A stretch of DNA of 64,000 nucleotides, taken from NCBI RefSeq assembly GCF_900215605.1, contig NZ_OBEL01000001.1, positions 1,860,001 through 1,924,000 on the forward strand, written 5' to 3'. Positions 1-64,000 of the stretch are shown here, one piece after another (position 1 is the first letter of the stretch; the number at the start of each line of letters is the position of its first letter). The translations under genes and the position numbers were made by a program. The notes under the pieces were generated by a model. That model worked only from the letters and a program-made list of their open reading frames with translations, did no database searches and was not told where the DNA came from. This DNA comes from Cohaesibacter gelatinilyticus. Its GTDB lineage: Bacteria; Pseudomonadota; Alphaproteobacteria; Rhizobiales; Cohaesibacteraceae.

Positions 1-1
1 C

Positions 2-73
2 CTGACACAAGAGCTTCTGGCAGTATCCGGCGAAGTCATCAGCCGCTTTGAGAAAAACCAGGCAGAAAAATAA
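2..73 (+). CDS. C-terminal end of an unidentified protein (partial)
   Basis: An open frame enters from the left edge and ends at a TAA at 71-73, giving the last 23 residues (ending in FEKNQAEK). The amphipathic pattern is compatible with the C-terminus of a methyl-accepting chemotaxis protein, but 23 residues cannot prove that. It converges on the DUF2336 gene on the opposite strand. Confidence 0.3.
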   Translation: MTQELLAVSGEVISRFEKNQAEK

Positions 74-157
74 CTACACCTGACATTGTCATGAGAATCA
101 AAAAACCGGATACAGTCCAGTTTTCTATGCAGACAGCAAGTGTGCAATTCAATTCTA

Positions 158-1312
158 TCAAGCGGCTTGACTATTCTGCAGGGCAAGCCGCATATCTCTT
201 GCTTCATCCCGCGCAATCTGCATCGCAAAGCGTCGCAATAACGCGTGCAATTCATCCATCTCATCGTCATGTACCATGTGAGAGTAAGATGTAAGAATAC
301 GATCAACCATTTGACGGGCAAAACGAGAGCGAGACACAGCCGGGTCCAGTTCTTCCAGCAAATCGTGATAAGCCTGCAAAGCCGCAACAATGGCAGGGGC
401 AACCGCATCACCAATACCAGCTTTCTGACAGATTGCAGAAACCACACTCGGACTGGCATCATAAACACAATCACGAATGCGCTTTTCTGAAAGATTAGTC
501 AGGCTTTTCAATGCCACAACGAACAGATCGACATTGCCCATACAAAGACCACGCACCAGAATATCTGCGGTCAACTGGCCTGACAGTCGCAAATGCTCAA
601 CCAATGCATATAGATCCTCTCCGCTGGCTGAAAAAGCAAGATCGACTGTCGCTTTATCGCAGGCATCCTTCACCAAGGTGGTGCGCTTCTCGGAGCTGAT
701 GAAGGTTTTCACCAAAGCAAGTTGCTCCAATGCATCACCAAGCTGAACGATCAGGGACTGACGAATATCCACTGGCAAACCATCCAATGACAATAATGTG
801 GTGCGCATGTCAGCTTCGGTACCGAAGCGTTCGGCCATCCGCCGCAAACTAAAAGTCGTCACTTGTGCCCCAACATTGGCAAGAATGGCCAGACAAGCAG
901 CCTTCCCGCCAACTTCGGCCAGTGCCGCTGCCAGTGACGCACTCACTGATGGGCGCACTGCAATAGCGCATTGGGCACGATCTGACCCATGGGCAGCAAT
1001 ATCCACCAGATCGCCATCCAGCAAGATAGGTGAGCGCTGCAAAACTGGCTCTGCAACAGAATCAAGATCTTGAGCAAGTGACAGCACCACATGATGGGGA
1101 GCATGAGGGCTGGAGGCCAAAGCATCAGACAATGCACCACGCACCAATGGAGACGAGTCATCAAGCAGAAGTGTGAGAGCTGTTTCAGCAGCTTCTTGCT
1201 CGGCTCTTTCCATTTCAGAATATAGATAGGCACGAGCAAGCGCAGAGGTTGCCTCTGCACGGCGTGTCACTGGTGCGGTTTCTATCCAGGAGAGAAACTT
1301 GGCTACGATCAT
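158..1312 (-). CDS. DUF2336 domain-containing protein
   Basis: This 384-residue, nearly all-helical protein matches the alphaproteobacterial DUF2336 family in length and in its repeated Ala/Leu-rich helical hairpins, which resemble HEAT repeats (for example DSSPLVRGALSDALASS near residue 55). There is no signal peptide or membrane segment, so it is probably cytosolic. The biochemical function of the family is not established. Its N-terminus follows closely on the usual start MIVAKFLSWIE. It is followed upstream, on the same strand, by a lytic transglycosylase gene, but the 155-bp gap between them suggests separate promoters. Confidence 0.75.
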   Translation of the reverse strand: MIVAKFLSWIETAPVTRRAEATSALARAYLYSEMERAEQEAAETALTLLLDDSSPLVRGALSDALASSPHAPHHVVLSLAQDLDSVAEPVLQRSPILLDGDLVDIAAHGSDRAQCAIAVRPSVSASLAAALAEVGGKAACLAILANVGAQVTTFSLRRMAERFGTEADMRTTLLSLDGLPVDIRQSLIVQLGDALEQLALVKTFISSEKRTTLVKDACDKATVDLAFSASGEDLYALVEHLRLSGQLTADILVRGLCMGNVDLFVVALKSLTNLSEKRIRDCVYDASPSVVSAICQKAGIGDAVAPAIVAALQAYHDLLEELDPAVSRSRFARQMVDRILTSYSHMVHDDEMDELHALLRRFAMQIARDEARDMRLALQNSQAA

Positions 1313-1467
1313 CCCGAAAGTCCTTGAGCTGCTGTACTAACACCATTGTGGATCAGCAACCCTTAACGATCAGTTCACCATGTTTGTTAATTTCCGCTGG
1401 CTGAATTTTCACCCCAATAAAGCGCAGAAAACAAAGTGCTCTGCTTTTGAAAAGAATGGGGATACGT

Positions 1468-2619
1468 TCACCCCTTGGGTTTATCAGAAATCTGTGTACC
1501 ACTCAGAAATTGTGTCAGATCGATTGCACCGACACCCCCTTCTGCTCCAGGTACGCGTGTTTCACGCAGAACCGCATCCTTGGCCCCTTCCATCAGTTCA
1601 GCAAAACGCTGACCAGCATGAGCCAATCCCGCAGGTTTTGGCTTCGGCACAACAGGAATCTCGCCTTCACGGGATATTGTCAATTCATCTGGCAACAAAT
1701 TCACCGGTGCAGGAGAGATTGAGGATCCGTGATTAGTGATCTCATCGCTTGCATTCACGGAAGACTTTGTAATGCTCTCCGGTTGGGAATAGCGTGAACG
1801 CCTGCCGCCTGCCGCCGCAACATCCGATGCCTCCAGCTCACCTCCATAACGGCTCCGTCGAACCGGAGATGTGTCCAATTGAGACATAAAAGACACCAAT
1901 TCGGAGTTTTTCTTGCGAAACCGATCACCAAGATTGTCAACATATTGCAAGGGTTGAACATTGGCTTGCACCAAGCGACTATCAGATCTTGCAAATTCGG
2001 CACCATTGGGCACGGTTGCTACCAGATTATCATAAACCTCACGTACACTCTTGGCCTGTCCATTCTTATGATAGAAAACACCTTTATTGGCCTGAGCCTG
2101 ACTGGGAAAGGCTCGATAAGCAGCAACTTCCGGTCGACTCTCCGACAATCCGATCAATTTGGCGCTACCCTTTGCCCCCAAAAAGTGCGCTGCGTAAAGC
2201 TCACCATTCTTTGGTTTACGCCCCAAAGCACCGGTCAATTGCTCTTCATTCTTCTGAGCATAGGCCCCAGCCATCAGCGCTGATACCTTCGGATCCTTAC
2301 GCATGTTGAGAATTTCCCGCCGCTCGGAACGATCGGGAACAACGTAATTCTCACCAACTTTGCGAATTTTATTGGCAACATGCTGAAACCCGAGAGACGG
2401 CCCCGCCTCCTTCATTGTCTCCAACCATGTGCTCTCAATAAATTGGAAAAGACCGGTCGCAGAAGAAGTGGGAGCTTTGGCATCTGAACGCAATCCGCTC
2501 TCGCGCTTCGCAGTTGCCAGAAGAAAGTCAAAATTGGCACCCGTCGCTCTGCTCGCTTCGGCAAAAACCGCATCAAAACGATTGGTCGTTGCTATCGGGG
2601 AGGATACGGAAGATACCAA
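1468..2619 (-). CDS. Lytic transglycosylase (SLT domain) protein
   Basis: A 383-residue protein with a soluble lytic transglycosylase fold in its first 200 residues. The predicted catalytic glutamate is E40 in TAKRESGLRSDAKA, followed by the GLFQF motif near residue 56 and an AAHFLG motif near residue 144, all typical of peptidoglycan-cleaving SLT enzymes. The C-terminal half (about 200-383) is Ser/Pro-rich and looks disordered. No signal peptide is visible, which is common in this group; some relatives act in flagellar or secretion-system assembly, but no such genes are adjacent. The reaction would be cleavage of the MurNAc-GlcNAc bond with 1,6-anhydro product formation. Confidence 0.8.
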   Translation of the reverse strand: MVSSVSSPIATTNRFDAVFAEASRATGANFDFLLATAKRESGLRSDAKAPTSSATGLFQFIESTWLETMKEAGPSLGFQHVANKIRKVGENYVVPDRSERREILNMRKDPKVSALMAGAYAQKNEEQLTGALGRKPKNGELYAAHFLGAKGSAKLIGLSESRPEVAAYRAFPSQAQANKGVFYHKNGQAKSVREVYDNLVATVPNGAEFARSDSRLVQANVQPLQYVDNLGDRFRKKNSELVSFMSQLDTSPVRRSRYGGELEASDVAAAGGRRSRYSQPESITKSSVNASDEITNHGSSISPAPVNLLPDELTISREGEIPVVPKPKPAGLAHAGQRFAELMEGAKDAVLRETRVPGAEGGVGAIDLTQFLSGTQISDKPKG

Positions 2620-2820
2620 ATCAGATCTCCAATAAGATCAGCGACAGCCCAACAAGACAGCCACGATTCTCTACGGTTACTATTCATTAACAAATGTGAA
2701 GAAATATGGTTAATCTTCCATTAACAATTACGATCCATCGCTTTTGCAAGACCAATCACTACCAGAAAATTCGCAGAATTCCTCAATAACACCAAAAGCT
2801 CATTGCCTTACACTTCTACT

Positions 2821-2830
2821 TTTACGTAAA
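2821..2830. promoter_or_regulatory. Palindrome TTTACGTAAA upstream of the MaoC/CitE pair
   Basis: A perfect 10-bp palindrome lies 27 bp before the MaoC start codon, just before a good ribosome binding site (AAAGGGAG at about 2841-2848). ACGTAA-type half sites are used by several regulators of acyl-CoA and branched-chain catabolism (for example LiuR in proteobacteria). That assignment is inference from motif shape only. Confidence 0.3.
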
Positions 2831-2856
2831 CTGCGCCAAACGAAAGGGAGATCTAT

Positions 2857-3312
2857 ATGCCTGGCCTGTATTTTGAAGAATTTGAAGTTGGCGCCACCAT
2901 CAATCACGAACTGACCCGTACCGTGACTGAAATGGACAATATGCTTTTTTCCAACATGACGCTGAACCCCCAGCCTCTGCATATTGATGCCAATTTCTGC
3001 AAGACCCAAACCGAGTGGGGGCAACCATTGATGAACAGCCTCTTCACGCTAGGCCTGATGATCGGAATTTCTGTGAATGACACAACCATCGGCACGACCA
3101 TTGGCAATCTGGGCATGACCGATGTCTTCTTCCCTCATCCGCTTTATCAGGGCGACTCAATACGGGTTGAAACAACAATCAAGGACAAGCGCCTGTCCAA
3201 ATCCCGTCCAACGGCTGGCATCGTAACCTTTGAACATCGTGCCTATAATCAGGACGATGTTCTGGTCGCCAAATGCACACGTCAGGCTTTCATGAAAACG
3301 AAGGATGCCTGA
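2857..3312 (+). CDS. MaoC family dehydratase
   Basis: A 151-residue single hot-dog domain protein of the MaoC type. The active-site loop reads NPQPLHID near residues 36-43. The His of R-specific enoyl-CoA hydratases is present, but the usual Asp of the D-x-N-P-x-H motif is Asn, as in the subgroup with N-x-QPLH. It probably adds or removes water on a CoA thioester. The next gene, a CitE-like lyase, starts 1 bp after its stop, so the two are co-translated and likely act on consecutive intermediates such as beta-methylmalyl- or mesaconyl-type CoA esters. The exact substrate is not evident. Confidence 0.8.
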   Translation: MPGLYFEEFEVGATINHELTRTVTEMDNMLFSNMTLNPQPLHIDANFCKTQTEWGQPLMNSLFTLGLMIGISVNDTTIGTTIGNLGMTDVFFPHPLYQGDSIRVETTIKDKRLSKSRPTAGIVTFEHRAYNQDDVLVAKCTRQAFMKTKDA

Positions 3313-3313
3313 T

Positions 3314-4201
3314 ATGCGCTCATATCTTTTCGTTCCCGGAGACAGCGAGAAAAAGCTTGCAAAGGGATTGGGATCCGAAGCCGATGTTCTACTGATTGAT
3401 CTGGAAGATTCCGTCGCATTATCCAATAAGGCTGAAGCACGCAAGATTGCCGCCGCCTTCGTCAAAACCAATCGTGATCAGAAAGACCGCCCTCTTCTCT
3501 TCGTGCGCGTCAACGCTTTGGACACCGGACTGACCGATGAAGATTTGACCGAAATTATCCCGGCAGCACCAGATGGCATCATGGTACCCAAGACTCTCTC
3601 AGGTCAATGCATCACCCGGATTGATGCCAAGGTGACAGCACAGGAAGCCCTGGCGGGCATTCCGGAAGGTTCCATTAAATTGATGGCAGTGGCAACTGAA
3701 ACCGCCAGTTCTATATTCACACTTGGAACCTATGGCGGCTCAAGTTCACGTCTGTCCGCTCTCACTTGGGGCGCGGAAGATCTCTCGGCTGACCTGGGCG
3801 CAGAAACCAATAAGGACGATGATGGCAATCTCACCAGTCCCTATAAGCTGGTGCGCGAACTTTGCCTCTTTGGGTCTGTCGCAGCCGGGGTTCAACCAGT
3901 CGATTCCATCTATGCAAATTTCCGTGATATGGACGGCTTGCGTGCTGAGGCCACAACCGCCCGACGAGATGGCTACACCGGCAAAATGGCAATTCATCCG
4001 GCACAGGTTTCTATCATCAATGACGTCTTCACCCCATCAGACCTCGCCATCAGTCAAGCAAAACGCATCATCGCGGCTTTTGGCGACGCAGGAGATATCG
4101 GGGTGATTGGACTGGATGGCGAGATGCTGGATCGACCACATCTGCGTCGCGCAGAAACTGTGCTTCAACGAGCAAAATCAGCAGGAATTTCAGTCGATTA
4201 A
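3314..4201 (+). CDS. CitE/HpcH-type CoA ester lyase
   Basis: A member of the HpcH/HpaI and citrate-lyase beta family, 295 residues. Recognisable motifs are SYLFVPGDS at the N-terminus, LIDLEDSVA (metal-binding Glu/Asp region), ATETASSIF, and WGAEDLSADLG, ending with KMAIHPAQV. It should catalyse retro-Claisen or aldol cleavage of a CoA ester (malyl-, methylmalyl- or citramalyl-CoA class) with Mg2+. I chose ATG 3314 because AAGGA sits 8 to 9 bases before it and the family begins with MRSYLF. An ATG at 3305 overlapping the MaoC gene is the alternative. A bidirectional terminator follows at 4313. Confidence 0.85.
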   Translation: MRSYLFVPGDSEKKLAKGLGSEADVLLIDLEDSVALSNKAEARKIAAAFVKTNRDQKDRPLLFVRVNALDTGLTDEDLTEIIPAAPDGIMVPKTLSGQCITRIDAKVTAQEALAGIPEGSIKLMAVATETASSIFTLGTYGGSSSRLSALTWGAEDLSADLGAETNKDDDGNLTSPYKLVRELCLFGSVAAGVQPVDSIYANFRDMDGLRAEATTARRDGYTGKMAIHPAQVSIINDVFTPSDLAISQAKRIIAAFGDAGDIGVIGLDGEMLDRPHLRRAETVLQRAKSAGISVD

Positions 4202-4210
4202 AACTATTTT

Positions 4211-4255
4211 TTGAATCAAAATCTGCACACTAAACAGATCTTGAATCAAAATCTG
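4211..4255. repeat. Short direct repeat TTGAATCAAAATCTG
   Basis: The 15-mer occurs exactly twice, at 4211-4225 and 4241-4255, a 30-bp period, in the gap after the lyase gene. A third weaker copy of TGAATCAA follows at about 4263. It is probably a local duplication; no function is visible. Confidence 0.6.
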
Positions 4256-4312
4256 AACTAACTGAATCAATTTATTCAGAATCGACCAAAATCATTTCCG
4301 CTCCAAACAGAT

Positions 4313-4342
4313 AAGGCCCGAAGATTTCTCTTCGGGCCTTTT
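4313..4342. terminator. Bidirectional intrinsic terminator
   Basis: A perfect 12-bp stem (AAGGCCCGAAGA with TCTTCGGGCCTT), a TTTC loop and short T/A runs on both sides, placed between two convergent genes (lyase and flavin reductase). Confidence 0.85.
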
Positions 4343-4372
4343 CAACACCAATGGCAACAAGATTGGTACAGT

Positions 4373-4969
4373 TTATTTCGGTCGCTCGATTGAGAAGACC
4401 GCATCAACCACCGAATAGTCCTTATACCCCAATCGAGCCAGAGGTTTGAGTTTGGTGATATCGACGATCCCCTCGACAATCATTTCATCCTTGATGAAAA
4501 TCCCCATCACCTCACCCAGAACCATCTGATAAGGCGTTTCAATATTCTCATACCGATCCAGCCTGATGACTTCGAGCAGACGACATTCCATCACGACCGG
4601 GCTCTCTGCAACACAGGGTGCAGCAATCAACCGACAGTCCCGCTTGGTCAGACCGGCAAGCTCAAACTCGTCGACATCCGCTTCAACCATAGCAGCTGAC
4701 GCATTCATCGCATTGCGCAGATCATAGCTGGCAAGATTACAAGCAAACTCACCACTATCCTCGATATTGGCCAGACTGTCTTTGCGTCCTTGCGACGAAA
4801 ACATCACGATATTCGGTTGAGATGAGATGGCATTAAAAAAGCTATAGGGAGCCAGATTGGCCACACCATCAGCCCCCTGCGTACTGATCCAGCCAATGGG
4901 ACGCGGTGCCACCAAGGCCTTGAAAGGATCATGCGGCAAACCATGCGCTTCATTTGTGCGATAGAACAT
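4373..4969 (-). CDS. Flavin reductase family protein
   Basis: A 198-residue protein of the flavin reductase-like (DIM6/NTAB) split-barrel family: APRPIGWIST near residue 25 and APYSFFNAIS near residue 43 are the FMN-binding signatures. It likely reduces or binds FMN using NAD(P)H. The ATG at 4969-4967 overlaps the stop of the upstream nitroreductase gene by one base (TGATG), so the two are translationally coupled; the TTG one codon upstream is less likely. Together with the nitroreductase it forms a small flavoenzyme operon whose substrate is unknown. Confidence 0.85.
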   Translation of the reverse strand: MFYRTNEAHGLPHDPFKALVAPRPIGWISTQGADGVANLAPYSFFNAISSQPNIVMFSSQGRKDSLANIEDSGEFACNLASYDLRNAMNASAAMVEADVDEFELAGLTKRDCRLIAAPCVAESPVVMECRLLEVIRLDRYENIETPYQMVLGEVMGIFIKDEMIVEGIVDITKLKPLARLGYKDYSVVDAVFSIERPK

Positions 4970-5538
4970 CAATCACCCCAAGTCTGGACGATCTGAGAAA
5001 GATCCGGGCGAGGACGCTCACTCTTTGGTGCTTCCGGTGTACCGATATGAATGAAGCCCGCAATACGCTCTCCATCTTCCAAACCAAGATCAGCCAGTAT
5101 CTTCTCATCAAATGCATACCATTCGGTGAGCCATTGAGCCGAATAGCCTTCCGCATGCGCTGCATGGACCAGGTTCATGCAAACAGCGCCAGCAGACAGC
5201 ACTTGCTCCCATTCTGGTGCCTTGTTGGTATCCTTGATGATAGAGACCACACCAATCACCATCGGCGCACGAACAAAACGCTCCCGCTCCAACTTCAAAC
5301 GAGCTTCGTCAGCAATAGGCTCAATTTCTTTCCAGCGCGCTTCCAGCAAATCACCAAGTCGCTTGCATCCAGCCTCACTGAACTTGATCAAGCGCCAAGG
5401 TTCCAGCTTTTTATGATCCGGCGCACGAACGGCCGCCGTCAAAATACGCTCCAACTGCTCATCCGACGGAGCAGGAGCACCCAAAAATGCTGCTGGCAAG
5501 GTTCGTCTCGCCAGCAGATAATCCATTACTTCAGACAT
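4969..5538 (-). CDS. Nitroreductase family protein (YdjA-like)
   Basis: A 189-residue FMN-dependent nitroreductase-fold protein. The N-terminal LLARRTLPA region and AAVRAPDHKKLEPWRLI give the FMN phosphate-binding Arg and the APDHxxLxPWR signature of the YdjA group. C-terminal GFIHIGTPEAP is also typical. YdjA-like proteins are minimal nitroreductases of uncertain physiological substrate. It is the first gene of a two-gene operon with the flavin reductase. The 290-bp gap upstream (5539-5828) separates it from a divergent secreted-protein gene and must hold promoters for both. Confidence 0.85.
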   Translation of the reverse strand: MSEVMDYLLARRTLPAAFLGAPAPSDEQLERILTAAVRAPDHKKLEPWRLIKFSEAGCKRLGDLLEARWKEIEPIADEARLKLERERFVRAPMVIGVVSIIKDTNKAPEWEQVLSAGAVCMNLVHAAHAEGYSAQWLTEWYAFDEKILADLGLEDGERIAGFIHIGTPEAPKSERPRPDLSQIVQTWGD

Positions 5539-5828
5539 TGAGATTGTTTCCTCAAGTATTATCCGGTCCTCAACTGCACCATAGGGGAGCCATGCTTACG
5601 TGAAAAGACGGATCGCCGATATAATTATGGCAATTCCATTTCATAAAACCATTCAAGTACGATCCATGACTGTCTTGGTCGCCAGGATCCCAAAATCCAC
5701 AGTCCACAGACAATATTCCTGATCTCAATCCGCCCTTGCCCCCAAAATACCATGGTCTTTCTGTTCAATATGCATTAACCAAGAAGGTGCGAGTCAAACC
5801 AGTAACATTCGTGAATATCAGGGGACCA

Positions 5829-7046
5829 ATGGCGGCAATGGTCGGATTACAAATACAATCAGCCTATCAAAAATTGATTATCCCAATAATCTGTCTGTGC
5901 ATCATCCTCGGCTCAGCTGTCTCAAGTACGGCCCAGTCAAACAATGCCCCCATGAATCTGGGCAATATCTTGCAAAAGAAGACCAGAGGAGCACCGCCTC
6001 CGCGTTCTTATCTGAAGTTGCCCAAAGAACTGGCACCACCAAAACCCAAAGCAGCAAGGACAACAGATTCAGCATCACCAGATGCTCCGAACCAGTCATC
6101 TGACAACCAACAGGCCATTGGTACAGAAACAGATACCCTTGCTGATAGTGCAACAGCTTCCATAGACCAGAACTCAAATTTGTCCGAGACAGCATCCGAA
6201 CAAACACCACCCAGCACCCAGCAAGCTGCACCAACACAAACCGTCGCAACAAAGACTCCACAAATTCAGCCAGGTGGTATAGCACGCATTCAATTGGCGG
6301 CTTTTTTGACCCAGACTGGCCAACCACTTCAACGCGGCATGAATTGGCGTATCTTTGAAGAGAAGAAAGACGACAAAGGCCGCATGCCGATGATTCACAA
6401 CAGTGATGGTGGCGCATTGGAGCTGGACCTCAAACCCGGCCGCTATATCGTCTATGCAGGATATGGTTACGCCAATTTGACCAAACGCATCATTCTGCCC
6501 AAAGCTGGTGACTATAGCGAAAGCTTCATCCTGCAAGCTGGTGGCCTACGACTTGCTGCTGTAGCTGCAGGTGACATTCGCCTCGATGGCAGCTTGCTTC
6601 GTTTCAATATCTATACCAAACCAAATGCTGATGGCAGCCAACAACTGATTGCTCCCAATATTCAGAGTAATCAGGTGGTCAAACTGACCGAAGGCACGTA
6701 TCACATTGTCTCATCTTATGGCGATGCCAATGCCAAGGTGCGTGGTGATGTGGAAGTGCAGGCAGGTGATCTGGTGACAGTGACCATGATTCACAATGCA
6801 GCAAAGGTTACACTACGCCTGGTATCCGAGCCCGGCGGCGAAGCTTTGGCCAACACGGTATGGACCGTTCTCACCCCTGGTGGAGATCTGGTCAAACGTG
6901 CCATTGGTGCCTTTCCGACCCTTGCTCTTGCCGCAGGCGACTATACCGCCATAGCCAAGCAGGGAGAGGAAATCTATAACCGCGATTTTGCAGTGGATGC
7001 GGGCCTTAACCGTGACATCGAAGTGCTGGCTATCAAAGCGCAGTAA
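5829..7046 (+). CDS. Secreted beta-sandwich repeat protein, unknown function
   Basis: I do not recognise a named family. The start at 5829 is chosen because GGGGA lies just before it and it puts a good signal peptide first (hydrophobic stretch at about residues 17-33, cleavage near SSTAQS). After a Pro/Thr/Gln-rich linker (about 40-135) there are three similar beta-rich modules, each with a P-G-x-Y-x-V or E-G-T-Y-H-I-type strand followed by a glycine turn (LKPGRYIVYAGYGYAN, LTEGTYHIVSSYGDAN, LAAGDYTAIAKQGEE). This resembles carboxypeptidase-regulatory or PEGA-like surface modules. It is probably periplasmic or outer-surface. The frame is also open upstream to 5736, but that part looks non-coding. 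Confidence 0.65.
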   Translation: MAAMVGLQIQSAYQKLIIPIICLCIILGSAVSSTAQSNNAPMNLGNILQKKTRGAPPPRSYLKLPKELAPPKPKAARTTDSASPDAPNQSSDNQQAIGTETDTLADSATASIDQNSNLSETASEQTPPSTQQAAPTQTVATKTPQIQPGGIARIQLAAFLTQTGQPLQRGMNWRIFEEKKDDKGRMPMIHNSDGGALELDLKPGRYIVYAGYGYANLTKRIILPKAGDYSESFILQAGGLRLAAVAAGDIRLDGSLLRFNIYTKPNADGSQQLIAPNIQSNQVVKLTEGTYHIVSSYGDANAKVRGDVEVQAGDLVTVTMIHNAAKVTLRLVSEPGGEALANTVWTVLTPGGDLVKRAIGAFPTLALAAGDYTAIAKQGEEIYNRDFAVDAGLNRDIEVLAIKAQ

Positions 7047-7122
7047 ACTCCGCAAAACATGGCAGCGTCACCCTGAATCATTTTCCGATCAAATGGATAC
7101 AAGCAATTCTAATACAACAGAA

Positions 7123-7152
7123 AAAGGGCGCAATCTTTGATCACGCCCTTTC
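7123..7152. terminator. Intrinsic terminator (thrS and repeat-protein gene)
   Basis: AAAGGGCG pairs with CGCCCTTT across a 13-base loop. On the minus strand the stem is followed by TTTTTCTG, so it fits the end of thrS best, and it also lies after the convergent gene. Confidence 0.7.
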
Positions 7153-7176
7153 TTGTTGCTGATTTCGAGCAAGAAC

Positions 7177-9138
7177 TTACTCTGCAGCCTCTGCATCAGC
7201 CAGACAGGCATCACGCGCTCGACGAAGATCTGGGGCAATAGCCTCTTCCTGCAACGCGGCGATTGCCTCGTCCAATGACATGGAGGTCTGATGCTTGGAA
7301 CCAAGGCGACGGATAGAAATCGTCCCCTCTTCCGCTTCTTTCATTCCACACACAAACAGGGCCGGAACCTTGGCCAGTGAATGCTCACGAACCTTGTAAT
7401 TGATCTTCTCATTACGAAGATCCAGTTCCACATTCAGCCCAGCTGCCGTCAGCTTCTCTTTCACTTCACGCGCATAGTCATCAGCACCGGAAGTAATGGT
7501 AGCAACAACTACCTGCAAGGGTGCGAGCCATAGTGGGAAGTGACCAGCATAATGCTCGATCAAGATACCGCAGAATCGTTCCAGAGAACCAAACAAGGCA
7601 CGGTGGATCATCACAGGCGATACCTTGTCGCCAGCGGTGTTGATATAGAAGGCACCAAGGCGACCAGGCAGATTCAAATCGACCTGCACGGTACCACATT
7701 GCCAATCACGACCGATTGCATCACGCAATACATACTCCAGTTTCGGACCATAGAAAGCCCCCTCACCCGGATTGAAAGTATAATCCTGACCAGCAGCTTC
7801 CACAGCAGTTTTCAAGGCCGCTTCTGAGGCATCCCACACGTCATCAGATCCAACACGCTTTTCAGGGCGGTCAGAGAATTTGATGCGGATGTCTTCAAAG
7901 CCAAAGTCTTTATAGATGGACATGATCTGCTCGTTCATATCCACGCAGACTTCGGTGATCTGATCTTCAGCAGAAAAGATATGCGCATCATCCTGAGTGA
8001 AGTGACGCACACGCATCATGCCATGCAGAGCACCAGACGGCTCGTAGCGATGCACCTTTCCGAACTCGGCAATCTTCAGCGGCAGGTCACGATAGGATTT
8101 CAAACCATTCTTGAAGATCTGAACATGGCCCGGACAGTTCATTGGCTTACAACAATAAACACGCTCATCCGGGGTCTGAGTGGTGAACATGTTCTCACCA
8201 AACTTCTCCCAGTGACCGGACTGTTCCCAAAGTGTCTTTTCCATCATGTCCGGGCTGTTGACTTCCTTATAGCCCCATTCCTTTTGGCGACGGCGCATGT
8301 AGGCAATCAAAGTCTGGAACAGGGTCCAGCCTTTTTCATGCCAGAAAACGGAACCAGGCGCTTCTTCCTGGAAATGGAACAGATCCATCTCGCGACCGAG
8401 CTTACGGTGATCACGCTTCTCAGCTTCTTCCAGACGATGCAGGTGGGCCTTCAGATCCTTATCAGACGCCCAGGCAGTACCATAGATACGGCTCAACATT
8501 GCATTGTCGGAATCACCACGCCAGTAGGCACCGGCGACCTTCATCAGCTTGAAGGAAGACCCGACCTGTCCGGTGGAAGCCATATGTGGACCACGGCAAA
8601 GGTCCAGCCATTCGCCTTGCTTGTAGATTTTTACATCTTCATCTTCAGGAATAGCGTCGATCAGCTCAACTTTATAATGCTCGCCTTTGGCGGCAAAATA
8701 CTCCTTGGCTTCATTGCGACTCCACACCTCTTTGGTGAAAGGTGCATTACGCTGAATGATCTCTGCCATTTTCTTCTCAATGACAGGCAGATCTTCCATG
8801 GTGAAAGGCTCTTCACGAGCAAAATCATAATAGAAGCCGTTATTAATAACCGGGCCAATGGTAACTTGCGTGCCAGGGAACAATTCCTGCACAGCTTCAG
8901 CCAACACATGAGCCGCATCATGGCGGATCAGTTCCAGCGCATCGTCATCAGTTCGGGTTACAATCTCGATGGCAGCATCGGCAGAAATCGCTTCTGCCAG
9001 ATCGGTCAGCTCACCATCCAGTTTAACAGCAACGGCTTTTTTGGCGAGAGATTTGGAAATACCTGCAGCGACCTCGGCACCGGAGATGCCAGCTTCATAT
9101 TCGCGCACAGATCCATCGGGAAAAGTAAGATTGACCAT
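7177..9138 (-). CDS. thrS: Threonine--tRNA ligase
   Basis: A 653-residue class II synthetase that charges tRNA-Thr. The order is a TGS domain (about 1-62), an editing domain with the H-x3-H pair in [10 protein letters not shown], a catalytic core with the zinc-ligand MNCPGH and the motif 2 [12 protein letters not shown], and a C-terminal anticodon-binding domain. The frame is open to 9201, but ATG 9138 is preceded by AGGAGG at ideal spacing and begins [10 protein letters not shown] as in the family. It is the last gene of a minus-strand run after a NifU-like protein and yidD. Confidence 0.97.
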
Positions 9139-9212
9139 CAAGGTCCTCCTGCTCAACTCCTGCATACAACACAGGTAAGCTAATGTTTCAGTCCAGAACA
9201 AAGCGTTCTGAT

Positions 9213-9563
9213 TCAGTCTTTTGGGATATCCAGCCGGGTTGCCGGATCAATATGGTCCCCATTCCAGAAACCGTAAGACCATGGTTTATACCAGCATGAG
9301 CCGGGAGGCAACAGCTCCGGAACCGGGTCAAATCCGCTCTGTCCCCAAGGATGACACCGCAAAACACGAGAAAGCCCCATCCAGCCTCCAGCCCAGAACC
9401 CAAAGCGCTCTATCGCTTCAACCGTATAGTGAGAGCAGGTCGGTCCATAACGACAGGTTCTCCCCATGAAGGGCGAGAGAAAAATCTGATAAAGCTTGAT
9501 AAAGCCAATGGCCCAATAGCGTGGGCGCAAATAGCACAACAACTGCATGAGGCGCCCGTTCAT
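9213..9563 (-). CDS. yidD: Membrane protein insertion efficiency factor YidD
   Basis: A small (116-residue) YidD family protein. [29 protein letters not shown] and [20 protein letters not shown] are the conserved blocks, including the three cysteines. It assists YidC-dependent insertion of inner-membrane proteins and sits at the membrane through an N-terminal amphipathic helix. It starts 3 bases after the stop of the NifU-like gene. Here it is not beside rpmH/rnpA, the usual place in many bacteria, but the pairing with the NifU-like gene and folE/hisI is common in Hyphomicrobiales. Confidence 0.93.
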
Positions 9564-9566
9564 AAC

Positions 9567-10004
9567 TTACTGCGCCTCACCGCGCTCTATCTGCTCAACC
9601 GCATCAACCACAGCATCAAAGATCAAAAGACTGGAAGTATGACGAGCTGGATAGTCCTTGACTGGCTCAAGATATTTCAAATCTTCCCAATATCCTTGCG
9701 GTGCCGGACCACCTTCTTTCAACATGCAATGCATGATCGTGCGAATGTCCCGCAACTCGTCTCCACTTTGACCAATAACCTTGCGAGCCATGACACTGGC
9801 AGCGGCCTGCCCTAATGCACAAGCATTGACCTTGTGACCAAAATCCACAACCTTGCCGTCAATCATGATCAGATCCACATCAATCGTCGATCCACACAGC
9901 TTGCTATGCGCGCGCGCCGAAGCTTGCGGCGTTTCCAACCTTTCAAGTCTTTCTATATTGCCCGCAAATTCCAGAATTTTCTTGTTATAGATGGCATCCA
10001 ACAT
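9567..10004 (-). CDS. NifU/IscU-like iron-sulfur cluster scaffold protein
   Basis: A 145-residue IscU_N-fold protein. C37 (KLCGSTIDVD) and C62 (NACALGQAA) match the first two scaffold cysteines. At the place where IscU has its third cysteine (PVKIHCS) this protein has a Thr after the His (PARHTSSLL), so it is not a canonical IscU, although another Cys lies at residue 93. It may be a scaffold, carrier or degenerate relative. The gene is first in the run with yidD, and its 5' end faces folE across a 336-bp divergent region. Confidence 0.85.
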   Translation of the reverse strand: MLDAIYNKKILEFAGNIERLERLETPQASARAHSKLCGSTIDVDLIMIDGKVVDFGHKVNACALGQAAASVMARKVIGQSGDELRDIRTIMHCMLKEGGPAPQGYWEDLKYLEPVKDYPARHTSSLLIFDAVVDAVEQIERGEAQ

Positions 10005-10340
10005 AGAAATTACGCCTGTTTTGCTGTGTCTCGTTGATCCGGGACTATCAATCTTCCCTATAAACCCTATATGGGGAGACAGACAAGGATATCATAGCCT
10101 TTTCGATCAAAATTGGTTTTGGTCAAACTTGATAAAAATGAAACGTTATAACATTACTTTAGAATAACGCGTTTTTGCTACTGACAAACGGTTAAAAAAG
10201 TGCATGATGTCGCATCCCGACCATTCGACGAAGCAGGAATGCTTAAACTATGGTCGAGAGACCCATTTGGTGGAAATTTTGTGCGCCAGGAAGCGTAACA
10301 ACCGCAGCCAGCGGGAGAATGAAAGGAGCATTGCTCGGTC
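10005..10340. other. Divergent intergenic region between nifU-like gene and folE
   Basis: 336 bp without a gene. It must hold promoters for both directions. It is AT-rich in the middle (about 10100-10200), with a small palindrome GTTATAAC near 10144; I see no riboswitch or recognised operator. Confidence 0.5.
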
Positions 10341-10976
10341 ATGGATACTATTATCAAAACGGATACGTCTAGCCGGCCAGCTCAGGGACAGACAGTGACA
10401 GAACGAAAACGCCCTTCCCGGCAGGAAGCTGAAGCTGCCGTCCGTACTCTGATTGAATGGATTGGAGACAATCCCGATCGAGAAGGTCTGCTCGACACAC
10501 CTGCCCGCTTTGTCAAAGCTTACGAAGAAGTTTACCGTGGCTATCGGGAAGATCCGGTTGAACCACTCAAGCGTACCTTCAAGGAAGTCAATGGTTACAA
10601 GGACATGGTCCTGTTGCGCGATGTGGAATTCTTCTCTGCTTGTGAGCATCATATGGTGCCATTCGTCGGTAAGGCCCATATTGCCTATTACCCGTCTGAC
10701 GGGGTTGTTGGCCTGTCCAAGCTCGCACGGGTTATCGATACCTATGCCCGTCGTCTGCAGACACAGGAAACCATGACTGCTCAGATCATCGAAGTGATCG
10801 AAAAGACCCTGAATCCTCGCGGCATCGCATTGATGATCGAGGCAGAACATATGTGCATGTCCATGCGTGGCGTTCAGAAAAAGGGCGTCTCTACCGTCAC
10901 CACGACTTTTACCGGCGTGTTTGAAGATGATATGGCCAAACAAGACCGGTTCATGACCTTGGTGGGTGTGCGCTAA
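10341..10976 (+). CDS. folE: GTP cyclohydrolase I
   Basis: A 211-residue type IA enzyme that converts GTP to 7,8-dihydroneopterin triphosphate, the first step of folate synthesis. The zinc and active-site residues appear in [13 protein letters not shown] and [25 protein letters not shown] and [16 protein letters not shown] are also diagnostic. A purine-rich AAGGAG at about 10323 lies 12 bases before ATG, a slightly long spacing. It is followed 70 bp later by hisI on the same strand. Confidence 0.96.
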
Positions 10977-11046
10977 GCACCCCACCCTCACCTACCTCTA
11001 CTCCCTCATATTCATTGGCCCTCATCAAGAGCCCAAAGGCAGAATC

Positions 11047-11499
11047 ATGTGCGCACCTTTCGATCCTCAAGCTGACAAAAGCAAAGATGAAATCGAACTG
11101 GGTACTCATTTCCTGCCAAAGTTTGATTCTGATGGGTTGATCCCCGCTATCGTCACCGATATCGATAGTGGTGATGTGGTGATGTTCGCTTTCATGAATG
11201 AGAAAAGTCTTCGTCTCACATTGGAGACCAAGGAAGCCCACTATTGGAGCCGCTCCCGTCAGGAGCTTTGGCACAAAGGCGCAACAAGTGGCAATGTACA
11301 AGATGTGATCGAGTTGCGCACTGATTGTGATCAGGATGCTGTCTGGTTGAAAGTTCGTACACGTGGGGCAACTGCCAATTGCCATCAGGGCTTCAAATCC
11401 TGTTTTTACCGCGCCGCGGAGCTACAGGACGGTCAAACCAATTTGAGCTTCAAAGAAGAAAGCCCGCTCTTTGATCCTAAGGAAGTCTATAAAAAATAG
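11047..11499 (+). CDS. hisI: Phosphoribosyl-AMP cyclohydrolase
   Basis: A 150-residue histidine-biosynthesis enzyme that opens the purine ring of phosphoribosyl-AMP (third step). The conserved blocks are PAIVTDIDSGDVVMFAFMNE, YWSRSRQELWHKGATSGN, RTDCDQDAVW and NCHQGFKSCFYR, carrying the zinc-binding cysteines. I start at ATG 11047, which has AAAGG at 8 bases; the open frame upstream overlaps the folE end and has no family match. HisE is not fused, as is usual in Alphaproteobacteria. Confidence 0.95.
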   Translation: MCAPFDPQADKSKDEIELGTHFLPKFDSDGLIPAIVTDIDSGDVVMFAFMNEKSLRLTLETKEAHYWSRSRQELWHKGATSGNVQDVIELRTDCDQDAVWLKVRTRGATANCHQGFKSCFYRAAELQDGQTNLSFKEESPLFDPKEVYKK

Positions 11500-11623
11500 A
11501 GACTTACCCAGGATCCTCTCTTGGCATACAATTGTGTCTCACATCAAAGTGAGAAGAAATCAGCAATTGTTAATGGTTTAAGAAACCCGATCTCTTATCT
11601 TAATAGTAAGAAAGGAGATCATC

Positions 11624-12628
11624 ATGCTTACCCAAGTCTTTGATTATTTCTCCAATGGCTCCAAGCCGGAGAATGATCAGGCTATTCCAGATCAGGACCA
11701 GACAGTTCCTTGCTTACCCAAGGTAACCATCGGCCTCGCACTGGGTGGCGGAGCAGCCAAGGGATGGTCTCATATCGGAGTTCTTCATGCTCTGAAAGAA
11801 GCTGGTATCAAACCTGACATCATCACAGGAACATCCATTGGCGCTGTCGTCGGCGGCTGCTATGCAGCTGGTCACCTCGACAAACTCGAAGAATTCGCCA
11901 AAAGCCTGACACGAAGACGGTTATTGGGTCTTTTGGATGTCAACTTCTCAGGCAAAAGCCTCATCAATGGTTCGCGATTGATCAAGCTGCTTGAACGCTA
12001 TCTGGATAACACATCGATCGAGGGTTTGCCGATACCCTTCATGGCTGTTGCAACTGAATTGGCAACCGGCCACGAAATCTGGTTACGGCGTGGACATCTG
12101 GTCACAGCCATGCAGGCATCCTATGCCCTACCCGGAATTTTCAATCCGGTTACTGTCAATGGACGCTATCTGGTGGACGGCGCGTTGGTCAATCCGGTGC
12201 CGGTATCGCTGGCCCGCGCCATGGGAGCTCGCATAGTATTGGCAGTCAATTTGAGCGATGCATCCTTTGGTCGTGGCTCCATCATTCCTAATGTCGACGA
12301 CCCTCACGAGGTTATTCAACCATGTGAAGAAGATGACACAGTAAAAGCACAATCAGCAAACCTGCCGAGCTTCAAGTCCATCTTTTTTGGCAATGATACG
12401 ACCCCCGGAATTTCCTCTGTCATGTTTGATGCATATACCATCATTCAGGACAGGATCACCCGCTCTCGCCTTGCAGGCGATCCAGCGGATATCATGATCA
12501 GCCCAAGAGTGGATCAGATAGGTATGTTCGAATTCCATCGTGCCCGGGAAGCGATAGAAGCAGGCTATCTGGCAACACAAAAGGTCATCGAGGATTTCCG
12601 GGAAATTTCCCAGGATATGAAGGCTTGA
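11624..12628 (+). CDS. Patatin-like phospholipase (RssA-type)
   Basis: A 334-residue patatin domain protein. The oxyanion loop is GLALGGGAAKGW (about residues 38-49), the nucleophile elbow is GTSIG (about 67-71) and the catalytic dyad Asp is in VDGALVNPVP. No signal peptide is present, so it is a cytosolic serine lipase or acylhydrolase like RssA/YchK. The start is supported by AAAGGAG at 8 bases. It stands alone, with a hairpin (TCTCAC/GTGAGA at 11537-11554) in the gap before it. Confidence 0.9.
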   Translation: MLTQVFDYFSNGSKPENDQAIPDQDQTVPCLPKVTIGLALGGGAAKGWSHIGVLHALKEAGIKPDIITGTSIGAVVGGCYAAGHLDKLEEFAKSLTRRRLLGLLDVNFSGKSLINGSRLIKLLERYLDNTSIEGLPIPFMAVATELATGHEIWLRRGHLVTAMQASYALPGIFNPVTVNGRYLVDGALVNPVPVSLARAMGARIVLAVNLSDASFGRGSIIPNVDDPHEVIQPCEEDDTVKAQSANLPSFKSIFFGNDTTPGISSVMFDAYTIIQDRITRSRLAGDPADIMISPRVDQIGMFEFHRAREAIEAGYLATQKVIEDFREISQDMKA

Positions 12629-12760
12629 TTACCTATACCACCATAGCACAAATGTAGCATGTCCAAATACCACATGGACAACACCTCCTCATCATCACAC
12701 ACTTGGTAATGGAATGCCTGACACATCACATCACTAGCAGGCTTATGAAGGAGGACCATC

Positions 12761-13051
12761 ATGAACATGCGCACACTTTGTCTGGCCGTTCTGCTTATTC
12801 TTCCCGCCCCGGCCATGGCTCAATCCTGTTTCGATTTGTGGGTTGGCCGCAACACAATCTATGATAACAACGGCTATTGTTTCAAAAGTCGGCTGGGCCG
12901 AACTTATTTCGATAATGCGGATTGTTACACAAATAATGCCCGCTTGAGTAAAGCCGAACATCGACGTGTGGCAAGAATCAAGGCTCAGGAAAAACGGCGT
13001 GGATGCCGTATCAGGACAAATGTCTCCTACTACAATTCCCGATATTACTGA
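12761..13051 (+). CDS. YARHG domain-containing secreted protein
   Basis: A 96-residue protein with a signal peptide (cleavage after PAMA, about residue 20) and a short mature domain of YARHG type: CFDLWVGRNTIYDNNGYCF, then further cysteines at CYTNNARLS and RGCRI. Such domains are small extracellular or periplasmic modules with no known activity. The start is supported by GAAGGAGG shortly upstream. An intrinsic terminator follows at once. Confidence 0.8.
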   Translation: MNMRTLCLAVLLILPAPAMAQSCFDLWVGRNTIYDNNGYCFKSRLGRTYFDNADCYTNNARLSKAEHRRVARIKAQEKRRGCRIRTNVSYYNSRYY

Positions 13052-13071
13052 TCCATACAACTCAATATAGT

Positions 13072-13100
13072 AAAAAAGCAGGGTTTCAGCCCTGCTTTTA
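13072..13100. terminator. Bidirectional terminator
   Basis: AAAAGCAGGG and CCCTGCTTTT pair across a 6-base loop between the YARHG gene and the convergent CBS gene. Confidence 0.85.
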
Positions 13101-13138
13101 GTCTTCATGACTGGTCCGGAAAATCAGCGGAAACTTTT

Positions 13139-13567
13139 TTATCCTGCTGCGATATAGGCGCGCATATCAGCGGCCTCTTTCTCGGTCTGCTCGATACGGT
13201 GTTTGACCACATCACCAATCGATATGAGGCCAATCAGCTCGTCCCCTTCAAGAACAGGCATATGACGGAAACGGCCCGCTGTCATACGTTCCATCACAGA
13301 GACAACCGTCTCATTTTCAGCACAGCAAATCACATCTGCAGTCATATGAGCAGAAGCAGGCTGGCTCAGAACATCTCGACCTTCTTTGGCCAAGGCACGA
13401 ACGATATCGCGTTCAGAAAGGATACCGCACAACTTGCCTTCTTCGGCCAGCATGACAACACCAATTTTCTTCTCGCACAGCAAATCCACGATCTGGGATA
13501 TTGGAGTTTGTGGCGCAAGTGTAAATACATCCCGGCCCTTGCGATCAAGAATTGTTGCGACAGTCAT
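13139..13567 (-). CDS. Two-CBS-domain protein
   Basis: A 142-residue protein made of a CBS pair (about residues 1-60 and 70-135): GVVMLAEEGKLCGILSERD and RHMPVLEGDELIGLISIGD are the paired motifs, with the characteristic GxxSxxD adenosyl-binding ends. Stand-alone CBS pairs bind AMP, ATP or SAM and regulate partner enzymes; the partner here is unknown. The start has AAAGGAGG just upstream (CCTCCTTT on the plus strand). The 282-bp gap behind it to the rhomboid gene holds nothing I recognise. Confidence 0.88.
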   Translation of the reverse strand: MTVATILDRKGRDVFTLAPQTPISQIVDLLCEKKIGVVMLAEEGKLCGILSERDIVRALAKEGRDVLSQPASAHMTADVICCAENETVVSVMERMTAGRFRHMPVLEGDELIGLISIGDVVKHRIEQTEKEAADMRAYIAAG

Positions 13568-13849
13568 CGGCGTCCTCCTTTGCTACTTCAGGAAGCCCTG
13601 AGCGGAACCTATGGTCGAGCTCAATCGCTTCCTCTTAACCAAGGCGCAATCGCAACCAATTGCAGGAGCGATCACTCCCTGATTGAAAGTCTGCGACGAT
13701 TTGGCACAGAAGACAATAGCGCAAAGCCAAACTTATGCGGATGCTGGCCAAAAGATGCAATCAAGATGAATAAGGAACCTAAAACAATCCCCAGACAGGC
13801 TAGTTGCCAAGAAAAAAGAGCAGAAAACAGCCACTCTGTCTCAAGGTTT

Positions 13850-14668
13850 CTACTTAATCACACGAATATGAGAATGATCCGCTTTCTTCTTTTTCGGTTC
13901 TTTGGGTTTTCTCGGCCCTTGTGAAAAAGAATCAAAATATGGAAATAGAAACAGACCAGCTGCAAATCCACCAAGATGCGCTTCCCAGGCAATGGAGGCA
14001 CCACCACCACCAATAGACAACAGCCCGAATATTAGATTAAGAGCCAACCACACAGCCAGAAAACTGACTGCTTGCCGATTATGGCGAAGTTGCTCCAAGG
14101 TCAGACATGGCTGCCTATGGGTAGATTGCAATGCTGTGGCCCAAGACCCATAGCCGCTAAAGGCAAAACGGGCAGAAGCTGACATGGCACCAGACAGGAC
14201 AGCAGAGACACCAACCAGTGGCGACATGCTGTCGGAGTGGAAGAAGAAATGCACCAAGGCGCCCGCAGCTGCAGTCACCACAAAAAATGCAGCAAACCGG
14301 CTGGTACCGATCCTTCGCAACACAACGGTAGCAAAGGCAGCCATCCAAACCAGATTGAGAATAAGATGCATCCAGCTGCCGTGCAGAAAGGCATAACTGA
14401 CAAAAGTCCAAATATCGCCAAATACTCCGCCGGGAAAGGAAAATCCGGTTGCTACAGCATCATTGAAACGTACGGGAATGAAGGCAAAAGTCAGCAATAT
14501 ATCAAAATCTTGCTTCTGAGAGAGCAGAAATTCCCGAACAACATGAATAGCAACCATCAGCCCACCCAAAAACAGAATTGGGGTAGGGAGATTGAACATG
14601 GGTTCACGATAGGGTTTTCCGTCCGGCATATTCCAGGATCCGCCGCCATTGCCACCAAAGCGCGCCAT
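13850..14668 (-). CDS. Rhomboid family intramembrane serine protease
   Basis: A 272-residue inner-membrane protease with six or more transmembrane helices. The nucleophile motif is GVSAVLSG and the catalytic His is in AWEAHLGGFAAGLF near the C-terminus; MHLILNLVWMAAF is the conserved helix 2 region. It would cleave within or next to membrane helices of other proteins. I start at ATG 14668, preceded by AAGGAG at 7 bases, giving MARFGGNGG; the frame is open to 14725 without a better site. The C-terminus is lysine-rich and cytosolic. Confidence 0.88.
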   Translation of the reverse strand: MARFGGNGGGSWNMPDGKPYREPMFNLPTPILFLGGLMVAIHVVREFLLSQKQDFDILLTFAFIPVRFNDAVATGFSFPGGVFGDIWTFVSYAFLHGSWMHLILNLVWMAAFATVVLRRIGTSRFAAFFVVTAAAGALVHFFFHSDSMSPLVGVSAVLSGAMSASARFAFSGYGSWATALQSTHRQPCLTLEQLRHNRQAVSFLAVWLALNLIFGLLSIGGGGASIAWEAHLGGFAAGLFLFPYFDSFSQGPRKPKEPKKKKADHSHIRVIK

Positions 14669-14790
14669 ACTCTCTCTCCTTATTGGGTTTTCACCCCTGA
14701 TCCGATTAATTCTGCCCATCATCACATATTGGAAGTAAAGAAACTTCCATCAAGAGCATGTGACGCAATGCATTCTTCTTCATCAATCAC

Positions 14791-14986
14791 ATGATGGTGA
14801 GAAAAGGGCAAAAAAAAGCCACCTGTTCAATCTCTTACGGATCAAATCAAGTGGCTGACGCCTCCCGAATTCCGTCGGGAAAGTTTTGAAGAGCCGCGAC
14901 GCTTGATCAATTTGGAGTCCGATGCAAACGTCGAGGAAACTGTTAAGGCTTTGTTTACACGCCCAATATCATCCAGACAAGTCTAA
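14791..14986 (+). pseudogene. Small frameshifted gene (about 64 residues), function unknown
   Basis: Between rhomboid and the PAS gene a reading frame runs from 14801 to the TAA at 14984-14986 with coding-like composition (DQIKWLTPPEFRRESFEEP, then INLESDANVEETVKALF). It has no start codon. An ATG ATG at 14791-14796 lies in another frame and ends early after 32 residues. The two frames meet exactly at a run of eight A (14810-14817); deleting one A joins them into one protein. It is therefore a frameshifted small gene, a programmed slippage site, or a sequencing error. No strong ribosome binding site is visible and I do not recognise the family. Confidence 0.4.
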
Positions 14987-15229
14987 AGCAATATTAAGGT
15001 TAACCCCTGCGCTTGCGATCTTATCATGGAACAAATTCACCTCATTATTTCAAACGCTTATTCAAAATCCACAGAAAGCAGAAGGTTAACAACAAAAGAC
15101 AATTGCCAATTTCGTCGCAAATCTCACTTGGCATGAAGCATGCAATCTCTAAAGCCAAAACGGAGATACAGGCCTTCATTGTCTCAATCTGAAACATCAG
15201 CCGAGACAAATTGCGAAAAGAGACCGACA

Positions 15230-15868
15230 ATGAAACATCAGGTGACCCGAGAACTCTATACCTACTGGGATGGTTTGCGTGGCGGACGCACCGCTCCTGA
15301 GCGCAGCGATATTGACCCGGCAGAAATTCACGCGATCCTGGGTGATACCTTCATACTGGAATATAATGACGAAGACAGCCAAACCTTCCGTTTGGCCGGA
15401 ACACGTCTATGTGGTTCTTTTTGTCGGGAACTAAAGGGCCGTAACTTCCTTGGTCTATGGAAAAAAGAAGATCTTGCCAGCATCAAGATCCTGCTCACTG
15501 CAGTGGCTGATGATGAAGCTGCAGCGGTAATCGGGTTTGAAGGCAAAACAGAGCGTGATCAAACGTTGGAGTTTGAAACAATCCTGCTTCCATTGCGCCA
15601 CTATGGCCAACCAAAGACCCGAATCCTGGGAGCAGCCAGCCCTCTGGACATGCCTTACTGGATTGGTATTTGGCCATTACAAGAACTGAGCGTCAAATCA
15701 CTCCGCCTGATCTGGCCGGACGAGCGCCCTTCTTTCATGCGCAATCCCAACCAAGCAGAACCTGCCAAACAAAATATCATGCCGACCGGAACCCTGCCCT
15801 CAGTGGCTGCGAGGCCGCAAAAAAGAGTTGGTCATCTTATGGTTTTTGACGGCGGCAAGGCAAACTGA
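15230..15868 (+). CDS. PAS domain-containing regulatory protein (PAS_5 type)
   Basis: A 212-residue protein of the alphaproteobacterial PAS_5 group: it begins with LYTYWDGLRGGRTAPERSD and DIDPAEI, followed by FILEYNDEDSQTFRLAGTRLCG and LPLRHYGQPKTRILGA. Members bind unknown ligands and lack an output domain; some act as transcription-coupled or cell-envelope regulators. The frame is open to 15140, but I start at ATG 15230 with AAGAGA before it and because the family starts here. The 561 bp upstream hold only the small frameshifted gene above and no other feature that I see. Confidence 0.78.
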   Translation: MKHQVTRELYTYWDGLRGGRTAPERSDIDPAEIHAILGDTFILEYNDEDSQTFRLAGTRLCGSFCRELKGRNFLGLWKKEDLASIKILLTAVADDEAAAVIGFEGKTERDQTLEFETILLPLRHYGQPKTRILGAASPLDMPYWIGIWPLQELSVKSLRLIWPDERPSFMRNPNQAEPAKQNIMPTGTLPSVAARPQKRVGHLMVFDGGKAN

Positions 15869-16004
15869 TCATTGACAACCAAGAAAGACTTGAACTGAAG
15901 CGAGAAGTATCTGTTGGCAAAAGGCTTTGTTAACCATAGGGGGGCTAGGATGAAGCCATTATTGCCCGTCTTGCCAACAGTTTTTCCGGGAATACAGTTC
16001 AGAC

Positions 16005-16613
16005 ATGTCAGCGGTATTGCAAAACTCAGTCATGCCCCGAGTAACCGAACGTCGGCGCCACTCGCGCGTTCAGGTCAATTTACTCGGTCGTTTCATGCTG
16101 GAAAATAAAAAAGAATATCCCTGCCAAGTCATCAATATGTCTCCAGGTGGCCTGGCCATGATCGCTCCGGTTCGTGGCGAAATTGGCGAGCGCATCATTG
16201 CATATATAGATCACATTGGTCGTATTGAAGGAAAAATCGTACGCAAAATTGAGGGCGGCTTTGCTGTTGCGCTCGATGCGACCTTGCGCAAACGAGATAA
16301 ACTTGCGTCCCAGCTCACTTGGCTGGCAAACCGACATATCCTCAATCTTCCCGAAGACCGCCGCCACGAGCGTCGTACGCCAAAGAACCCAATCACCAAA
16401 CTCGTTATGGATGATGGGTCTGAGCATATGTGCCGTGTTCTGGATCTGTCTCTGTCTGGTGCAGCCTTGAAAACCAAGGTTCGTCCTGCCATTGGAAAGC
16501 GTATCACAATCGGGAAAATCCAAGCGCAGGTCGTTCGACATCTTGAAGATGGTTTGGCAATTGAATTTGCTGCTCTTCAGGAAGACGAAAACCTCGACAA
16601 CAATCTGATCTGA
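16005..16613 (+). CDS. Double PilZ domain protein
   Basis: A 202-residue protein with two PilZ domains. The first has ERRRHSRVQV and, about 30 residues on, NMSPGG; the second has DRRHERRTPK and then DLSLSGAAL. The R-x3-R plus D/N-x-S-x2-G pattern is the cyclic-di-GMP binding signature; the second copy keeps both elements. It likely senses c-di-GMP in the cytoplasm and links to motility or surface polysaccharide control; no partner is encoded nearby. ATG 16032 (MPRVTERRRH) is an alternative start. Confidence 0.9.
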   Translation: MSAVLQNSVMPRVTERRRHSRVQVNLLGRFMLENKKEYPCQVINMSPGGLAMIAPVRGEIGERIIAYIDHIGRIEGKIVRKIEGGFAVALDATLRKRDKLASQLTWLANRHILNLPEDRRHERRTPKNPITKLVMDDGSEHMCRVLDLSLSGAALKTKVRPAIGKRITIGKIQAQVVRHLEDGLAIEFAALQEDENLDNNLI

Positions 16614-16648
16614 TTTCCAATCGAATCTACCCAATTGACTTTCTAACA

Positions 16649-16670
16649 TGAGGGCACCCCACTGCCCTCA
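16649..16670 (+). terminator. Hairpin after the PilZ gene
   Basis: TGAGGGCA and TGCCCTCA form a perfect 8-bp stem over a 6-base loop, 36 bases after the PilZ stop codon. There is no U-run, so termination is uncertain. Confidence 0.5.
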
Positions 16671-17248
16671 ATAGGCCTGCTCGTGGTCATCTCACAACCT
16701 GAAACATTACGATGAGATCAGAAAAACTGTTTTCCCCCATAGCTTGACGAGCAAATCCCCAAACTAAAACAAGAAAAAATCAATTTTTTTCATCTTTTTT
16801 CCGCAGCATTTTCAGCCATCATTCTTCATAATTTTCTGGAAGATGCCACCAGCAAGCCAATTTCAAGCGTCTGCTCGCCGAAGTTTCTGCAAGTTTTTTA
16901 CTCACTTCACCAGGCCTTTTGCGTCGTTACTTGAGCAATAGGAGCAGGCCTCTCATTCTATTTCATATCATCCGAGCAGCCAAACTCTGGCAGAAATCAG
17001 CCACTCTCTCACATTTGCTCAAACTTTAACGAAATTTGACTCTCATTCGATTCAAATCAATATCCAATGAAAAGAAAATTTGAATATAAGTATAATATGT
17101 TTTTATTTAAATATAAATAAAATAAAAGATAAATAATATCAAATATTTCTGATATTTATCATTCAATTCAACTAAAAACAACCTGCCGATATTTGAATAA
17201 ACTCAATCGAATACTTCTATAAATCTCCCTACAACACGGGAGACGGAC
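16671..17248. other. Non-coding AT-rich region
   Basis: 578 bp without a supportable gene. The part from about 17040 to 17220 is extremely AT-rich, with long runs of A/T and TATAAT-like boxes, and directly precedes the cysteine peptidase gene, whose promoter it likely contains. I see no RNA gene in it. Confidence 0.6.
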
Positions 17249-17857
17249 ATGAAAACCACAATAAAAAAGATTACACTGGCTTTAAGCATTATCATAAGTG
17301 CAACGAGCTTTTCCGGAACTGCGACGGCACGGGGTTACGCCGAATTCATGCAGATCGGACAGAAAACATCAGCACCAATTGGTCATGTAAATTTTTGCCG
17401 GAATAATCCAGCTGAATGCGGCACCACTTATAGTCAGGACCGTGCCATCAAGCTAACCAAAGACAATTGGTCTCAGCTGATCAACATCAATGGCCATGTG
17501 AATCAGACCATTCGTCCTGTCACAGATCAGGAACAATATCGCACGGAAGAATATTGGACCTATCCAGGATCTGCAGGTGATTGTGAAGATTACGCACTTC
17601 TGAAGCGCCGCATTTTGATCAATGCTGGCTGGCCTGAAACCGCACTATTGTTGACCGTGGTAAAACAAACCAATGGCGGAGGTCACGCTGTCCTGACTGT
17701 TCGCACAGATCGTGGTGATCTGATCCTGGATAACCAGGATCCTCGAATCTTGCCGTGGAACAAAACCCCGTATCGCTACATCAAACGTCAGGCATCTCTC
17801 AATCCTTCCAGTTGGACAAGCATCAAGGATAACCGCACCACCATAGCCCTACGTTAA
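17249..17857 (+). CDS. Transglutaminase-like cysteine peptidase (BTLCP family)
   Basis: A 202-residue exported protein with a signal peptide (about 1-28, ending TATARG). The catalytic triad of the bacterial transglutaminase-like group is visible: Cys in SAGDCEDYALLKRR, His in GGGHAVLTVRTD and Asp in LILDNQDPRI. These proteins are periplasmic cysteine proteases, best known from LapG, which cleaves a surface adhesin; no LapD-like partner is here. GGGAGACGGAC precedes ATG. A tandem-hairpin region lies after it. Confidence 0.85.
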   Translation: MKTTIKKITLALSIIISATSFSGTATARGYAEFMQIGQKTSAPIGHVNFCRNNPAECGTTYSQDRAIKLTKDNWSQLININGHVNQTIRPVTDQEQYRTEEYWTYPGSAGDCEDYALLKRRILINAGWPETALLLTVVKQTNGGGHAVLTVRTDRGDLILDNQDPRILPWNKTPYRYIKRQASLNPSSWTSIKDNRTTIALR

Positions 17858-17895
17858 ACCTCTCTCCTAAAGCACAGCTCGCTTTAAGGAATTGG

Positions 17896-17983
17896 CCTGA
17901 CATGTCCCACAACCCGTCCGTTATTGTCAGGTCATAGGGCCAGTCGTCCCCACGACTGGCCCGCTCCCTTTCCCTTTAGGGAG
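17896..17983. terminator. Three tandem palindromes, terminator region
   Basis: Between convergent genes lie CCTGACA/TGTCAGG (17896-17902 and 17925-17931), a perfect 11-bp stem GGGCCAGTCGT/ACGACTGGCCC with a CCCC loop (17937-17962), and CTCCCT/AGGGAG (17964-17983). The middle hairpin is very strong. Confidence 0.65.
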
Positions 17984-17985
17984 AA

Positions 17986-18525
17986 TCAGTCCCCACTTGA
18001 AATTTCAACAAGACCTTTGGCATAACGTTGCCAATTTTCGACATAGTGTACAGCGGATGCCGTCAACCCTTTGATGGCATCATTGTCCAATTCCCGCACC
18101 ACTTTGCCAGGCATTCCCATAACCAGCGAGTTATCAGGAATAACCTTTCCTTCCGGTATCAAGGCTTTCGCTCCAATCAAGCAATTTTTGCCGATTTTCG
18201 CACCATTCAAAATAACCGCACCCATACCGATAAGGCTGTTATCACCAATCTCGCAACCATGCAGGATGACATTGTGCCCTATCGTGCAATCTTGCCCGAT
18301 TGTGAGCGGAAACCCCATATCGGTATGCAGGGTACTACCTTCCTGAATATTGCTGCGTTTTCCTACATGTAGAACTTCATTGTCACCGCGTAACACAGCT
18401 CCAAACCAGACACTGGCATCTTCTTCCAACACCACCTTGCCAATCAGGCTCGCATTAGGAGCCACCCAGCATCGTCCATCTCCCGCCAGTTTTGGCTTTT
18501 CATCATCAAGTTGAAACAAAGGCAC
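17986..18525 (-). CDS. Gamma-carbonic anhydrase family protein
   Basis: A 179-residue left-handed beta-helix protein of the gamma-CA/PaaY/CaiE group. Hexapeptide repeats run through most of the sequence (for example [19 protein letters not shown]). The His residues of the metal site appear in [15 protein letters not shown]. It probably binds zinc or iron in a trimer; real carbonic anhydrase activity is not certain, as relatives include ferripyochelin-binding and CoA-thioesterase-linked proteins. No operon partner. Confidence 0.9.
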
Positions 18526-18563
18526 CGTGCGCCCCCCTCTTTTGTATCACAAGATCTTAAGGT

Positions 18564-18893
18564 TCATCCGACAACAGTTTGAGCAGCCAGAATCATATTC
18601 AAAACCAAGATACCGGAACAGGCGCTCCAAACGCCAGCAATTGCAGATGATCCAAATAGCCAACCAATCGGACGATGCTCAATGCGACGCCCGCGTAGAG
18701 CATTCCGCATGATGATAAACGGTCCAGCAAAGACACAGAGCAAAATAGATGCAAATGCACTGAACCAACTCTCGACAGATACAACAAAGCGCACCGGTCG
18801 GGCTGAAATCAACTGATACAAACTTCCCAAAATACCAGCACATACAAAGCCGATACAGCTGGCATACACCAAAGCAAACATTTCCTGTCCCAT
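18564..18893 (-). CDS. Small membrane protein (DUF6949-like)
   Basis: A 109-residue hydrophobic protein with three or four predicted transmembrane helices (about 8-28, 44-64 and 82-104) and a short basic loop with RNALRGRR. The length and pattern fit the DUF6949 family of Hyphomicrobiales; no function is known. AGGACAGG precedes the ATG. It lies downstream of no obvious operon and 38 bp beyond the start side of the gamma-CA gene. Confidence 0.6.
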   Translation of the reverse strand: MGQEMFALVYASCIGFVCAGILGSLYQLISARPVRFVVSVESWFSAFASILLCVFAGPFIIMRNALRGRRIEHRPIGWLFGSSAIAGVWSACSGILVLNMILAAQTVVG

Positions 18894-19064
18894 TTTGCCT
18901 GTCCTTTACGCAATACAAGCCAGACGTCTGTGCCAGATTGGCACAAGCATTTCTGTGCCTTTCTTCATTGCAAGGGCTATGCCGTTTCATTCATTTTCTG
19001 TTAAGACTGGGAAAGATCATATGCAATTGACCATCGACCAAACAATGGAAAGGACCGGAACCAG

Positions 19065-19766
19065 ATGAGCAACGGGTTGCAAGAACCTACCCCACCTCAC
19101 CGATGGATTTTCTTCATTCTGGTTTTCGGACTCATTGGAATAACGGTTCTGTTCATCACCAGTCGCTTTTTTCGTCACTCGGAAGGCCTGTTCAGCCACA
19201 GCTCATATACAAGCGATCCTACGCCCATCATCATCAACATCGCGAATAGCAGTCTGCAGCTTCCCCAAAATATGATACGTCAGGAAGCGCAACGAACAAG
19301 TGAACCCCAAGCCAGTCTGGACCTGTTCTTTCGCTGGCCCGACTTGGAAGGGTATAATCTGGACAATCAACTGGCATTCACCGAAATATCAGAAGAGTCC
19401 AAACTGGTTTTCATCCATCTTTCCAGCCCAAAGAAACATATCTCATCATCCGAACGCCTCTATTCAGTCTATAGCCAGCATTTCATCGGCACCCCAAGCA
19501 AGGGGCCGGGCAAATTGATTGGCTTCAAGATGAATGAAAAATCGAGCTATGCGGGCGAAACCGTCTATTTCAAGCCCGATGAAAACCCGCCATATGTGGT
19601 GCGTTGTTTTCAACCCCAACCCAAGGTTCCAACCATTTGCTTGCGTGAAATCCTGCTCAAGAACGGTCTCCAAGCCAGCTACCGCTTTCGCCTTGGCATG
19701 TTGAAAAACTGGCGAGAGCTGGATCTGGCAACCGGTCAATTGCTCAATTCCTTTGTTGTTCAATAA
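19065..19766 (+). CDS. Membrane-anchored protein of unknown function
   Basis: A 233-residue protein with one N-terminal transmembrane segment (about residues 14-34, WIFFILVFGLIGITVLF) and a periplasmic region that contains FFRWPDLEGY near residue 88 and VRCFQ, a conserved pattern I have seen in uncharacterised Hyphomicrobiales proteins near cysE. I do not recognise a domain or activity. It is convergent with DUF3126, with a terminator between them. Confidence 0.6.
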   Translation: MSNGLQEPTPPHRWIFFILVFGLIGITVLFITSRFFRHSEGLFSHSSYTSDPTPIIINIANSSLQLPQNMIRQEAQRTSEPQASLDLFFRWPDLEGYNLDNQLAFTEISEESKLVFIHLSSPKKHISSSERLYSVYSQHFIGTPSKGPGKLIGFKMNEKSSYAGETVYFKPDENPPYVVRCFQPQPKVPTICLREILLKNGLQASYRFRLGMLKNWRELDLATGQLLNSFVVQ

Positions 19767-19805
19767 TAGCCGGAGCTTTGATCTGCAATAGAGAGAGAAG
19801 ATATA

Positions 19806-19840
19806 CAAAAGCCCCCGACACCAAAGGCATCAGGGGCTGA
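19806..19840 (-). terminator. Intrinsic terminator of the DUF3126 gene
   Basis: On the minus strand AGCCCC pairs with GGGGCT, helped by inner wobble pairs (GATGCC/GGTGTC), and TTTTG follows. Confidence 0.65.
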
Positions 19841-19867
19841 TTCTTCAACGAAATCTCGTGATGTTCC

Positions 19868-20083
19868 TCAAGTTTCTTCCAGATCATAGTCCAGAATAGC
19901 CATGGAGAAGTTGTAGGACAGATCATCATCTTCATCATCCTTGAACAGGACGCCCACAAACTCATCGGCAACATAAACCTCGGCACTATCGGTTTTACGC
20001 GGACGAGCGCGTACTTCAAGATTTGGGGACTGCAAAGCACGACGCATATAGGTCTGCAATTTATCCAGCTCGTTCTTATCCAA
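19868..20083 (-). CDS. DUF3126 family protein (TTG start)
   Basis: A 71-residue acidic cytosolic protein whose AEVYVADEFVGVLFKD and SYNFSMAILDYDL blocks are diagnostic for DUF3126. Function is unknown. The likely start is TTG at 20083, because AGGAGG sits 5 bases before it and the family starts with MDK; a GTG at 20104 is open but has no such site. It is downstream of cysE on the same strand, an arrangement that is conserved in Hyphomicrobiales and suggests a role linked to sulfur metabolism or simply operon conservation. Confidence 0.88.
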   Translation of the reverse strand: MDKNELDKLQTYMRRALQSPNLEVRARPRKTDSAEVYVADEFVGVLFKDDEDDDLSYNFSMAILDYDLEET

Positions 20084-20288
20084 ATTTGCCTCCTGCAAAA
20101 TCACAACAGTCCGACCGATTAGTCAGCTCATCAGTGGAGTGCTGATTGGCACAGCGATAGATGAGAGTAAAGCACCTTTTTTGCTGACCCACCATTTCCT
20201 CATCACAGCACCATACTCGTCCCTGTTTGACAAGTATGGATTGCAATTCTGGCAACAGCTCTGGCCTGTTGAAAGGCATTTACACTCC

Positions 20289-21116
20289 TTAAATACCATC
20301 TCCGAGCATCTGGTTCATGCTGCGCGAAGGCTCTGCACACCCAGCCTGACCGACGATCTTGGCAGGCACACCGGCAACTGTACTGTTGGCTGGAACATCT
20401 TTCAGAACGACAGAACCAGACGCCACTCGAGAGCAATGACCAATCTCGATATTGCCAAGCACTTTCGCTCCAGCCCCGATCAGGACACCGCGACGAATCT
20501 TTGGATGGCGGTCCCCACCTTCCTTGCCGGTACCACCCAAGGTCACACCTTGCAGGATGGAGACATCATCTTCCAGAACCGCAGTTCCGCCAATGACCAC
20601 GCCTGTGGCATGATCAAGGAAGATGCCCTTTCCGACCCGCACCTTCGGGTGGATATCAACCTGAAAGACTTCCGATATGACAGACTGGAGATAAAGCGCA
20701 AAGTCCTCTCGACCATTCATCCAGAGCCAATGGGCCAACCGATGCGTCTGAATGGCCTGAAAGCCTTTGAAATACAAGATCGGATCAATATAGCGATCAC
20801 ATGCCGGATCTCGATCAGCCACGGCGATGATATCGGCGCGCAACGCGGTCGCAATAAATGGATCGCTCTCCAATGCTTCACGATAAGCCTGACGAATAAC
20901 TTCCGAATCCAGTGCCGGATTATGCAGACGATCCACAATCCGGTGAATGACGGCATTTTCCAGACGGCGATGGCTCAGAATGGTAGAGAAAATGAATGAG
21001 CTGAGGGCGGGTTCCGCTTTCACGACATCTTCCGCTTCCTGACGAATACGGTGCCAGACAGGGTCCACAACCTGGATCTCGTCCTCACGAGCGTGCTGTA
21101 ATGATCTGTTACTCAT
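20289..21116 (-). CDS. cysE: Serine O-acetyltransferase
   Basis: A 275-residue CysE that acetylates L-serine with acetyl-CoA, the first step of cysteine synthesis. The N-terminal helical domain (about 1-150) has DPACDRYIDPILYFKG and the C-terminal left-handed beta-helix has HPKVRVGKGIFLDHATGVVIG, GGDRHPKI and AGVPAKIVG. The catalytic His is in LDHATG. AAGGTGAGG precedes ATG. The gene is followed by DUF3126 on the same strand with a 205-bp gap in which I see no gene. Confidence 0.95.
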   Translation of the reverse strand: MSNRSLQHAREDEIQVVDPVWHRIRQEAEDVVKAEPALSSFIFSTILSHRRLENAVIHRIVDRLHNPALDSEVIRQAYREALESDPFIATALRADIIAVADRDPACDRYIDPILYFKGFQAIQTHRLAHWLWMNGREDFALYLQSVISEVFQVDIHPKVRVGKGIFLDHATGVVIGGTAVLEDDVSILQGVTLGGTGKEGGDRHPKIRRGVLIGAGAKVLGNIEIGHCSRVASGSVVLKDVPANSTVAGVPAKIVGQAGCAEPSRSMNQMLGDGI

Positions 21117-21278
21117 ATTTGCCTCACCTTTTCATCATGGATAAGCCATGCACATATTCAAGAGAACCTGTTAGCCTATATCCCGACTTCTCATTATCGA
21201 TCTTTTGCCCAACAATAGCGCAAAAGTCAAAGCACAGACGTGCAATTCTCTCTTTCAGCCTAACACGATATCATAACC

Positions 21279-22091
21279 ATGCCAGACACCCAAAATACCA
21301 ACAGCATCAATGACAAAATCTTGATTGAGCGCGACGGACCGATCGGTCGTCTTGTCATCAACAATCCTTCAAAGCGAAATGCCATGTCACTTGATATGTG
21401 GCGTGCCATCCCAGATGCAATAGAGGAACTGGATAAAGATCCACAAATCCATCTGATCGTGGTGACCGGCTCTGGCAATATCGCTTTTGTCTCGGGTGCT
21501 GACATTTCCGAATTTGAAGAAGTCCGCGGCGATACCAAAAGTGCAACCTTTTATGACGATATGAATGCCGAAGCATATCGTGCCATACGCAATGTCAAAA
21601 AGCCGACACTTGCTCTCATACAGGGTTTCTGCATGGGAGGAGGATTTGGTTTGGCCGCAGCTTGTGATCTTCGTCTATCAAATATATCTGGCAAATTTGG
21701 CATCCCGGCTGGCAAGCTCGGTGTTGGTTACCCGACTGATGCCATTGAGGATATCGTTCATCTTGTTGGCCCTGCCAATGCCAAGGAGATCTATCTAACT
21801 GCCAAGGTGTATGATGCTGAACAAGCCAGACATATCGGATTTCTCAATGAAATCTTTACAGATGAAGCATTTGAGCATGAAGCAAACAAATATTGCCAAA
21901 CCATCGCCAAACTTGCCCCATTGAGCGCCCAATACCACAAGGCAGGTATCAATCGAGCAGTCGGACAACGCGACAGCATCGATATCCATCAGCTTCGCAC
22001 CATGGCAGCCACTTGTTTCGATAGTCACGACTATGCAGAAGGCCGCAAAGCATTCATGGAAAAACGAAAACCAATCTTTTCTGGCACATGA
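21279..22091 (+). CDS. Enoyl-CoA hydratase/isomerase family protein without usual Glu
   Basis: A 270-residue crotonase-fold protein: NPSKRNAMSLDMW, the FVSGADISEF oxyanion-loop and GFCMGGGFGLAAACDLRL. The two glutamates of a hydratase are not visible: GGGFGLAAA replaces G-x-x-E-L, and IPAGKLGVG replaces PE-x-x-LG. It is therefore probably not a classical hydratase; a different crotonase reaction (isomerase, decarboxylase or hydrolase) is possible. No strong ribosome site is visible before ATG 21279. It converges with the alpha/beta hydrolase gene that follows. Confidence 0.82.
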   Translation: MPDTQNTNSINDKILIERDGPIGRLVINNPSKRNAMSLDMWRAIPDAIEELDKDPQIHLIVVTGSGNIAFVSGADISEFEEVRGDTKSATFYDDMNAEAYRAIRNVKKPTLALIQGFCMGGGFGLAAACDLRLSNISGKFGIPAGKLGVGYPTDAIEDIVHLVGPANAKEIYLTAKVYDAEQARHIGFLNEIFTDEAFEHEANKYCQTIAKLAPLSAQYHKAGINRAVGQRDSIDIHQLRTMAATCFDSHDYAEGRKAFMEKRKPIFSGT

Positions 22092-22130
22092 TGAAGTTAT
22101 TTCCAAGGAAATGAGAGATAGCAAAGATGA

Positions 22131-22997
22131 TCAGGCCGCCTTGATATGCTCAACAAAGGACAGGACGGCCTGGCAGAAGACATCATTCTTGTCCCCTGCC
22201 ACCATATGCCCGGCTTCACTGACGTCATAATAGAGCGCATGAGGCACCATCTGCATAAACTCATCGGCATGCTCCTTGCTGACCAGTTCAGACTTGCCCC
22301 CACGCACCAGTTGGACAGGAATACGTAAATTCCTGGCCGCAGCAACAAGCCGTCGTTCACTCTCTTCATGATCAGAATGAACAGAATTTGGTCCGTTCAG
22401 GAACCTTGGATCCCAGTGCCAGCGATAGCGACCATCCTCACCCAGGCGAAGATTTTTGCGTAATCCATCCAGAGATGTTGGCTTGACCCGGTGAGGTAGG
22501 TAGCGTGCAATCGCTTCACCAGCTTCTTCAATTGTCGCAAAACCATCATGGATCCGATCGCCCATGAAAGATAGAATTTTACTGACACCACCAGGATCCA
22601 TACGCGGGGTGATATCGACCAACACCAAACCATTCAAAAGAGCATCTGCAGCTTCCCCTTCTGCAAGAAGCGAAGAAATTCCGCCAAGAGAAGCCCCGAC
22701 CGCTATCGGTTTCACACCAAATTGCACTTCAATCTGTTCAAACACAACCTTTGCATCAGCGGCATAATCTCTAAAGCGATAATAACCGCTGTTTAGCCAG
22801 TCACTTTGCCCATGTCCGCGCAGATCAATGGTAATGGCCCGCATCCCACGCTCCGACAATTGCTGGGCAGACCCTTTCCAGGAATGGCGGGTCTGACCAC
22901 CACCATGCAAAAGAATGACGGGTTGCCCCTCTGATCCTCGTAGATCTGCAGCCAATCGATTGCCTTCAGTGCCCTCAAATTCAAGTGCTTCAGCCAA
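22131..22997 (-). CDS. Alpha/beta hydrolase
   Basis: A 288-residue alpha/beta-hydrolase: VILLHGGGQTRHSW forms the oxyanion region, GASLGG the nucleophile elbow (Ser), and the catalytic His is in EAGHMVAGDK near the C-terminus. Epoxide hydrolase, haloalkane dehalogenase and ester hydrolase relatives share this layout; the substrate is unknown. The start follows the stop of nothing; it lies 42 bp downstream of the second hydrolase gene (stop 23040) on the same strand, so the two may share a transcript. Confidence 0.85.
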   Translation of the reverse strand: MAEALEFEGTEGNRLAADLRGSEGQPVILLHGGGQTRHSWKGSAQQLSERGMRAITIDLRGHGQSDWLNSGYYRFRDYAADAKVVFEQIEVQFGVKPIAVGASLGGISSLLAEGEAADALLNGLVLVDITPRMDPGGVSKILSFMGDRIHDGFATIEEAGEAIARYLPHRVKPTSLDGLRKNLRLGEDGRYRWHWDPRFLNGPNSVHSDHEESERRLVAAARNLRIPVQLVRGGKSELVSKEHADEFMQMVPHALYYDVSEAGHMVAGDKNDVFCQAVLSFVEHIKAA

Positions 22998-23039
22998 GAT
23001 AGCCTCCCCTCATTCATCTTTTCTGGCCAACATCAAGGG

Positions 23040-23792
23040 TTATTGATCCCGACCAAAAAACTCCAAAACAGCTTCTTTATAGACCTTGTCACCCACCGCA
23101 AGCATGTGATCACGATCTGGAATATCAACAGCTTCACCAGAGGGAAGAATATCCGCCAATTCCGAAGCTTTGCCTGAAATCACATCTCGTGTACCAACGG
23201 CAACCAAAGCCGGAACGGATAGCTCTGCAAGCTCCTCAACCGTAATTTTTTGTCGAGCCGATTTCATGCAGGCGGCCAAAGCCAGACGGTCGCTTCCCGT
23301 TTGATCAGCAAAGGTACGGAACGCCTTACCAGTCACATGATTGATACTGGCAGGATCTTCCGCTTCCAATGCAGAAATGATTGGAGCAGGATCACCAGTA
23401 CCATGAATCATGCCACTACCCAGGCCACCAAAGACAACACGCTTGACCCGCTCAGGATATTTCAGACTCAAAAAAGCAGAAATCCGGGCACCCATGGAAT
23501 AGCCCATGACATAGGCTTGATCAATTTCAAGATGATCAAGCAGATGCTTGGCATCTTCAGCCATGATTGGCGAAGAATAGAGGGCTGGATCATACAGCTT
23601 TGCACTGCGCCCGTGGCCACGGTTATCTATCGCAATCACGCGATATCCAGCTTCGGTCAGGGTTTTAACCCAGCCTGGATGCACCCAGTTCACATCCTTG
23701 CTGGATGCAAAGCCGTGAATCAACAGAACAGGTTTGCCCTGTCCTCGGTCAATATAAGAGATCTCATGACCGTCTGAAGTAAAATATGCCAT
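23040..23792 (-). CDS. Alpha/beta hydrolase (possibly leaderless)
   Basis: A 250-residue alpha/beta hydrolase starting MAYFTSDGHEISYIDRG, with LLIHGFASS, nucleophile elbow GYSMGA, and PDRDHMLAVG carrying the terminal His. Relatives hydrolyse esters or lactones. There is no Shine-Dalgarno sequence before the ATG; instead a palindrome TTACGCTAACGTAA ends 5 bases upstream, so the message may be leaderless or the operator may block the start. The second hydrolase gene follows on the same strand. Confidence 0.83.
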   Translation of the reverse strand: MAYFTSDGHEISYIDRGQGKPVLLIHGFASSKDVNWVHPGWVKTLTEAGYRVIAIDNRGHGRSAKLYDPALYSSPIMAEDAKHLLDHLEIDQAYVMGYSMGARISAFLSLKYPERVKRVVFGGLGSGMIHGTGDPAPIISALEAEDPASINHVTGKAFRTFADQTGSDRLALAACMKSARQKITVEELAELSVPALVAVGTRDVISGKASELADILPSGEAVDIPDRDHMLAVGDKVYKEAVLEFFGRDQ

Positions 23793-23796
23793 ACTA

Positions 23797-23810
23797 TTAC
23801 GCTAACGTAA
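23797..23810. promoter_or_regulatory. ACGTAA-type palindrome at a start codon
   Basis: TTACGCTAACGTAA is an inverted repeat of TTACG and CGTAA around CTAA, ending 5 bases before the hydrolase ATG. It resembles the operator of LiuR-type regulators of branched-chain amino acid and acyl-CoA catabolism (known from proteobacterial regulon studies). Assignment by motif similarity only. Confidence 0.4.
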
Positions 23811-24064
23811 GTGTCAGTTGGAAGTCTATTCAGCATAGAGGGTTGCACGAATAAGGAAAAGACCCGACCCACCCTCGTCCCCATCAAGGGGAAAACGCCA
23901 TCAATTTGTAGGAATTACACCATTGAGACTAGGATTCCTAATCGACAAACTATATTGTCGCTGCAAATTCGGATGGGCTAACCATCCACGGACCAAATTG
24001 TCCAAAGGCGGAGCAAACCCCTGAGGTTACAGCCTTTCGAGACACAAAAAGAAAGTGTGATCAG

Positions 24065-24298
24065 ATGGCCGGACATGCGATTCCGCACTTCAAGAATGAT
24101 GAAGGCGTTTCCATCATTGAAATCGGTGTGAAGGAATTTCAGTGCATGGGGGCCACTCCACCACAAGATCACCCTCATATCTTCCTGGACATGGGCGCCG
24201 AGACTGAAGTGCTCTGCCCATATTGCTCTACACTCTACAAATACAATGCCGATCTGGAAGAAACTCAGAGCAAGCCAGATGGCTGCTTTCACGAGTAA
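24065..24298 (+). CDS. Zinc-finger (CHCC) domain protein
   Basis: A 77-residue protein of the zf-CHCC family, related to the NDUFS6 subunit of complex I: a Cys in KEFQCMGATPP, a His in PPQDHPHIFLDMG and CPYC form the metal site. In Alphaproteobacteria it is an accessory of respiratory complex I or a small zinc protein. It is monocistronic with a hairpin after it. Confidence 0.9.
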   Translation: MAGHAIPHFKNDEGVSIIEIGVKEFQCMGATPPQDHPHIFLDMGAETEVLCPYCSTLYKYNADLEETQSKPDGCFHE

Positions 24299-24325
24299 AA
24301 TGAGCTTCAAGCATCAAGATTTTTG

Positions 24326-24355
24326 ATGCCGCAGAAACACATTCCTGCGGCATTT
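24326..24355 (+). terminator. Intrinsic terminator of zinc-finger gene
   Basis: ATGCCGCAG and CTGCGGCAT form a 9-bp stem with a 10-base loop and TTT after it, 25 bp after the stop. Confidence 0.7.
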
Positions 24356-24556
24356 CGGCTATCGGCAATCTCGAAAACTCGCACAATCTTGTGTTTCATC
24401 AAGACGAATAGTCTACCCGCACGATAAGCTCCGCCAGATTCCAGAGGCAGATATTCAAGTTGGCTGTGACATCCCCGATCAGTACCAGTTGATTTGCAAC
24501 CTGTTATCCTCTTACAAATGCCCAACAGGTGACGGGCAGCAAGCGGAACTTACAAA

Positions 24557-25771
24557 ATGAGCAAAGCACATTCCATAATCATTGCAGGTGGTGGTGTAGG
24601 CGGCCTGTCTACCGCCATTGCGCTTGCCCATAGAAATATTGATGTAACATTGCTTGAACGCGGAAAGGCCCTTTGCGAGGTTGGAGCTGGAATTCAGATC
24701 TCCCCCAATGCAACCGGCATTCTCAAAAGCTGGAATGTCTGGGAGAAAATGGATGATCAAGCGGTCATCCCTCCCAAAATCCAGATCAGGAGCGGCACAT
24801 CTGCCGCCCTCCTCTCCGAATTGAATGTTCAGGACATTACCAAACGATATGGTTCTCCCTACATGGTCATACATCGCGCTGACATTCAGCGCGCACTATA
24901 TGATCGTGCGCGGGAAATGAAGAAAATCACCATTTTGGACTATCATCAGGTCCAGACCGTTGACCAGTCTGATGACGGCGTCTCAATCATTTGCCGTAAA
25001 ACCAATCCTGATGGTTCGAATCCCCAAGAATTGGTTTTCAAAGCTGACGCCCTAATCGCAGCTGATGGCGTTTGGTCCAAAATCCGTACCAACTATATGG
25101 GTAACAACTCTGCTGCCTATAGCGGCAAAACAGCTTGGCGTACGACCATGCCCATGCAAATGGTGCCTGAACATATCAGCCGTCATAACGTCAATCTCTG
25201 GATCGCTCCAAACGCCCATCTGGTTCACTACCCCCTCATTGGCGGTCATATGATGAATATTGTTGCCATCGTTCAAGAGGACTGGGAAGAAGAAGGCTGG
25301 AATGCTCAGGGCGACCCAGTTTGGTTGAATCAACGCTTCGCCCGCTGGCCAAAGGAAATCCGGCACCTGCTCGTTGAGCGTGACAATTGGCTGAAATGGG
25401 CTCTTTGCGGTGTCGATCCTTCTGAAGCATGGACCAAAGGTAAGGTCGCACTGCTAGGCGATGCAGCTCATGCCATGCTGCCTTTCATGGCACAAGGTGC
25501 TGTCATGGCCATTGAGGACGCAGAGATTCTTGCCCGTGCCCTGACAGAAGTCTCCGGTCCGCCAGAAAACGCGCTGGCAGCCTACGAGAAAGCCCGCAAG
25601 CCAAGAGCCTGTAAGGTCGTAGCCCGTGCTCAGAAGAATGGTGAAATCTACCACATGAGCGGTGCGATGGCATTTGCGCGCAATATGACCATGCGCATGA
25701 TGCCCAAGAGCAAGCTTCTCGGCCAATTTGATTGGATTTACCGCTGGAAACCAGAAGATGTGAGCTTCTAG
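24557..25771 (+). CDS. FAD-dependent monooxygenase (salicylate hydroxylase-like)
   Basis: A 404-residue group A flavoprotein monooxygenase: the dinucleotide-binding GGGVGGLSTAIALA is at the N-terminus, followed by VIHRADIQRAL, the DG motif region ALIAADGVWS and the second FAD motif GDAAHAMLPFMAQGAVMAIEDA. It would hydroxylate an aromatic or quinone-like substrate using NAD(P)H and O2. Salicylate- and 6-hydroxynicotinate-type hydroxylases are close in architecture; the substrate is not evident because no ring-cleavage gene is adjacent. A strong terminator follows. Confidence 0.87.
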   Translation: MSKAHSIIIAGGGVGGLSTAIALAHRNIDVTLLERGKALCEVGAGIQISPNATGILKSWNVWEKMDDQAVIPPKIQIRSGTSAALLSELNVQDITKRYGSPYMVIHRADIQRALYDRAREMKKITILDYHQVQTVDQSDDGVSIICRKTNPDGSNPQELVFKADALIAADGVWSKIRTNYMGNNSAAYSGKTAWRTTMPMQMVPEHISRHNVNLWIAPNAHLVHYPLIGGHMMNIVAIVQEDWEEEGWNAQGDPVWLNQRFARWPKEIRHLLVERDNWLKWALCGVDPSEAWTKGKVALLGDAAHAMLPFMAQGAVMAIEDAEILARALTEVSGPPENALAAYEKARKPRACKVVARAQKNGEIYHMSGAMAFARNMTMRMMPKSKLLGQFDWIYRWKPEDVSF

Positions 25772-25796
25772 CACCATTCACCAAGCCCAATATTAC

Positions 25797-25837
25797 AAAA
25801 GCGCCTTGCAGACATAGTCTCTACAAGGCGCTTTTTC
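25797..25837 (+). terminator. Intrinsic terminator of FAD monooxygenase gene
   Basis: AAAAGCGCCTTG pairs with CAAGGCGCTTTT (12 bp) over a 15-base loop and TTC follows. Confidence 0.88.
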
Positions 25838-25846
25838 TTTGTTCTA

Positions 25847-26109
25847 GGCCGTAGACTCATAAATGCGGTGAATTTGGTAGAGGCAAGTCTTTCTGCTTCC
25901 AAGGAGAAAGAGTGAAGACAATGTGGCTCATTTTCAAACTCTTACGACGTTGTGAGCAGAAAGAATCGCCCTATCCTTTGGACGTCAAAATGGTCAAGTT
26001 CTGACGTCGGCAAAGAGCTTGAATGGGCAACCAGCCCATCCTTCACTCTTTTTCTAGCCATATCAGACCATTTTGACGCCAAATACAGCTCATTTATGAG
26101 TATACGGCC
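25847..26109. mobile_element. MITE-like palindromic element (263 bp) with TA flanks
   Basis: The ends are 19-bp inverted repeats with one mismatch: GGCCGTAGACTCATAAATG at 25847-25865 and its complement at 26091-26109. Both ends are flanked by TA (25845-25846 and 26110-26111), as expected for a TA target duplication of IS630/Tc1-like transposition. The symmetry continues inward: AAAGAGTGAAG at 25907-25917 and its complement at 26041-26051 lie at equal distances from the ends, and GACGTCAAAATGGTC at 25981-25995 has a near-complement at 26066-26080. There is no coding capacity. It looks like a non-autonomous, MITE-type insertion between two genes. Confidence 0.7.
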
Positions 26110-26125
26110 TAAATCCGCAAACTGA

Positions 26126-26569
26126 TCAGACTTCCGATATGGCGGGTTCTACAGCTTTCTTCTGAACCGGAAAAACCACGTCATATACCCAGTTGAATAC
26201 GAACGCGTAAACCAGAAAAAAGACCGCAAACCCGATATCCAGCAGCATTGCTGTCCAGAATCCAATCCCCAACCACCACATAACAATCCAGACACCCAGA
26301 AACAGCATACCGGCTTCAAACAAGAGGGAATGCGCAATCCGTAGTTTGACCGTTCGTTTGGCATAGCCAAATTTTCGATGATACCAATGGTCAAAGACCC
26401 AATTGAAAACCAGATTCCAGCTCATTGCCAACGCACTCAGCATAACGCTAAGAATACCAAAATCCTTCAAGGAGTAACCAAGCAGAAAACTGCCTACCAC
26501 TGCGGCAATTCCAATGGCTATGAACTCGAACAAGACCATATGCCGAATACGATCAGGTAAACTTCTCAT
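26126..26569 (-). CDS. PACE-family multidrug efflux transporter
   Basis: A 147-residue protein with four transmembrane helices forming two tandem BTP (bacterial transmembrane pair) units. RIRHMVLFEF and RIAHSLLFEAGML are the paired signatures with the conserved Glu that carries protons in AceI. It would export biocide-like compounds from the cytoplasm. ATG 26569 is chosen because the family begins here and GGGG lies near; the frame is open further upstream without support. A divergent MarR gene, 26741, likely controls it. Confidence 0.88.
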   Translation of the reverse strand: MRSLPDRIRHMVLFEFIAIGIAAVVGSFLLGYSLKDFGILSVMLSALAMSWNLVFNWVFDHWYHRKFGYAKRTVKLRIAHSLLFEAGMLFLGVWIVMWWLGIGFWTAMLLDIGFAVFFLVYAFVFNWVYDVVFPVQKKAVEPAISEV

Positions 26570-26596
26570 GATATTACCCCATAGCCAGTATGCCGG

Positions 26597-26672
26597 ATAC
26601 CTTTCCAGAAAGGTATAAAGACAACATAACATATAGGACCGTTTACCTTTCTGGCAAGATATTTTCTTGCCA
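26597..26672. promoter_or_regulatory. Two operator-like palindromes between PACE and marR
   Basis: ATACCTTTC-CA-GAAAGGTAT (26597-26616) is a perfect 9-bp inverted repeat, and TGGCAAGA-TATTT-TCTTGCCA (26652-26672) is a perfect 8-bp inverted repeat. The half site TACCTTTC also recurs at 26644-26651. Both palindromes lie in the 171-bp divergent gap and are good candidates for MarR dimer binding. Confidence 0.55.
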
Positions 26673-26740
26673 AGTGATAATGTCAAAGACATACTTCCCA
26701 TAATCTGAGCCAACTGGTAGCAGGACGGAAAGAGCTCACC

Positions 26741-27256
26741 ATGATACAATCTCTCTCATCACTTCTACATGAAATGAAGCAAAACTGGCCCCAAGCAACC
26801 GATGTAAATTCCGATCTTTACTTGAGCCTGGATCGTCTGAAGCATCTGATGGATTATCACGCAGGTTTGGCTCTTGCCCGCCACGGTCTTACCAATGCCT
26901 CTTTCGATACATTGGTGCGATTGAGAGTAAGTTCTGAGGCTGGTCCTTTATCCCCGACCGAGATCCGCCAGAATATCATGGTGACATCAGGCGGCATGAC
27001 CAAGATCCTGAAAACCCTGGAATCCAGGGGCTATATTGAACGGATGGCCAATGAAAAAGACGGTCGCTCTTCCCTTGTCCAACTGACCAGGAAAGGTATG
27101 GATCTGGCAGAAATTGCCATGAGGGATGTTATGAAAAGTGACGACGAGCTTACCAGTCGAGCCCTTAACCAGAAAGAACTGACGGCTCTTGCCAATACAC
27201 TGAAGGACATAGTCGACAAGATTGAGAAAAATTCCCCCAGTCCGATATTACCGTGA
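26741..27256 (+). CDS. MarR family transcriptional regulator
   Basis: A 171-residue winged-helix regulator: DTLVRLRVSSEAGPLSPTE is helix 2, GGMTKILKTLESRGYIER the recognition helix and ANEKDGRSSLVQLTRKG the wing with the usual D-x-R-S/R turn. It is divergent from the PACE transporter, with palindromes in between, so it probably represses that pump until a toxic ligand binds. GGAAAGAG precedes the ATG at about 10 bases. Confidence 0.88.
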   Translation: MIQSLSSLLHEMKQNWPQATDVNSDLYLSLDRLKHLMDYHAGLALARHGLTNASFDTLVRLRVSSEAGPLSPTEIRQNIMVTSGGMTKILKTLESRGYIERMANEKDGRSSLVQLTRKGMDLAEIAMRDVMKSDDELTSRALNQKELTALANTLKDIVDKIEKNSPSPILP

Positions 27257-27269
27257 AGGAACAATAAGC

Positions 27270-27959
27270 TCAGTCACGACCACATCGTTGAACTGTTCGC
27301 AAAAAATCATGCAATTCTCGCCCGGTCTCTTTCAGAAAGGCCTCCTGCAAGACTTGCAAATGGCGAATTTTATCGACACGAAAGGAGCGAAAATCCTCAC
27401 GAGTCTCGCACCAACCCAACACAGTCCAGACCTTGCCCCAGAAAAACAACCCCAATGGCCGAACTTTGCGTACTGTCAGCTTACCTTCCAGACTTTCATA
27501 ATCGATCCGAATATAGGATCGCAAATCGGTCGCCTGCCGTAATTCATCCAATTTGAGTTTGATCTCTAGCGGCATCATGAAATCAGGAGCGAACATGTTG
27601 GCGTCTTGAAGCTGAGAACGCATGCCCTCTGGCAATACCGTCTCGATCTTGACCAAGGCCTCTCGAGCCGCTTGCGCTATTTCCTGCCCGGCCCAGGCCT
27701 CTGCCATTCGAGCTCCTATCACCAATGCGGCAATTTCATCAGCTTTGAAGGAAAGAGGAGGCAAATGATAATCACTGGACAGCACATATCCAACGCCTGC
27801 CTCACCTTCAATGGGAACACCATTGGCCTGAAGATCAGCCAAGTCACGATAGATCGTGCGCTTTGAGACCTCAAGACGCTCGGCAAGGCCTTGCGCGGTC
27901 AGCAAACGCCCACCGCGCAGATGCTGCACAATCTCGAACAAACGATCAGCGCGCCGCAT
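27270..27959 (-). CDS. YafY-type HTH/WYL domain transcriptional regulator
   Basis: A 229-residue DeoR/YafY-like protein: N-terminal helix-turn-helix (TAQGLAERLEVSKRTIYRDL), then a WYL domain (YIRIDYESLEG, LGWCETREDFRSFRVDKI). WYL proteins sense an unknown ligand, often nucleic acids or metabolites. It ends convergent with the marR gene, and a VOC gene lies 17 bp upstream on the same strand, so the VOC protein and this regulator are probably co-transcribed. Confidence 0.85.
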   Translation of the reverse strand: MRRADRLFEIVQHLRGGRLLTAQGLAERLEVSKRTIYRDLADLQANGVPIEGEAGVGYVLSSDYHLPPLSFKADEIAALVIGARMAEAWAGQEIAQAAREALVKIETVLPEGMRSQLQDANMFAPDFMMPLEIKLKLDELRQATDLRSYIRIDYESLEGKLTVRKVRPLGLFFWGKVWTVLGWCETREDFRSFRVDKIRHLQVLQEAFLKETGRELHDFLRTVQRCGRD

Positions 27960-27976
27960 GGCCTGTTCCCTTCAAC

Positions 27977-28366
27977 TTACCCCTGATGCAAACCAACCGG
28001 TGTGCCATCGATATCAGAAATGATGGCAATGTCACCAACTTCATTAGGAAGAGCCATCTTGGGCATGACAACACTGCCGCCCAGTCCTTCGACCCGACCA
28101 AGCGCACCATCAAGATCACTACATGCGAGATAAATCACCACACCGCCGCTCGCTGGTTGAACGTTATTGGCAGGCGTCACTGCACCCGTTACCCCATCTT
28201 CATTCTGCTTGGGGAACATGGCAAATGGCATCTGCATGTCACCCTCCCCCATTGTTTCCCGGCTCAGCTTGATACCAAGCAAGCCTTGATAGAAGGCAAT
28301 GCTCTTTTCAAAGTCAGTCGCCGGAATAGAAAACCATGTTACTGCATTCTTTGGATCTTGGGTCAT
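27977..28366 (-). CDS. VOC family protein (glyoxalase-like)
   Basis: A 129-residue single-domain vicinal oxygen chelate protein: TWFSIPATDFEKSIAFYQGLLG at the start and GDIAIISDIDGTPVGLHQG at the end, as in PhnB/glyoxalase-like stress proteins. The metal-ligand positions of true glyoxalases are not all present. ATG 28366 is preceded by GGAG at 6 bases; the frame is open to 28423. It is 17 bp upstream of the YafY-type regulator gene. Confidence 0.8.
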   Translation of the reverse strand: MTQDPKNAVTWFSIPATDFEKSIAFYQGLLGIKLSRETMGEGDMQMPFAMFPKQNEDGVTGAVTPANNVQPASGGVVIYLACSDLDGALGRVEGLGGSVVMPKMALPNEVGDIAIISDIDGTPVGLHQG

Positions 28367-28512
28367 CTTTAGCTCCATTTCAGTTACGTGGCCAAGCCAC
28401 AAATCCAACATGAAATGGACCATAACAATGCCCTGCTGACAGCATAGTGTCAGCAGTCTTCGCGATCTGTGTGATTTCTCACAGTTAGAAATTCAGGCTC
28501 CTATATGCCTGC

Positions 28513-30114
28513 TCAGCTACTATCCCCGTTAGATGAGGATGCAAGATCTGAAACCGCCTTGCCTGCATCCAGCAAGCCATGCCCAAAGTCCGGGTCACGT
28601 CCGGCGTCACCAAGATCACGGGCAGCAATCGCCAGATATTCCTTGATCTTGTCAGGGGACAATCCCTGCACACGTTCCAGCATCAATGCCACGGAACCGG
28701 AAATATAAGCAGCAGCCATGGAAGTACCGCTTTCCAACGCATAGCCTTCTTCGCCGCTTGCAACCAGAACATCCACACCAGGCGCTGCAATCTCGACATG
28801 TCCGCCACGATTGGCAAAGTCATAAAGGCCATCATCTGCGTCTGTCGCGGTCACAGCGATCACATTGTCATAAGCAGCAGGATAAGCAGCCGGTGCCCCT
28901 ACCCCTTCATTGCCGGCCGCAGCAATAGCAATCACACCACGCTCCGACGCTTTCTCAAGAACCGCTTTGATCAGCGGGTCCTGGTCACCAGCAAATGACA
29001 GATTGAGAATATTCGCCCCATTGGCAATAGCCCAGTCAATACCACGAGCAATATCATAACTATCGGCAGTGACATATCCTTCTTCACTCGTCGCAAAGAC
29101 TTGTGCGGATAGCAACTTTACTTCACTGGCAACGCCTCGCATACCCTGACGAGCAGCAATGATTGAGGCAACCGCAGTACCGTGATGCGTATCAAGCTTG
29201 GCACTTTTTTTGGCAAAAGCCGTGAAGCGGCCAGAGACCTTGTCTACCAAAGCAGGATGCGAACTCGAAATACCGCTATCGATCACCGCCAGTGTCACCC
29301 CCTTACCTCGCTGTGCAATGGTCTGCGCCGTAAGGTTCAGCTTATCAAAGGCATATTGCAGTCCATCTGGCAATTCTTCCTCAGCCACCCCCTTGCTCGC
29401 GGCTGAGGTTTGAGCAGGATAGTAGAGATAAGAAGGTTGGGCTTTTTGCAAACGTGGATCAGATCCTAATTTTGCTAACTCAGCAGGCTTCATCCCCTTT
29501 GGGTAAGCCAGCTTCAAATAAATCTGATCCAGCAAACCAAGGCGTATCTGTGCCAGCCGCCTCAGGTCATACTGTTGGAGAAATTCCGAAACTTCTTTCT
29601 GACTGATGCCAGGTTTCAGAGCCACTACAAAGTGCTTTTTGCTCATCAACGGTTTGAAACCGATACGATAAGTACCAGGCTTTGGACGTCCCAACCGTAT
29701 CATTTCTGGCAGGGCTACACGGACAATCCTGGCCTTCCGAGGCCGCTTGGTCTTGCGAACACGTCTAGGCTTTTTCGGCTTTTTATATTTGGGACCATTT
29801 CTACCTGCAGATGGTGGCGGGGAGCCATAAACGGGAGGATCTTTGCGCGCACGTGCTCTTTGACGGGCTTTTTCAGCAGCGATGCCAAGAATGATCCCGA
29901 CACCAAGGCCAATCGCTGCTCCAGCGGCATTGCTACCCCGGTTGCCTTTGGGTCGATGAATATCGTTGGACGGAGGCGGGGGCGTGGCACCGGGATATTG
30001 TGCCCAGGTTTCGCCAAGGCTACCCATAACCAACGAACCTGCCAAAGCGAGGCAAAGGGAAGATCGCAAAGCGACCTTTGCAAGGAGCTTTCCATAGTTT
30101 CGATCTTGAACCAT
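28513..30114 (-). CDS. S8 family (subtilisin-like) serine protease with I9-like prodomain
   Basis: A 533-residue protein with a signal peptide (about 1-39, WAQ), a Gly/Ala-rich hydrophobic patch (about 63-80), a strongly basic linker rich in Lys/Arg/Pro (about 101-134), an I9-like prodomain (about 161-233, HFVVALKPGISQKE) and a subtilisin catalytic domain: Asp279 in AVIDSGI, His311 in THHGTAVAS, oxyanion Asn402 in AAAGNEG and Ser465 in SGTSMAAA. It is exported and likely self-processes. ATG 30114 is chosen for GGAG at 6 bases; GTG 30132 is open. The gene is downstream of an ECF sigma and its anti-sigma, with 80 bp between, so it probably belongs to their operon. Confidence 0.85.
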   Translation of the reverse strand: MVQDRNYGKLLAKVALRSSLCLALAGSLVMGSLGETWAQYPGATPPPPSNDIHRPKGNRGSNAAGAAIGLGVGIILGIAAEKARQRARARKDPPVYGSPPPSAGRNGPKYKKPKKPRRVRKTKRPRKARIVRVALPEMIRLGRPKPGTYRIGFKPLMSKKHFVVALKPGISQKEVSEFLQQYDLRRLAQIRLGLLDQIYLKLAYPKGMKPAELAKLGSDPRLQKAQPSYLYYPAQTSAASKGVAEEELPDGLQYAFDKLNLTAQTIAQRGKGVTLAVIDSGISSSHPALVDKVSGRFTAFAKKSAKLDTHHGTAVASIIAARQGMRGVASEVKLLSAQVFATSEEGYVTADSYDIARGIDWAIANGANILNLSFAGDQDPLIKAVLEKASERGVIAIAAAGNEGVGAPAAYPAAYDNVIAVTATDADDGLYDFANRGGHVEIAAPGVDVLVASGEEGYALESGTSMAAAYISGSVALMLERVQGLSPDKIKEYLAIAARDLGDAGRDPDFGHGLLDAGKAVSDLASSSNGDSS

Positions 30115-30194
30115 TTCGCTCTCCATCCTCACATCTTACACTTGCACCATTATTATTCGAAAGCACATCCAGCAGGTTCTGTTCATATGCAGGT

Positions 30195-30935
30195 CTATTT
30201 GGTAACAGACACGAACTTCACCAGAGTTTTTTGTTGTGCCAAATCCTTTGACAACATCTTGGCCCCACCTTCTGGCAATTTATCTTCAGCGACAAAAATC
30301 TCATAGATACCGCCAGCCTTTGGACCTGCAACAATGGTGGCTGAGCTGATTTTCAGCAGTGCGCTGATATCAGAAACTTTCGCATCACTTTTAAAAGCAA
30401 TGAGCAGCTTGGCCCCAACCTGCGCAGATGCAGCCATCATAGCATTTTTTTTGCCCGATGCCGTTTTGAATGCTCCGCTAGGCTCGATGGTCGGAACAGA
30501 TGCCACCTGACCACCTTCAACCGGTCCTGAAGTATCCTGTCGCAGCATTCCACCAATAACCAGTGCTTGTACAACAATAACAACTGCCGCAGCCATCCCA
30601 GCTATTTGCAGAGCGGGACGAGAGAAACCATCAAAGAGGCCAGCAACTTTGGCAAGCAAGCCATTACCAGCTTGACTGATCTGACCTACTGGATCCTTTG
30701 CGCTTTCCTCAACATCAATGCGAGCCATCAGACGATCCAATCCGCCGGGGAGCGGACCACCCAAGGCATCATGCACTTGCTGGGAGGCTATATTTTCCTC
30801 TTCAATCAGCTGAAGCTGAGCACGCATATCGGGATAATCGTCCAGATAGCGATCGACCTGAGACTTTTCTTCGTCACTCAGCAAATCCTTCGCATACCAA
30901 GGAAGCATTTGCTCAATATCCTGATCATATTTCAT
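30195..30935 (-). CDS. Anti-sigma factor with prodomain-like periplasmic region
   Basis: A 246-residue membrane protein: an N-terminal anti-sigma domain (about 1-75; LPWYAKDLLSDEEKSQVDRYL is the LPWYA-type helix of zinc-free anti-sigma factors), one membrane helix (about 108-130) and a C-terminal periplasmic domain (about 174-244). The last part, LLIAFKSDAKVSDISALLK and following, resembles the I9-type prodomain of the adjacent S8 protease in length and strand/helix order. ATG 30935 has GAGGACGAG before it, starting 37 bp after the sigma stop; the frame is open to 30992. Confidence 0.83.
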   Translation of the reverse strand: MKYDQDIEQMLPWYAKDLLSDEEKSQVDRYLDDYPDMRAQLQLIEEENIASQQVHDALGGPLPGGLDRLMARIDVEESAKDPVGQISQAGNGLLAKVAGLFDGFSRPALQIAGMAAAVVIVVQALVIGGMLRQDTSGPVEGGQVASVPTIEPSGAFKTASGKKNAMMAASAQVGAKLLIAFKSDAKVSDISALLKISSATIVAGPKAGGIYEIFVAEDKLPEGGAKMLSKDLAQQKTLVKFVSVTK

Positions 30936-30972
30936 GGTCTCGTCCTCGACATCAGCAGGATCATGTCCCACA

Positions 30973-31542
30973 TCATGGCCATCCCCGGTCAATACCGGCT
31001 TTGCTCATTAGTTCCGACAGCTTTTTGCGAGCATGAAAAACGCGTGTCTTTACCGTATTTTCTGGCACTTCCAGGATCGCCGCAATCTCCTTGATTGGCT
31101 TCTCCTGATAATAGACCAGGTCGATCACTTCCCTGTGTTGCTGTCCCAACCGATTGATACAATCGCGCAAGGCAGCAGCTTTGTCCTGTTTTAGGGTTGC
31201 AACTTCAGGCGTATCGCTCTCATCTTCCAAACCGGAGGCATAATCTTCATCCAGTTCGGCATCTGATCGTTTCCGCAAGATGCTGATCGCCTTGTTTCGC
31301 CCGATGGATATAATCCAGGAGGAAACCTTCGATCGCCCTTCAAACCGTCCAGCTGCACGCCAGACTTCCAGGAAAGTCTCATTGACCAACTCCTCTGCCA
31401 CGGCATCACTTTTCACGAAGCGCAACAGATAACGATAAAGTCGAAGGTGATGCCTTTGATATAAGAGCGCAATGGCATTGCGATCATTGTCGGCAACTTT
31501 TCTTAGTAGCTCAAGATCCCGAGCACTCTCAGATCCAGACAT
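30973..31542 (-). CDS. ECF-type RNA polymerase sigma factor
   Basis: A 189-residue sigma-70 family protein with region 2 (VAEELVNETFLEVWRAAGRF, SSWIISIGRNKAISILRKR) and region 4 (LGQQHREVIDLVYYQEKPI, EVPENTVKTRVFHARKKL). It directs RNA polymerase to envelope or stress genes and is held by the membrane anti-sigma encoded just downstream. Its promoter at 31571-31597 matches the promoter of the divergent BA14K gene, so it is probably autoregulated and likely drives both. Confidence 0.9.
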   Translation of the reverse strand: MSGSESARDLELLRKVADNDRNAIALLYQRHHLRLYRYLLRFVKSDAVAEELVNETFLEVWRAAGRFEGRSKVSSWIISIGRNKAISILRKRSDAELDEDYASGLEDESDTPEVATLKQDKAAALRDCINRLGQQHREVIDLVYYQEKPIKEIAAILEVPENTVKTRVFHARKKLSELMSKAGIDRGWP

Positions 31543-31570
31543 TCACGTTCCATCTCTACTGTCACCTGTA

Positions 31571-31597
31571 GGACGCGGCATACAGTTTTGCGGTTCA
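31571..31597 (-). promoter_or_regulatory. ECF-type promoter of the sigma gene
   Basis: On the minus strand TGAACC (31597-31592), 16 bases, then CGTC (31575-31572), followed by C. It fits the usual ECF -35 GAACC and -10 CGTC boxes and lies 30 bp before the sigma start codon, so transcription would begin close to the ATG. The same pair with identical spacing occurs upstream of the divergent BA14K gene. Confidence 0.65.
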
Positions 31598-31962
31598 ATC
31601 TTTTTTATTATTTTTTCTTTGTGCTCAATCGCACCATCTATAACCCATCCAGCCCATACAGGACACACAAGCAATAGCGTGCCATCGGCATCTCATCTTT
31701 ATCGCCAATTTATTGCTATATTATTGGCACAGGATCTCACCAAGTCCAACCTAAGGGAAATGAATGCCACCCGAATTCTGCTGATAGATCCCTAACAGGC
31801 TTAGGAACAAGCCTACCCTACACAAACCAGTCATCCTCAAAAAAAGCGCGGAACCTATCTATATGGAAGTTAGGCCTCAGACGATCTCAAAGAAAAAAAG
31901 AAAATAAAAATTCATATAAATCAATATCTTATAATAAAAATAAAAATTTCCTGTCTTTTTTC
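31598..31962. other. Intergenic region between ECF cluster and BA14K genes
   Basis: 365 bp with no supportable gene. It holds two T/A-rich tracts (about 31605-31620 and 31890-31955); apart from the two ECF promoters at its ends I see nothing. Confidence 0.5.
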
Positions 31963-31989
31963 TGAACCATTTCTCCCGGCACTGCGTCT
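31963..31989 (+). promoter_or_regulatory. ECF-type promoter of the first BA14K gene
   Basis: TGAACC (31963-31968), 16 bases, then CGTCT (31985-31989). Boxes and spacing match the promoter of the sigma gene, and the first BA14K start codon lies 54 bp further. This makes the gene a candidate target of the neighbouring ECF sigma. Confidence 0.65.
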
Positions 31990-32043
31990 CAAGGACAAGA
32001 GCAAGCAATCAACCGCACTCAACAAAACAAGCAGGAGCCGATC

Positions 32044-32400
32044 ATGTTTAGCAAGTCTTTGAAAACCCTTTCTCTTATCGCAGCCCTGGCAACCGTCACC
32101 ACTTTTGCCATTCCACAACAGGAAGCACAGGCCGCAAGTGGCCGTAACGCAGCCTTTGCAGTAGGCGCGATCACAGGTCTGGCAGTCGGCGCGATGGCAA
32201 CACATGCATCTGCTCACCGTCACAATGGTCATTATCACAGCCGCTATGATGGACATAGCCACGGTCACTCTCATGGTTATGCCCGCCCTGCACCTTGGAC
32301 AGGCGCATGGTATGACTATTGTTCAGCACGCTATCGTTCTTTCAACCCACGCACTGGGTATTTTGTAACCTATAGTGGCCACCGTCGTTTCTGCCGTTAA
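32044..32400 (+). CDS. BA14K family secreted protein
   Basis: A 118-residue exported protein with a signal peptide (about 1-31, ending EAQA) and a C-terminal BA14K domain (WTGAWYDYCSARYRSF, then RTGYFVTYSGHRRFCR) with two cysteines that could pair. Between them is a His-rich stretch with repeated HGHSHGH and HRHNGHYHS. BA14K is the 14-kDa immunoreactive outer protein of Brucella. AGGAGC precedes ATG. It lies beside a paralog at 32585 and carries an ECF-like promoter. Confidence 0.87.
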   Translation: MFSKSLKTLSLIAALATVTTFAIPQQEAQAASGRNAAFAVGAITGLAVGAMATHASAHRHNGHYHSRYDGHSHGHSHGYARPAPWTGAWYDYCSARYRSFNPRTGYFVTYSGHRRFCR

Positions 32401-32425
32401 GCCCACACAGAGAACTTAGTCAAAA

Positions 32426-32452
32426 AGAAGCCGGTCTAACACCGGCTTTCTT
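32426..32452 (+). terminator. Intrinsic terminator between BA14K paralogs
   Basis: AAGCCGGT and ACCGGCTT pair over CTAAC, followed by TCTTG. It isolates the two BA14K genes. Confidence 0.75.
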
Positions 32453-32584
32453 GCTGACGCATTTTTGATTCTCTTATCATGGATAACATCATCAAATTTC
32501 CGCCACTATGCTATGATATATTAGCAACCACGCTGCATGGGTGCAACATACGTAAGAAAAAGCGAACAACAGGAGACCGCCAGG

Positions 32585-33010
32585 ATGATCAAGAAACTGA
32601 CTTCATTGGCCCTGCTCGTTGCCCTAATTCCGGCTTTGAGCATTGCCTTGCCATCTAACGAGGCACAAGCCAAAAACGGACGAAATGCTGCCTTTGTTGC
32701 CGGCTTGGCAATTGGTGCGCTCGGTGGAGCTGCATTTGTCCATAGCAATCAGTATCATAGAGGATATTGGAACACGCCGCGCAACCATTACCATCGCAAT
32801 TTCAAACGTGGTTGGCATCGTCACAACGGTGTACGACATCGGCATATTTCACCGAGATACTACCGCCCGGTACGCGTGAAGAAATATTATGGTCGTCCAA
32901 AGCCATGGACCGGTGCCTGGTATCGCTATTGCCATGAACGCTACCGTTCCTTCAATCCACGCACAGGTTATTTCACGACTTATAGTGGCCGGAAACGTTT
33001 CTGCCGTTAA
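32585..33010 (+). CDS. BA14K family secreted protein (paralog)
   Basis: A 141-residue paralog of the preceding protein: signal peptide (about 1-30, NEAQA), a Gly/Ala hydrophobic segment, a basic His/Arg-rich middle (HNHYHRNF, RHHNGVRHRH-like) and the C-terminal BA14K domain (WTGAWYRYCHERYRSF to RFCR). The two share the last 40 residues almost exactly. ATG 32585 gives the signal peptide and has AGGAGACC before it. No ECF-like promoter is visible in the gap, so it may have a separate promoter, as a terminator lies between the two genes. Confidence 0.85.
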   Translation: MIKKLTSLALLVALIPALSIALPSNEAQAKNGRNAAFVAGLAIGALGGAAFVHSNQYHRGYWNTPRNHYHRNFKRGWHRHNGVRHRHISPRYYRPVRVKKYYGRPKPWTGAWYRYCHERYRSFNPRTGYFTTYSGRKRFCR

Positions 33011-33065
33011 AGCAGGGCTCACAAGAAATTCCACCCATCCATTGATTGGGCATCCCACAAGCAAA

Positions 33066-33102
33066 AAGCCGCCTTCCTGTTCAGGAAAGGCGGCTTCTTT
33101 TT
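33066..33102. terminator. Strong terminator after BA14K genes
   Basis: AAGCCGCCTTCCT pairs with AGGAAAGGCGGCTT with one bulge over GTTC, then CTTTTTAT follows. Confidence 0.8.
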
Positions 33103-33122
33103 ATCTTGCACCAGATTGTCTA

Positions 33123-33314
33123 TCAGGGACGTGTTGCGGCCAGCTTGATCGCAGCACTGAGCTTTTCGCGATCACCAACCTCATTGGCCAGTATAAGCAC
33201 CAACTTGGCGTTCATCAGCTGTTGCTCGTCATCGCTCATATCCCGCTGAGAATCGATCAACTCCTTATAGAAGTCATCATGATCCGGGATATTCATTTCA
33301 TTTTTCAAAGCCAT
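33123..33314 (-). CDS. DUF2783 domain-containing protein
   Basis: A 63-residue helical protein of the DUF2783 family (DFYKELIDSQRDMSDDEQQL). These small proteins occur next to FAD-dependent aromatic hydroxylases, as here, where the flavoprotein gene ends 11 bp upstream. Function is unknown; it may be a small subunit or stabilising factor. AAGGAGATCC precedes the ATG. It is the last gene of the catabolic cluster 33123-35605. Confidence 0.82.
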   Translation of the reverse strand: MALKNEMNIPDHDDFYKELIDSQRDMSDDEQQLMNAKLVLILANEVGDREKLSAAIKLAATRP

Positions 33315-33325
33315 GATGGATCTCC

Positions 33326-34936
33326 TTAATTCGTACAGGTCGCACGCGCGATTGCCGCAATAATCTTGGCTTCATCAAACCCACGCCAACGTGCAGCAAC
33401 ATGTTGATCAGGACGAACAAGATAAGTGGTTCCTTCCCTGGCATCATAACGATCAGCGAAAACGCCTTTGACATCGTTCAGGTCAGAGCCGATGGAAACA
33501 ACCTTGGCAGAGGCAACACCAGCATCCACACTATCCTGAGGCTTGTCACCAACAACCAGAATCATGAACTCGCCACCGATCTGATTCAGCAACCAGCTAT
33601 CAGCGCCATCTTTCTTGATCGGAGCATCAGCACAATTGGTACCCGGCACCATCAAACCAGCAAACTCATCTTCATCAGCAGTGTTAAGAGACGAATTAAC
33701 ATAAGGCGTAGGGACGGAAAGACGACCGGAATTCACCAAAGGCTTGGCAAAATCTGTCAACTCCGCTAGCTCGAGCACCGCATCGCGGTAGAAGCGACTA
33801 CCTTTGGATTTTGGTGTGATGAAATCTGTCGCACGGGTAGAATTGAGCAGATTATCATCTGCAGCAAAAGCCCGCTCTTCATGATAGGTGTCAATCAGAC
33901 CGATCGGTGCCTTTCCCTCCAGAACCAGCTTCATTTTCCAGCCCAGATTATCGATATCCTGCACACCGGTATTGGCACCACGCGCACCAAATGGAGAAAC
34001 CTGATGGGCGGCATCACCAGCAAAGATCACGCGTCCATGACGGAACTGATCGATCCGACGGCAAGCAAACTGATAAACAGAGGCCCATTCCAATTCAAAA
34101 TCAACATCATCGCCCAACATGGCTTTTACGCGCGGGATGATATTTTCCGGTTTTTTCTCTTCTTCCGGATCGGTTTCCCAACCGAGCTGGAAGTCCAGAC
34201 GCCAGACATTATCCGGCTGCATATGCAACAATGCTGACTGATTGCGATGGAATGGAGGATCAAACCAGAACCAACGCTCTGGCGGAAAGTCCGCTTTCAT
34301 CTCGATATCAGCAATCAGGAAGCGGTCCATGAAGAACTGACCGGTAAAATCAGCACCGACCATTTTGCGCAGATCGGAATTGGCACCATCACAACCAATC
34401 ACCCAGTCTGCTTCCATCTTGAAGACCCCATCCGGAGTTTCAATTGTCAGCACCGCATGATCATCCATCTGCTTGATCGAAATCAGCTTATGTTTCCAGC
34501 ACAGATTGATCTTGTCATCTTTCAGACACTCATCAACCATATATTCTTCGAGATAATATTGCTGCAGATTGATCATTGCTGGCATTTTGTGGTCATCTTC
34601 GGCCAGCAGATCAAACTGGTAAGCCAGCTTGTCCTTGAAATAGACCTTGCCAAGCTTCCAGTTGACGCCTTTTTCAACCATACGTTCGCCACAGCCAAGA
34701 CGATCCCAGATCTCCAGCGGACGTTTTGCATAACATACAGCGCGGGAGCCAAAACTCACCGTGTTATTGTCATCCAGCACAACAACTTCAATGCCCTGCT
34801 GGGCAAAATCCAGTGCGGCGGTCAAGCCGATTGGTCCAGCACCAACCACCACGACAGGATGCCGCTTGATCGTGCCGTTTTTCTGTTCATCCGAACAAAC
34901 ATATTCATATTCAGGAAAAGTATAAGTATTGAGCAT
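33326..34936 (-). CDS. FAD-dependent aromatic hydroxylase (class A monooxygenase)
   Basis: A 536-residue flavoprotein of the MhpA/pentachlorophenol 4-monooxygenase type: VVVVGAGPIGLTAALDFAQQ (FAD-binding), the DG motif WVIGCDGANSDLRK, and GDAAHQVSPFGARGANTGVQD. The C-terminal third (about 400-536) is the thioredoxin-like dimerisation domain of this class. It would hydroxylate a phenolic or phenylpropionic substrate with NAD(P)H and O2. ATG 34936 has GAAGGA just before; the frame is open to 34951 with GTG. It shares the cluster with DUF2783 and a VOC protein. Confidence 0.87.
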   Translation of the reverse strand: MLNTYTFPEYEYVCSDEQKNGTIKRHPVVVVGAGPIGLTAALDFAQQGIEVVVLDDNNTVSFGSRAVCYAKRPLEIWDRLGCGERMVEKGVNWKLGKVYFKDKLAYQFDLLAEDDHKMPAMINLQQYYLEEYMVDECLKDDKINLCWKHKLISIKQMDDHAVLTIETPDGVFKMEADWVIGCDGANSDLRKMVGADFTGQFFMDRFLIADIEMKADFPPERWFWFDPPFHRNQSALLHMQPDNVWRLDFQLGWETDPEEEKKPENIIPRVKAMLGDDVDFELEWASVYQFACRRIDQFRHGRVIFAGDAAHQVSPFGARGANTGVQDIDNLGWKMKLVLEGKAPIGLIDTYHEERAFAADDNLLNSTRATDFITPKSKGSRFYRDAVLELAELTDFAKPLVNSGRLSVPTPYVNSSLNTADEDEFAGLMVPGTNCADAPIKKDGADSWLLNQIGGEFMILVVGDKPQDSVDAGVASAKVVSIGSDLNDVKGVFADRYDAREGTTYLVRPDQHVAARWRGFDEAKIIAAIARATCTN

Positions 34937-35047
34937 TGGTCCTTCTTCCACTCAATCTCGCCGCCAGAGCAAAGCAGACGGGAAGAGATGAGAGCCTAAG
35001 TTTACATCAGCCAGCTCTCATCCAGAATTAAATATGGAAATTAAGGC

Positions 35048-35605
35048 TTATTCGACGCCTTCAAGCTCTTTGGCATGCAACCATTCTGCATGTTTTGGAG
35101 CACGTTTGGTCTTGGACCATTCTTCCAGCATTTCCCATTTCACGTCATCCAGGCGCTTCAGCTTGGCTTCTTCCGCAGGATCCGGGCAAGCCAGCTCAAT
35201 GCGGTGACCATTTGGATCAAAGAAATAGATGGAATGGAAAATGGAGTGATCAGTCACACCCAGCACATCAATACCATTGGCTTCCAACTGATCTTTGAAA
35301 GCTATCAATGTTTCACGATCTTTCACTTTGAAAGCAATATGTTGAACCCAAACCGGAGTATTTTCATCACGGCCCATTTCCGGCTTGGTTGGCAACTCGA
35401 AAAATGCCAGCACGTTGCCATTGCCTGCATCCAGAAACAGATGCATATAAGGGTCTGGCTCATGGGTAGAAGGCACGAAGTCCTCTGCGATAGCCAAGAC
35501 AAAATCCATATTGAGGTTCTTGGTGTACCACTCAACGGTTTCCTTCGCATCCTTACAGCGATAGGCAACGTGATGGATCTGTTCAATTTTCAATGCAGCG
35601 CTCAT
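35048..35605 (-). CDS. VOC family protein (extradiol-dioxygenase-like)
   Basis: A 185-residue VOC protein with HHVAYRCKDAKETVEWY at the start, HIAFKVKDRETLIAF in the middle and YFFDPNGHRIELACPD near the end; His residues at HHVAY, HIAF and Glu in ELACP match the metal triad of type I extradiol dioxygenases and glyoxalases. In this context it is probably a ring-cleaving dioxygenase or a related isomerase acting after the hydroxylase. ATG 35605 has GGAGG at 7 bases; the preceding ATG at 35608 is closer. It is first in the minus-strand cluster. Confidence 0.82.
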   Translation of the reverse strand: MSAALKIEQIHHVAYRCKDAKETVEWYTKNLNMDFVLAIAEDFVPSTHEPDPYMHLFLDAGNGNVLAFFELPTKPEMGRDENTPVWVQHIAFKVKDRETLIAFKDQLEANGIDVLGVTDHSIFHSIYFFDPNGHRIELACPDPAEEAKLKRLDDVKWEMLEEWSKTKRAPKHAEWLHAKELEGVE

Positions 35606-35648
35606 CATCTGTCCTCCCAGAATAGTGCCGGATCAAATTAGTTTCACC

Positions 35649-35678
35649 TGTTACTATATTGGTATCATTTGTTACTAT
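35649..35678. promoter_or_regulatory. Direct repeats TGTTACTAT upstream of VOC gene
   Basis: TGTTACTAT occurs at 35649-35657 and 35670-35678, spaced 21 bp, i.e. two helical turns, in the 230-bp region between the catabolic cluster and a divergent MarR gene. It is a candidate operator for that regulator. Confidence 0.45.
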
Positions 35679-35839
35679 TTACTGCAAGCCTTTTTTTGCA
35701 CGATGATAAGCACCTGAAATAACTGGAAAATTCTTGTCAGGCATGCAAAATGGCATAATTGAGAAACTTGAACTCATCACAAGTGAGAGCTAAAACCGGG
35801 ATAAGCAAACTGCGAATCCCATAGAGCAAATCGGTAGAT

Positions 35840-36316
35840 ATGGATCACTCTGACGACGATAAAATGTTTGAACTGCAAGCCTTCCTGCCCTATCGGCTGG
35901 CTGTTGTAACCGATGCCGTCAGTCAATCAGTCGCCGATCTATACCGGGATCGTTTCGATCTGACTCGAGCAGAATGGCGAATTCTTGCCGGTCTTGGCGA
36001 CAAGCCCGATATGACTGGCAAAGAACTCAGTTCCTATACCACCCTCGACAAGATGCAGGTCAGCCGTGCTGTTGCCCGTCTTGAGGCAAACGGTCATGTC
36101 AGTCGCAAGGAAAACAGCAAGGACCGGCGTAACAAGATCCTGCGGCTTTCTGAAGCCGGAGAGGCTCTGTTGGCACAAATTATCCCGCTTGCCAAAGAGA
36201 GAGAGGCTTTTCTGTTAAGCGCTTTGAGTGAAGACGAACAAAAGGCCTATTCCCAAATGAACCAAAAGATTTATCATCAGGCTCAAAAGCTCCTGACGTC
36301 AGATCAGGGCGAATAA
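35840..36316 (+). CDS. MarR family transcriptional regulator
   Basis: A 158-residue winged-helix protein: RAEWRILAGLGDKPDMTGKE, TLDKMQVSRAVARLEANGHV as recognition helix and ENSKDRRNKILRLSEAGE as wing. It is divergent from the VOC/FAD hydroxylase/DUF2783 cluster, which it probably represses until an aromatic effector is present, as is common for HpaR and similar MarR proteins. TATGGATCACTC is its start and the ribosome site is weak. Confidence 0.86.
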   Translation: MDHSDDDKMFELQAFLPYRLAVVTDAVSQSVADLYRDRFDLTRAEWRILAGLGDKPDMTGKELSSYTTLDKMQVSRAVARLEANGHVSRKENSKDRRNKILRLSEAGEALLAQIIPLAKEREAFLLSALSEDEQKAYSQMNQKIYHQAQKLLTSDQGE

Positions 36317-36343
36317 ATTCAAGTTTCAAGGAAAGGCTACACG

Positions 36344-36628
36344 ATGGATTTCGCATTGCTCGCTGCCGTCATTTTCGCAGCGCTCTTCAGCCCACTCGGT
36401 ATCGCAGCCTTCATTTCTGGCATGCTGATCAAGGTGCGTTGGCATGCCACACTATCTGCAGCCATCTTTGCGACCATCGCCTTCATCTCCACACCCGACA
36501 TAACCTCCCTACCCGTTGGTCGCTTTACCACCGTCATCGTCGGCACCATGATCGGCATGATGATCGCTGCGCATTTGAGCTTCACAATCAAGCAGCATTT
36601 TCAAAAGAAATCCAAGAATGGATCTTAA
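36344..36628 (+). CDS. Small membrane protein, unknown function
   Basis: A 94-residue protein with three predicted transmembrane helices (about 2-26, 36-56 and 62-82) and a basic C-terminus (KQHFQKKSKNGS). I do not recognise a family. AAGGAAAGG precedes the ATG and it lies 27 bp after the MarR gene, so it is probably co-transcribed with it. Confidence 0.6.
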   Translation: MDFALLAAVIFAALFSPLGIAAFISGMLIKVRWHATLSAAIFATIAFISTPDITSLPVGRFTTVIVGTMIGMMIAAHLSFTIKQHFQKKSKNGS

Positions 36629-36723
36629 GTTCTGCGTCAGATGACCCTCCCAAACGAAACAAACCGCTGAGCATAAAACTCTGCGGCTTTTGCATTGTAT
36701 GAAGGCACTCTAGAGCATCAGCG

Positions 36724-37128
36724 TTATTTCACTGTGAGCTTGAAGGTATCACTATTATAGGCACGAGCGGTGGACCCGGTGACATACTTGTCATAGGAAA
36801 ATTCTGATTTGAAAGCATCCTGACCGCGATAACCGCGCTTTGGCGTATAGATGACCAATGTTCCTGTCATCGTCTTGCCTTTGCAACGTCCTGAAGAAAT
36901 CTTGATCACCTTTTTTTTAAAGGTAACTTTCCCATGTTTGGGAGGCGATTTGAGCTTAACTTTTGGAATTGGCCCATGATTGCAGTTCATCGAGTTAAAA
37001 AGACTGATACCCGTAAGAACTGTAGATTGGTTAGCAGGAACCGTCTTATTGACCGTTCCAGCCAATGTTGATGAGACCGATAAGACAGAGACAAATGCAG
37101 CGATTGCTAATATTTTCACGGATTGCAC
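36724..37128 (-). CDS. Secreted Ig-like domain protein, unknown function
   Basis: A 134-residue exported protein with a signal peptide (about 1-23, STLA) and a beta-rich domain. The pattern PPKHGKVTF, then CKGKTMTGTLVIYTPKRGYRGQDAF is like one repeat of the Ig/cadherin-like tandem domains of surface proteins; the two cysteines (in MNCNHG and GRCKG) could form a disulfide. It is a single domain, so it may be an adhesin-like or periplasmic binding module. No function is established. Confidence 0.6.
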   Translation of the reverse strand: MQSVKILAIAAFVSVLSVSSTLAGTVNKTVPANQSTVLTGISLFNSMNCNHGPIPKVKLKSPPKHGKVTFKKKVIKISSGRCKGKTMTGTLVIYTPKRGYRGQDAFKSEFSYDKYVTGSTARAYNSDTFKLTVK

Positions 37129-37303
37129 CTTACAGCTTCAAACTTGAAGTATTAGATCAAGAAATATTGGCCAGAAGATGAAAACTCAATGCGACATAAG
37201 GTGGTATCAACTGAATTTGCAATCAAATTTCAAAAACAATAACCAGACCACCCTAAACCGAGCAGTAGAGAAACCTGCAAAACAGCAGTGCAAATCAGGC
37301 AAT

Positions 37304-37335
37304 AAAAAACCCCGTCAAAGGAAATCTGAGCGGGG
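37304..37335 (-). terminator. Terminator downstream of tRNA-Leu
   Basis: On the minus strand CCCCG and CGGGG pair over a 16-base loop, followed by TTTTTT, about 80 bases after the tRNA end. Confidence 0.75.
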
Positions 37336-37416
37336 ATATTGGAGTGCAGGTGAGAGGAGAAACCTCGAACCAAACCCAGCGCTTTGGGTTGGTGGGCGGC
37401 AAAGCGCAAAGAAAGA

Positions 37417-37502
37417 TGGTGCGGACGACGGGACTTGAACCCGTATAGCCTAGGGCCGGCAGATTTTAAGTCTGCTGTGTATACCAATTCCACCACGTCC
37501 GC
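37417..37502 (-). tRNA. tRNA-Leu (anticodon UAA)
   Basis: On the minus strand the acceptor stem GCGGACG pairs with CGTCCGC, the anticodon arm AGA-CTTAAAA-TCT gives anticodon UAA (Leu codons UUA/UUG), a long variable arm (CGGCCCTAGGCTATAC region) marks the leucine class, and GGTTCAAGTCC is the T loop. CCA is encoded at 37417-37419. A terminator lies at 37304. Confidence 0.96.
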
Positions 37503-37582
37503 GTAGAAATCAGTTCACAAATAGCTATAGACCCAATGGACAGATTGCAAGCCACACACTCTTGCATCCACAAGCCAAACAA

Positions 37583-37608
37583 AAAAGGGAACCATCAGGC
37601 TCCCTTTT
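37583..37608 (-). terminator. Terminator after xanthine phosphoribosyltransferase gene
   Basis: On the minus strand AAAAGGGA pairs with TCCCTTTT over a 10-base loop, 27 bases after the gpt stop. Confidence 0.65.
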
Positions 37609-37634
37609 CAAAACCAGGTTCAGGCCAAATCAGC

Positions 37635-38141
37635 TTAGCCAGCATGTTCATGCGTGATTGGTGGCTGGAATTGCAGCCCCATATCCCAGGGGAAGTAGAT
37701 CCAGGTATCTTGCGAAACCTCGGTCACGAAGGTGTCCACCAAAGGACGACCCATCGGCTTGGCATAGACAGTCGCAAAATGCGCTTTGGGCAACATAGCA
37801 CGAACAACCTTGGCAGTTTTACCTGTATCCACCAGATCATCAATGATCAACACGCCCTCACCTTCGCCACCTTCAACATCAACGACGCTTGGATCAATCG
37901 CCTTGATCACCTGCATATCGCCCTGGCTCTCATAGTCGTGATAAGAGGCAACGCAGACGGTATCGATCATGCGAATCCCCAATTCCCGAGCAATAATAGC
38001 TGCGGGAACCAGACCACCACGGGTGATACATACGATAGCTTTCCAGTCTGCAACGCCTTTCAGACGAAAGGCCAAAGCACGGCTATCACGATGGAATTGC
38101 TCCCAATAAACGGGAAAGGCATTGGCAGGAGTTTCACTCAT
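37635..38141 (-). CDS. gpt: Xanthine phosphoribosyltransferase
   Basis: A 168-residue Gpt-type enzyme that converts xanthine and guanine with PRPP to [24 protein letters not shown] is the PRPP motif, [20 protein letters not shown] the N-terminal signature, and YFPWDMG the C-terminal loop. It is a purine salvage enzyme; no operon partner is adjacent. The start ATG at 38141 fits the family length. Confidence 0.92.
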
Positions 38142-38226
38142 TGCTTTTCTGTCCTTGATCGTTCTTTTCTTTCAATGCGTATCTCTTCTCAAAAAAGGAA
38201 AGACCTTCCAGTCAAAGGAACGCGCT

Positions 38227-38982
38227 CTAAATTTGTGCCTGCCTTTGACCCTTCAGGTCAGCCAGCATGGTCTCAATATCTTCACATGCCGCTTTCAACT
38301 TGTCTTGCTCGCGACTACGCAGCACAAGTTTTGTCGCAAAAAGGCCATCTCTCAAATAGGGGTAGGACCCCATCACAACCTCAGGATGACGCTCTTGTGC
38401 AATCCGCAAAGGTTCCGCCACTAGCCCCTCGCCAACACCTGTATCGATGGTTTCACTCAATAGCGCGCTATTGGTTCGCAAAGTGGGTGCGATAGCGTCC
38501 ATCATGGCTTGCATAACCGATGGCACCCCTGCCATCACATGGACATTTTCAAGACGAAAACCCGGTGCACTGGAAACCTTGTTCTCAATCAGGTCTGCAC
38601 CAAATGGAACACGCGCCATACGCATGCGTGCTTCATTAAGTTCACCCGCCTGATAATGACGGGTGAGAATGTCTACAGCACGCGGATCATGGTCGATCCT
38701 CACACCAAAGGCGGTAGCCACGGAATCTGCGGTGATATCATCATGGGTCGGCCCAATGCCACCAGTGGTGAAGAGATAGGTCCAGCATGCACGCATGGCA
38801 TTGACGGCTTCTACAATCGCATCTGTATCATCCGCAACAATGCGCACTTCTTTCAGGTCAATACCAAGTTGCGTCAGATAATCGGCAATGAAACCGACAT
38901 TCTTGTCTTTGGTGCGACCCGAGAGGATTTCATCCCCAATTACCAAAACACCTGCCGTTACCAAATCTGCATCCATTGCCAT
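38227..38982 (-). CDS. Molybdopterin-binding domain protein (CinA-N/MoaB-like)
   Basis: A protein of about 251 residues with the MoCF_biosynth fold: VIGDEILSGRTKDKNVGFIADYLTQ, FTTGGIGPTHDDITAD and the C-terminal GSYPYLRDG. This is the N-terminal half of CinA without the nicotinamide-deamidase part, a stand-alone arrangement common in Alphaproteobacteria. It probably binds a molybdopterin-like or ADP-ribose-type nucleotide. The start is uncertain: ATG 38997, 38982 or 38976 are all open; none has a strong ribosome site. Confidence 0.82.
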   Translation of the reverse strand: MAMDADLVTAGVLVIGDEILSGRTKDKNVGFIADYLTQLGIDLKEVRIVADDTDAIVEAVNAMRACWTYLFTTGGIGPTHDDITADSVATAFGVRIDHDPRAVDILTRHYQAGELNEARMRMARVPFGADLIENKVSSAPGFRLENVHVMAGVPSVMQAMMDAIAPTLRTNSALLSETIDTGVGEGLVAEPLRIAQERHPEVVMGSYPYLRDGLFATKLVLRSREQDKLKAACEDIETMLADLKGQRQAQI

Positions 38983-39117
38983 GCTCTCTCGCTTCATCCA
39001 CTATAGTGGCTTGAGATCGGATGCACTTCGCTTTACCTCATGGGTGCACCCACCACAAGCCCACAATATGCGAGCATATTGCTCCCATAGTCAGCACATT
39101 AAAGCATTTAGAGCCAA

Positions 39118-39825
39118 ATGAAACTGCCAACTCCTCTCATCCCTGCCCGCCTTCTTAAACGTTACAAACGCTTTCTTGCCGATATGAAACTGGAGAACGG
39201 CGACGTTATCACTGCCCATTGTGCCAATCCGGGCTCAATGATGGGACTGAAAGACGAAGGCAGTCTTTGCTGGCTCTCAAAATCTGACAACCCGAAGCGA
39301 AAACTGGCCTATAGCTGGGAACTCATGGAAGTAGATGGGGCCTTGGTCGGAATCAATACCGCCCATCCCAATCGCATTGTTGAAGAGGCCATTCTTGCCG
39401 GAGCCATTCCTGAATTGACAGAATATGAGCATGTTCAGAGAGAAGTGAGATATGGTCAAAACAGCCGCATTGATCTGCTCCTTCGCTCAGATGGAAAACG
39501 TGATTGTTACGTTGAAGTCAAGAATGTTCATTTGCTTCGCGAGGCTGGTCTGGCCGAGTTTCCCGATTCGGTGACCAAACGCGGTGCCAAACATCTGGCA
39601 GAACTTTCCGATATGGTTGAACAAGGCCACCGAGCTGTCATGCTTTACCTGATTCAGAGAACGGATGCACAGCAGTTTGACTTCGCCCGTGATATCGATC
39701 CTGCGTATGGAGAGGCCTTCGATAAGGCAATCGAACGAGGCGTTGAGGCTTATGGATATGCTTGCAAAATCACCACGGAAGAGATCACATTGACTGATCC
39801 GATACCATTTCGCTCTCAAGGATAA
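39118..39825 (+). CDS. sfsA: DNA/RNA nuclease SfsA
   Basis: A 235-residue SfsA family protein: YKRFLADMKLENGD, HCANPGSMMGL, SRIDLLL and CYVEVKNVHL carry the conserved Asp/Glu-x-Lys nuclease core. The E. coli protein was first named as a sugar fermentation stimulation protein, and relatives show DNA-cleaving activity. It is followed on the same strand by map and radC with 146 bp between it and map. Confidence 0.93.
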   Translation: MKLPTPLIPARLLKRYKRFLADMKLENGDVITAHCANPGSMMGLKDEGSLCWLSKSDNPKRKLAYSWELMEVDGALVGINTAHPNRIVEEAILAGAIPELTEYEHVQREVRYGQNSRIDLLLRSDGKRDCYVEVKNVHLLREAGLAEFPDSVTKRGAKHLAELSDMVEQGHRAVMLYLIQRTDAQQFDFARDIDPAYGEAFDKAIERGVEAYGYACKITTEEITLTDPIPFRSQG

Positions 39826-39971
39826 ACAAGCACACCAAAAGCGGACAAACAGCTCCACATTTTGTTGCAAACAAGTGCAAGAGGGTTTGCAACCAATCCA
39901 TATCAGATATATCCATAAAGAAGCACAAGAGCGAAGCATTCTGAATGCGTTAAAGTCTGGAACATACAAGT

Positions 39972-40808
39972 ATGATCAATTACATCCCGGCGCCCACAGG
40001 TCCCATGCGTAACACTGGTGATATACATCTTTATGAAGAAGATGGCTTTGCTGGTATGAGAGCCGCTGGTCAACTGGCAGCTACTGCCCTTGATAAGGTT
40101 GCCGAATTGGTCAAACCCGGTGTTACTACACAAGAAATTGACGATTTTTTCCGAGCTTTTGGCGAAGAACATAACGCCCTGCCCGCAACGTTGAACTATC
40201 GCGGTTACACCAAATTCTGCTGTACATCAATCAACCATGTGGTCTGCCATGGCATCCCCAATAACAAGCCATTGAAGGAAGGCGATATCGTCAATGTCGA
40301 CATCACCTATATCCTCAATGGCTGGCACGGTGATTCCTCACGCATGTATCCGGTTGGTAAAGTAAAGCGAGCAGCAGAACGACTGATCGACGTGACTTAT
40401 GATTGTCTGATGATCGGCATTGATATGGCCAAGCCGGGCAACACAACCGGTGACATCGGCGCAGCTATTCAGGAATATGCGGAAAAACAGCGCTGCGGTG
40501 TGGTTCGTGATTTCTGCGGCCATGGCCTCGGCCGCCTGTTCCATGATGCCCCCAACATCTTGCATTATGGTCGTAAAGGCGAAGGCGTGACCTTGAAGCC
40601 AGGCATGATCTTCACCATCGAACCCATGATCAATCTCGGAAAACCGCATGTAAAGGTGCTTGCTGATGGCTGGACAGCGGTTACACGAGATCGTTCCCTC
40701 TCAGCTCAATTTGAGCATTCTCTTGGCATTACAGAAGATGGCTGCGAGATCTTTACCACCTCTCCCGGCGGACTTCATAAGCCTCCTTATTCGAGTGGAA
40801 CAGCCTGA
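39972..40808 (+). CDS. map: Type I methionine aminopeptidase
   Basis: A 278-residue enzyme that removes the N-terminal Met of new proteins. The five metal ligands are visible: Asp in VNVDITY, Asp in GDSSRM, His in [10 protein letters not shown], Glu in [10 protein letters not shown] and Glu in QFEHSLG. A substrate-binding [15 protein letters not shown] precedes them. The N-terminus (about 1-25) is slightly longer than in E. coli. The gene is followed by radC after 10 bases, probably in one transcript. Confidence 0.96.
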
Positions 40809-40818
40809 CGGAACCAAT

Positions 40819-41517
40819 ATGGCGGGATCTGAGGATACATCTGCAAAACCCCATTATATGGGCCACCGGGAAAGGCTAAGGCACAAATTTCGCCAATCCG
40901 GTCCCGAATCTCTGCATGACTATGAGCTATTGGAACTAGTCCTCTTTCGCGCCATCCCCCGCCGCGATATCAAACCACTGGCAAAACAGTTGCTTGAGCG
41001 TTTTGGCAGCTTTTCGGAAGTTGTCTCTGCACCAGATCATCTGCTCGAGGAATTTCCTGGAATAGGTCCTTCGGTTGTTACTGAACTCAAGATTGTTCAA
41101 GCCGCTGCCGCGCATTTCACCCATGGCAAAGTGAAGAAGCGCCCTATTCTCTCATCCTGGAAAGCAGTTCTGGATCATTGTCGCACCTCGATGGCCTTCA
41201 ATGATATCGAGCAATTTCGTGTCCTGTTTTTGGACAAAAGAAACACCTTGATAACAGATGAAGTTCAGCAAGAAGGCACAATCGACCATACACCTGTCTA
41301 TACACGAGAAGTGATCAAGAGAGCTCTCGAACTTTCAGCCACCGCCATCATTTTGGTTCACAATCATCCAAGCGGCGACCCCACCCCATCGCAAGCAGAT
41401 ATCGATATGACCAAAACCATCATAAATGCTGCAGAGCCATTAGGCATTAGCATTCACGATCATATAATCGTTGCCAAAAACGGCCATACTTCATTTCGGG
41501 GCAATGGGTTGCTTTGA
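40819..41517 (+). CDS. radC: RadC family (JAB/MPN) DNA repair-like protein
   Basis: A 232-residue RadC: an N-terminal helix-hairpin-helix region ([15 protein letters not shown]) and a JAMM metalloprotease-like domain with [14 protein letters not shown]. The real biochemical role is unsettled, though the name comes from a DNA-repair mutant. ATG 40819 is 10 bases after the map stop with ACGGAA before it; the longer open frame starting inside map is an overlap artefact. It converges on a MerR-type gene. Confidence 0.92.
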
Positions 41518-41520
41518 AGA

Positions 41521-41928
41521 TCAATCAGTCTCTTCTGTAGCATGAGGATGAACCAACCCGTCAAGAATGGCGCAGTCTGCATCTTCATTGCCCTTGCAGG
41601 CCTCCACCATAGGCAACAATAGCTTGCGTAAAGATTCCAGCTCTGCAATCTTTTGATCAATCTCCACCAGATGCTCAATAGCCAACTGCTTGACATCTGA
41701 ACTCGCCCTGCCGGAATCATCATAAAGAGCCAAAAGACGGCGACAGGCTTCAACTCCAAACCCCAAATTACGCGCACGTCCGATAAGCTTCAGGCGTTCG
41801 ACATCAAGATCATCAAAAAAGCGATATCCATTTCCCAGACGATCTGGCGTAACCAATCCGATATCCTCGTAATATCGAATGGTTTTAACCGGTAGTTCTA
41901 CTGCTTTACTGACTTCACCGATATTCAT
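41521..41928 (-). CDS. MerR family regulator, CueR-like
   Basis: A 135-residue MerR protein: MNIGEVSKAVELPVKTIRYY is the HTH, and the C-terminal ACKGNEDADC has two cysteines with the spacing of copper-sensing CueR (C-x7-C). That supports Cu(I) sensing. No copper ATPase or chaperone gene is adjacent in the window, so its targets are elsewhere. It is convergent with radC (3 bases between stop codons). Confidence 0.86.
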   Translation of the reverse strand: MNIGEVSKAVELPVKTIRYYEDIGLVTPDRLGNGYRFFDDLDVERLKLIGRARNLGFGVEACRRLLALYDDSGRASSDVKQLAIEHLVEIDQKIAELESLRKLLLPMVEACKGNEDADCAILDGLVHPHATEETD

Positions 41929-42049
41929 CTACCCACCTTTCCATCTTGGTGCCATTTTACATATAACGATCAAATAAACCGAAACAATAGCGCCTCTAAG
42001 CGGGCACTGATACCAACATGGGGGGCAAGCGCCAAAGCTTGTCCTCAGG

Positions 42050-42259
42050 TCACCGGGAACAACAGGCATACCAATGATACCCTTTCCACTCACCAATCCA
42101 ATGAAAAGGAGCCCACAGGATCTTCTTCAACTCATCTGTAGGATAATCCAGCAGGAAGAACATGTCGTCAGAATTCCACCACCAAAGCATCAGCTTTCGC
42201 TCTTCCTTCAGTAACAATAAGTAATGAACAGCATCACCACACCGCCTAAAGATCATCAC
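42050..42259 (-). CDS. Possible small Trp-rich protein, unknown
   Basis: A 69-residue open frame with a codon pattern like its neighbours and an unusual composition: LMLWWWNSDDMFFLLDYP, then KILWAPFHWIGEWKGYHW. It has ATG at 42259 but no clear ribosome site or family match. It could be a remnant, a small gene, or chance. If it is not a gene, the whole 41929-42505 interval (577 bp) is non-coding and would hold the liv promoter. Confidence 0.3.
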   Translation of the reverse strand: MMIFRRCGDAVHYLLLLKEERKLMLWWWNSDDMFFLLDYPTDELKKILWAPFHWIGEWKGYHWYACCSR

Positions 42260-42505
42260 TATACATGCATATTCACATCATTATTTCGAATACGCAGCCA
42301 TAACCGATTATTTTTGCTGTTTTTCCTCCCAAAACAGCAAAATCGAACAATTATTCCCCAATTTACGCTGAAATAATTGTCTCATCTCCGACTTCTTGCT
42401 AATAAGAAGACGGGAATGTTATGGTCCTGAAAAAATCCAAAAAAACACCTCTCCATCTAAATAAGTGGTGAAAAGCCACGGGCGAGAAGGGGAATAGCGA
42501 GTCAA

Positions 42506-43420
42506 ATGGAATATTTTATACAACAGTTGATCAATGGTATCACGCTGGGGTCTATCTACGGCCTCATCGCCATTGGTTACACTATGGTTTATGGCATCAT
42601 CGGCATGATCAATTTTGCCCATGGTGACATCTTTATGGTTGGTGCCTTCATTGCACTCATCACCTTGCTGGCAATCACAGCACTCGGCGTTACATTTCTG
42701 CCGATCGTTCTGTTGATCGTACTCATAGCTTCCATGCTGCTGACATCTGTATGGGGGTGGTCAGTAGAGAGGATAGCCTATCGACCGCTCCGCGGTTCCT
42801 TCCGTCTGGCACCATTGATCACGGCCATCGGCATGTCCATTGTTCTCCAGAACTTCGTACAGATCGTTCAGGGCGCTCGTGTTAAGCCATTGCCACCGCA
42901 GATTTCAGGCGGCTTCAAGTTGATGGAAAATGACGGTTTTGTCGTCCAACTTTCCTATATGCAGATCCTGATCATCGTAACCACGGTCTGCTTGATGGCT
43001 GGCTTTACGCTGCTGATCAACAAAACCTCTCTTGGTCGTGCCCAACGAGCTTGTGAGCAGGATCAGAAAATGGCAGCATTGCTCGGCGTCAATGTTGACC
43101 GCACCATCTCCACCACCTTCGTTATGGGTGCCGCGCTCGCTTCCGTCGCTGGCGTCATGTTCCTGCTCTATTACGGTGTGATCGATTTCTTCATCGGCTT
43201 CCTGGCCGGGGTGAAGGCCTTCACCGCAGCCGTTCTTGGCGGCATCGGCTCGCTTCCGGGTGCCATGTTGGGTGGCCTGTTGATTGGTTTGATCGAAACA
43301 TTCTGGTCCGGGTATTTCTCGGTAGAATACAAAGACGTTGCAGCCTTTTCGATCCTCGCTATCGTGCTGATCTTCCTGCCATCCGGCCTGCTCGGCAAGC
43401 CAGAAGTGGAGAAAGTCTAA
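42506..43420 (+). CDS. livH: Branched-chain amino acid ABC transporter permease LivH
   Basis: A 304-residue permease with eight or so transmembrane helices; GIIGMINFAHGDIFMVGAF near the N-terminus and the conserved AVLGGIGSLPGAMLGGLLIG loop near residue 240 are family signatures. It forms a channel with LivM for leucine, isoleucine, valine or related amino acids. It is first in the liv operon (livH, livM, livG, livF, DUF6867, then the binding protein). AAGGGGAATAGCGAGTC precedes the ATG. Confidence 0.93.
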   Translation: MEYFIQQLINGITLGSIYGLIAIGYTMVYGIIGMINFAHGDIFMVGAFIALITLLAITALGVTFLPIVLLIVLIASMLLTSVWGWSVERIAYRPLRGSFRLAPLITAIGMSIVLQNFVQIVQGARVKPLPPQISGGFKLMENDGFVVQLSYMQILIIVTTVCLMAGFTLLINKTSLGRAQRACEQDQKMAALLGVNVDRTISTTFVMGAALASVAGVMFLLYYGVIDFFIGFLAGVKAFTAAVLGGIGSLPGAMLGGLLIGLIETFWSGYFSVEYKDVAAFSILAIVLIFLPSGLLGKPEVEKV

Positions 43421-43421
43421 G

Positions 43422-44720
43422 ATGTCAGCCACCTCGAATAGCAGAGTGGGCACTGCATTAAAAGATGCAGGCCTAGCTGCGGTGGTCGCCATTGCGCTGT
43501 TTAGCGTATTGGTTGGCCTCAAAACAAAAACCGCTCAGGGCGGTCTACAAATCGAAGGCCAGTGGATGCTTGTCCTCTGGCTGGTGATCGGCACTTTCAT
43601 CGGACGCTTCCTGATGGGCATGTTCATCTGGCAGGGCGAGAATGTTCTGGCAGATGCGGCCAAATCAATCACCCCAAATCAGGCAACCCTGAGCAAGATC
43701 GGCTCCTTCATTGGGCCAGCTCTTCTGGTTTTCGCCATTACCCTGCCCTTCATGCCTTATGGTGATCGCTATATCATTGATCTGGGCATTCTTGTTCTGA
43801 CCTATATCATGCTGGGCTGGGGCCTGAATATTGTGGTCGGTCTGGCCGGTCTTCTTGATCTGGGTTATGTGGCTTTCTATGCAGTTGGGGCCTACTCTTA
43901 TGCATTGTTGGCCCACTACTTTGATTTGTCCTTCTGGGTTTGTTTGCCGCTTGCCGGTATTCTGGCCGCCTTCTGGGGTATCATCCTTGGTTTCCCTGTC
44001 CTGCGCCTGCGCGGTGACTATTTGGCCATTGTGACCTTGGCATTCGGTGAGATCATCCGTGTCGTTCTGCTGAACTGGTATGAATTCACTGGTGGTCCTG
44101 ACGGCATTTCCCGCATCCCTCGTCCATCTTTCTTTGGCTTGGAATTCAAGCGCCGTGACGGCTTTGCAGACTTTTTCGGACTGGATTATTCATCCCTTCA
44201 TAAGGTGATTTTTCTGTTCTATCTCATTCTGATCCTTGCCCTCATCACCAACTTCATCACCATGCGCCTGCGCCGTCTACCAATAGGACGGGCTTGGGAA
44301 GCACTGCGTGAAGATGAAATTGCCTGCCGGTCCCTCGGCATCAACACCACCAATACCAAACTCACAGCCTTTTCACTCGGCGCGATGTTTGGTGGGTTTG
44401 CCGGTGCTTTCTTTGCCACCCGTCAGGGTTTCATCTCTCCGGAGAGTTTCACCTTCATCGAATCCGCCATCATTCTGGCGATCGTTGTTCTAGGCGGTCT
44501 TGGCTCTCAGCTTGGCGTTGTCATCGCCTCCATCGTGATGATTGGGGGCTTCGAGGTCTTCCGTGATCTGGAAGAACTGCGCATGCTGGTCTTTGGCCTG
44601 TTGATGGTTGTCATCATGATCTGGAAGCCACGCGGCCTTGTCTCCAGCCGTGAACCATCCGTTTATCTTAAAGAAAAGAAAGCGGTTTCGGCCGATCTGG
44701 TTGCGGAGGGCGAAGGATGA
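43422..44720 (+). CDS. livM: Branched-chain amino acid ABC transporter permease LivM
   Basis: A 432-residue permease, with an N-terminal extension (about 1-110) typical of Hyphomicrobiales. GLNIVVGLAGLLDLGYVAF and LRLRGDYLAIVTLAFGEIIR are the conserved segments; ALREDEIACRSLGIN is the EAA-like coupling loop. It starts 1 base after the livH stop, so translation is coupled, and overlaps livG by 4 bases. Confidence 0.93.
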   Translation: MSATSNSRVGTALKDAGLAAVVAIALFSVLVGLKTKTAQGGLQIEGQWMLVLWLVIGTFIGRFLMGMFIWQGENVLADAAKSITPNQATLSKIGSFIGPALLVFAITLPFMPYGDRYIIDLGILVLTYIMLGWGLNIVVGLAGLLDLGYVAFYAVGAYSYALLAHYFDLSFWVCLPLAGILAAFWGIILGFPVLRLRGDYLAIVTLAFGEIIRVVLLNWYEFTGGPDGISRIPRPSFFGLEFKRRDGFADFFGLDYSSLHKVIFLFYLILILALITNFITMRLRRLPIGRAWEALREDEIACRSLGINTTNTKLTAFSLGAMFGGFAGAFFATRQGFISPESFTFIESAIILAIVVLGGLGSQLGVVIASIVMIGGFEVFRDLEELRMLVFGLLMVVIMIWKPRGLVSSREPSVYLKEKKAVSADLVAEGEG

Positions 44721-45574
44721 CATCCTGGAAAGACAATCCAATCCTGACCGTAGAACATCTGACCATGAGGTTTGGTGGTCTGGTTGCGGTCAACGACCTC
44801 TCCTTCGAAGTCGGCCGTGGTGATATCACTGCGCTCATCGGCCCGAACGGTGCAGGCAAAACCACCGTATTTAACTGCGTGACTGGCTTCTACAAGCCAA
44901 CTGAGGGTCGCGTCACCATGAAACAGGCAGCCGGCGAGGAGTTTCTTCTCGAGCGCATCCCTGATTTCGAAATCGCACAGCATGCCAAGGTTGCGCGTAC
45001 TTTCCAGAATATCCGCCTCTTTGGTGGCATGACCGTTCTGGAAAATCTGATGGTAGCCCAACACAACAAGTTGATGAAGGATTCCTCCTTCACCATCGGT
45101 GGAATTCTTGGCTTGGCAGGGTTCCGCAATTCGGAAAAAGACAGCATCGAGAAAGCCAAAGCATGGCTGGAACGTATCGATCTGATTGATCGGGCTGACG
45201 ATCCAGCCGCTGATCTGCCTTATGGTGACCAACGCCGTCTTGAGATCGCTCGCGCCATGTGCACCAATCCGGAGCTTCTATGTCTGGATGAGCCTGCTGC
45301 TGGTCTGAATCCGAAAGAAACTCTGGAACTGAATGGCCTGCTTCGTTCAATTCGAGAGCTGGATGATACATCTGTTCTGCTGATCGAGCACGACATGTCC
45401 ATGGTTATGGAAATTTCCGACCATGTTGTTGTGCTGGATTACGGTGAGAAAATCTCCGATGGCGACGCCAACTTTGTTCAAAACGATCCGCATGTGATTG
45501 CAGCCTATCTTGGCGTTGACGACGACGAAGTCGATAGTGTGGAAGAAGAAGTCCATATGGAGCATCATCCATGA
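44717..45574 (+). CDS. livG: Branched-chain amino acid ABC transporter ATPase LivG
   Basis: A 285-residue ABC ATPase: Walker A GPNGAGKTT, signature PYGDQRRLEIARAM, Walker B LLCLDEPAAGLNP. The signature motif is Y-G-D-Q-R, as usual in LivG. The C-terminus is unusually acidic (GVDDDEVDSVEEEVHMEHHP). It overlaps livM and livF by 4 bases (ATGA) on both sides. Confidence 0.94.
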   Translation: MTSWKDNPILTVEHLTMRFGGLVAVNDLSFEVGRGDITALIGPNGAGKTTVFNCVTGFYKPTEGRVTMKQAAGEEFLLERIPDFEIAQHAKVARTFQNIRLFGGMTVLENLMVAQHNKLMKDSSFTIGGILGLAGFRNSEKDSIEKAKAWLERIDLIDRADDPAADLPYGDQRRLEIARAMCTNPELLCLDEPAAGLNPKETLELNGLLRSIRELDDTSVLLIEHDMSMVMEISDHVVVLDYGEKISDGDANFVQNDPHVIAAYLGVDDDEVDSVEEEVHMEHHP

Positions 45575-46296
45575 CACAGCCACTGTTGAGCCTTCGCGGC
45601 GTTAAAACCTATTACGGCAAGATTGTTGCACTTCGTGGCATCGACATCGATGTCAATGAAGGCGAGATCGTAACCATCATCGGTGCAAATGGTGCTGGCA
45701 AGTCCACCACCATGATGACCGTTTGCGGCGTTACTCGTGCTCGTGAAGGGACTATCATGTATAACGGTGAGGATATCACCGATATGCCAACACACCAGAT
45801 CGCCCATAAAGCCATTGCCCAATCCCCCGAAGGTCGTCGGATCTTTGGGCGCATGACAGTGATGGAAAATCTGCAGATGGGTGCAGCTGTCATCAATTAC
45901 GAACATATTGATGAAGACCTTCGTATGGTATTTGACCTTTTCCCAATTCTGGAAAAGCGTCAGAGCCAACGTGGTGGCACTCTGTCCGGTGGCGAGCAAC
46001 AAATGCTGGCCATTGCCCGTGCTTTGATGTCACGCCCCAAACTGCTGATGTTGGACGAACCATCCCTTGGTTTGGCACCCTTGGTGGTCAAGCAGATCTT
46101 CGAGGTGGTCAAGGAGCTGAATGAACAGCAGGGCCTCACCGTTTTCCTGGTGGAGCAAAATGCCTATCACGCACTTAAGCTGGCCCATCGCGGTTATGTT
46201 ATGATCAATGGTGAAATCACCCTTTCCGGTCCCGGCAAGGAACTTCTGGAAAATCCGGAAGTCCAGGCCGCGTATCTGGAAGGTGGACGGCACTAG
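45571..46296 (+). CDS. livF: Branched-chain amino acid ABC transporter ATPase LivF
   Basis: A 241-residue ABC ATPase: Walker A GANGAGKST, signature LSGGEQQMLAIARALM, Walker B LLMLDEPSLGLAP. It pairs with LivG. AGEGLL-type end VQAAYLEGG is characteristic of LivF. Confidence 0.94.
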   Translation: MTQPLLSLRGVKTYYGKIVALRGIDIDVNEGEIVTIIGANGAGKSTTMMTVCGVTRAREGTIMYNGEDITDMPTHQIAHKAIAQSPEGRRIFGRMTVMENLQMGAAVINYEHIDEDLRMVFDLFPILEKRQSQRGGTLSGGEQQMLAIARALMSRPKLLMLDEPSLGLAPLVVKQIFEVVKELNEQQGLTVFLVEQNAYHALKLAHRGYVMINGEITLSGPGKELLENPEVQAAYLEGGRH

Positions 46297-46309
46297 GAGG
46301 ATCTTTGTT

Positions 46310-46654
46310 ATGTCACTACTTTGGGAAAACTCCCTCCTCGCCTTTTTACTGGTCACAATTCTGGTGGGCGGCGGCGCCGCCTGGATGGCTGGTCGGGGGA
46401 TCGCCCTGACTTGGCGTCCAACCAACCAGATTGTCCTTTATATGATTCTGTTGGCCGCCTTCGTGCGCTTCCTTCATTTCGCTCTATTTGAAGGCACGCT
46501 GCTCAGCCTGCATTTCTATCTGGTTGATCTGGCTGCAATGTTGATCATCTGTTTTCTGGGGCATCGCTATACGCGCACCCTTCAGATGACCAGCCAATAT
46601 CACTGGCTATATGAAAAAACCTCGGCTTTCAGCTGGCGCGAAAGAAGCGCCTGA
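46310..46654 (+). CDS. DUF6867 family membrane protein
   Basis: A 114-residue protein with three predicted transmembrane helices (about 8-28, 40-60 and 68-88) and a conserved RYTRTLQMTSQYHWLYEK end. This family lies in branched-chain amino acid transport operons of Hyphomicrobiales; its role is unknown. ATG 46310 has AGGAGG at 9 bases and starts 14 bases after livF, so it is part of the operon. Confidence 0.82.
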   Translation: MSLLWENSLLAFLLVTILVGGGAAWMAGRGIALTWRPTNQIVLYMILLAAFVRFLHFALFEGTLLSLHFYLVDLAAMLIICFLGHRYTRTLQMTSQYHWLYEKTSAFSWRERSA

Positions 46655-46884
46655 GCTGTTACCCTACGTCATCTTGGAGGGCAATAATTTGCCCTCCATC
46701 ATATCAGCCAAAAGGATGAGGCATAAGTTATCCTCATTAACGGTTGAATCAAAATTGGGATTGAAACTTTTGAGTTTTTAAGCCCTAATAACGACAAACC
46801 AAAGATGGTTTGCAAACCACACCAGAGATTGATGCGGATCCGTTCGCATCAAGAACCAAAATAATATCTCATGGGAGAGATTTG

Positions 46885-47994
46885 ATGAAAAAAGCACTTT
46901 TGGCGGGCGTTGCCCTGGCTTCCACTATTGCTCTGACCCCGGCTGCATTTGCTGACATCGTGATTGGCACCGCAGGTCCAATGACCGGTCAGTACGCGTC
47001 CTTTGGTCAACAGATGAAAGCTGGTGCCGAGATGGCTGTTGCTGACATCAATGCTGCAGGTGGCATCAACGGCGAAATGCTGAAGCTGGAAGTAGGCGAT
47101 GACGCTTGCGATCCTAAGCAGGCTGTAGCTGTTGCCAACCAGATGGTTGGTAAAGGCGCTGTCTTCATGGCTGGTCACTTCTGCTCTGGTTCTTCCATTC
47201 CAGCATCCGCTGTATATGCTGACGAAGAAGTCGTGCAGATCACTCCGGCATCCACCAACCCTAAATTCACCGATGAGCGCCCAAACAAAGATGGCGGCAC
47301 CTATCGTGTTTGTGGTCGTGATGACCAGCAGGGCTTGGTTGCAGGTAAATTCCTGACCGACAATTATGCAGGCAAGAACATTGCTTTTGTTCATGACAAA
47401 ACCGCTTACGGTAAAGGCCTCGCCGACGCTACATTGGGTGCATATAAAGCCAATGGCGGCAAAGAGACCCTTTATGAAGCCTATACAGCTGGTGAAAAAG
47501 ACTACACCGCCCTGGTTTCCAAGCTGAAGCAGAACAAAGTCGACGTTCTCTATGTTGGTGGTTACCACACCGAAGCAGGTCTGATGGTTCGCCAGATGCG
47601 TGAGCAAGGCATGGACACCAAGCTGATCTCCGGTGATGCGCTTGTGACTGACGAATATTGGTCAATCACTGGTGCGGCTGGCGAAGGCACTCTGATGACC
47701 TTCTCCCCGGATCCACGTAAGAACCCTGACGCTGCTCCACTGGTTGCAAAATTCCGTGAAAAAGGCATTGAGCCAGAAGGTTATGTTCTCTACACCTATG
47801 CAGCAATTCAGGCTTGGGTTGACGCTGTTAAAGGTGCAGGTTCCACCGACTACGAAGCTGTTAACGGTGCTCTGAACAAAGGTGAGTTCAAGACTGTTCT
47901 TGGTACTCTGTCATTCGACGACAAAGGCGATGTGACTCTGCCAGGTTATGTTTTCTACGAGTGGAAAGACGGCAAGTATGACTACCTGAACTAG
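46885..47994 (+). CDS. Branched-chain amino acid substrate-binding protein (LivJ/K-like)
   Basis: A 369-residue type I periplasmic binding protein with a signal peptide (about 1-22, AFA). IVIGTAGPMTGQYASFGQQM and AGGINGEMLKLEVGDD are N-terminal lobes, with QITPASTNPKFTD near 125, and GDALVTDEYW near 240, typical of Leu/Ile/Val-binding LivJ/LivK. The 230-bp gap from the DUF6867 gene suggests an additional promoter, and a strong terminator follows, so it ends the transport unit. Confidence 0.93.
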   Translation: MKKALLAGVALASTIALTPAAFADIVIGTAGPMTGQYASFGQQMKAGAEMAVADINAAGGINGEMLKLEVGDDACDPKQAVAVANQMVGKGAVFMAGHFCSGSSIPASAVYADEEVVQITPASTNPKFTDERPNKDGGTYRVCGRDDQQGLVAGKFLTDNYAGKNIAFVHDKTAYGKGLADATLGAYKANGGKETLYEAYTAGEKDYTALVSKLKQNKVDVLYVGGYHTEAGLMVRQMREQGMDTKLISGDALVTDEYWSITGAAGEGTLMTFSPDPRKNPDAAPLVAKFREKGIEPEGYVLYTYAAIQAWVDAVKGAGSTDYEAVNGALNKGEFKTVLGTLSFDDKGDVTLPGYVFYEWKDGKYDYLN

Positions 47995-48024
47995 GACTTC
48001 AAGGTCTTAGACCGAATCCCTAGT

Positions 48025-48061
48025 AGAAAGCCCCGGTGTCTCACATCGGGGCTTTCTTTTT
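48025..48061 (+). terminator. Terminator of the liv operon
   Basis: GAAAGCCCCG and CGGGGCTTTC pair over an 11-base loop, followed by TTTTTG. Confidence 0.88.
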
Positions 48062-48109
48062 GCGCACGTCAATGGCACTGTGTCGCGTCCCTTCCGAAGA
48101 GCAATTCCT

Positions 48110-49054
48110 ATGCGCGCCTATCTTGCCATAATCTTCGCCATGATCATGGTCGGTGGAAACATTCCCCTCGGCAAATTGATCACCGAAACCATTCCGCCCA
48201 CTTCTTTTGCCATGCTGCGTTTCATCAGTTCCAGTCTGGTTCTGATTCCACTTGCCATGATGGAGCTCGGTGATCTTCAGAGCCTGCGTCGACTGAATGT
48301 CCGCCAATGGTTTGAAATCACCTGCTTGTCGCTGTTCGGTGCTGTACTCTTCACCACTTTCATGCTGGTCGGCGTTCAATATACCCCGGCGATCAATGCA
48401 GGTATCATCAGCTCTTCCTTGCCCGCTGTTATCGCGGTGCTTAGCTTCCTTATCCTGCGCGAATATATCTCTGCCCGTACAGCTGGTTCCATCACGCTCG
48501 CGATGCTCGGCATTGCTATCCTCAATCTGTCTGATCCTTCAGGTCACGTTTCATCCGCAGCAGCAACGTCCAGTCAAAGCGCCATCTGGTTCGGAAACAG
48601 CCTCATCTTTGCTGCCATCTGTTCTGAAGCATTGTTCGCAGTTCTTTCTCGTCGCTATGCGGCTATCATTCCGGTCTGGACCTTGTCGCTGCTGGTGCAT
48701 GCCTTGGCGATCCCTCTGACAATCCCTCTCCTAGTGATGATGGATGATGGGTTGCAGCTTCCCAGCGCCTCAATCTGCTTCTGGACCATCGCAGGCTATT
48801 ATATTTTGTCAGCATCCCTGCTCAGCTTCTATTTCTGGTGTTACGGCATAAGATTGATCCCAGCCTCTACAGCAGGCATCTTCACAGCATTGGTTCCCGT
48901 AACGTCTCTACTCATCGCTGTTCTTGCATTGAACGAAACTCTAAGCTGGCTCCAAGTGGCAGGCCTTTCCTTCATTTTCCTATCGCTTTGGCTTGGGCTA
49001 TCATCCAAACGCCGCCCGGCAACCAATTCCAACCCATCCGTTCAAGAGAGTTGA
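48110..49054 (+). CDS. DMT superfamily (EamA) transporter
   Basis: A 314-residue protein with ten predicted membrane helices in two EamA repeats (LFTTFMLVGVQYTPAINAGI in the first half, SFYFWCYGIRLIPASTAG in the second). It is probably an exporter of amino acids or metabolites. ATG 48110 is the first ATG with the family start; an upstream GTG at 48080 is open. It overlaps nothing and ends 2 bases before the P1 peptidase gene, so the two are likely co-expressed. Confidence 0.88.
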   Translation: MRAYLAIIFAMIMVGGNIPLGKLITETIPPTSFAMLRFISSSLVLIPLAMMELGDLQSLRRLNVRQWFEITCLSLFGAVLFTTFMLVGVQYTPAINAGIISSSLPAVIAVLSFLILREYISARTAGSITLAMLGIAILNLSDPSGHVSSAAATSSQSAIWFGNSLIFAAICSEALFAVLSRRYAAIIPVWTLSLLVHALAIPLTIPLLVMMDDGLQLPSASICFWTIAGYYILSASLLSFYFWCYGIRLIPASTAGIFTALVPVTSLLIAVLALNETLSWLQVAGLSFIFLSLWLGLSSKRRPATNSNPSVQES

Positions 49055-49056
49055 TC

Positions 49057-50064
49057 ATGAAGAATTTCATCACAGATATTGAAGGCTTGAGTGTCGGTAA
49101 TGCTTCAGATGAGAATCTTAAATCAGGCTGCACCGTTCTACTCTGTGATGAGCCCATGGTCGCATCTTGCTCAATTCTTGGCGGTGCACCAGGAACACGA
49201 GATACGGAACTGCTCAACCCTGACCAGACCGTAGAGGCCATTGACGGTCTGGTTCTCTCTGGCGGTTCCGCTTTTGGATTGGATGCTGCTGGCGGAGTTC
49301 AAGGCTGGCTTCGTAAACAGGGGCGTGGTTTTGCCATAGGCCCTGTCCGCGTACCCATTGTCCCCGGAGCAATCATTTTTGATCTCATCAATGGTGGCGA
49401 CAAGAACTGGGATCGACAGTCTCCTTATTGGGAGATGGGCTGGAAAGCCGCTGAAAACGCTTCCATGGAGTTCAAACTGGGTAGTCATGGTGCAGGAACA
49501 GGTGCCCTTACCGCAGGGCTAAAAGGTGGCCTTGGATCTGCCTCTTTCACCACTCTTGATGGCATCACCATTGGCGCTTTGGTCGTGGTCAACGCGCTTG
49601 GCCAAGCCACAATGGGTGATGGAAAGCACTTCTGGGCTGCTCCTTTTGAGCAGCACGGCGAGTTCGGTGGACTTGGTCTTCCCTCTTCCATGCCTGCAAA
49701 TGTGGATTTACCCAAAACCAAAATGGATGCGATAAGAGCAGGTGAAGCCGGACAGAATGCCAATACCACAATTGCCGTCATTGCCACCGATGCCATCCTG
49801 ACCAAGGCACAGGCCAAGAGATTGTCCATCATGGCGCATGATGGCTTCACCCGTGCACTCTGGCCATCTCATACACCCTATGATGGGGATCTGATCTTTG
49901 CTCTCTCCAGCGGCAAAAAAGCGTTGCCAGAGCGCGAAGACGCATTCGTCTCGTTGGGCGCCTATGCAGCCAACACAATGGCTCGTGCTATTGCGCGTGG
50001 GGTATTCGAGGCCACCTCAGCGCCGAACGATATGTTCCCAACCTGGCAGGAACGCTTCGGTTAA
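49057..50064 (+). CDS. P1 family (DmpA-type) aminopeptidase
   Basis: A 335-residue Ntn-like S58/P1 peptidase: ILGGAPGTRDTELL, GLVLSGGSAFGLDAAGGVQ and NTTIAVIATDAILTKAQ. The NTT at about residue 231 is where the family autocleaves into two chains; here the likely nucleophile is Thr. Relatives hydrolyse beta-amino acid or D/L-amino acid amides. It follows the EamA transporter with 2 bases between, so it may act on peptides that the transporter exports or vice versa. Confidence 0.88.
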   Translation: MKNFITDIEGLSVGNASDENLKSGCTVLLCDEPMVASCSILGGAPGTRDTELLNPDQTVEAIDGLVLSGGSAFGLDAAGGVQGWLRKQGRGFAIGPVRVPIVPGAIIFDLINGGDKNWDRQSPYWEMGWKAAENASMEFKLGSHGAGTGALTAGLKGGLGSASFTTLDGITIGALVVVNALGQATMGDGKHFWAAPFEQHGEFGGLGLPSSMPANVDLPKTKMDAIRAGEAGQNANTTIAVIATDAILTKAQAKRLSIMAHDGFTRALWPSHTPYDGDLIFALSSGKKALPEREDAFVSLGAYAANTMARAIARGVFEATSAPNDMFPTWQERFG

Positions 50065-50090
50065 AATAATGCCTTAAATAGCAAAAGCCG

Positions 50091-53000
50091 CTATTCAGCA
50101 GCTTCCTTGATAGGAGCACCATCACTCCCATCTTTCAGTTCGGCCAACAATGCCTCGCGTCGGGATGCCGCTTTGACCATGTTGGCAACCTTGGTGGGAC
50201 CAAACCCTTTGATCTGAGCAGGCAACAGTGCCAGCCCTGTCAGTTCTGATGCATTGTCAGCTGAAAGGTTGGCACAAATCCAATCCAGATCAGAGCGATA
50301 GGTCTTGATCCAGCCACGCTCGGCACGACGCTCTGCACTATAACCAAAGATATCAAATGGAGTACCACGTAGGCTTTTTAGTCTGGTCAGAAAGCCAAAG
50401 GCTTTGAACATCCAGCCACCGAAAGCTCTCTTCTTCGGATTGCCAGTTTTCGTATCGACGCCCGGCAACATTGGCGGTGCCAGCTCCAATCTCAGGCTTT
50501 CATGATTGGAGAAACGCGCTTCCAGCCCTTCCATAAAGCAAGAATCTGTATAAAGCCGTGCCACCTCATACTCATCTTTATAAGCCATCAAGCGATAAAG
50601 CTGCGTCACAGTTGCCTCCGTCAGAGATCCAATCTTGCCACATGCAGCTTCCTCGGCAAAACTGATCTTTTCGATCATCGTCAAATAACGTTTGGCATAG
50701 CGTTTGCTCTGATAGCCAGCGAGATCATCTGCAAAGAAGTCACGCTTTTCCTGCCAATTTCGCTCCTTGATTTCCTTCTTGGCGGGCAGCAACGCTTCAA
50801 TACGATCAGACTGGTCAGCCAACGCGCGGCCGATATAGAAAGCACGGATGTTATTCTCGACAGCTGCTTTATTCAGCGTAATGGCTTGTTCGAGTGCTGT
50901 TTCGGAGATCGGCAGCAGCCCTTTTTGCCACGCCATGCCCACCAAAATCATATTGGTGAAGATGGCATCTCCCAGCAACCCTTCCGAAACGCGTGCAACA
51001 TCAGAGAATGTTGCATCAAGCGCCGCCTCTCCAATCAATTTTTGCAACCGCATCTCATCGAAGGACAAAGCTTGTTTGAGCACAAATTCTGCGGTCGGCA
51101 CGACCGCCGAATTGCAGACCGCATGGGTTCGCTCAAGGCTCATCATGGACAGATTTTCCTGAGTGCCCGCGACGAGCATGTCACTGGCGACAATCAAATC
51201 CATGGATGCCACAGGAATACGCGGTCCATTGATAGGATTGCTTCCTTTGGCAAGACGCAAATGTGAGGTCACCGCCCCACCCTTTTGTGCGATACCTGTC
51301 ATGTCGACGGTGGAAGCATTGTTCCCATCAATATGGGCTGCCATCGCCAAAACTGCGGCAACCGTGGTCACGCCCATGCCACCGACGCCAGCAACAAGAA
51401 TATTGACGGTCTCATCCCCTATTTCAATGGAAGGAATGGACAATCCATCGACCAGATCCTCGATATTCAAGGCACTTGCATCGGCTTTGCGAAGCTCGGC
51501 CCCTTCTACCCGCACAAAGCTCGGGCAGAAGCCCTTGGAGCAAGTAAAATCGAGATTACAACTGGACTGGTTCACGGCTCGTTTGGTGCCAAAATCCGTT
51601 TCCAACGGCTCAATCGACAGACAATTGGATTGAACGGAACAATCCCCGCAAGCCTCACAAACACGCTCATTGATAAACAGACGATAGTCCGGGGTCTCAT
51701 ATTTGCCCCGCTTACGACGACGGCGCTTCTCTGCCGCACAAGTCTGATCGTAAATCAGCACTGATACGTCCTCATACTCCATGAGTTCTTTCTCGATACG
51801 AACCAACTCATCGCGATGATAGACGGGCACGCCTTCAGCCAAGCCAACATCTTTGGTGTAAAGATGTGGTCGTTCCGAGACGATCACGACCTTCTTCACC
51901 CCTTCCGCTTTCATCTGATGGGTGATCTTGGGAACCGTCAAAACGCCGTCTACCGCCTGACCACCTGTCATGGCAACGGCATCATTGTAAAGAATCTTGT
52001 AGGTCATCTGCACTTTGGCAGCGACGGCCTGACGAATGGCCATATACCCGGAATGGAAATAAGTGCCATCCCCCAGATTGGCAAAGACATGTTTGTCTTT
52101 TTCAAAGGCGTGCATGCCGACCCATTGAATGCCTTCACCACCCATCATACTCATGGAATCGGTAATGCGCCCTGTGGCCTCAGTCAAAGAATGACAGCCA
52201 ATTCCCGCCATTACCCGGGCATTTTCAGGCACAACAGTCGAGCTGGAGTGCGGACAACCGGAACAAAAATAAGGAATACGAGCTGCCGCGCTGGCATTGC
52301 TCTGACTATAAGCCATTTGCAGCGCGAGCCGATCTGCTACCGAGCGAAACTCATCTGTCATCACCTCATCTGGCAACATCTTTAGGATTGCAGGCACCAG
52401 TTCAAAAGAAGTGATCTCTTTGACGGAAGCAAGAAAATGCTCACCTTGAGGTGTAACCTTGCCCCAGATTGGTGGTCGCTCATCTGCGTCCCACAGATAG
52501 GCCATTTCCTTGATCTGAGGCTCCATGATGGCACGCTTATGCTCCACCACAAACAAACGCTCAACACCAGAAGCAAACTCTCGAATGCCCATCGGCTCCA
52601 ACGGCCAGGAGACGGACACCTTGAAAACGCCAATACCCATCTCTACTGCGCGTTCATGGCTGATACCAAGCAACTGAAACGCCTGCAGCAAATCGCGATA
52701 GGCCTTACCGGCAACAACAAAGCCGATCTGCGGCTTGTCTGACCCAAAGGTTACCCGGTTCAGGCGATTAAGGCGGATATACTCCTTGGCAGCCGGGATA
52801 CGCAGCTCTCGCAATGTGATCTCGTGATCAAGCCGTCCTTTGAGCTCCATCAGGCGGTTCATCTCCCCTTTCAGACGAGGATCAAACTCATCCTCAGGGC
52901 GTAAGAATTGCAATCGGTCTGGCGAGACATCCACCATCGCGGAAGCATCCATCATATCCGCCAGCGCAATCATCCCGGTCCAGACACCAGCAAAGCGTGA

Positions 53001-53576
53001 AAGCTCGAAGGCGTGCAAGCCAAGATCCAGGACATCCTGAATATCACAGGGATTGAAGACCGGAGCTTCCACATCAATGAAAGCCATCTCGCTCTGGCAT
53101 ACGACAGTTGAAGATTTTGCCAACGGATCATCGCCAGCTACAGCCAGCACGCCACCCAATGCGGAGGTGCCGAAAAAATTTGCATGACGGAAGGCATCGC
53201 AAGAACGATCGACCCCGGGTGCCTTGCCATACCAAATGCCCAGGACACCATCAAAATCGCTACCCGAACCTGCAAGACCCGATTTCTGAGTACCCCATAC
53301 GGCAGTTGCCGCCAATTCCTCATTCACACCCGGAACGAACTTTATATCGTGATCATTCAGATAGGATTGTGCCAGGTTCAGTTGATTATCGTATGTCCCC
53401 AGGGGCGATCCACGATAGCCCGAGATAAATCCACCGGTGTGAGAACCCTTCTGGCGGTCCAGACGGATGCGATCCAATGGTAGGCGCACCAGTGCTTGAA
53501 TGCCGGTTATATAAACGCGCCCGGTCTCCTGTTCATATTTATCATTCAAAGAGATAGGCAACATATGGGCAGTCAT
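50091..53576 (-). CDS. Indolepyruvate ferredoxin oxidoreductase family protein
   Basis: A 1161-residue fused enzyme with IorA-like and IorB-like parts plus a C-terminal DUF6537. An N-terminal pyrimidine-binding region (EELAATAVWGTQKSG), a TPP-binding core (GDGTYFHSG, YNDAVAMTGGQ), two [4Fe-4S] Cys clusters (NERVCEACGDCSVQSNC) and the gamma-type domain (GVGGMGVTTVAAVLAMAA) follow in order. It oxidatively decarboxylates aryl- or branched-chain 2-oxo acids to acyl-CoA with ferredoxin. ATG 53576 has GAGGACC before it; the frame is open to 53693. Divergent from an Lrp-type regulator. Confidence 0.9.
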   Translation of the reverse strand: MTAHMLPISLNDKYEQETGRVYITGIQALVRLPLDRIRLDRQKGSHTGGFISGYRGSPLGTYDNQLNLAQSYLNDHDIKFVPGVNEELAATAVWGTQKSGLAGSGSDFDGVLGIWYGKAPGVDRSCDAFRHANFFGTSALGGVLAVAGDDPLAKSSTVVCQSEMAFIDVEAPVFNPCDIQDVLDLGLHAFELSRFAGVWTGMIALADMMDASAMVDVSPDRLQFLRPEDEFDPRLKGEMNRLMELKGRLDHEITLRELRIPAAKEYIRLNRLNRVTFGSDKPQIGFVVAGKAYRDLLQAFQLLGISHERAVEMGIGVFKVSVSWPLEPMGIREFASGVERLFVVEHKRAIMEPQIKEMAYLWDADERPPIWGKVTPQGEHFLASVKEITSFELVPAILKMLPDEVMTDEFRSVADRLALQMAYSQSNASAAARIPYFCSGCPHSSSTVVPENARVMAGIGCHSLTEATGRITDSMSMMGGEGIQWVGMHAFEKDKHVFANLGDGTYFHSGYMAIRQAVAAKVQMTYKILYNDAVAMTGGQAVDGVLTVPKITHQMKAEGVKKVVIVSERPHLYTKDVGLAEGVPVYHRDELVRIEKELMEYEDVSVLIYDQTCAAEKRRRRKRGKYETPDYRLFINERVCEACGDCSVQSNCLSIEPLETDFGTKRAVNQSSCNLDFTCSKGFCPSFVRVEGAELRKADASALNIEDLVDGLSIPSIEIGDETVNILVAGVGGMGVTTVAAVLAMAAHIDGNNASTVDMTGIAQKGGAVTSHLRLAKGSNPINGPRIPVASMDLIVASDMLVAGTQENLSMMSLERTHAVCNSAVVPTAEFVLKQALSFDEMRLQKLIGEAALDATFSDVARVSEGLLGDAIFTNMILVGMAWQKGLLPISETALEQAITLNKAAVENNIRAFYIGRALADQSDRIEALLPAKKEIKERNWQEKRDFFADDLAGYQSKRYAKRYLTMIEKISFAEEAACGKIGSLTEATVTQLYRLMAYKDEYEVARLYTDSCFMEGLEARFSNHESLRLELAPPMLPGVDTKTGNPKKRAFGGWMFKAFGFLTRLKSLRGTPFDIFGYSAERRAERGWIKTYRSDLDWICANLSADNASELTGLALLPAQIKGFGPTKVANMVKAASRREALLAELKDGSDGAPIKEAAE

Positions 53577-53795
53577 GATTGGTCCTCGCGTAGGTCTTCT
53601 GCGGGATTTTACCGATTTCAAGGTCGGTGGAAAGGAGAGATTTGTCTGGTCACGAAAACTGGCAGGTTTCGTCTGAAATCCGAATGAGATCAAACGTTTG
53701 TTTCAATATAATGATCAATTTAACCGAAATAATATATATACAGACCCCTGCTTTTTTTGTAGTTTTCAAACAAAATCTTCCTGTGAGACACAATT

Positions 53796-54269
53796 ATGGA
53801 AAAATTTACACTCGATTCCGGGGATATTCGCATCCTCAAGGTCTTGCAAAAAGACGCCTCTCTCTCAATTGCCGAGATCGCCAAACAGGCAGGAATGTCT
53901 CAAACACCCTGCTGGCGGCGAATCAAAAAGCTTAAGGAACAGGGCATCCTGCGCCAGATCACAGCTGTGGTAGACAGAGAAGCAGTCGGTCTTGGATTTG
54001 TCTCCTATGCCTTCGTCAAACTGACCGTTCCCAGCCGAAAAAATATGGAAGAGTTTGACCGACTGATGCGTATCTGGCCAGAAGTGGTCACCTGTGAACG
54101 CATCACCGGCGCGGTGGATTATCTGGTCAAAGTAGTGACAGAAGACATCAAAAGCTATGACAATTTCTTATGCTACAAACTGCTCAATTCCGAGCTGGTA
54201 TCAGATGTTCAAAGCAGAATTGTCGTCTCGACCGTGAAGGAAACCGTCGCACTTCCTTTGAACGAATAG
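53796..54269 (+). CDS. Lrp/AsnC family transcriptional regulator
   Basis: A 157-residue Lrp-type protein: an N-terminal HTH (IRILKVLQKDASLSIAEIAKQ, AGMSQTPCWRRIKKLKEQG) and a C-terminal RAM domain (VVTCERITGAVDYLVKVVT). It probably senses an amino acid or 2-oxo acid and controls the divergent indolepyruvate oxidoreductase and perhaps the neighbouring D-amino acid dehydrogenase. The ribosome site is weak. It ends 2 bases from the convergent dehydrogenase gene. Confidence 0.9.
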   Translation: MEKFTLDSGDIRILKVLQKDASLSIAEIAKQAGMSQTPCWRRIKKLKEQGILRQITAVVDREAVGLGFVSYAFVKLTVPSRKNMEEFDRLMRIWPEVVTCERITGAVDYLVKVVTEDIKSYDNFLCYKLLNSELVSDVQSRIVVSTVKETVALPLNE

Positions 54270-54271
54270 CC

Positions 54272-55510
54272 CTAGAATCTTGCTGCTGAATATGGAACCG
54301 GATCAATCTGCGGAACTTGATCCATAATCAGATCTGCCATCAGGCGCCCCAGAACGGGTCCGCTGGAAAAGCCAATATGACCATGGCCAAAGTTGAAGTA
54401 CAAACCATTGTGATCTCCTGATGCATCAACAATCGGCAAGGCATCGGGAAAACAGGGACGCGCACCACGCCAGGGTTTTTCTTCAACCGATTCTCCCAAC
54501 GGGAACAATTTCCGAGCAAAAGATAACGCAGCATCCAATTGCCCCCAATTTTTGGGACTGTCACGATGGGCAAATTCAATTCCCGTTGTAAGACGAATGC
54601 CATCTTCCATCGGGGTCATCACGAAGCCCAGTACCTCATCCACCACCGGCCTGTACAATGTTGCATTTCCCTGTGGTTGAAAATGCTGATGATATCCTCG
54701 TTTGACAGCCAGTGGAAAGCGATAGCCCAATGGCTCAAGCAGATCAGAGCTCCAAGGGCCCAAGGCCACCACCACGCGCGAGGAGCTGATCACTCCCTTT
54801 TCGCACTGAACCTGCCAATAATCTCCCTCTCTGGCTAAACTCCGCGCATCTCCGACAACAAAGTCCCCACCTTTGGCAGCAAACAGTTTGGCATATTGCT
54901 TTGTGACACGCTGGGGAGATGAGACAGAAACAGCCTCTTTCCAAAAAATCGCCCTTGCGTCATCAGCGGGGGTAAGAAACGGCTCCAATTCCAAAATGCC
55001 CTGTCTATCCACAACATCAAAGTTCACACCAAATTCTTTGGCATAGGCCAGACACGGATCAGCACTTCTTATCGTCTCATCAGAATAGACATGCAACCAG
55101 CCGGTTTCGCGAAAGGCCTCCTCTATTCCTGCTTCTGCCGCAATCAGAGCGTGCTCATCTGCAGACTTTTTTCGAATCGGCTCAACTCCTCGTGCAAAAA
55201 TCTCAATCCCTTGAGGATTCGACAAACGCCAAAGACGATAGAGCCATGGAGCCAATTTAGGCAGGAATTTGGGATCATAGCGCATGGCGATTTCCTGATT
55301 GGCCGCATATTTGGCCAGAGCGCCAAGACTTGATGGGATGGTGATTGGTACATGACTATCCCGCTCGATCACCCCCGCATTGCCATGGGACGTCTCCTCG
55401 CCAGCAGGCCTGCGATCCAACAGTGCTACCTTCAATCCTCGCATCTGCAAATGAAGAGCCGAACAAACCCCAACCATGCCCGCACCCAACACGATCACAT
55501 CATAGCGCAT
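54272..55510 (-). CDS. D-amino acid dehydrogenase (DadA-type FAD oxidoreductase)
   Basis: A 412-residue DAO-fold flavoprotein: VIVLGAGMVGVCSALHLQMRG, SHGNAGVI and a C-terminal NGLYFNFGHGHIGFSSGP. It likely deaminates D-amino acids to 2-oxo acids, feeding the quinone pool. ATG 55510 has AAGGGGGAG before it; the frame is open to 55597 without support. It is convergent with Lrp, so it may be regulated by it. Confidence 0.88.
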   Translation of the reverse strand: MRYDVIVLGAGMVGVCSALHLQMRGLKVALLDRRPAGEETSHGNAGVIERDSHVPITIPSSLGALAKYAANQEIAMRYDPKFLPKLAPWLYRLWRLSNPQGIEIFARGVEPIRKKSADEHALIAAEAGIEEAFRETGWLHVYSDETIRSADPCLAYAKEFGVNFDVVDRQGILELEPFLTPADDARAIFWKEAVSVSSPQRVTKQYAKLFAAKGGDFVVGDARSLAREGDYWQVQCEKGVISSSRVVVALGPWSSDLLEPLGYRFPLAVKRGYHQHFQPQGNATLYRPVVDEVLGFVMTPMEDGIRLTTGIEFAHRDSPKNWGQLDAALSFARKLFPLGESVEEKPWRGARPCFPDALPIVDASGDHNGLYFNFGHGHIGFSSGPVLGRLMADLIMDQVPQIDPVPYSAARF

Positions 55511-55664
55511 CAGCTCCCCCTTCATTTTTCCAAAATTTCCGCTAAGGTGCCCGAACGGGCCAGGAAATGACCGACATGTAAAGTTGCAACCAAGCACCTA
55601 CCCACCACCGCAACGATCAGTCAGCTCGATCAGCTTAACTACATCCGGCAGACAAACGCAAACA

Positions 55665-56621
55665 ATGACTATACTCAATATATTGATTTATCCCCTTCGT
55701 CGTGCAGGGGAACATGGCGCTCTGGCTCTCGCACTAAGCTTGTTGATCGGCTTGGCTTTCCCGGCTCTTGCAGCCTATGTCAAACCGCACCTGCGTGAAA
55801 TCATCATATTGCTGCTGGTTTCCTCTTTCTTGCGCGTGGAACCGGATGCTCTTCGTCAGGTCACCCGAAGACCTTTGATGATCATCTTGGGCACCATATG
55901 GCTTTTGATCGCCATGCCCTTCATCCTGTTTGGCCTTTTTATCGCGCTGGGTTTGCCACAAAGCCATCCTGATCTAATCGTCATTTTATTGCTCACGGTC
56001 ACCGCACCTCCAGTGATGTCTGCACCTGCCATGGCCTATGTCCTTGGCCTGAATGGGGCCATATCTCTATCGGTCATGATATTGAGCATGCTATGTGTCC
56101 CCATCACAGCGCCAATCATTACCGATTGGCTCATGCCTGGCCTCTTGCCAATCTCCGCTCTTCAGTTAAGCGGTCAACTGGCCATCATTCTGATGGGAAG
56201 CTGGATAACAGCCCAGATCCTGAAGATTTTCCTGACTCAATCACATCTGACTCGATACAAGACCGAAATTGATGGTCTTAATGTATTTCTATTATTCTTC
56301 TTTGCAGTTTCCCTGATGGACGATGTGGGCGATCACTTCATCACCCAGCCTGTTTTTGCCCTTCTGATGACCATGGCAACTTTCGTTCTGGCATTTTTTC
56401 AAATCGGCATCACCATGCTGGCTTTTGCTCCCTTTGGATCAGAAAAGGCTTGGCCCCTGGCATTATCAGTTGGCAATCGTAATATGGGCATGATGGTGGT
56501 GGCAATAGGCAGCCAGATGCCAGACGCATCCTGGCTCTGGTTCGCTTTGGGTCAATTTCCAATCTATATGTTGCCGTTGATTTTGACACCAATTCTCGCT
56601 CCGAAGCGCAGGCGCGGATAA
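55665..56621 (+). CDS. Bile acid:Na+ symporter-like membrane protein
   Basis: A 318-residue protein with about nine or ten membrane helices and conserved VTAPPVMSAPAMAYVLG and LALSVGNRNMGMMV segments typical of the BASS/SBF family. It would carry an organic anion with sodium or protons. ATG 55665 begins MTILNILIYPL; the ribosome site is weak, and the frame is open to 55584. Its 5' end faces the D-amino acid dehydrogenase (154-bp gap), with a possible shared divergent promoter. Confidence 0.8.
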   Translation: MTILNILIYPLRRAGEHGALALALSLLIGLAFPALAAYVKPHLREIIILLLVSSFLRVEPDALRQVTRRPLMIILGTIWLLIAMPFILFGLFIALGLPQSHPDLIVILLLTVTAPPVMSAPAMAYVLGLNGAISLSVMILSMLCVPITAPIITDWLMPGLLPISALQLSGQLAIILMGSWITAQILKIFLTQSHLTRYKTEIDGLNVFLLFFFAVSLMDDVGDHFITQPVFALLMTMATFVLAFFQIGITMLAFAPFGSEKAWPLALSVGNRNMGMMVVAIGSQMPDASWLWFALGQFPIYMLPLILTPILAPKRRRG

Positions 56622-56771
56622 AAATGCGGTCAACAACGATGTAATGACTGCCAAAAACAGAGCAAGAGCAAAGAATCTGCACACATTCAGCCCTGCCCCA
56701 TTGCCCTATCTGCCCACAATATGCTACCGCGAGCGCAATCTTCCCACAGACAAACAAGGACTGGACAGACC

Positions 56772-57449
56772 ATGGCGCGGCCTATCAAAATCGCCCCTTC
56801 TATCCTCGCCTCCGACTTCGCCCGTTTCGGCGAAGAAGTGAAAGCCATCGACGAAGCCGGTTGTGACTGGATCCATGTCGATGTCATGGATGGCCATTTT
56901 GTTCCGAACATCTCCTTTGGCCCACAAGTCGTCAAAGCAATTCGCCCTTATACCAGCAAGTTCATCGACACTCATCTGATGATTTCCCCGGTCGATCTGT
57001 ATCTGGAAGACTTCGCTACCGCTGGCTCCGATCTGATTACGGTACATGCGGAAGCAGGCCCACATCTGGACCGCTCTTTGCAGGCCATCAAGGCACTGGG
57101 CAAAAAGTCCGGTGTGTCTCTGAATCCTGGCACCCATGAAAGCGTCATCGAATACGTGCTCGACAAAGTCGACATGGTTCTGCTGATGAGCGTGAATCCA
57201 GGTTTTGGTGGCCAGAAGTTCCTGCCATCCGTCATCGAGAAAACCCGCCGAGTGGTTGAGATGATCGGTGACCGTGATATCGATATCCAAATCGATGGTG
57301 GCGTAACTGTTGAGACCGCACCATTGGTCGCCGAAGCTGGTGCCAACATTCTGGTTGCAGGCTCTGCTGTCTTCAAAGGTGGCTCGATCGAATCCTATGC
57401 CGAAAATATTGCCATGATCCGCGAAGCTGCGGAAAAAGCGCAAAAGTAA
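56772..57449 (+). CDS. rpe: Ribulose-phosphate 3-epimerase
   Basis: A 225-residue TIM-barrel enzyme that interconverts ribulose-5-phosphate and xylulose-5-phosphate. [33 protein letters not shown] and [14 protein letters not shown], then [10 protein letters not shown] are diagnostic. ATG 56772 is the family start; upstream codons are open but unlikely. A terminator follows, separating it from purB. Confidence 0.96.
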
Positions 57450-57464
57450 GCAAACATCTCAATA

Positions 57465-57485
57465 GGAGGCGTTTTGGGCGCCTCC
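57465..57485 (+). terminator. Terminator between rpe and purB
   Basis: GGAGGCG and CGCCTCC pair over TTTTGGG, followed by CTCATTTTG; the T-run is interrupted. Confidence 0.65.
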
Positions 57486-57519
57486 CTCATTTTGTTCCTT
57501 TTACAAAAAAGGCCTTCAC

Positions 57520-58848
57520 ATGATTCCTCGTTATTCCCGCGATCAGATGGTCGACATCTGGTCTCCAGAATCCAAATTCCGCATCTGGTTTGAGATCGAA
57601 GCCCATGCCTGTGATGCACTGGCCGAGCTTGGCGTTATTCCGAAAGAAGCAGCCAAAACCATCTGGGAAAAAGGCGGTAATGCGACCTTCGATATTGACC
57701 GCATCGACGAAATCGAGCGTGAAACCAAGCACGATGTGATTGCCTTCCTCACCCATCTGGCCGAGATCGTTGGTCCGGACGCTCGCTTTGTGCATCAGGG
57801 TATGACTTCCTCTGACGTTCTGGATACCTGCTTCAACGTTCAGTTGGTTCGTGCTGCTGATCTGCTGTTGGAAGACATGGACGCCCTGCTGGCGGCTATC
57901 AAGCGCCGCGCCATGGAACATAAAGACACTGTCTGCATCGGCCGTTCCCACGGCATTCATGCCGAGCCAGTGACCTTTGGCCTGAAAATGGCTGAAGCCT
58001 ATGCTGAGTTCGACCGTTGTAAGAAGCGCTTGATTGACGCCCGTGAAGAAATCGCAACTTGTGCCATTTCCGGCGCTGTTGGCACTTTCGCCAATATCGA
58101 TCCAAGCGTAGAAGAGCATGTGGCAAACGCTCTTGGCCTGAAGGCTGAACCGGTATCCACCCAGGTGATCCCTCGTGACCGTCATGCCATGTTCTTCGCA
58201 ACCCTTGGTGTGATCGCATCTTCCATTGAGCGCGTCGCCACCGAAGTGCGTCACCTGCAGCGTACCGAAGTGCTGGAAGCAGAAGAATTCTTCTCCAAGG
58301 GCCAGAAAGGCTCTTCTGCAATGCCTCACAAGCGCAATCCAGTGCTGACCGAAAACCTGACCGGTCTGGCCCGTATCGTGCGCGGCTTCTCCATTCCGGC
58401 CATGGAAAATGTGGCCCTGTGGCACGAGCGTGATATCTCTCATTCTTCCGTTGAGCGCATGATCGGTCCGGACGCAACTGTCACCCTCGATTTCGCTCTG
58501 GTTCGTCTGACCGGCGTGATCGACAAGCTGATGGTTTACCCAGAGCGCATGATGGGCAACATGGATCGCCTTGGTGGTCTGGTTCATTCCCAGCGTATTC
58601 TACTGGCTCTTACCCAGGCTGGCTCTTCTCGTGAAGATGCCTACCGTCTGGTTCAGCGCAACGCCATGAAGGTATGGGACAGCTATCAGGTTTCCGGTTC
58701 TGCTGGTGTCGACTTCCTGACCGAGTTGCTCGGCGATGAAGACGTTCGCAATTATCTGTCAGAAGAAGAGATCCGCGATCGCTTCGATCTGGGCTACCAT
58801 ACCAAAAATGTTGATGTGATCTTCAAGCGTGTGTTCGGCGAAGCCTAA
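57520..58848 (+). CDS. purB: Adenylosuccinate lyase
   Basis: A 442-residue fumarase/aspartase-fold enzyme of purine synthesis (SAICAR and adenylosuccinate cleavage). HQGMTSSDVLDTCFN, GRSHGIHAEPVTFG (His) and the signature GSSAMPHKRNPVLTEN (mobile Ser loop) are present. AAGG precedes the ATG. It is followed by a small hydrolase gene on the same strand. Confidence 0.97.
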   Translation: MIPRYSRDQMVDIWSPESKFRIWFEIEAHACDALAELGVIPKEAAKTIWEKGGNATFDIDRIDEIERETKHDVIAFLTHLAEIVGPDARFVHQGMTSSDVLDTCFNVQLVRAADLLLEDMDALLAAIKRRAMEHKDTVCIGRSHGIHAEPVTFGLKMAEAYAEFDRCKKRLIDAREEIATCAISGAVGTFANIDPSVEEHVANALGLKAEPVSTQVIPRDRHAMFFATLGVIASSIERVATEVRHLQRTEVLEAEEFFSKGQKGSSAMPHKRNPVLTENLTGLARIVRGFSIPAMENVALWHERDISHSSVERMIGPDATVTLDFALVRLTGVIDKLMVYPERMMGNMDRLGGLVHSQRILLALTQAGSSREDAYRLVQRNAMKVWDSYQVSGSAGVDFLTELLGDEDVRNYLSEEEIRDRFDLGYHTKNVDVIFKRVFGEA

Positions 58849-58892
58849 GCCTTCTCACAACAACCACTTGAACAAACGAAAAAGGTGATCGC

Positions 58893-59447
58893 ATGAAAGC
58901 GTCTGAAGCAGACATTTTCATCATTCCGGGGCTGGATAATTCTGGCCCCGGTCACTGGCAAACGCGCTGGGAAGATAAAATCAAGTCGGCGCGCCGGATC
59001 GAGCAGACCGATTGGTCCAAGCCAGAACCGGAAAGCTGGGTCAGCACCATCATTCAGGAAGTGGAAAAGGCCAAGCGCCCTGCCGTCTTGGTTGCTCACT
59101 CACTGGGGGTGGTCGCTGCAGTCAAAGCTGCCCACGCAATCAGACCAGGCATCGTCAAAGGCGCTTATCTGGTCGGCATGCCCAATGTTGAGAGCGACGA
59201 CCATGTGCCAGCAACCTTGCGCAGCTTTGCTCCTATCCCGGATGTGAAGCTTCCCTTCCCATCCATTCTGGTTGCGTCCAGAACCGATCCTTACTGCCAC
59301 TACGATTTTGCAGCCGACTTTGGTGAGAAATGGGGATCTTTGGTGGTTGACTCAGGCGAGAGCGGCCATATGAACGAGCAAAGCGGCCATGGCCCATGGC
59401 CGGAAGGTCTCATGACCTTTGCCAAGTTCATTGCCAAATTATCCTGA
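58893..59447 (+). CDS. RBBP9/YdeN family serine hydrolase
   Basis: A 184-residue small alpha/beta hydrolase: FIIPGLDNSGPGHWQTRWE near the start, nucleophile elbow AHSLG and SGHMNEQSGHGPWPEG at the end, as in the RBBP9 family. It is a serine hydrolase with unknown natural substrate. It lies 44 bp after purB with AAAGGTGAT before the ATG, possibly in the same transcript. Confidence 0.9.
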   Translation: MKASEADIFIIPGLDNSGPGHWQTRWEDKIKSARRIEQTDWSKPEPESWVSTIIQEVEKAKRPAVLVAHSLGVVAAVKAAHAIRPGIVKGAYLVGMPNVESDDHVPATLRSFAPIPDVKLPFPSILVASRTDPYCHYDFAADFGEKWGSLVVDSGESGHMNEQSGHGPWPEGLMTFAKFIAKLS

Positions 59448-59484
59448 TCATTCCTCGGACAAGAAACGCAAAATCAAAATATGA

Positions 59485-59518
59485 AAAAGCCAGAGGCCTT
59501 TACAGGCCTCTGGCTTTT
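59485..59518. terminator. Strong intrinsic terminator
   Basis: AAAAGCCAGAGGCCT pairs with AGGCCTCTGGCTTTT, a 15-bp perfect stem over a 4-base loop, after the RBBP9-like gene and before a convergent small gene. Confidence 0.9.
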
Positions 59519-59573
59519 GCTTGCTAGACTAGGCGATAGATCAACCGATATATCACCTACCTCAGATAAAACC

Positions 59574-59798
59574 TCAAGCGGCAGCATGAGGGCCTTTGGT
59601 TTTTGCCATCATGTTATTGATCTTACCGGCAACAAACCAGGAAACTGGAAGCGCCAACACGGCACCACCAATGACAAAAGCCAGAAACTGCTTGTAGTCA
59701 AAGTCAAGGGTACCGGCCATGGTCAAAGGAACTAGAGCAAAAATTCCCGCCAAGGTTGGAGCAATGATAATGTAAAAAATTGCTGTCAGTTTCAGCAT
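59574..59798 (-). CDS. Small two-helix membrane protein
   Basis: A 74-residue protein with two transmembrane helices (about 4-28 and 36-58) and an end GKINNMMAKTKG. It resembles the small Hyphomicrobiales membrane proteins often misnamed CTP synthetase. Function is unknown. GGGAGAAATT precedes the ATG. The 175 bp upstream hold no gene. Confidence 0.6.
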   Translation of the reverse strand: MLKLTAIFYIIIAPTLAGIFALVPLTMAGTLDFDYKQFLAFVIGGAVLALPVSWFVAGKINNMMAKTKGPHAAA

Positions 59799-59973
59799 TT
59801 AATTTCTCCCGCAGCAAAGACAGGCACCCCTCTTGGTGCCTCCCATAGGGTCTGGTCACTAGCCACAGAATGTGGCCAAACACCCTTAATTGCGTTGATA
59901 GAAATCAATTCAGCCTGCGGCAAGTTGGCACAATCGCATGAAATTTGCGAATAATTGTAAGTATCTGCAACAA

Positions 59974-60747
59974 TTATGCCGACAATTCAGACCATAATGC
60001 AGAAATTCCGGTTTTCAGATAAGCAGAATCAGCTCCAACTGAAATCAACCGATAGCCATAACCGGCAAAGCGTTTGGCATGGTACGCAGTCGGAGAATAA
60101 ATGCCGGCAATCTTGCCTGCTGCCTTGGCACGTGCAGCCACATCACGATAGATCACATTGGCCGCCTCATTGTCCAAATCGACCTTCTCACCTTTCAGAA
60201 GCGTAAGTGACATATCCGCGGGGCCCACAAAGATCCCATCAATGCCATCAACTGCCAGAATATCATCCAGATTGTCCAGCGCTTGCATGGTTTCCACCAT
60301 TGCAAAAGCCAAGCAATGCATGTTGGCATCTCGCACATAATCGGCACTATTATTATCAATGCCTAGAAGCTCACAAGCACGCATAGGGCCATAGGAACGC
60401 TCACCTATCGGCGGAAACTTCACCGCATTCACCAAAGATTGCGCATCTTCACGGCCATTGATCATTGGGGCAATAATCGCAAGAGCTCCGAAATCCAATG
60501 CCCGACTGGCCATTGCAAAATCTCCAACCGGAATGCGCAGAATCGCAGGTTTTCCCACCATCGTCACAGCACTTGCCATCTGACGGGCCTGCTCGAAGCC
60601 AATGCCGCCATGCTGCATATCGATGATCACGGCCCCGAAATCCGAGCGAGCAACCATCTCTGCCATTTGCCCATTCCCAATGCTGCACCAACCGGAATAA
60701 AGCTGTTCGCCCTCCATGAAGGCATCTGACAAAGCTGACAGTTTCAT
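59974..60747 (-). CDS. HpcH/HpaI aldolase family protein
   Basis: A 257-residue class II pyruvate aldolase-like TIM barrel: GAVIIDMQHGGIGFEQ, AFAMVETMQALDNLDDI and GIFVGPADMSLTL carry the metal-binding Glu and Asp. Relatives cleave 2-keto-3-deoxy or 4-hydroxy-2-oxo acids to pyruvate and an aldehyde; the substrate is not evident. AGGAATG precedes the ATG. Its 5' side faces DUF1476, whose terminator ends 63 bp upstream. Confidence 0.87.
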   Translation of the reverse strand: MKLSALSDAFMEGEQLYSGWCSIGNGQMAEMVARSDFGAVIIDMQHGGIGFEQARQMASAVTMVGKPAILRIPVGDFAMASRALDFGALAIIAPMINGREDAQSLVNAVKFPPIGERSYGPMRACELLGIDNNSADYVRDANMHCLAFAMVETMQALDNLDDILAVDGIDGIFVGPADMSLTLLKGEKVDLDNEAANVIYRDVAARAKAAGKIAGIYSPTAYHAKRFAGYGYRLISVGADSAYLKTGISALWSELSA

Positions 60748-60809
60748 TTTCGCATTCCTCCCCGCATTGACTTGACTTTTTAGTTCTTGCGGAAGCAGAC
60801 CTGCAAAAA

Positions 60810-60841
60810 CAAAAAAAGGCCAGCGAAAAATCGCCGACCTT
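60810..60841 (-). terminator. Terminator of DUF1476
   Basis: On the minus strand AAGGTCGGCGA pairs with TCGCTGGCCTT with two mismatches over TTTT, followed by a run of TTTTTTT. Confidence 0.75.
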
Positions 60842-60873
60842 CGAAATCATCCAAGAGTTTGAGGAGATTCCTC

Positions 60874-61197
60874 TTAGCCTTCCTTGGAGATCTGTTCCAG
60901 AGCAGTGCTCATCAAGTCGCTCATCGTGCGGCGGATCTGATGCTCTGACTGATCAACATTGCCTTCTTTGAAGTCGCCTTCAATTTTGCGATAAACATCT
61001 TCATCGCCTGGCTCTTCAAAATCAGAACGCACGACAGCTTTGGCATATTCTTCAGCTTTTTCGCCTTCAAAGCCCAGTTTCTCAGCAGCCCACAAACCCA
61101 ACAATTTATTGCGGCGTGCAGTCGCTTTGAAACGCAATTCCTCATCATGCGCAAACTTGGCTTCAAATGCTTCTTCACGCTTGTCGAAGGTTGTCAT
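60874..61197 (-). CDS. DUF1476 / F1Fo-ATP synthase zeta-type inhibitor
   Basis: A 107-residue helical protein: TTFDKREEAFEAKFAHDEE, then NKLLGLWAAEKLG and DVYRKIEGDF. It is the alphaproteobacterial zeta subunit family, which was shown in Paracoccus denitrificans to inhibit ATP hydrolysis by the F1Fo-ATP synthase through its N-terminal segment. GGAGAAGTTTC precedes the ATG. It is monocistronic with a U-run terminator. Confidence 0.9.
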   Translation of the reverse strand: MTTFDKREEAFEAKFAHDEELRFKATARRNKLLGLWAAEKLGFEGEKAEEYAKAVVRSDFEEPGDEDVYRKIEGDFKEGNVDQSEHQIRRTMSDLMSTALEQISKEG

Positions 61198-61724
61198 GAA
61201 ACTTCTCCTCGGTCCGGCCGCAGCCTGATAGTATCCTTGTCACTTTCACATATATGATCTGAACCATAAAAGGCAATAAAAGCTTACTCGATTTCCCTCG
61301 AACTTTGGTTATCCCGGCTCAATTATGCTCAGTCTGAACGCTAACTGCGAGTATAAAGCTGAAAGCGGTGTGAAACCAGCTTGCCAAAAGGGTGAAAACA
61401 GTCTTGCGTCCACATTTACCGACCAGCACAAATGGCACTGATGCCTTTTTGCTCACACACAATCATTTGTCTCAAAAAAACTCTGCTTTCAGACCATTCT
61501 GCGATTGTGAATCTGCCAAAGATTCGCTAAGCAGCACGCAAACCGGTACCCTTAAGAGATATGATACGGATCAGAGGTCCCATTTGAGCTATTCATCGCA
61601 CAAGCGTGCAGTTTATGCTCTTGCGGATAGCTCAAGGTGATTCTCATCACATCTCTTTTGATGCGAACCACAGCACATCCATCCCTGCTCTCAAATGAGG
61701 GCCTCTAACGAACGGTACTCACAG
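61198..61724. other. Intergenic region between DUF1476 and purC
   Basis: 527 bp with no supportable gene. It should contain promoters for DUF1476 (right to left) and purC (left to right). I see no recognised RNA, operator or repeat; short open frames in it lack coding character. Confidence 0.5.
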
Positions 61725-62489
61725 ATGAATCGTCGTCGTCGGATCTATGAAGGCAAAGCCAAAATTCTTTACGAGGGTCCAGAGCCAGGAACCCTGATTG
61801 CTCACTTCAAGGATGATGCCACTGCCTTCAACAACAAGAAGCATGAGATTGTTGATGGCAAAGGAGTGCTGAACAACCGCATCTCCGAATATATCTTTGA
61901 AAATCTGAACGCCATCGGTATCCAGACCCATTTCATCAAACGCATGAATATGCGCGAACAGTTGATCAAAGAGTGTGAGATCATCCCTCTTGAGATTATC
62001 GTACGCAATGTTGCAGCAGGCTCCATTGCAAAGCGTCTTGGACTGGACGAAGGCACTCAGTTGCCACGTTCCATCATCGAGTTCTGCTACAAGAATGACG
62101 CACTCGACGATCCAATGGTGTCCGAAGAACATATCACCGCCTTTGGTTGGGCCTCTCCGCAGGAAATCGACGACATCATGGCTCTGGCCATCCGTATTAA
62201 TGATTTCCTCACTGGCATGTTCCGCGCTGTCGGTATTCGCCTTGTAGACTTCAAGATCGAATGTGGCCGTTATTTCGAAGGCGACACCATGCGTGTCATC
62301 CTCGCCGATGAAATTTCGCCAGACAGCTGTCGCTTATGGGATATTGATTCCAACGACAAGCTCGACAAAGATCGCTTCAGACAGGAAATGGGCGGCATGC
62401 TCGAGGCCTATCAGGAAGTGGCCACTCGTCTGGGCATCCACAATATCAATACCGAACACAAGGGCACTGGCCCGGTTCTGGTAAAATAA
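61725..62489 (+). CDS. purC: Phosphoribosylaminoimidazole-succinocarboxamide synthase
   Basis: A 254-residue SAICAR synthetase (adds aspartate to CAIR using ATP): [35 protein letters not shown] and [10 protein letters not shown], then [18 protein letters not shown] 61725 begins [10 protein letters not shown] as in the family. A terminator follows, but purS and purQ/purL lie on the same strand just after. Confidence 0.96.
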
Positions 62490-62497
62490 CACCGACC

Positions 62498-62525
62498 AGG
62501 CAGGAGCTTCTCCTGCCTTTCCCTT
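62498..62525 (+). terminator. Hairpin after purC
   Basis: AGGCAGGAG and CTCCTGCCT form a 9-bp stem over CTT, with TTCCCTTTT after. It may attenuate or end purC transcription before purS. Confidence 0.7.
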
Positions 62526-62596
62526 TTGTCCTCTTGGATGTGTTTTAGGCAGGCCCACATCATCCTGCCATGACAAGAGAAACAGGATAGCGACCA

Positions 62597-62836
62597 ATGA
62601 AAGCTCGTATCACCGTCACTTTGAAAAACGGCGTTCTGGATCCGCAAGGAAAAGCAATTGAAGGCGCTCTCGGCGCTCTGGGTTTTGACGGCGTCAACGA
62701 TGTGCGTCAGGGCAAGGTCATCGATATCGAGCTGGCTGAAAGCGACAAAGCTAGCGCAGAAGGCAAACTGAACGACATGTGCGAGAAGCTGCTGGCCAAC
62801 ACCGTGATTGAGAATTACCACATCGATATTCTCTAA
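62597..62836 (+). CDS. purS: Phosphoribosylformylglycinamidine synthase subunit PurS
   Basis: A 79-residue PurS that bridges PurL and PurQ in the three-subunit FGAM synthase complex: ITVTLKNGVLDPQGKAIEGAL and VIDIEL. Purine-rich AACAGGATAG precedes the ATG at about 10 bases. It is followed by a small membrane protein and purQ. Confidence 0.94.
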   Translation: MKARITVTLKNGVLDPQGKAIEGALGALGFDGVNDVRQGKVIDIELAESDKASAEGKLNDMCEKLLANTVIENYHIDIL

Positions 62837-62861
62837 AGCTGCGAACAAGCAGGACCGACCA

Positions 62862-63026
62862 ATGAGCGATCAAACCTCAGGGGCAACTCCGGAAAGATCC
62901 CCGGAAAAACCTTATGATCAACAAGAAGAGACCGCCAAAGCCATCCGCTTCATGCTGATCAAGGCGGCCATCTTCATTCTGATTCCGGTGATCGCATCCA
63001 TTCTGGCCATTGTCTTCCTTCTTTAA
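62862..63026 (+). CDS. Small membrane protein between purS and purQ
   Basis: A 54-residue protein with an acidic N-terminal 25 residues (EKPYDQQEETAK) and one C-terminal membrane helix (about 29-53, LIKAAIFILIPVIASILAIVF). Such small proteins occur between purS and purQ in related genomes and are annotated as PurS/FGAM synthase-associated. AGGACCGACC precedes the ATG, 25 bases after purS, so it is part of the operon. Its role is unknown. Confidence 0.65.
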   Translation: MSDQTSGATPERSPEKPYDQQEETAKAIRFMLIKAAIFILIPVIASILAIVFLL

Positions 63027-63079
63027 CCCCGCATTGCTGACCGGCGCTTGCCGCTCCCCTTTCTCTGGATGAGGCTGAT

Positions 63080-63769
63080 ATGAAAACGTCAATCCTAGTA
63101 TTCCCCGGCACCAACCGTGAGCATGACATGGCCGCTGCCGTGCGCTCCGTTTCAGGTGACGAGCCAGCAATGGTCTGGCATACAGAAACCGAAATTCCAA
63201 AATCCGATCTGATCATCGTTCCTGGCGGTTTCTCTTACGGCGACTATCTTCGTTCCGGTGCCATTGCTGCCCGCTCGCCAGTGGTCAAGGATTTGCTGGC
63301 CAAGGCTGCGGCTGGTGCCAAGATTCTTGGCGTTTGCAACGGCTTCCAGATCCTGACGGAAACCGGCATCCTGCCCGGCGCCTTGATGCGCAATGCTGGC
63401 CTCAATTTCATCTGCAAGAAAACCCATCTGCGCGTCGAAAATAACGAGACCGACTTCACTTGGGCATATGAGGAAGGCCAGACCATCCTCTGCCCTGTTG
63501 CGCATCATGACGGCAACTATTTCGCCGATGATGAGACCCTGAAAATGCTGGAAGGCGATGGCCGTGTTCTCTTCCGCTATTCCGACGAGAATGGTGAAGT
63601 GACCCCGCAAGCCAATATCAACGGCTCTCGCAACAACATTGCAGGCATCATGAATGCCCGCGGCACCATTTTGGGTATGATGCCTCATCCCGAAAACCTG
63701 ATTGAAGATTTGCATGGTGGCCTTGACGGCCGTGGCCTGTTTGAAAGCCTGTTGGAGAAGGTGGCATGA
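63080..63769 (+). CDS. purQ: Phosphoribosylformylglycinamidine synthase subunit PurQ
   Basis: A 229-residue class I glutamine amidotransferase that supplies ammonia to Pur[18 protein letters not shown], the nucleophile Cys in [10 protein letters not shown], and [12 protein letters not shown] with the catalytic His and Glu. It overlaps purL by 4 bases (ATGA). Confidence 0.96.
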
Positions 63770-64000
63770 TCCCGAACGAAATCCAGATCACCCCGGAACT
63801 GATCGCAGAACATGGCCTCAGCCCTGATGAATATGAGCGAATTCTTGAGCTGATTGGTCGTGAGCCAACCATCACCGAACTCGGCATTTTCTCCGCCATG
63901 TGGAACGAGCATTGTTCTTACAAATCTTCCAAGAAATGGCTCCGCACCCTGCCGACCAAAGGTCCTCGCGTTCTGCAAGGCCCTGGTGAGAATGCCGGTG
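63766..64000 (+). CDS. purL: Phosphoribosylformylglycinamidine synthase subunit PurL (partial)
   Basis: The frame from ATG 63766 runs off the right edge and gives 78 residues: [42 protein letters not shown] and the conserved [13 protein letters not shown]. This is the start of the large PurL subunit. It overlaps purQ by 4 bases, so it is translated in coupling. Confidence 0.94.

Follow-up and report, generated by a model that had tools for sequence, protein, structure and literature searches.

A Membrane Anti-Sigma Factor of Cohaesibacter gelatinilyticus with a Prodomain-Like C-Terminal Domain, Encoded Beside an S8 Protease

The window, a stretch of 64,000 nucleotides from the genome of Cohaesibacter gelatinilyticus, carries on its reverse strand the genes for an ECF sigma factor, a membrane anti-sigma factor and an S8 (subtilase) protease, and on its forward strand the genes for two BA14K-like proteins (Table 1). 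The anti-sigma factor is predicted to be a single-pass membrane protein, and its gene adjoins that of the sigma factor. Its residues are numbered here from the ATG at 30935, the reading frame having a further start (TTG) upstream at 30992, and those of the protease from the GTG at 30132. The N-terminal part gave NCBIfam anti-sigma matches, all under their cut-offs, and would bind the sigma factor. Judged from its hydrophobic sequence, the long helix that follows probably spans the membrane, and we infer a topology in which the C-terminal domain lies in the periplasm. The linker between the membrane and this domain is the proposed region of cleavage.

Table 1. Genes, protein parts and putative promoters of the locus (positions in the window).
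Feature	Position	Strand	Basis or remark
ECF sigma factor, 189 aa	30973..31542	-	NCBIfam NF009168 PRK12515.1, 254 bits vs cut-off 236
Membrane anti-sigma factor, 246 aa	30195..30935	-	from ATG at 30935
Anti-sigma N-terminal helical part, residues 1-60	30756..30935	-	pLDDT 84-97 (AlphaFold)
Predicted transmembrane helix, residues 107-134	30534..30617	-	AlphaFold helix, hydrophobic sequence
Juxtamembrane linker with short helix, residues 135-170	30426..30533	-	pLDDT 45-55 (residues 131-170)
Prodomain-like C-terminal domain, residues 171-246	30198..30425	-	profiles, AlphaFold, Foldseek
S8 (subtilase) protease, 539 aa	28513..30132	-	GTG start at 30132; signal-peptide-like helix 13-33
S8 prodomain, residues 158-243	29404..29661	-	PF22148 matched by the family, not by the window copy
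S8 catalytic domain, residues 276-519	28576..29307	-	PF00082 9.8e-46
Putative ECF-type promoter TGAACC-N15-GCGTC	31572..31597	-	upstream of sigma
Same putative promoter, TGAACC-N15-GCGTC	31963..31988	+	upstream of first BA14K gene
BA14K-like protein, first, 118 aa	32044..32400	+	PF07886 1.7e-12
BA14K-like protein, second, 157 aa	32537..33010	+	PF07886 2.8e-11

Four residues of the S8 protease, D285, H317, N408 and S471, are invariant in 25 aligned rows; we take D285, H317 and S471 to be the Asp-His-Ser catalytic triad. No I9 match was found in the protein with Pfam up to E 1. Between the signal peptide and the prodomain, residues ~65-145 (window 29700-29940) comprise a helix rich in glycine and then a long stretch, basic and rich in proline, for which the predicted confidence is low. 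A similar NAA..G..G stretch occurs in the BA14K proteins behind their signal-like starts. The anti-sigma factor and the protease are separate genes, and the C-terminal domain of the former is not fused before the S8 catalytic domain.

An earlier note had compared this C-terminal domain by eye with the prodomain of the neighbouring protease and raised the possibility that the two are homologous. Its placement of both segments was correct, and order, length and topology agree in the AlphaFold models, where each domain adopts the same beta-alpha-beta-beta-alpha-beta fold. In the anti-sigma factor, the strands lie at residues 174-181, 199-203, 210-216 and 239-245 and the helices at 187-196 and 224-234 (pLDDT 92-97); in the S8 prodomain, the strands lie at 163-172, 191-198, 203-209 and 228-239 and the helices at 178-187 and 216-224 (pLDDT 87-96). 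The top eight PDB matches returned by Foldseek were six chains of EpiP, an S8 protein that bears a prodomain, matched over its N-terminal residues 28-90, the BPN' prosegment and, at rank 8, POIA1. By the Z scores of VIA-align, prodomains could not be told apart from the rest of the ferredoxin-like folds.

The two sequences of the window do not align with each other. Since hhalign gave only 0.2% for this pair, the likeness seen by eye is not evidence in itself. The comparison of families gave a different level of signal. A 25-row profile of the C-terminal domain matched a 24-row prodomain profile at 88% (P 3.4e-6; 51.5% in global mode), and larger sets of 103 and 90 rows matched at 85-91%. With trimmed columns the larger sets scored 34.4, as compared with 12.2 for a reversed profile and with a mean of 9.9 and a maximum of 23.6 in 300 column shuffles. 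The balanced profiles A6 (40 rows, C-terminal domain) and A7 (33 rows, S8 prodomain) reached 92.9% over 63 columns (P 3.6e-7) with a score of 36.9, where 100 column shuffles gave a mean of 9.6 and a maximum of 15.2. As for other families of the same fold, SPOR matched A6 at 27.6% over 28 columns and the AsnC ligand domain at 1.3%, and SPOR matched the broad profile A9 at 18.1% over 27 columns. Contrary to these values, SPOR reached 90.1% over 44 columns against the 103-row set, which is rich in Bradyrhizobium. The prodomains of five S8 proteases from outside the module matched A9 at 83.5% and A6 at 49.3%; the same prodomains gave 0.1% with SPOR and 0.2% with AsnC.

The family searches point in the same direction. 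With Pfam at E<=10, PF22148 (Fervidolysin_NPro-like) matched 11 of 40 anti-sigma C-terminal domains, SPOR matched 6 and any other family at most one. Among 33 S8 prodomains PF22148 matched 21, again with at most one match for any other family, and neither domain copy in the window matched it at E<=10. The curated cut-off of PF22148, 21 bits, was exceeded in the anti-sigma factors of two relatives (L187, 22.3; L188, 27.0), and a genome search found a match inside an anti-sigma factor in G161. In the reverse direction, the C-domain profile matched a subtilase of 1035 aa in G192 within its prodomain (E 6.8e-4), where PF22148 matches too. Direct searches of the window's anti-sigma factor against Pfam (up to E 1), NCBIfam and PDB sequences named no C-terminal domain, and the profile of the domain had no credible match among PDB sequences (best E 0.1). 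The I9 family (PF05922) was present in 1 of 61 genomes of the order and was therefore unusable for a profile. Judged by profile match over its length, the domain is not a SPOR domain: 6 of 40 C-terminal domains match that family at E<=10, the window's copy does not, and of the hhalign values above only the one for the 103-row set is high. The homology considered in the earlier note is thus supported by the family profiles, Pfam, the reciprocal hits and Foldseek, and on this profile evidence the C-terminal domain of the anti-sigma factor is homologous to the prodomain of the neighbouring S8 protease.

The earlier note had regarded the absence of the S8 gene from most genomes with the sigma/anti-sigma pair as decisive against its proposal. 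The S8 gene is present at 66 of 75 informative loci in named genomes. These loci come from the best 80 of a larger number, ranked by sigma alignment: 66 have both other genes of the trio (in one case the S8 gene continues beyond the contig), 5 are cut by contig ends, 1 has an S8 gene with a broken frame and 8 keep the anti-sigma domain without an adjacent S8. Bradyrhizobium is over-represented in this sample, which also overlaps in part with that of the order survey (L057 = L033, L059 = L035). At the broken locus, in Bradyrhizobium embrapense (L110:8407-8915), the S8 gene beside the anti-sigma gene is split over reading frames and the anti-sigma domain is intact. A strong S8 relative occurs elsewhere in 5 of the 8 genomes that have the pair without S8. 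No sigma/anti-sigma pair was found beside such a relative at the seven places read (L314 at a contig end; two further places, in G796 and G799, left out), and these relatives were therefore not counted as the missing partner. The S8 relatives at L312-L318, in genomes of this kind, stand in longer or cut frames of 475-1730 aa.

Within the order, the anti-sigma factor was found in 25 of 150 genomes, own genome included. Outside the own genome there are 25 loci in 24 genomes; S8 adjoins in 23 of them, in L055 as two reading-frame pieces, and the remaining two are at contig ends. The class survey gave a C-domain match in 13 of 289 genomes. Besides the own genome, 11 of 12 are sigma/anti-sigma/S8 loci and the twelfth is a false positive, an aminotransferase by sequence. 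In the phylum, 51 of 398 genomes match at E<=0.001; among the weakest matches are proteins that by sequence are serine hydroxymethyltransferases. A limit of E<=1.2e-6 leaves 33 places in 32 genomes, the own genome among them, and S8 adjoins in 30. These surveys establish sigma/anti-sigma/S8 as a conserved module within and beyond the class. The arrangement varies in detail: in L294 and L295 the S8 gene is found upstream of the other two, the anti-sigma gene is on the strand opposite to sigma and S8 in L190 and L291, and one genome (G521; L281, L282) has two very similar modules ~1 Mb apart. In G652 (L279), a fragmented genome of the phylum from outside the class, the C-terminal domain scores (E 5e-21) as do those from the order to which the window belongs, and S8 adjoins; either transfer or contamination would account for this.

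The three S8-less places of the phylum survey deserve a closer description. In G655, a gene for a caspase-like protease (Peptidase_C14, 1.8e-39) adjoins the anti-sigma gene; in G635, such a gene (1.9e-32) is ~2 kb away on the opposite strand; and in G776, the stretch read around the pair has neither an S8 nor a caspase-like gene. G725, with a match weaker than E 1.2e-6, has a Peptidase_C14 gene too (1.3e-32). In G635 and G725, the domain found at the C-terminus of the anti-sigma factor recurs in a second, small protein. Peptidase_C14 genes near pairs of this kind in distant genomes lie at L280:379-1761, L285:4453-5256 and L287:1153-2679, the last encoding a protein that also has Sel1 repeats. 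Small proteins with a prodomain-like domain behind a hydrophobic stretch, shorter than the anti-sigma factor, are encoded at L280:3448-3858 and L287:4411-5082, near both a domain-bearing anti-sigma gene and the caspase-like protease.

The regulation of the module was approached through the upstream regions. The exact pattern TGAACC-N15-GCGTC occurs 7 times in the 5.2-Mb genome, both sites of the window included, and its reversed form does not occur at all; a looser pattern gave 25 against 15 for its reversed form, which is near background. Among 137 distinct upstream regions from outside the window, GAACC-N16-CG[AT]C stands ahead of the sigma gene in 108, with 0.38 expected from shuffles, and in 75 of 97 after removal of near-copies, with 0.18 expected. 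Because the pattern was taken from the same regions, these expectations are somewhat too low, yet the excess is still large. Of the 22 regions lacking the pattern, 15 lie outside the order. The conserved promoter before sigma supports the proposal that sigma is autoregulated. The first BA14K gene, which shares the promoter, is by this sequence criterion a probable member of the regulon. For the second, the 230 bases that precede it contain no match to the promoter. As BA14K-like motifs occur at only 2 of the best 80 named loci, both in Cohaesibacter, BA14K is a probable local target and not part of the module.

What could a prodomain relative do on an anti-sigma factor? In subtilisin complexes the last residues of the prodomain fill the active site of the protease. 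The anti-sigma domain ends with its fourth strand and has no such tail, stopping about five residues short of the end of the prosegment. Residue 246 of the model aligns with residue 72 both of the 77-residue BPN' prosegment (1spb_P) and of the 77-residue POIA1 (1itp). The truncation is general: 135 of 146 profile-matched proteins end within 5 residues of this point, as do 130 of 139 distinct C-termini after removal of two false positives. A domain without the tail would therefore dock on S8 without plugging its active site. A precedent for such docking is SPRING, which, as far as the accessible part of the report goes, takes the prodomain epitope of S1P, a human protease of the S8 family, leaves the active site free and licenses cleavage (PMC11231238). 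The missing tail, the low-confidence linker and the SPRING precedent together led us to put first a decoy that recruits and licenses S8. We consider it an evenly poised proposition that the three genes form a module in which a tailless decoy prodomain on the anti-sigma factor docks S8 as the site-1 protease of the linker.

The sequence of events would be as follows. Sigma would drive its own operon, and the membrane anti-sigma factor would hold sigma in the cytoplasm while displaying the prodomain-like domain in the periplasm. This domain would dock on the prodomain-binding face of mature S8, in competition with the inhibitory prodomain, and the S8 active site would stay open. Docking would bring the flexible linker (~135-170) within reach of S8; a cut there would start the breakdown of the anti-sigma factor and free sigma. 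The freed sigma would raise S8 further and, in this genus, may switch on the BA14K envelope protein. In its fullest form, which we hold tentatively and with more doubt than belief, the module may be a proteobacterial counterpart of S1P/SPRING/SREBP, in which a tailless copy of the prodomain displaces the inhibitory prodomain, licenses S8 and is itself cut, giving a self-amplifying switch that senses the protease, with a caspase-like protease used in some lineages.

Several results count against a decoy strictly for S8. A caspase-like protease is near two of the three S8-less phylum places, directly adjoining in one, and eight named loci are without an adjacent S8. Nor was a domain-specific signal of co-evolution found in the distance matrices of 43 loci, which remained from 124 complete three-gene loci once near-copies had been removed. 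Given sigma, the partial correlation with the S8 profile was 0.19 for the C-terminal domain and 0.22 for the anti-sigma N-terminal part, and that between the C-terminal domain and the S8 prodomain was 0.02. The same results favor another reading, rather unlikely in our view, in which the domains have a common ancestor and the anti-sigma factor and the protease do not bind each other: a domain of the ferredoxin fold, related to prodomains or to SPOR, would have been recruited as a periplasmic sensor of something else, such as peptidoglycan or another protein, and the neighboring S8 or caspase would merely belong to the regulon or act downstream. The Peptidase_C14 genes in the vicinity of the pair at L280, L285 and L287, the intact domain at S8-less loci, the partial SPOR matches and the co-evolution result all fit such a sensor. 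However, nearly all of the strong phylum hits have a protease close by (S8 adjoining in 30 of 33, a caspase in the vicinity in 2), and SPOR falls to 18-28% with the two profiles of broader sampling, A6 and A9.

We regard as unlikely a third reading, in which the anti-sigma domain serves both to inhibit S8 and as its holdfast, keeping it bound and quiet at the membrane, so that the abundance of S8 is reported. The protease, its substrate or the released prodomain would pull on the domain, and S8 would be the measured quantity or the output and not the site-1 protease. The evidence of homology, fold and linkage fits equally, and POIA1 (1v5i), which Foldseek placed among its top matches, is a stand-alone relative of prodomains that inhibits subtilisin. 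Moreover, S8 lies downstream of the sigma promoter, presumably co-transcribed, and its level would therefore feed back. However, the domain is without the tail that makes prodomains product-like inhibitors, and a linker so long and flexible is more in keeping with cleavage than with the role of a stiff relay. An accidental similarity from convergence on a common small fold is very improbable: the column-shuffle and same-fold controls led us to reject chance and pure convergence, and the PF22148 scores above cut-off in two relatives, the reciprocal hits and the Foldseek ranking tell against it as well.

The decoy that recruits S8 can be set beside several known systems. The prodomains of fervidolysin and subtilisin (PF22148; I9, PF05922; 1spb_P, 1scj_B, EpiP 3qfh) resemble the C-terminal domain in topology, length, profile and Foldseek rank; unlike them, the anti-sigma copy stands at the C-terminus of a membrane protein instead of before a protease and has no C-terminal tail. 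POIA1 and other stand-alone I9 inhibitors (1itp, 1v5i) are likewise prodomain relatives on a separate protein, but POIA1 runs about five residues beyond the matched part, where the anti-sigma factor stops, and the latter is membrane-anchored. SPRING, S1P and SREBP2 offer the likeness of a partner on an S8 prodomain epitope that lets a membrane-bound transcription regulator be cut; in the sections at hand, SPRING has no conserved structure in common with the prodomain and is not a substrate (PMC11231238), whereas here the partner and the proposed substrate would be one protein. RseA/DegS and other anti-sigma factors controlled by proteolysis also combine, in the portions available of two sources, an extracytoplasmic domain with a candidate site-1 protease (PMC7593790, PMC8103513). 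In the accessible part of a review of bacterial regulated proteolysis, S8 is not among the proteases named and no domain shared by protease and anti-sigma factor is described (PMC7593790). ECF54 has, in the available text, subtilases and the caspase-related CHAT proteins as neighbors of the sigma factor, and differs in that these are noted without an anti-sigma factor (PMC8999054). Our literature search, with most subscription papers outside its reach, found no description of a circuit of sigma, prodomain-bearing anti-sigma and S8.

The module is probably a membrane anti-sigma factor under proteolytic control, a known type, to which prodomain mimicry would add a new element. Many membrane anti-sigma factors are still without a known signal or site-1 protease. 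Here the sequence names both a candidate protease and a mode of docking, so that the question is directly testable. If the proposal is true, a secreted protease would here be coupled to transcription by a new means, prodomain mimicry, and the bacterial site-1 proteases would include the S8 family as well.
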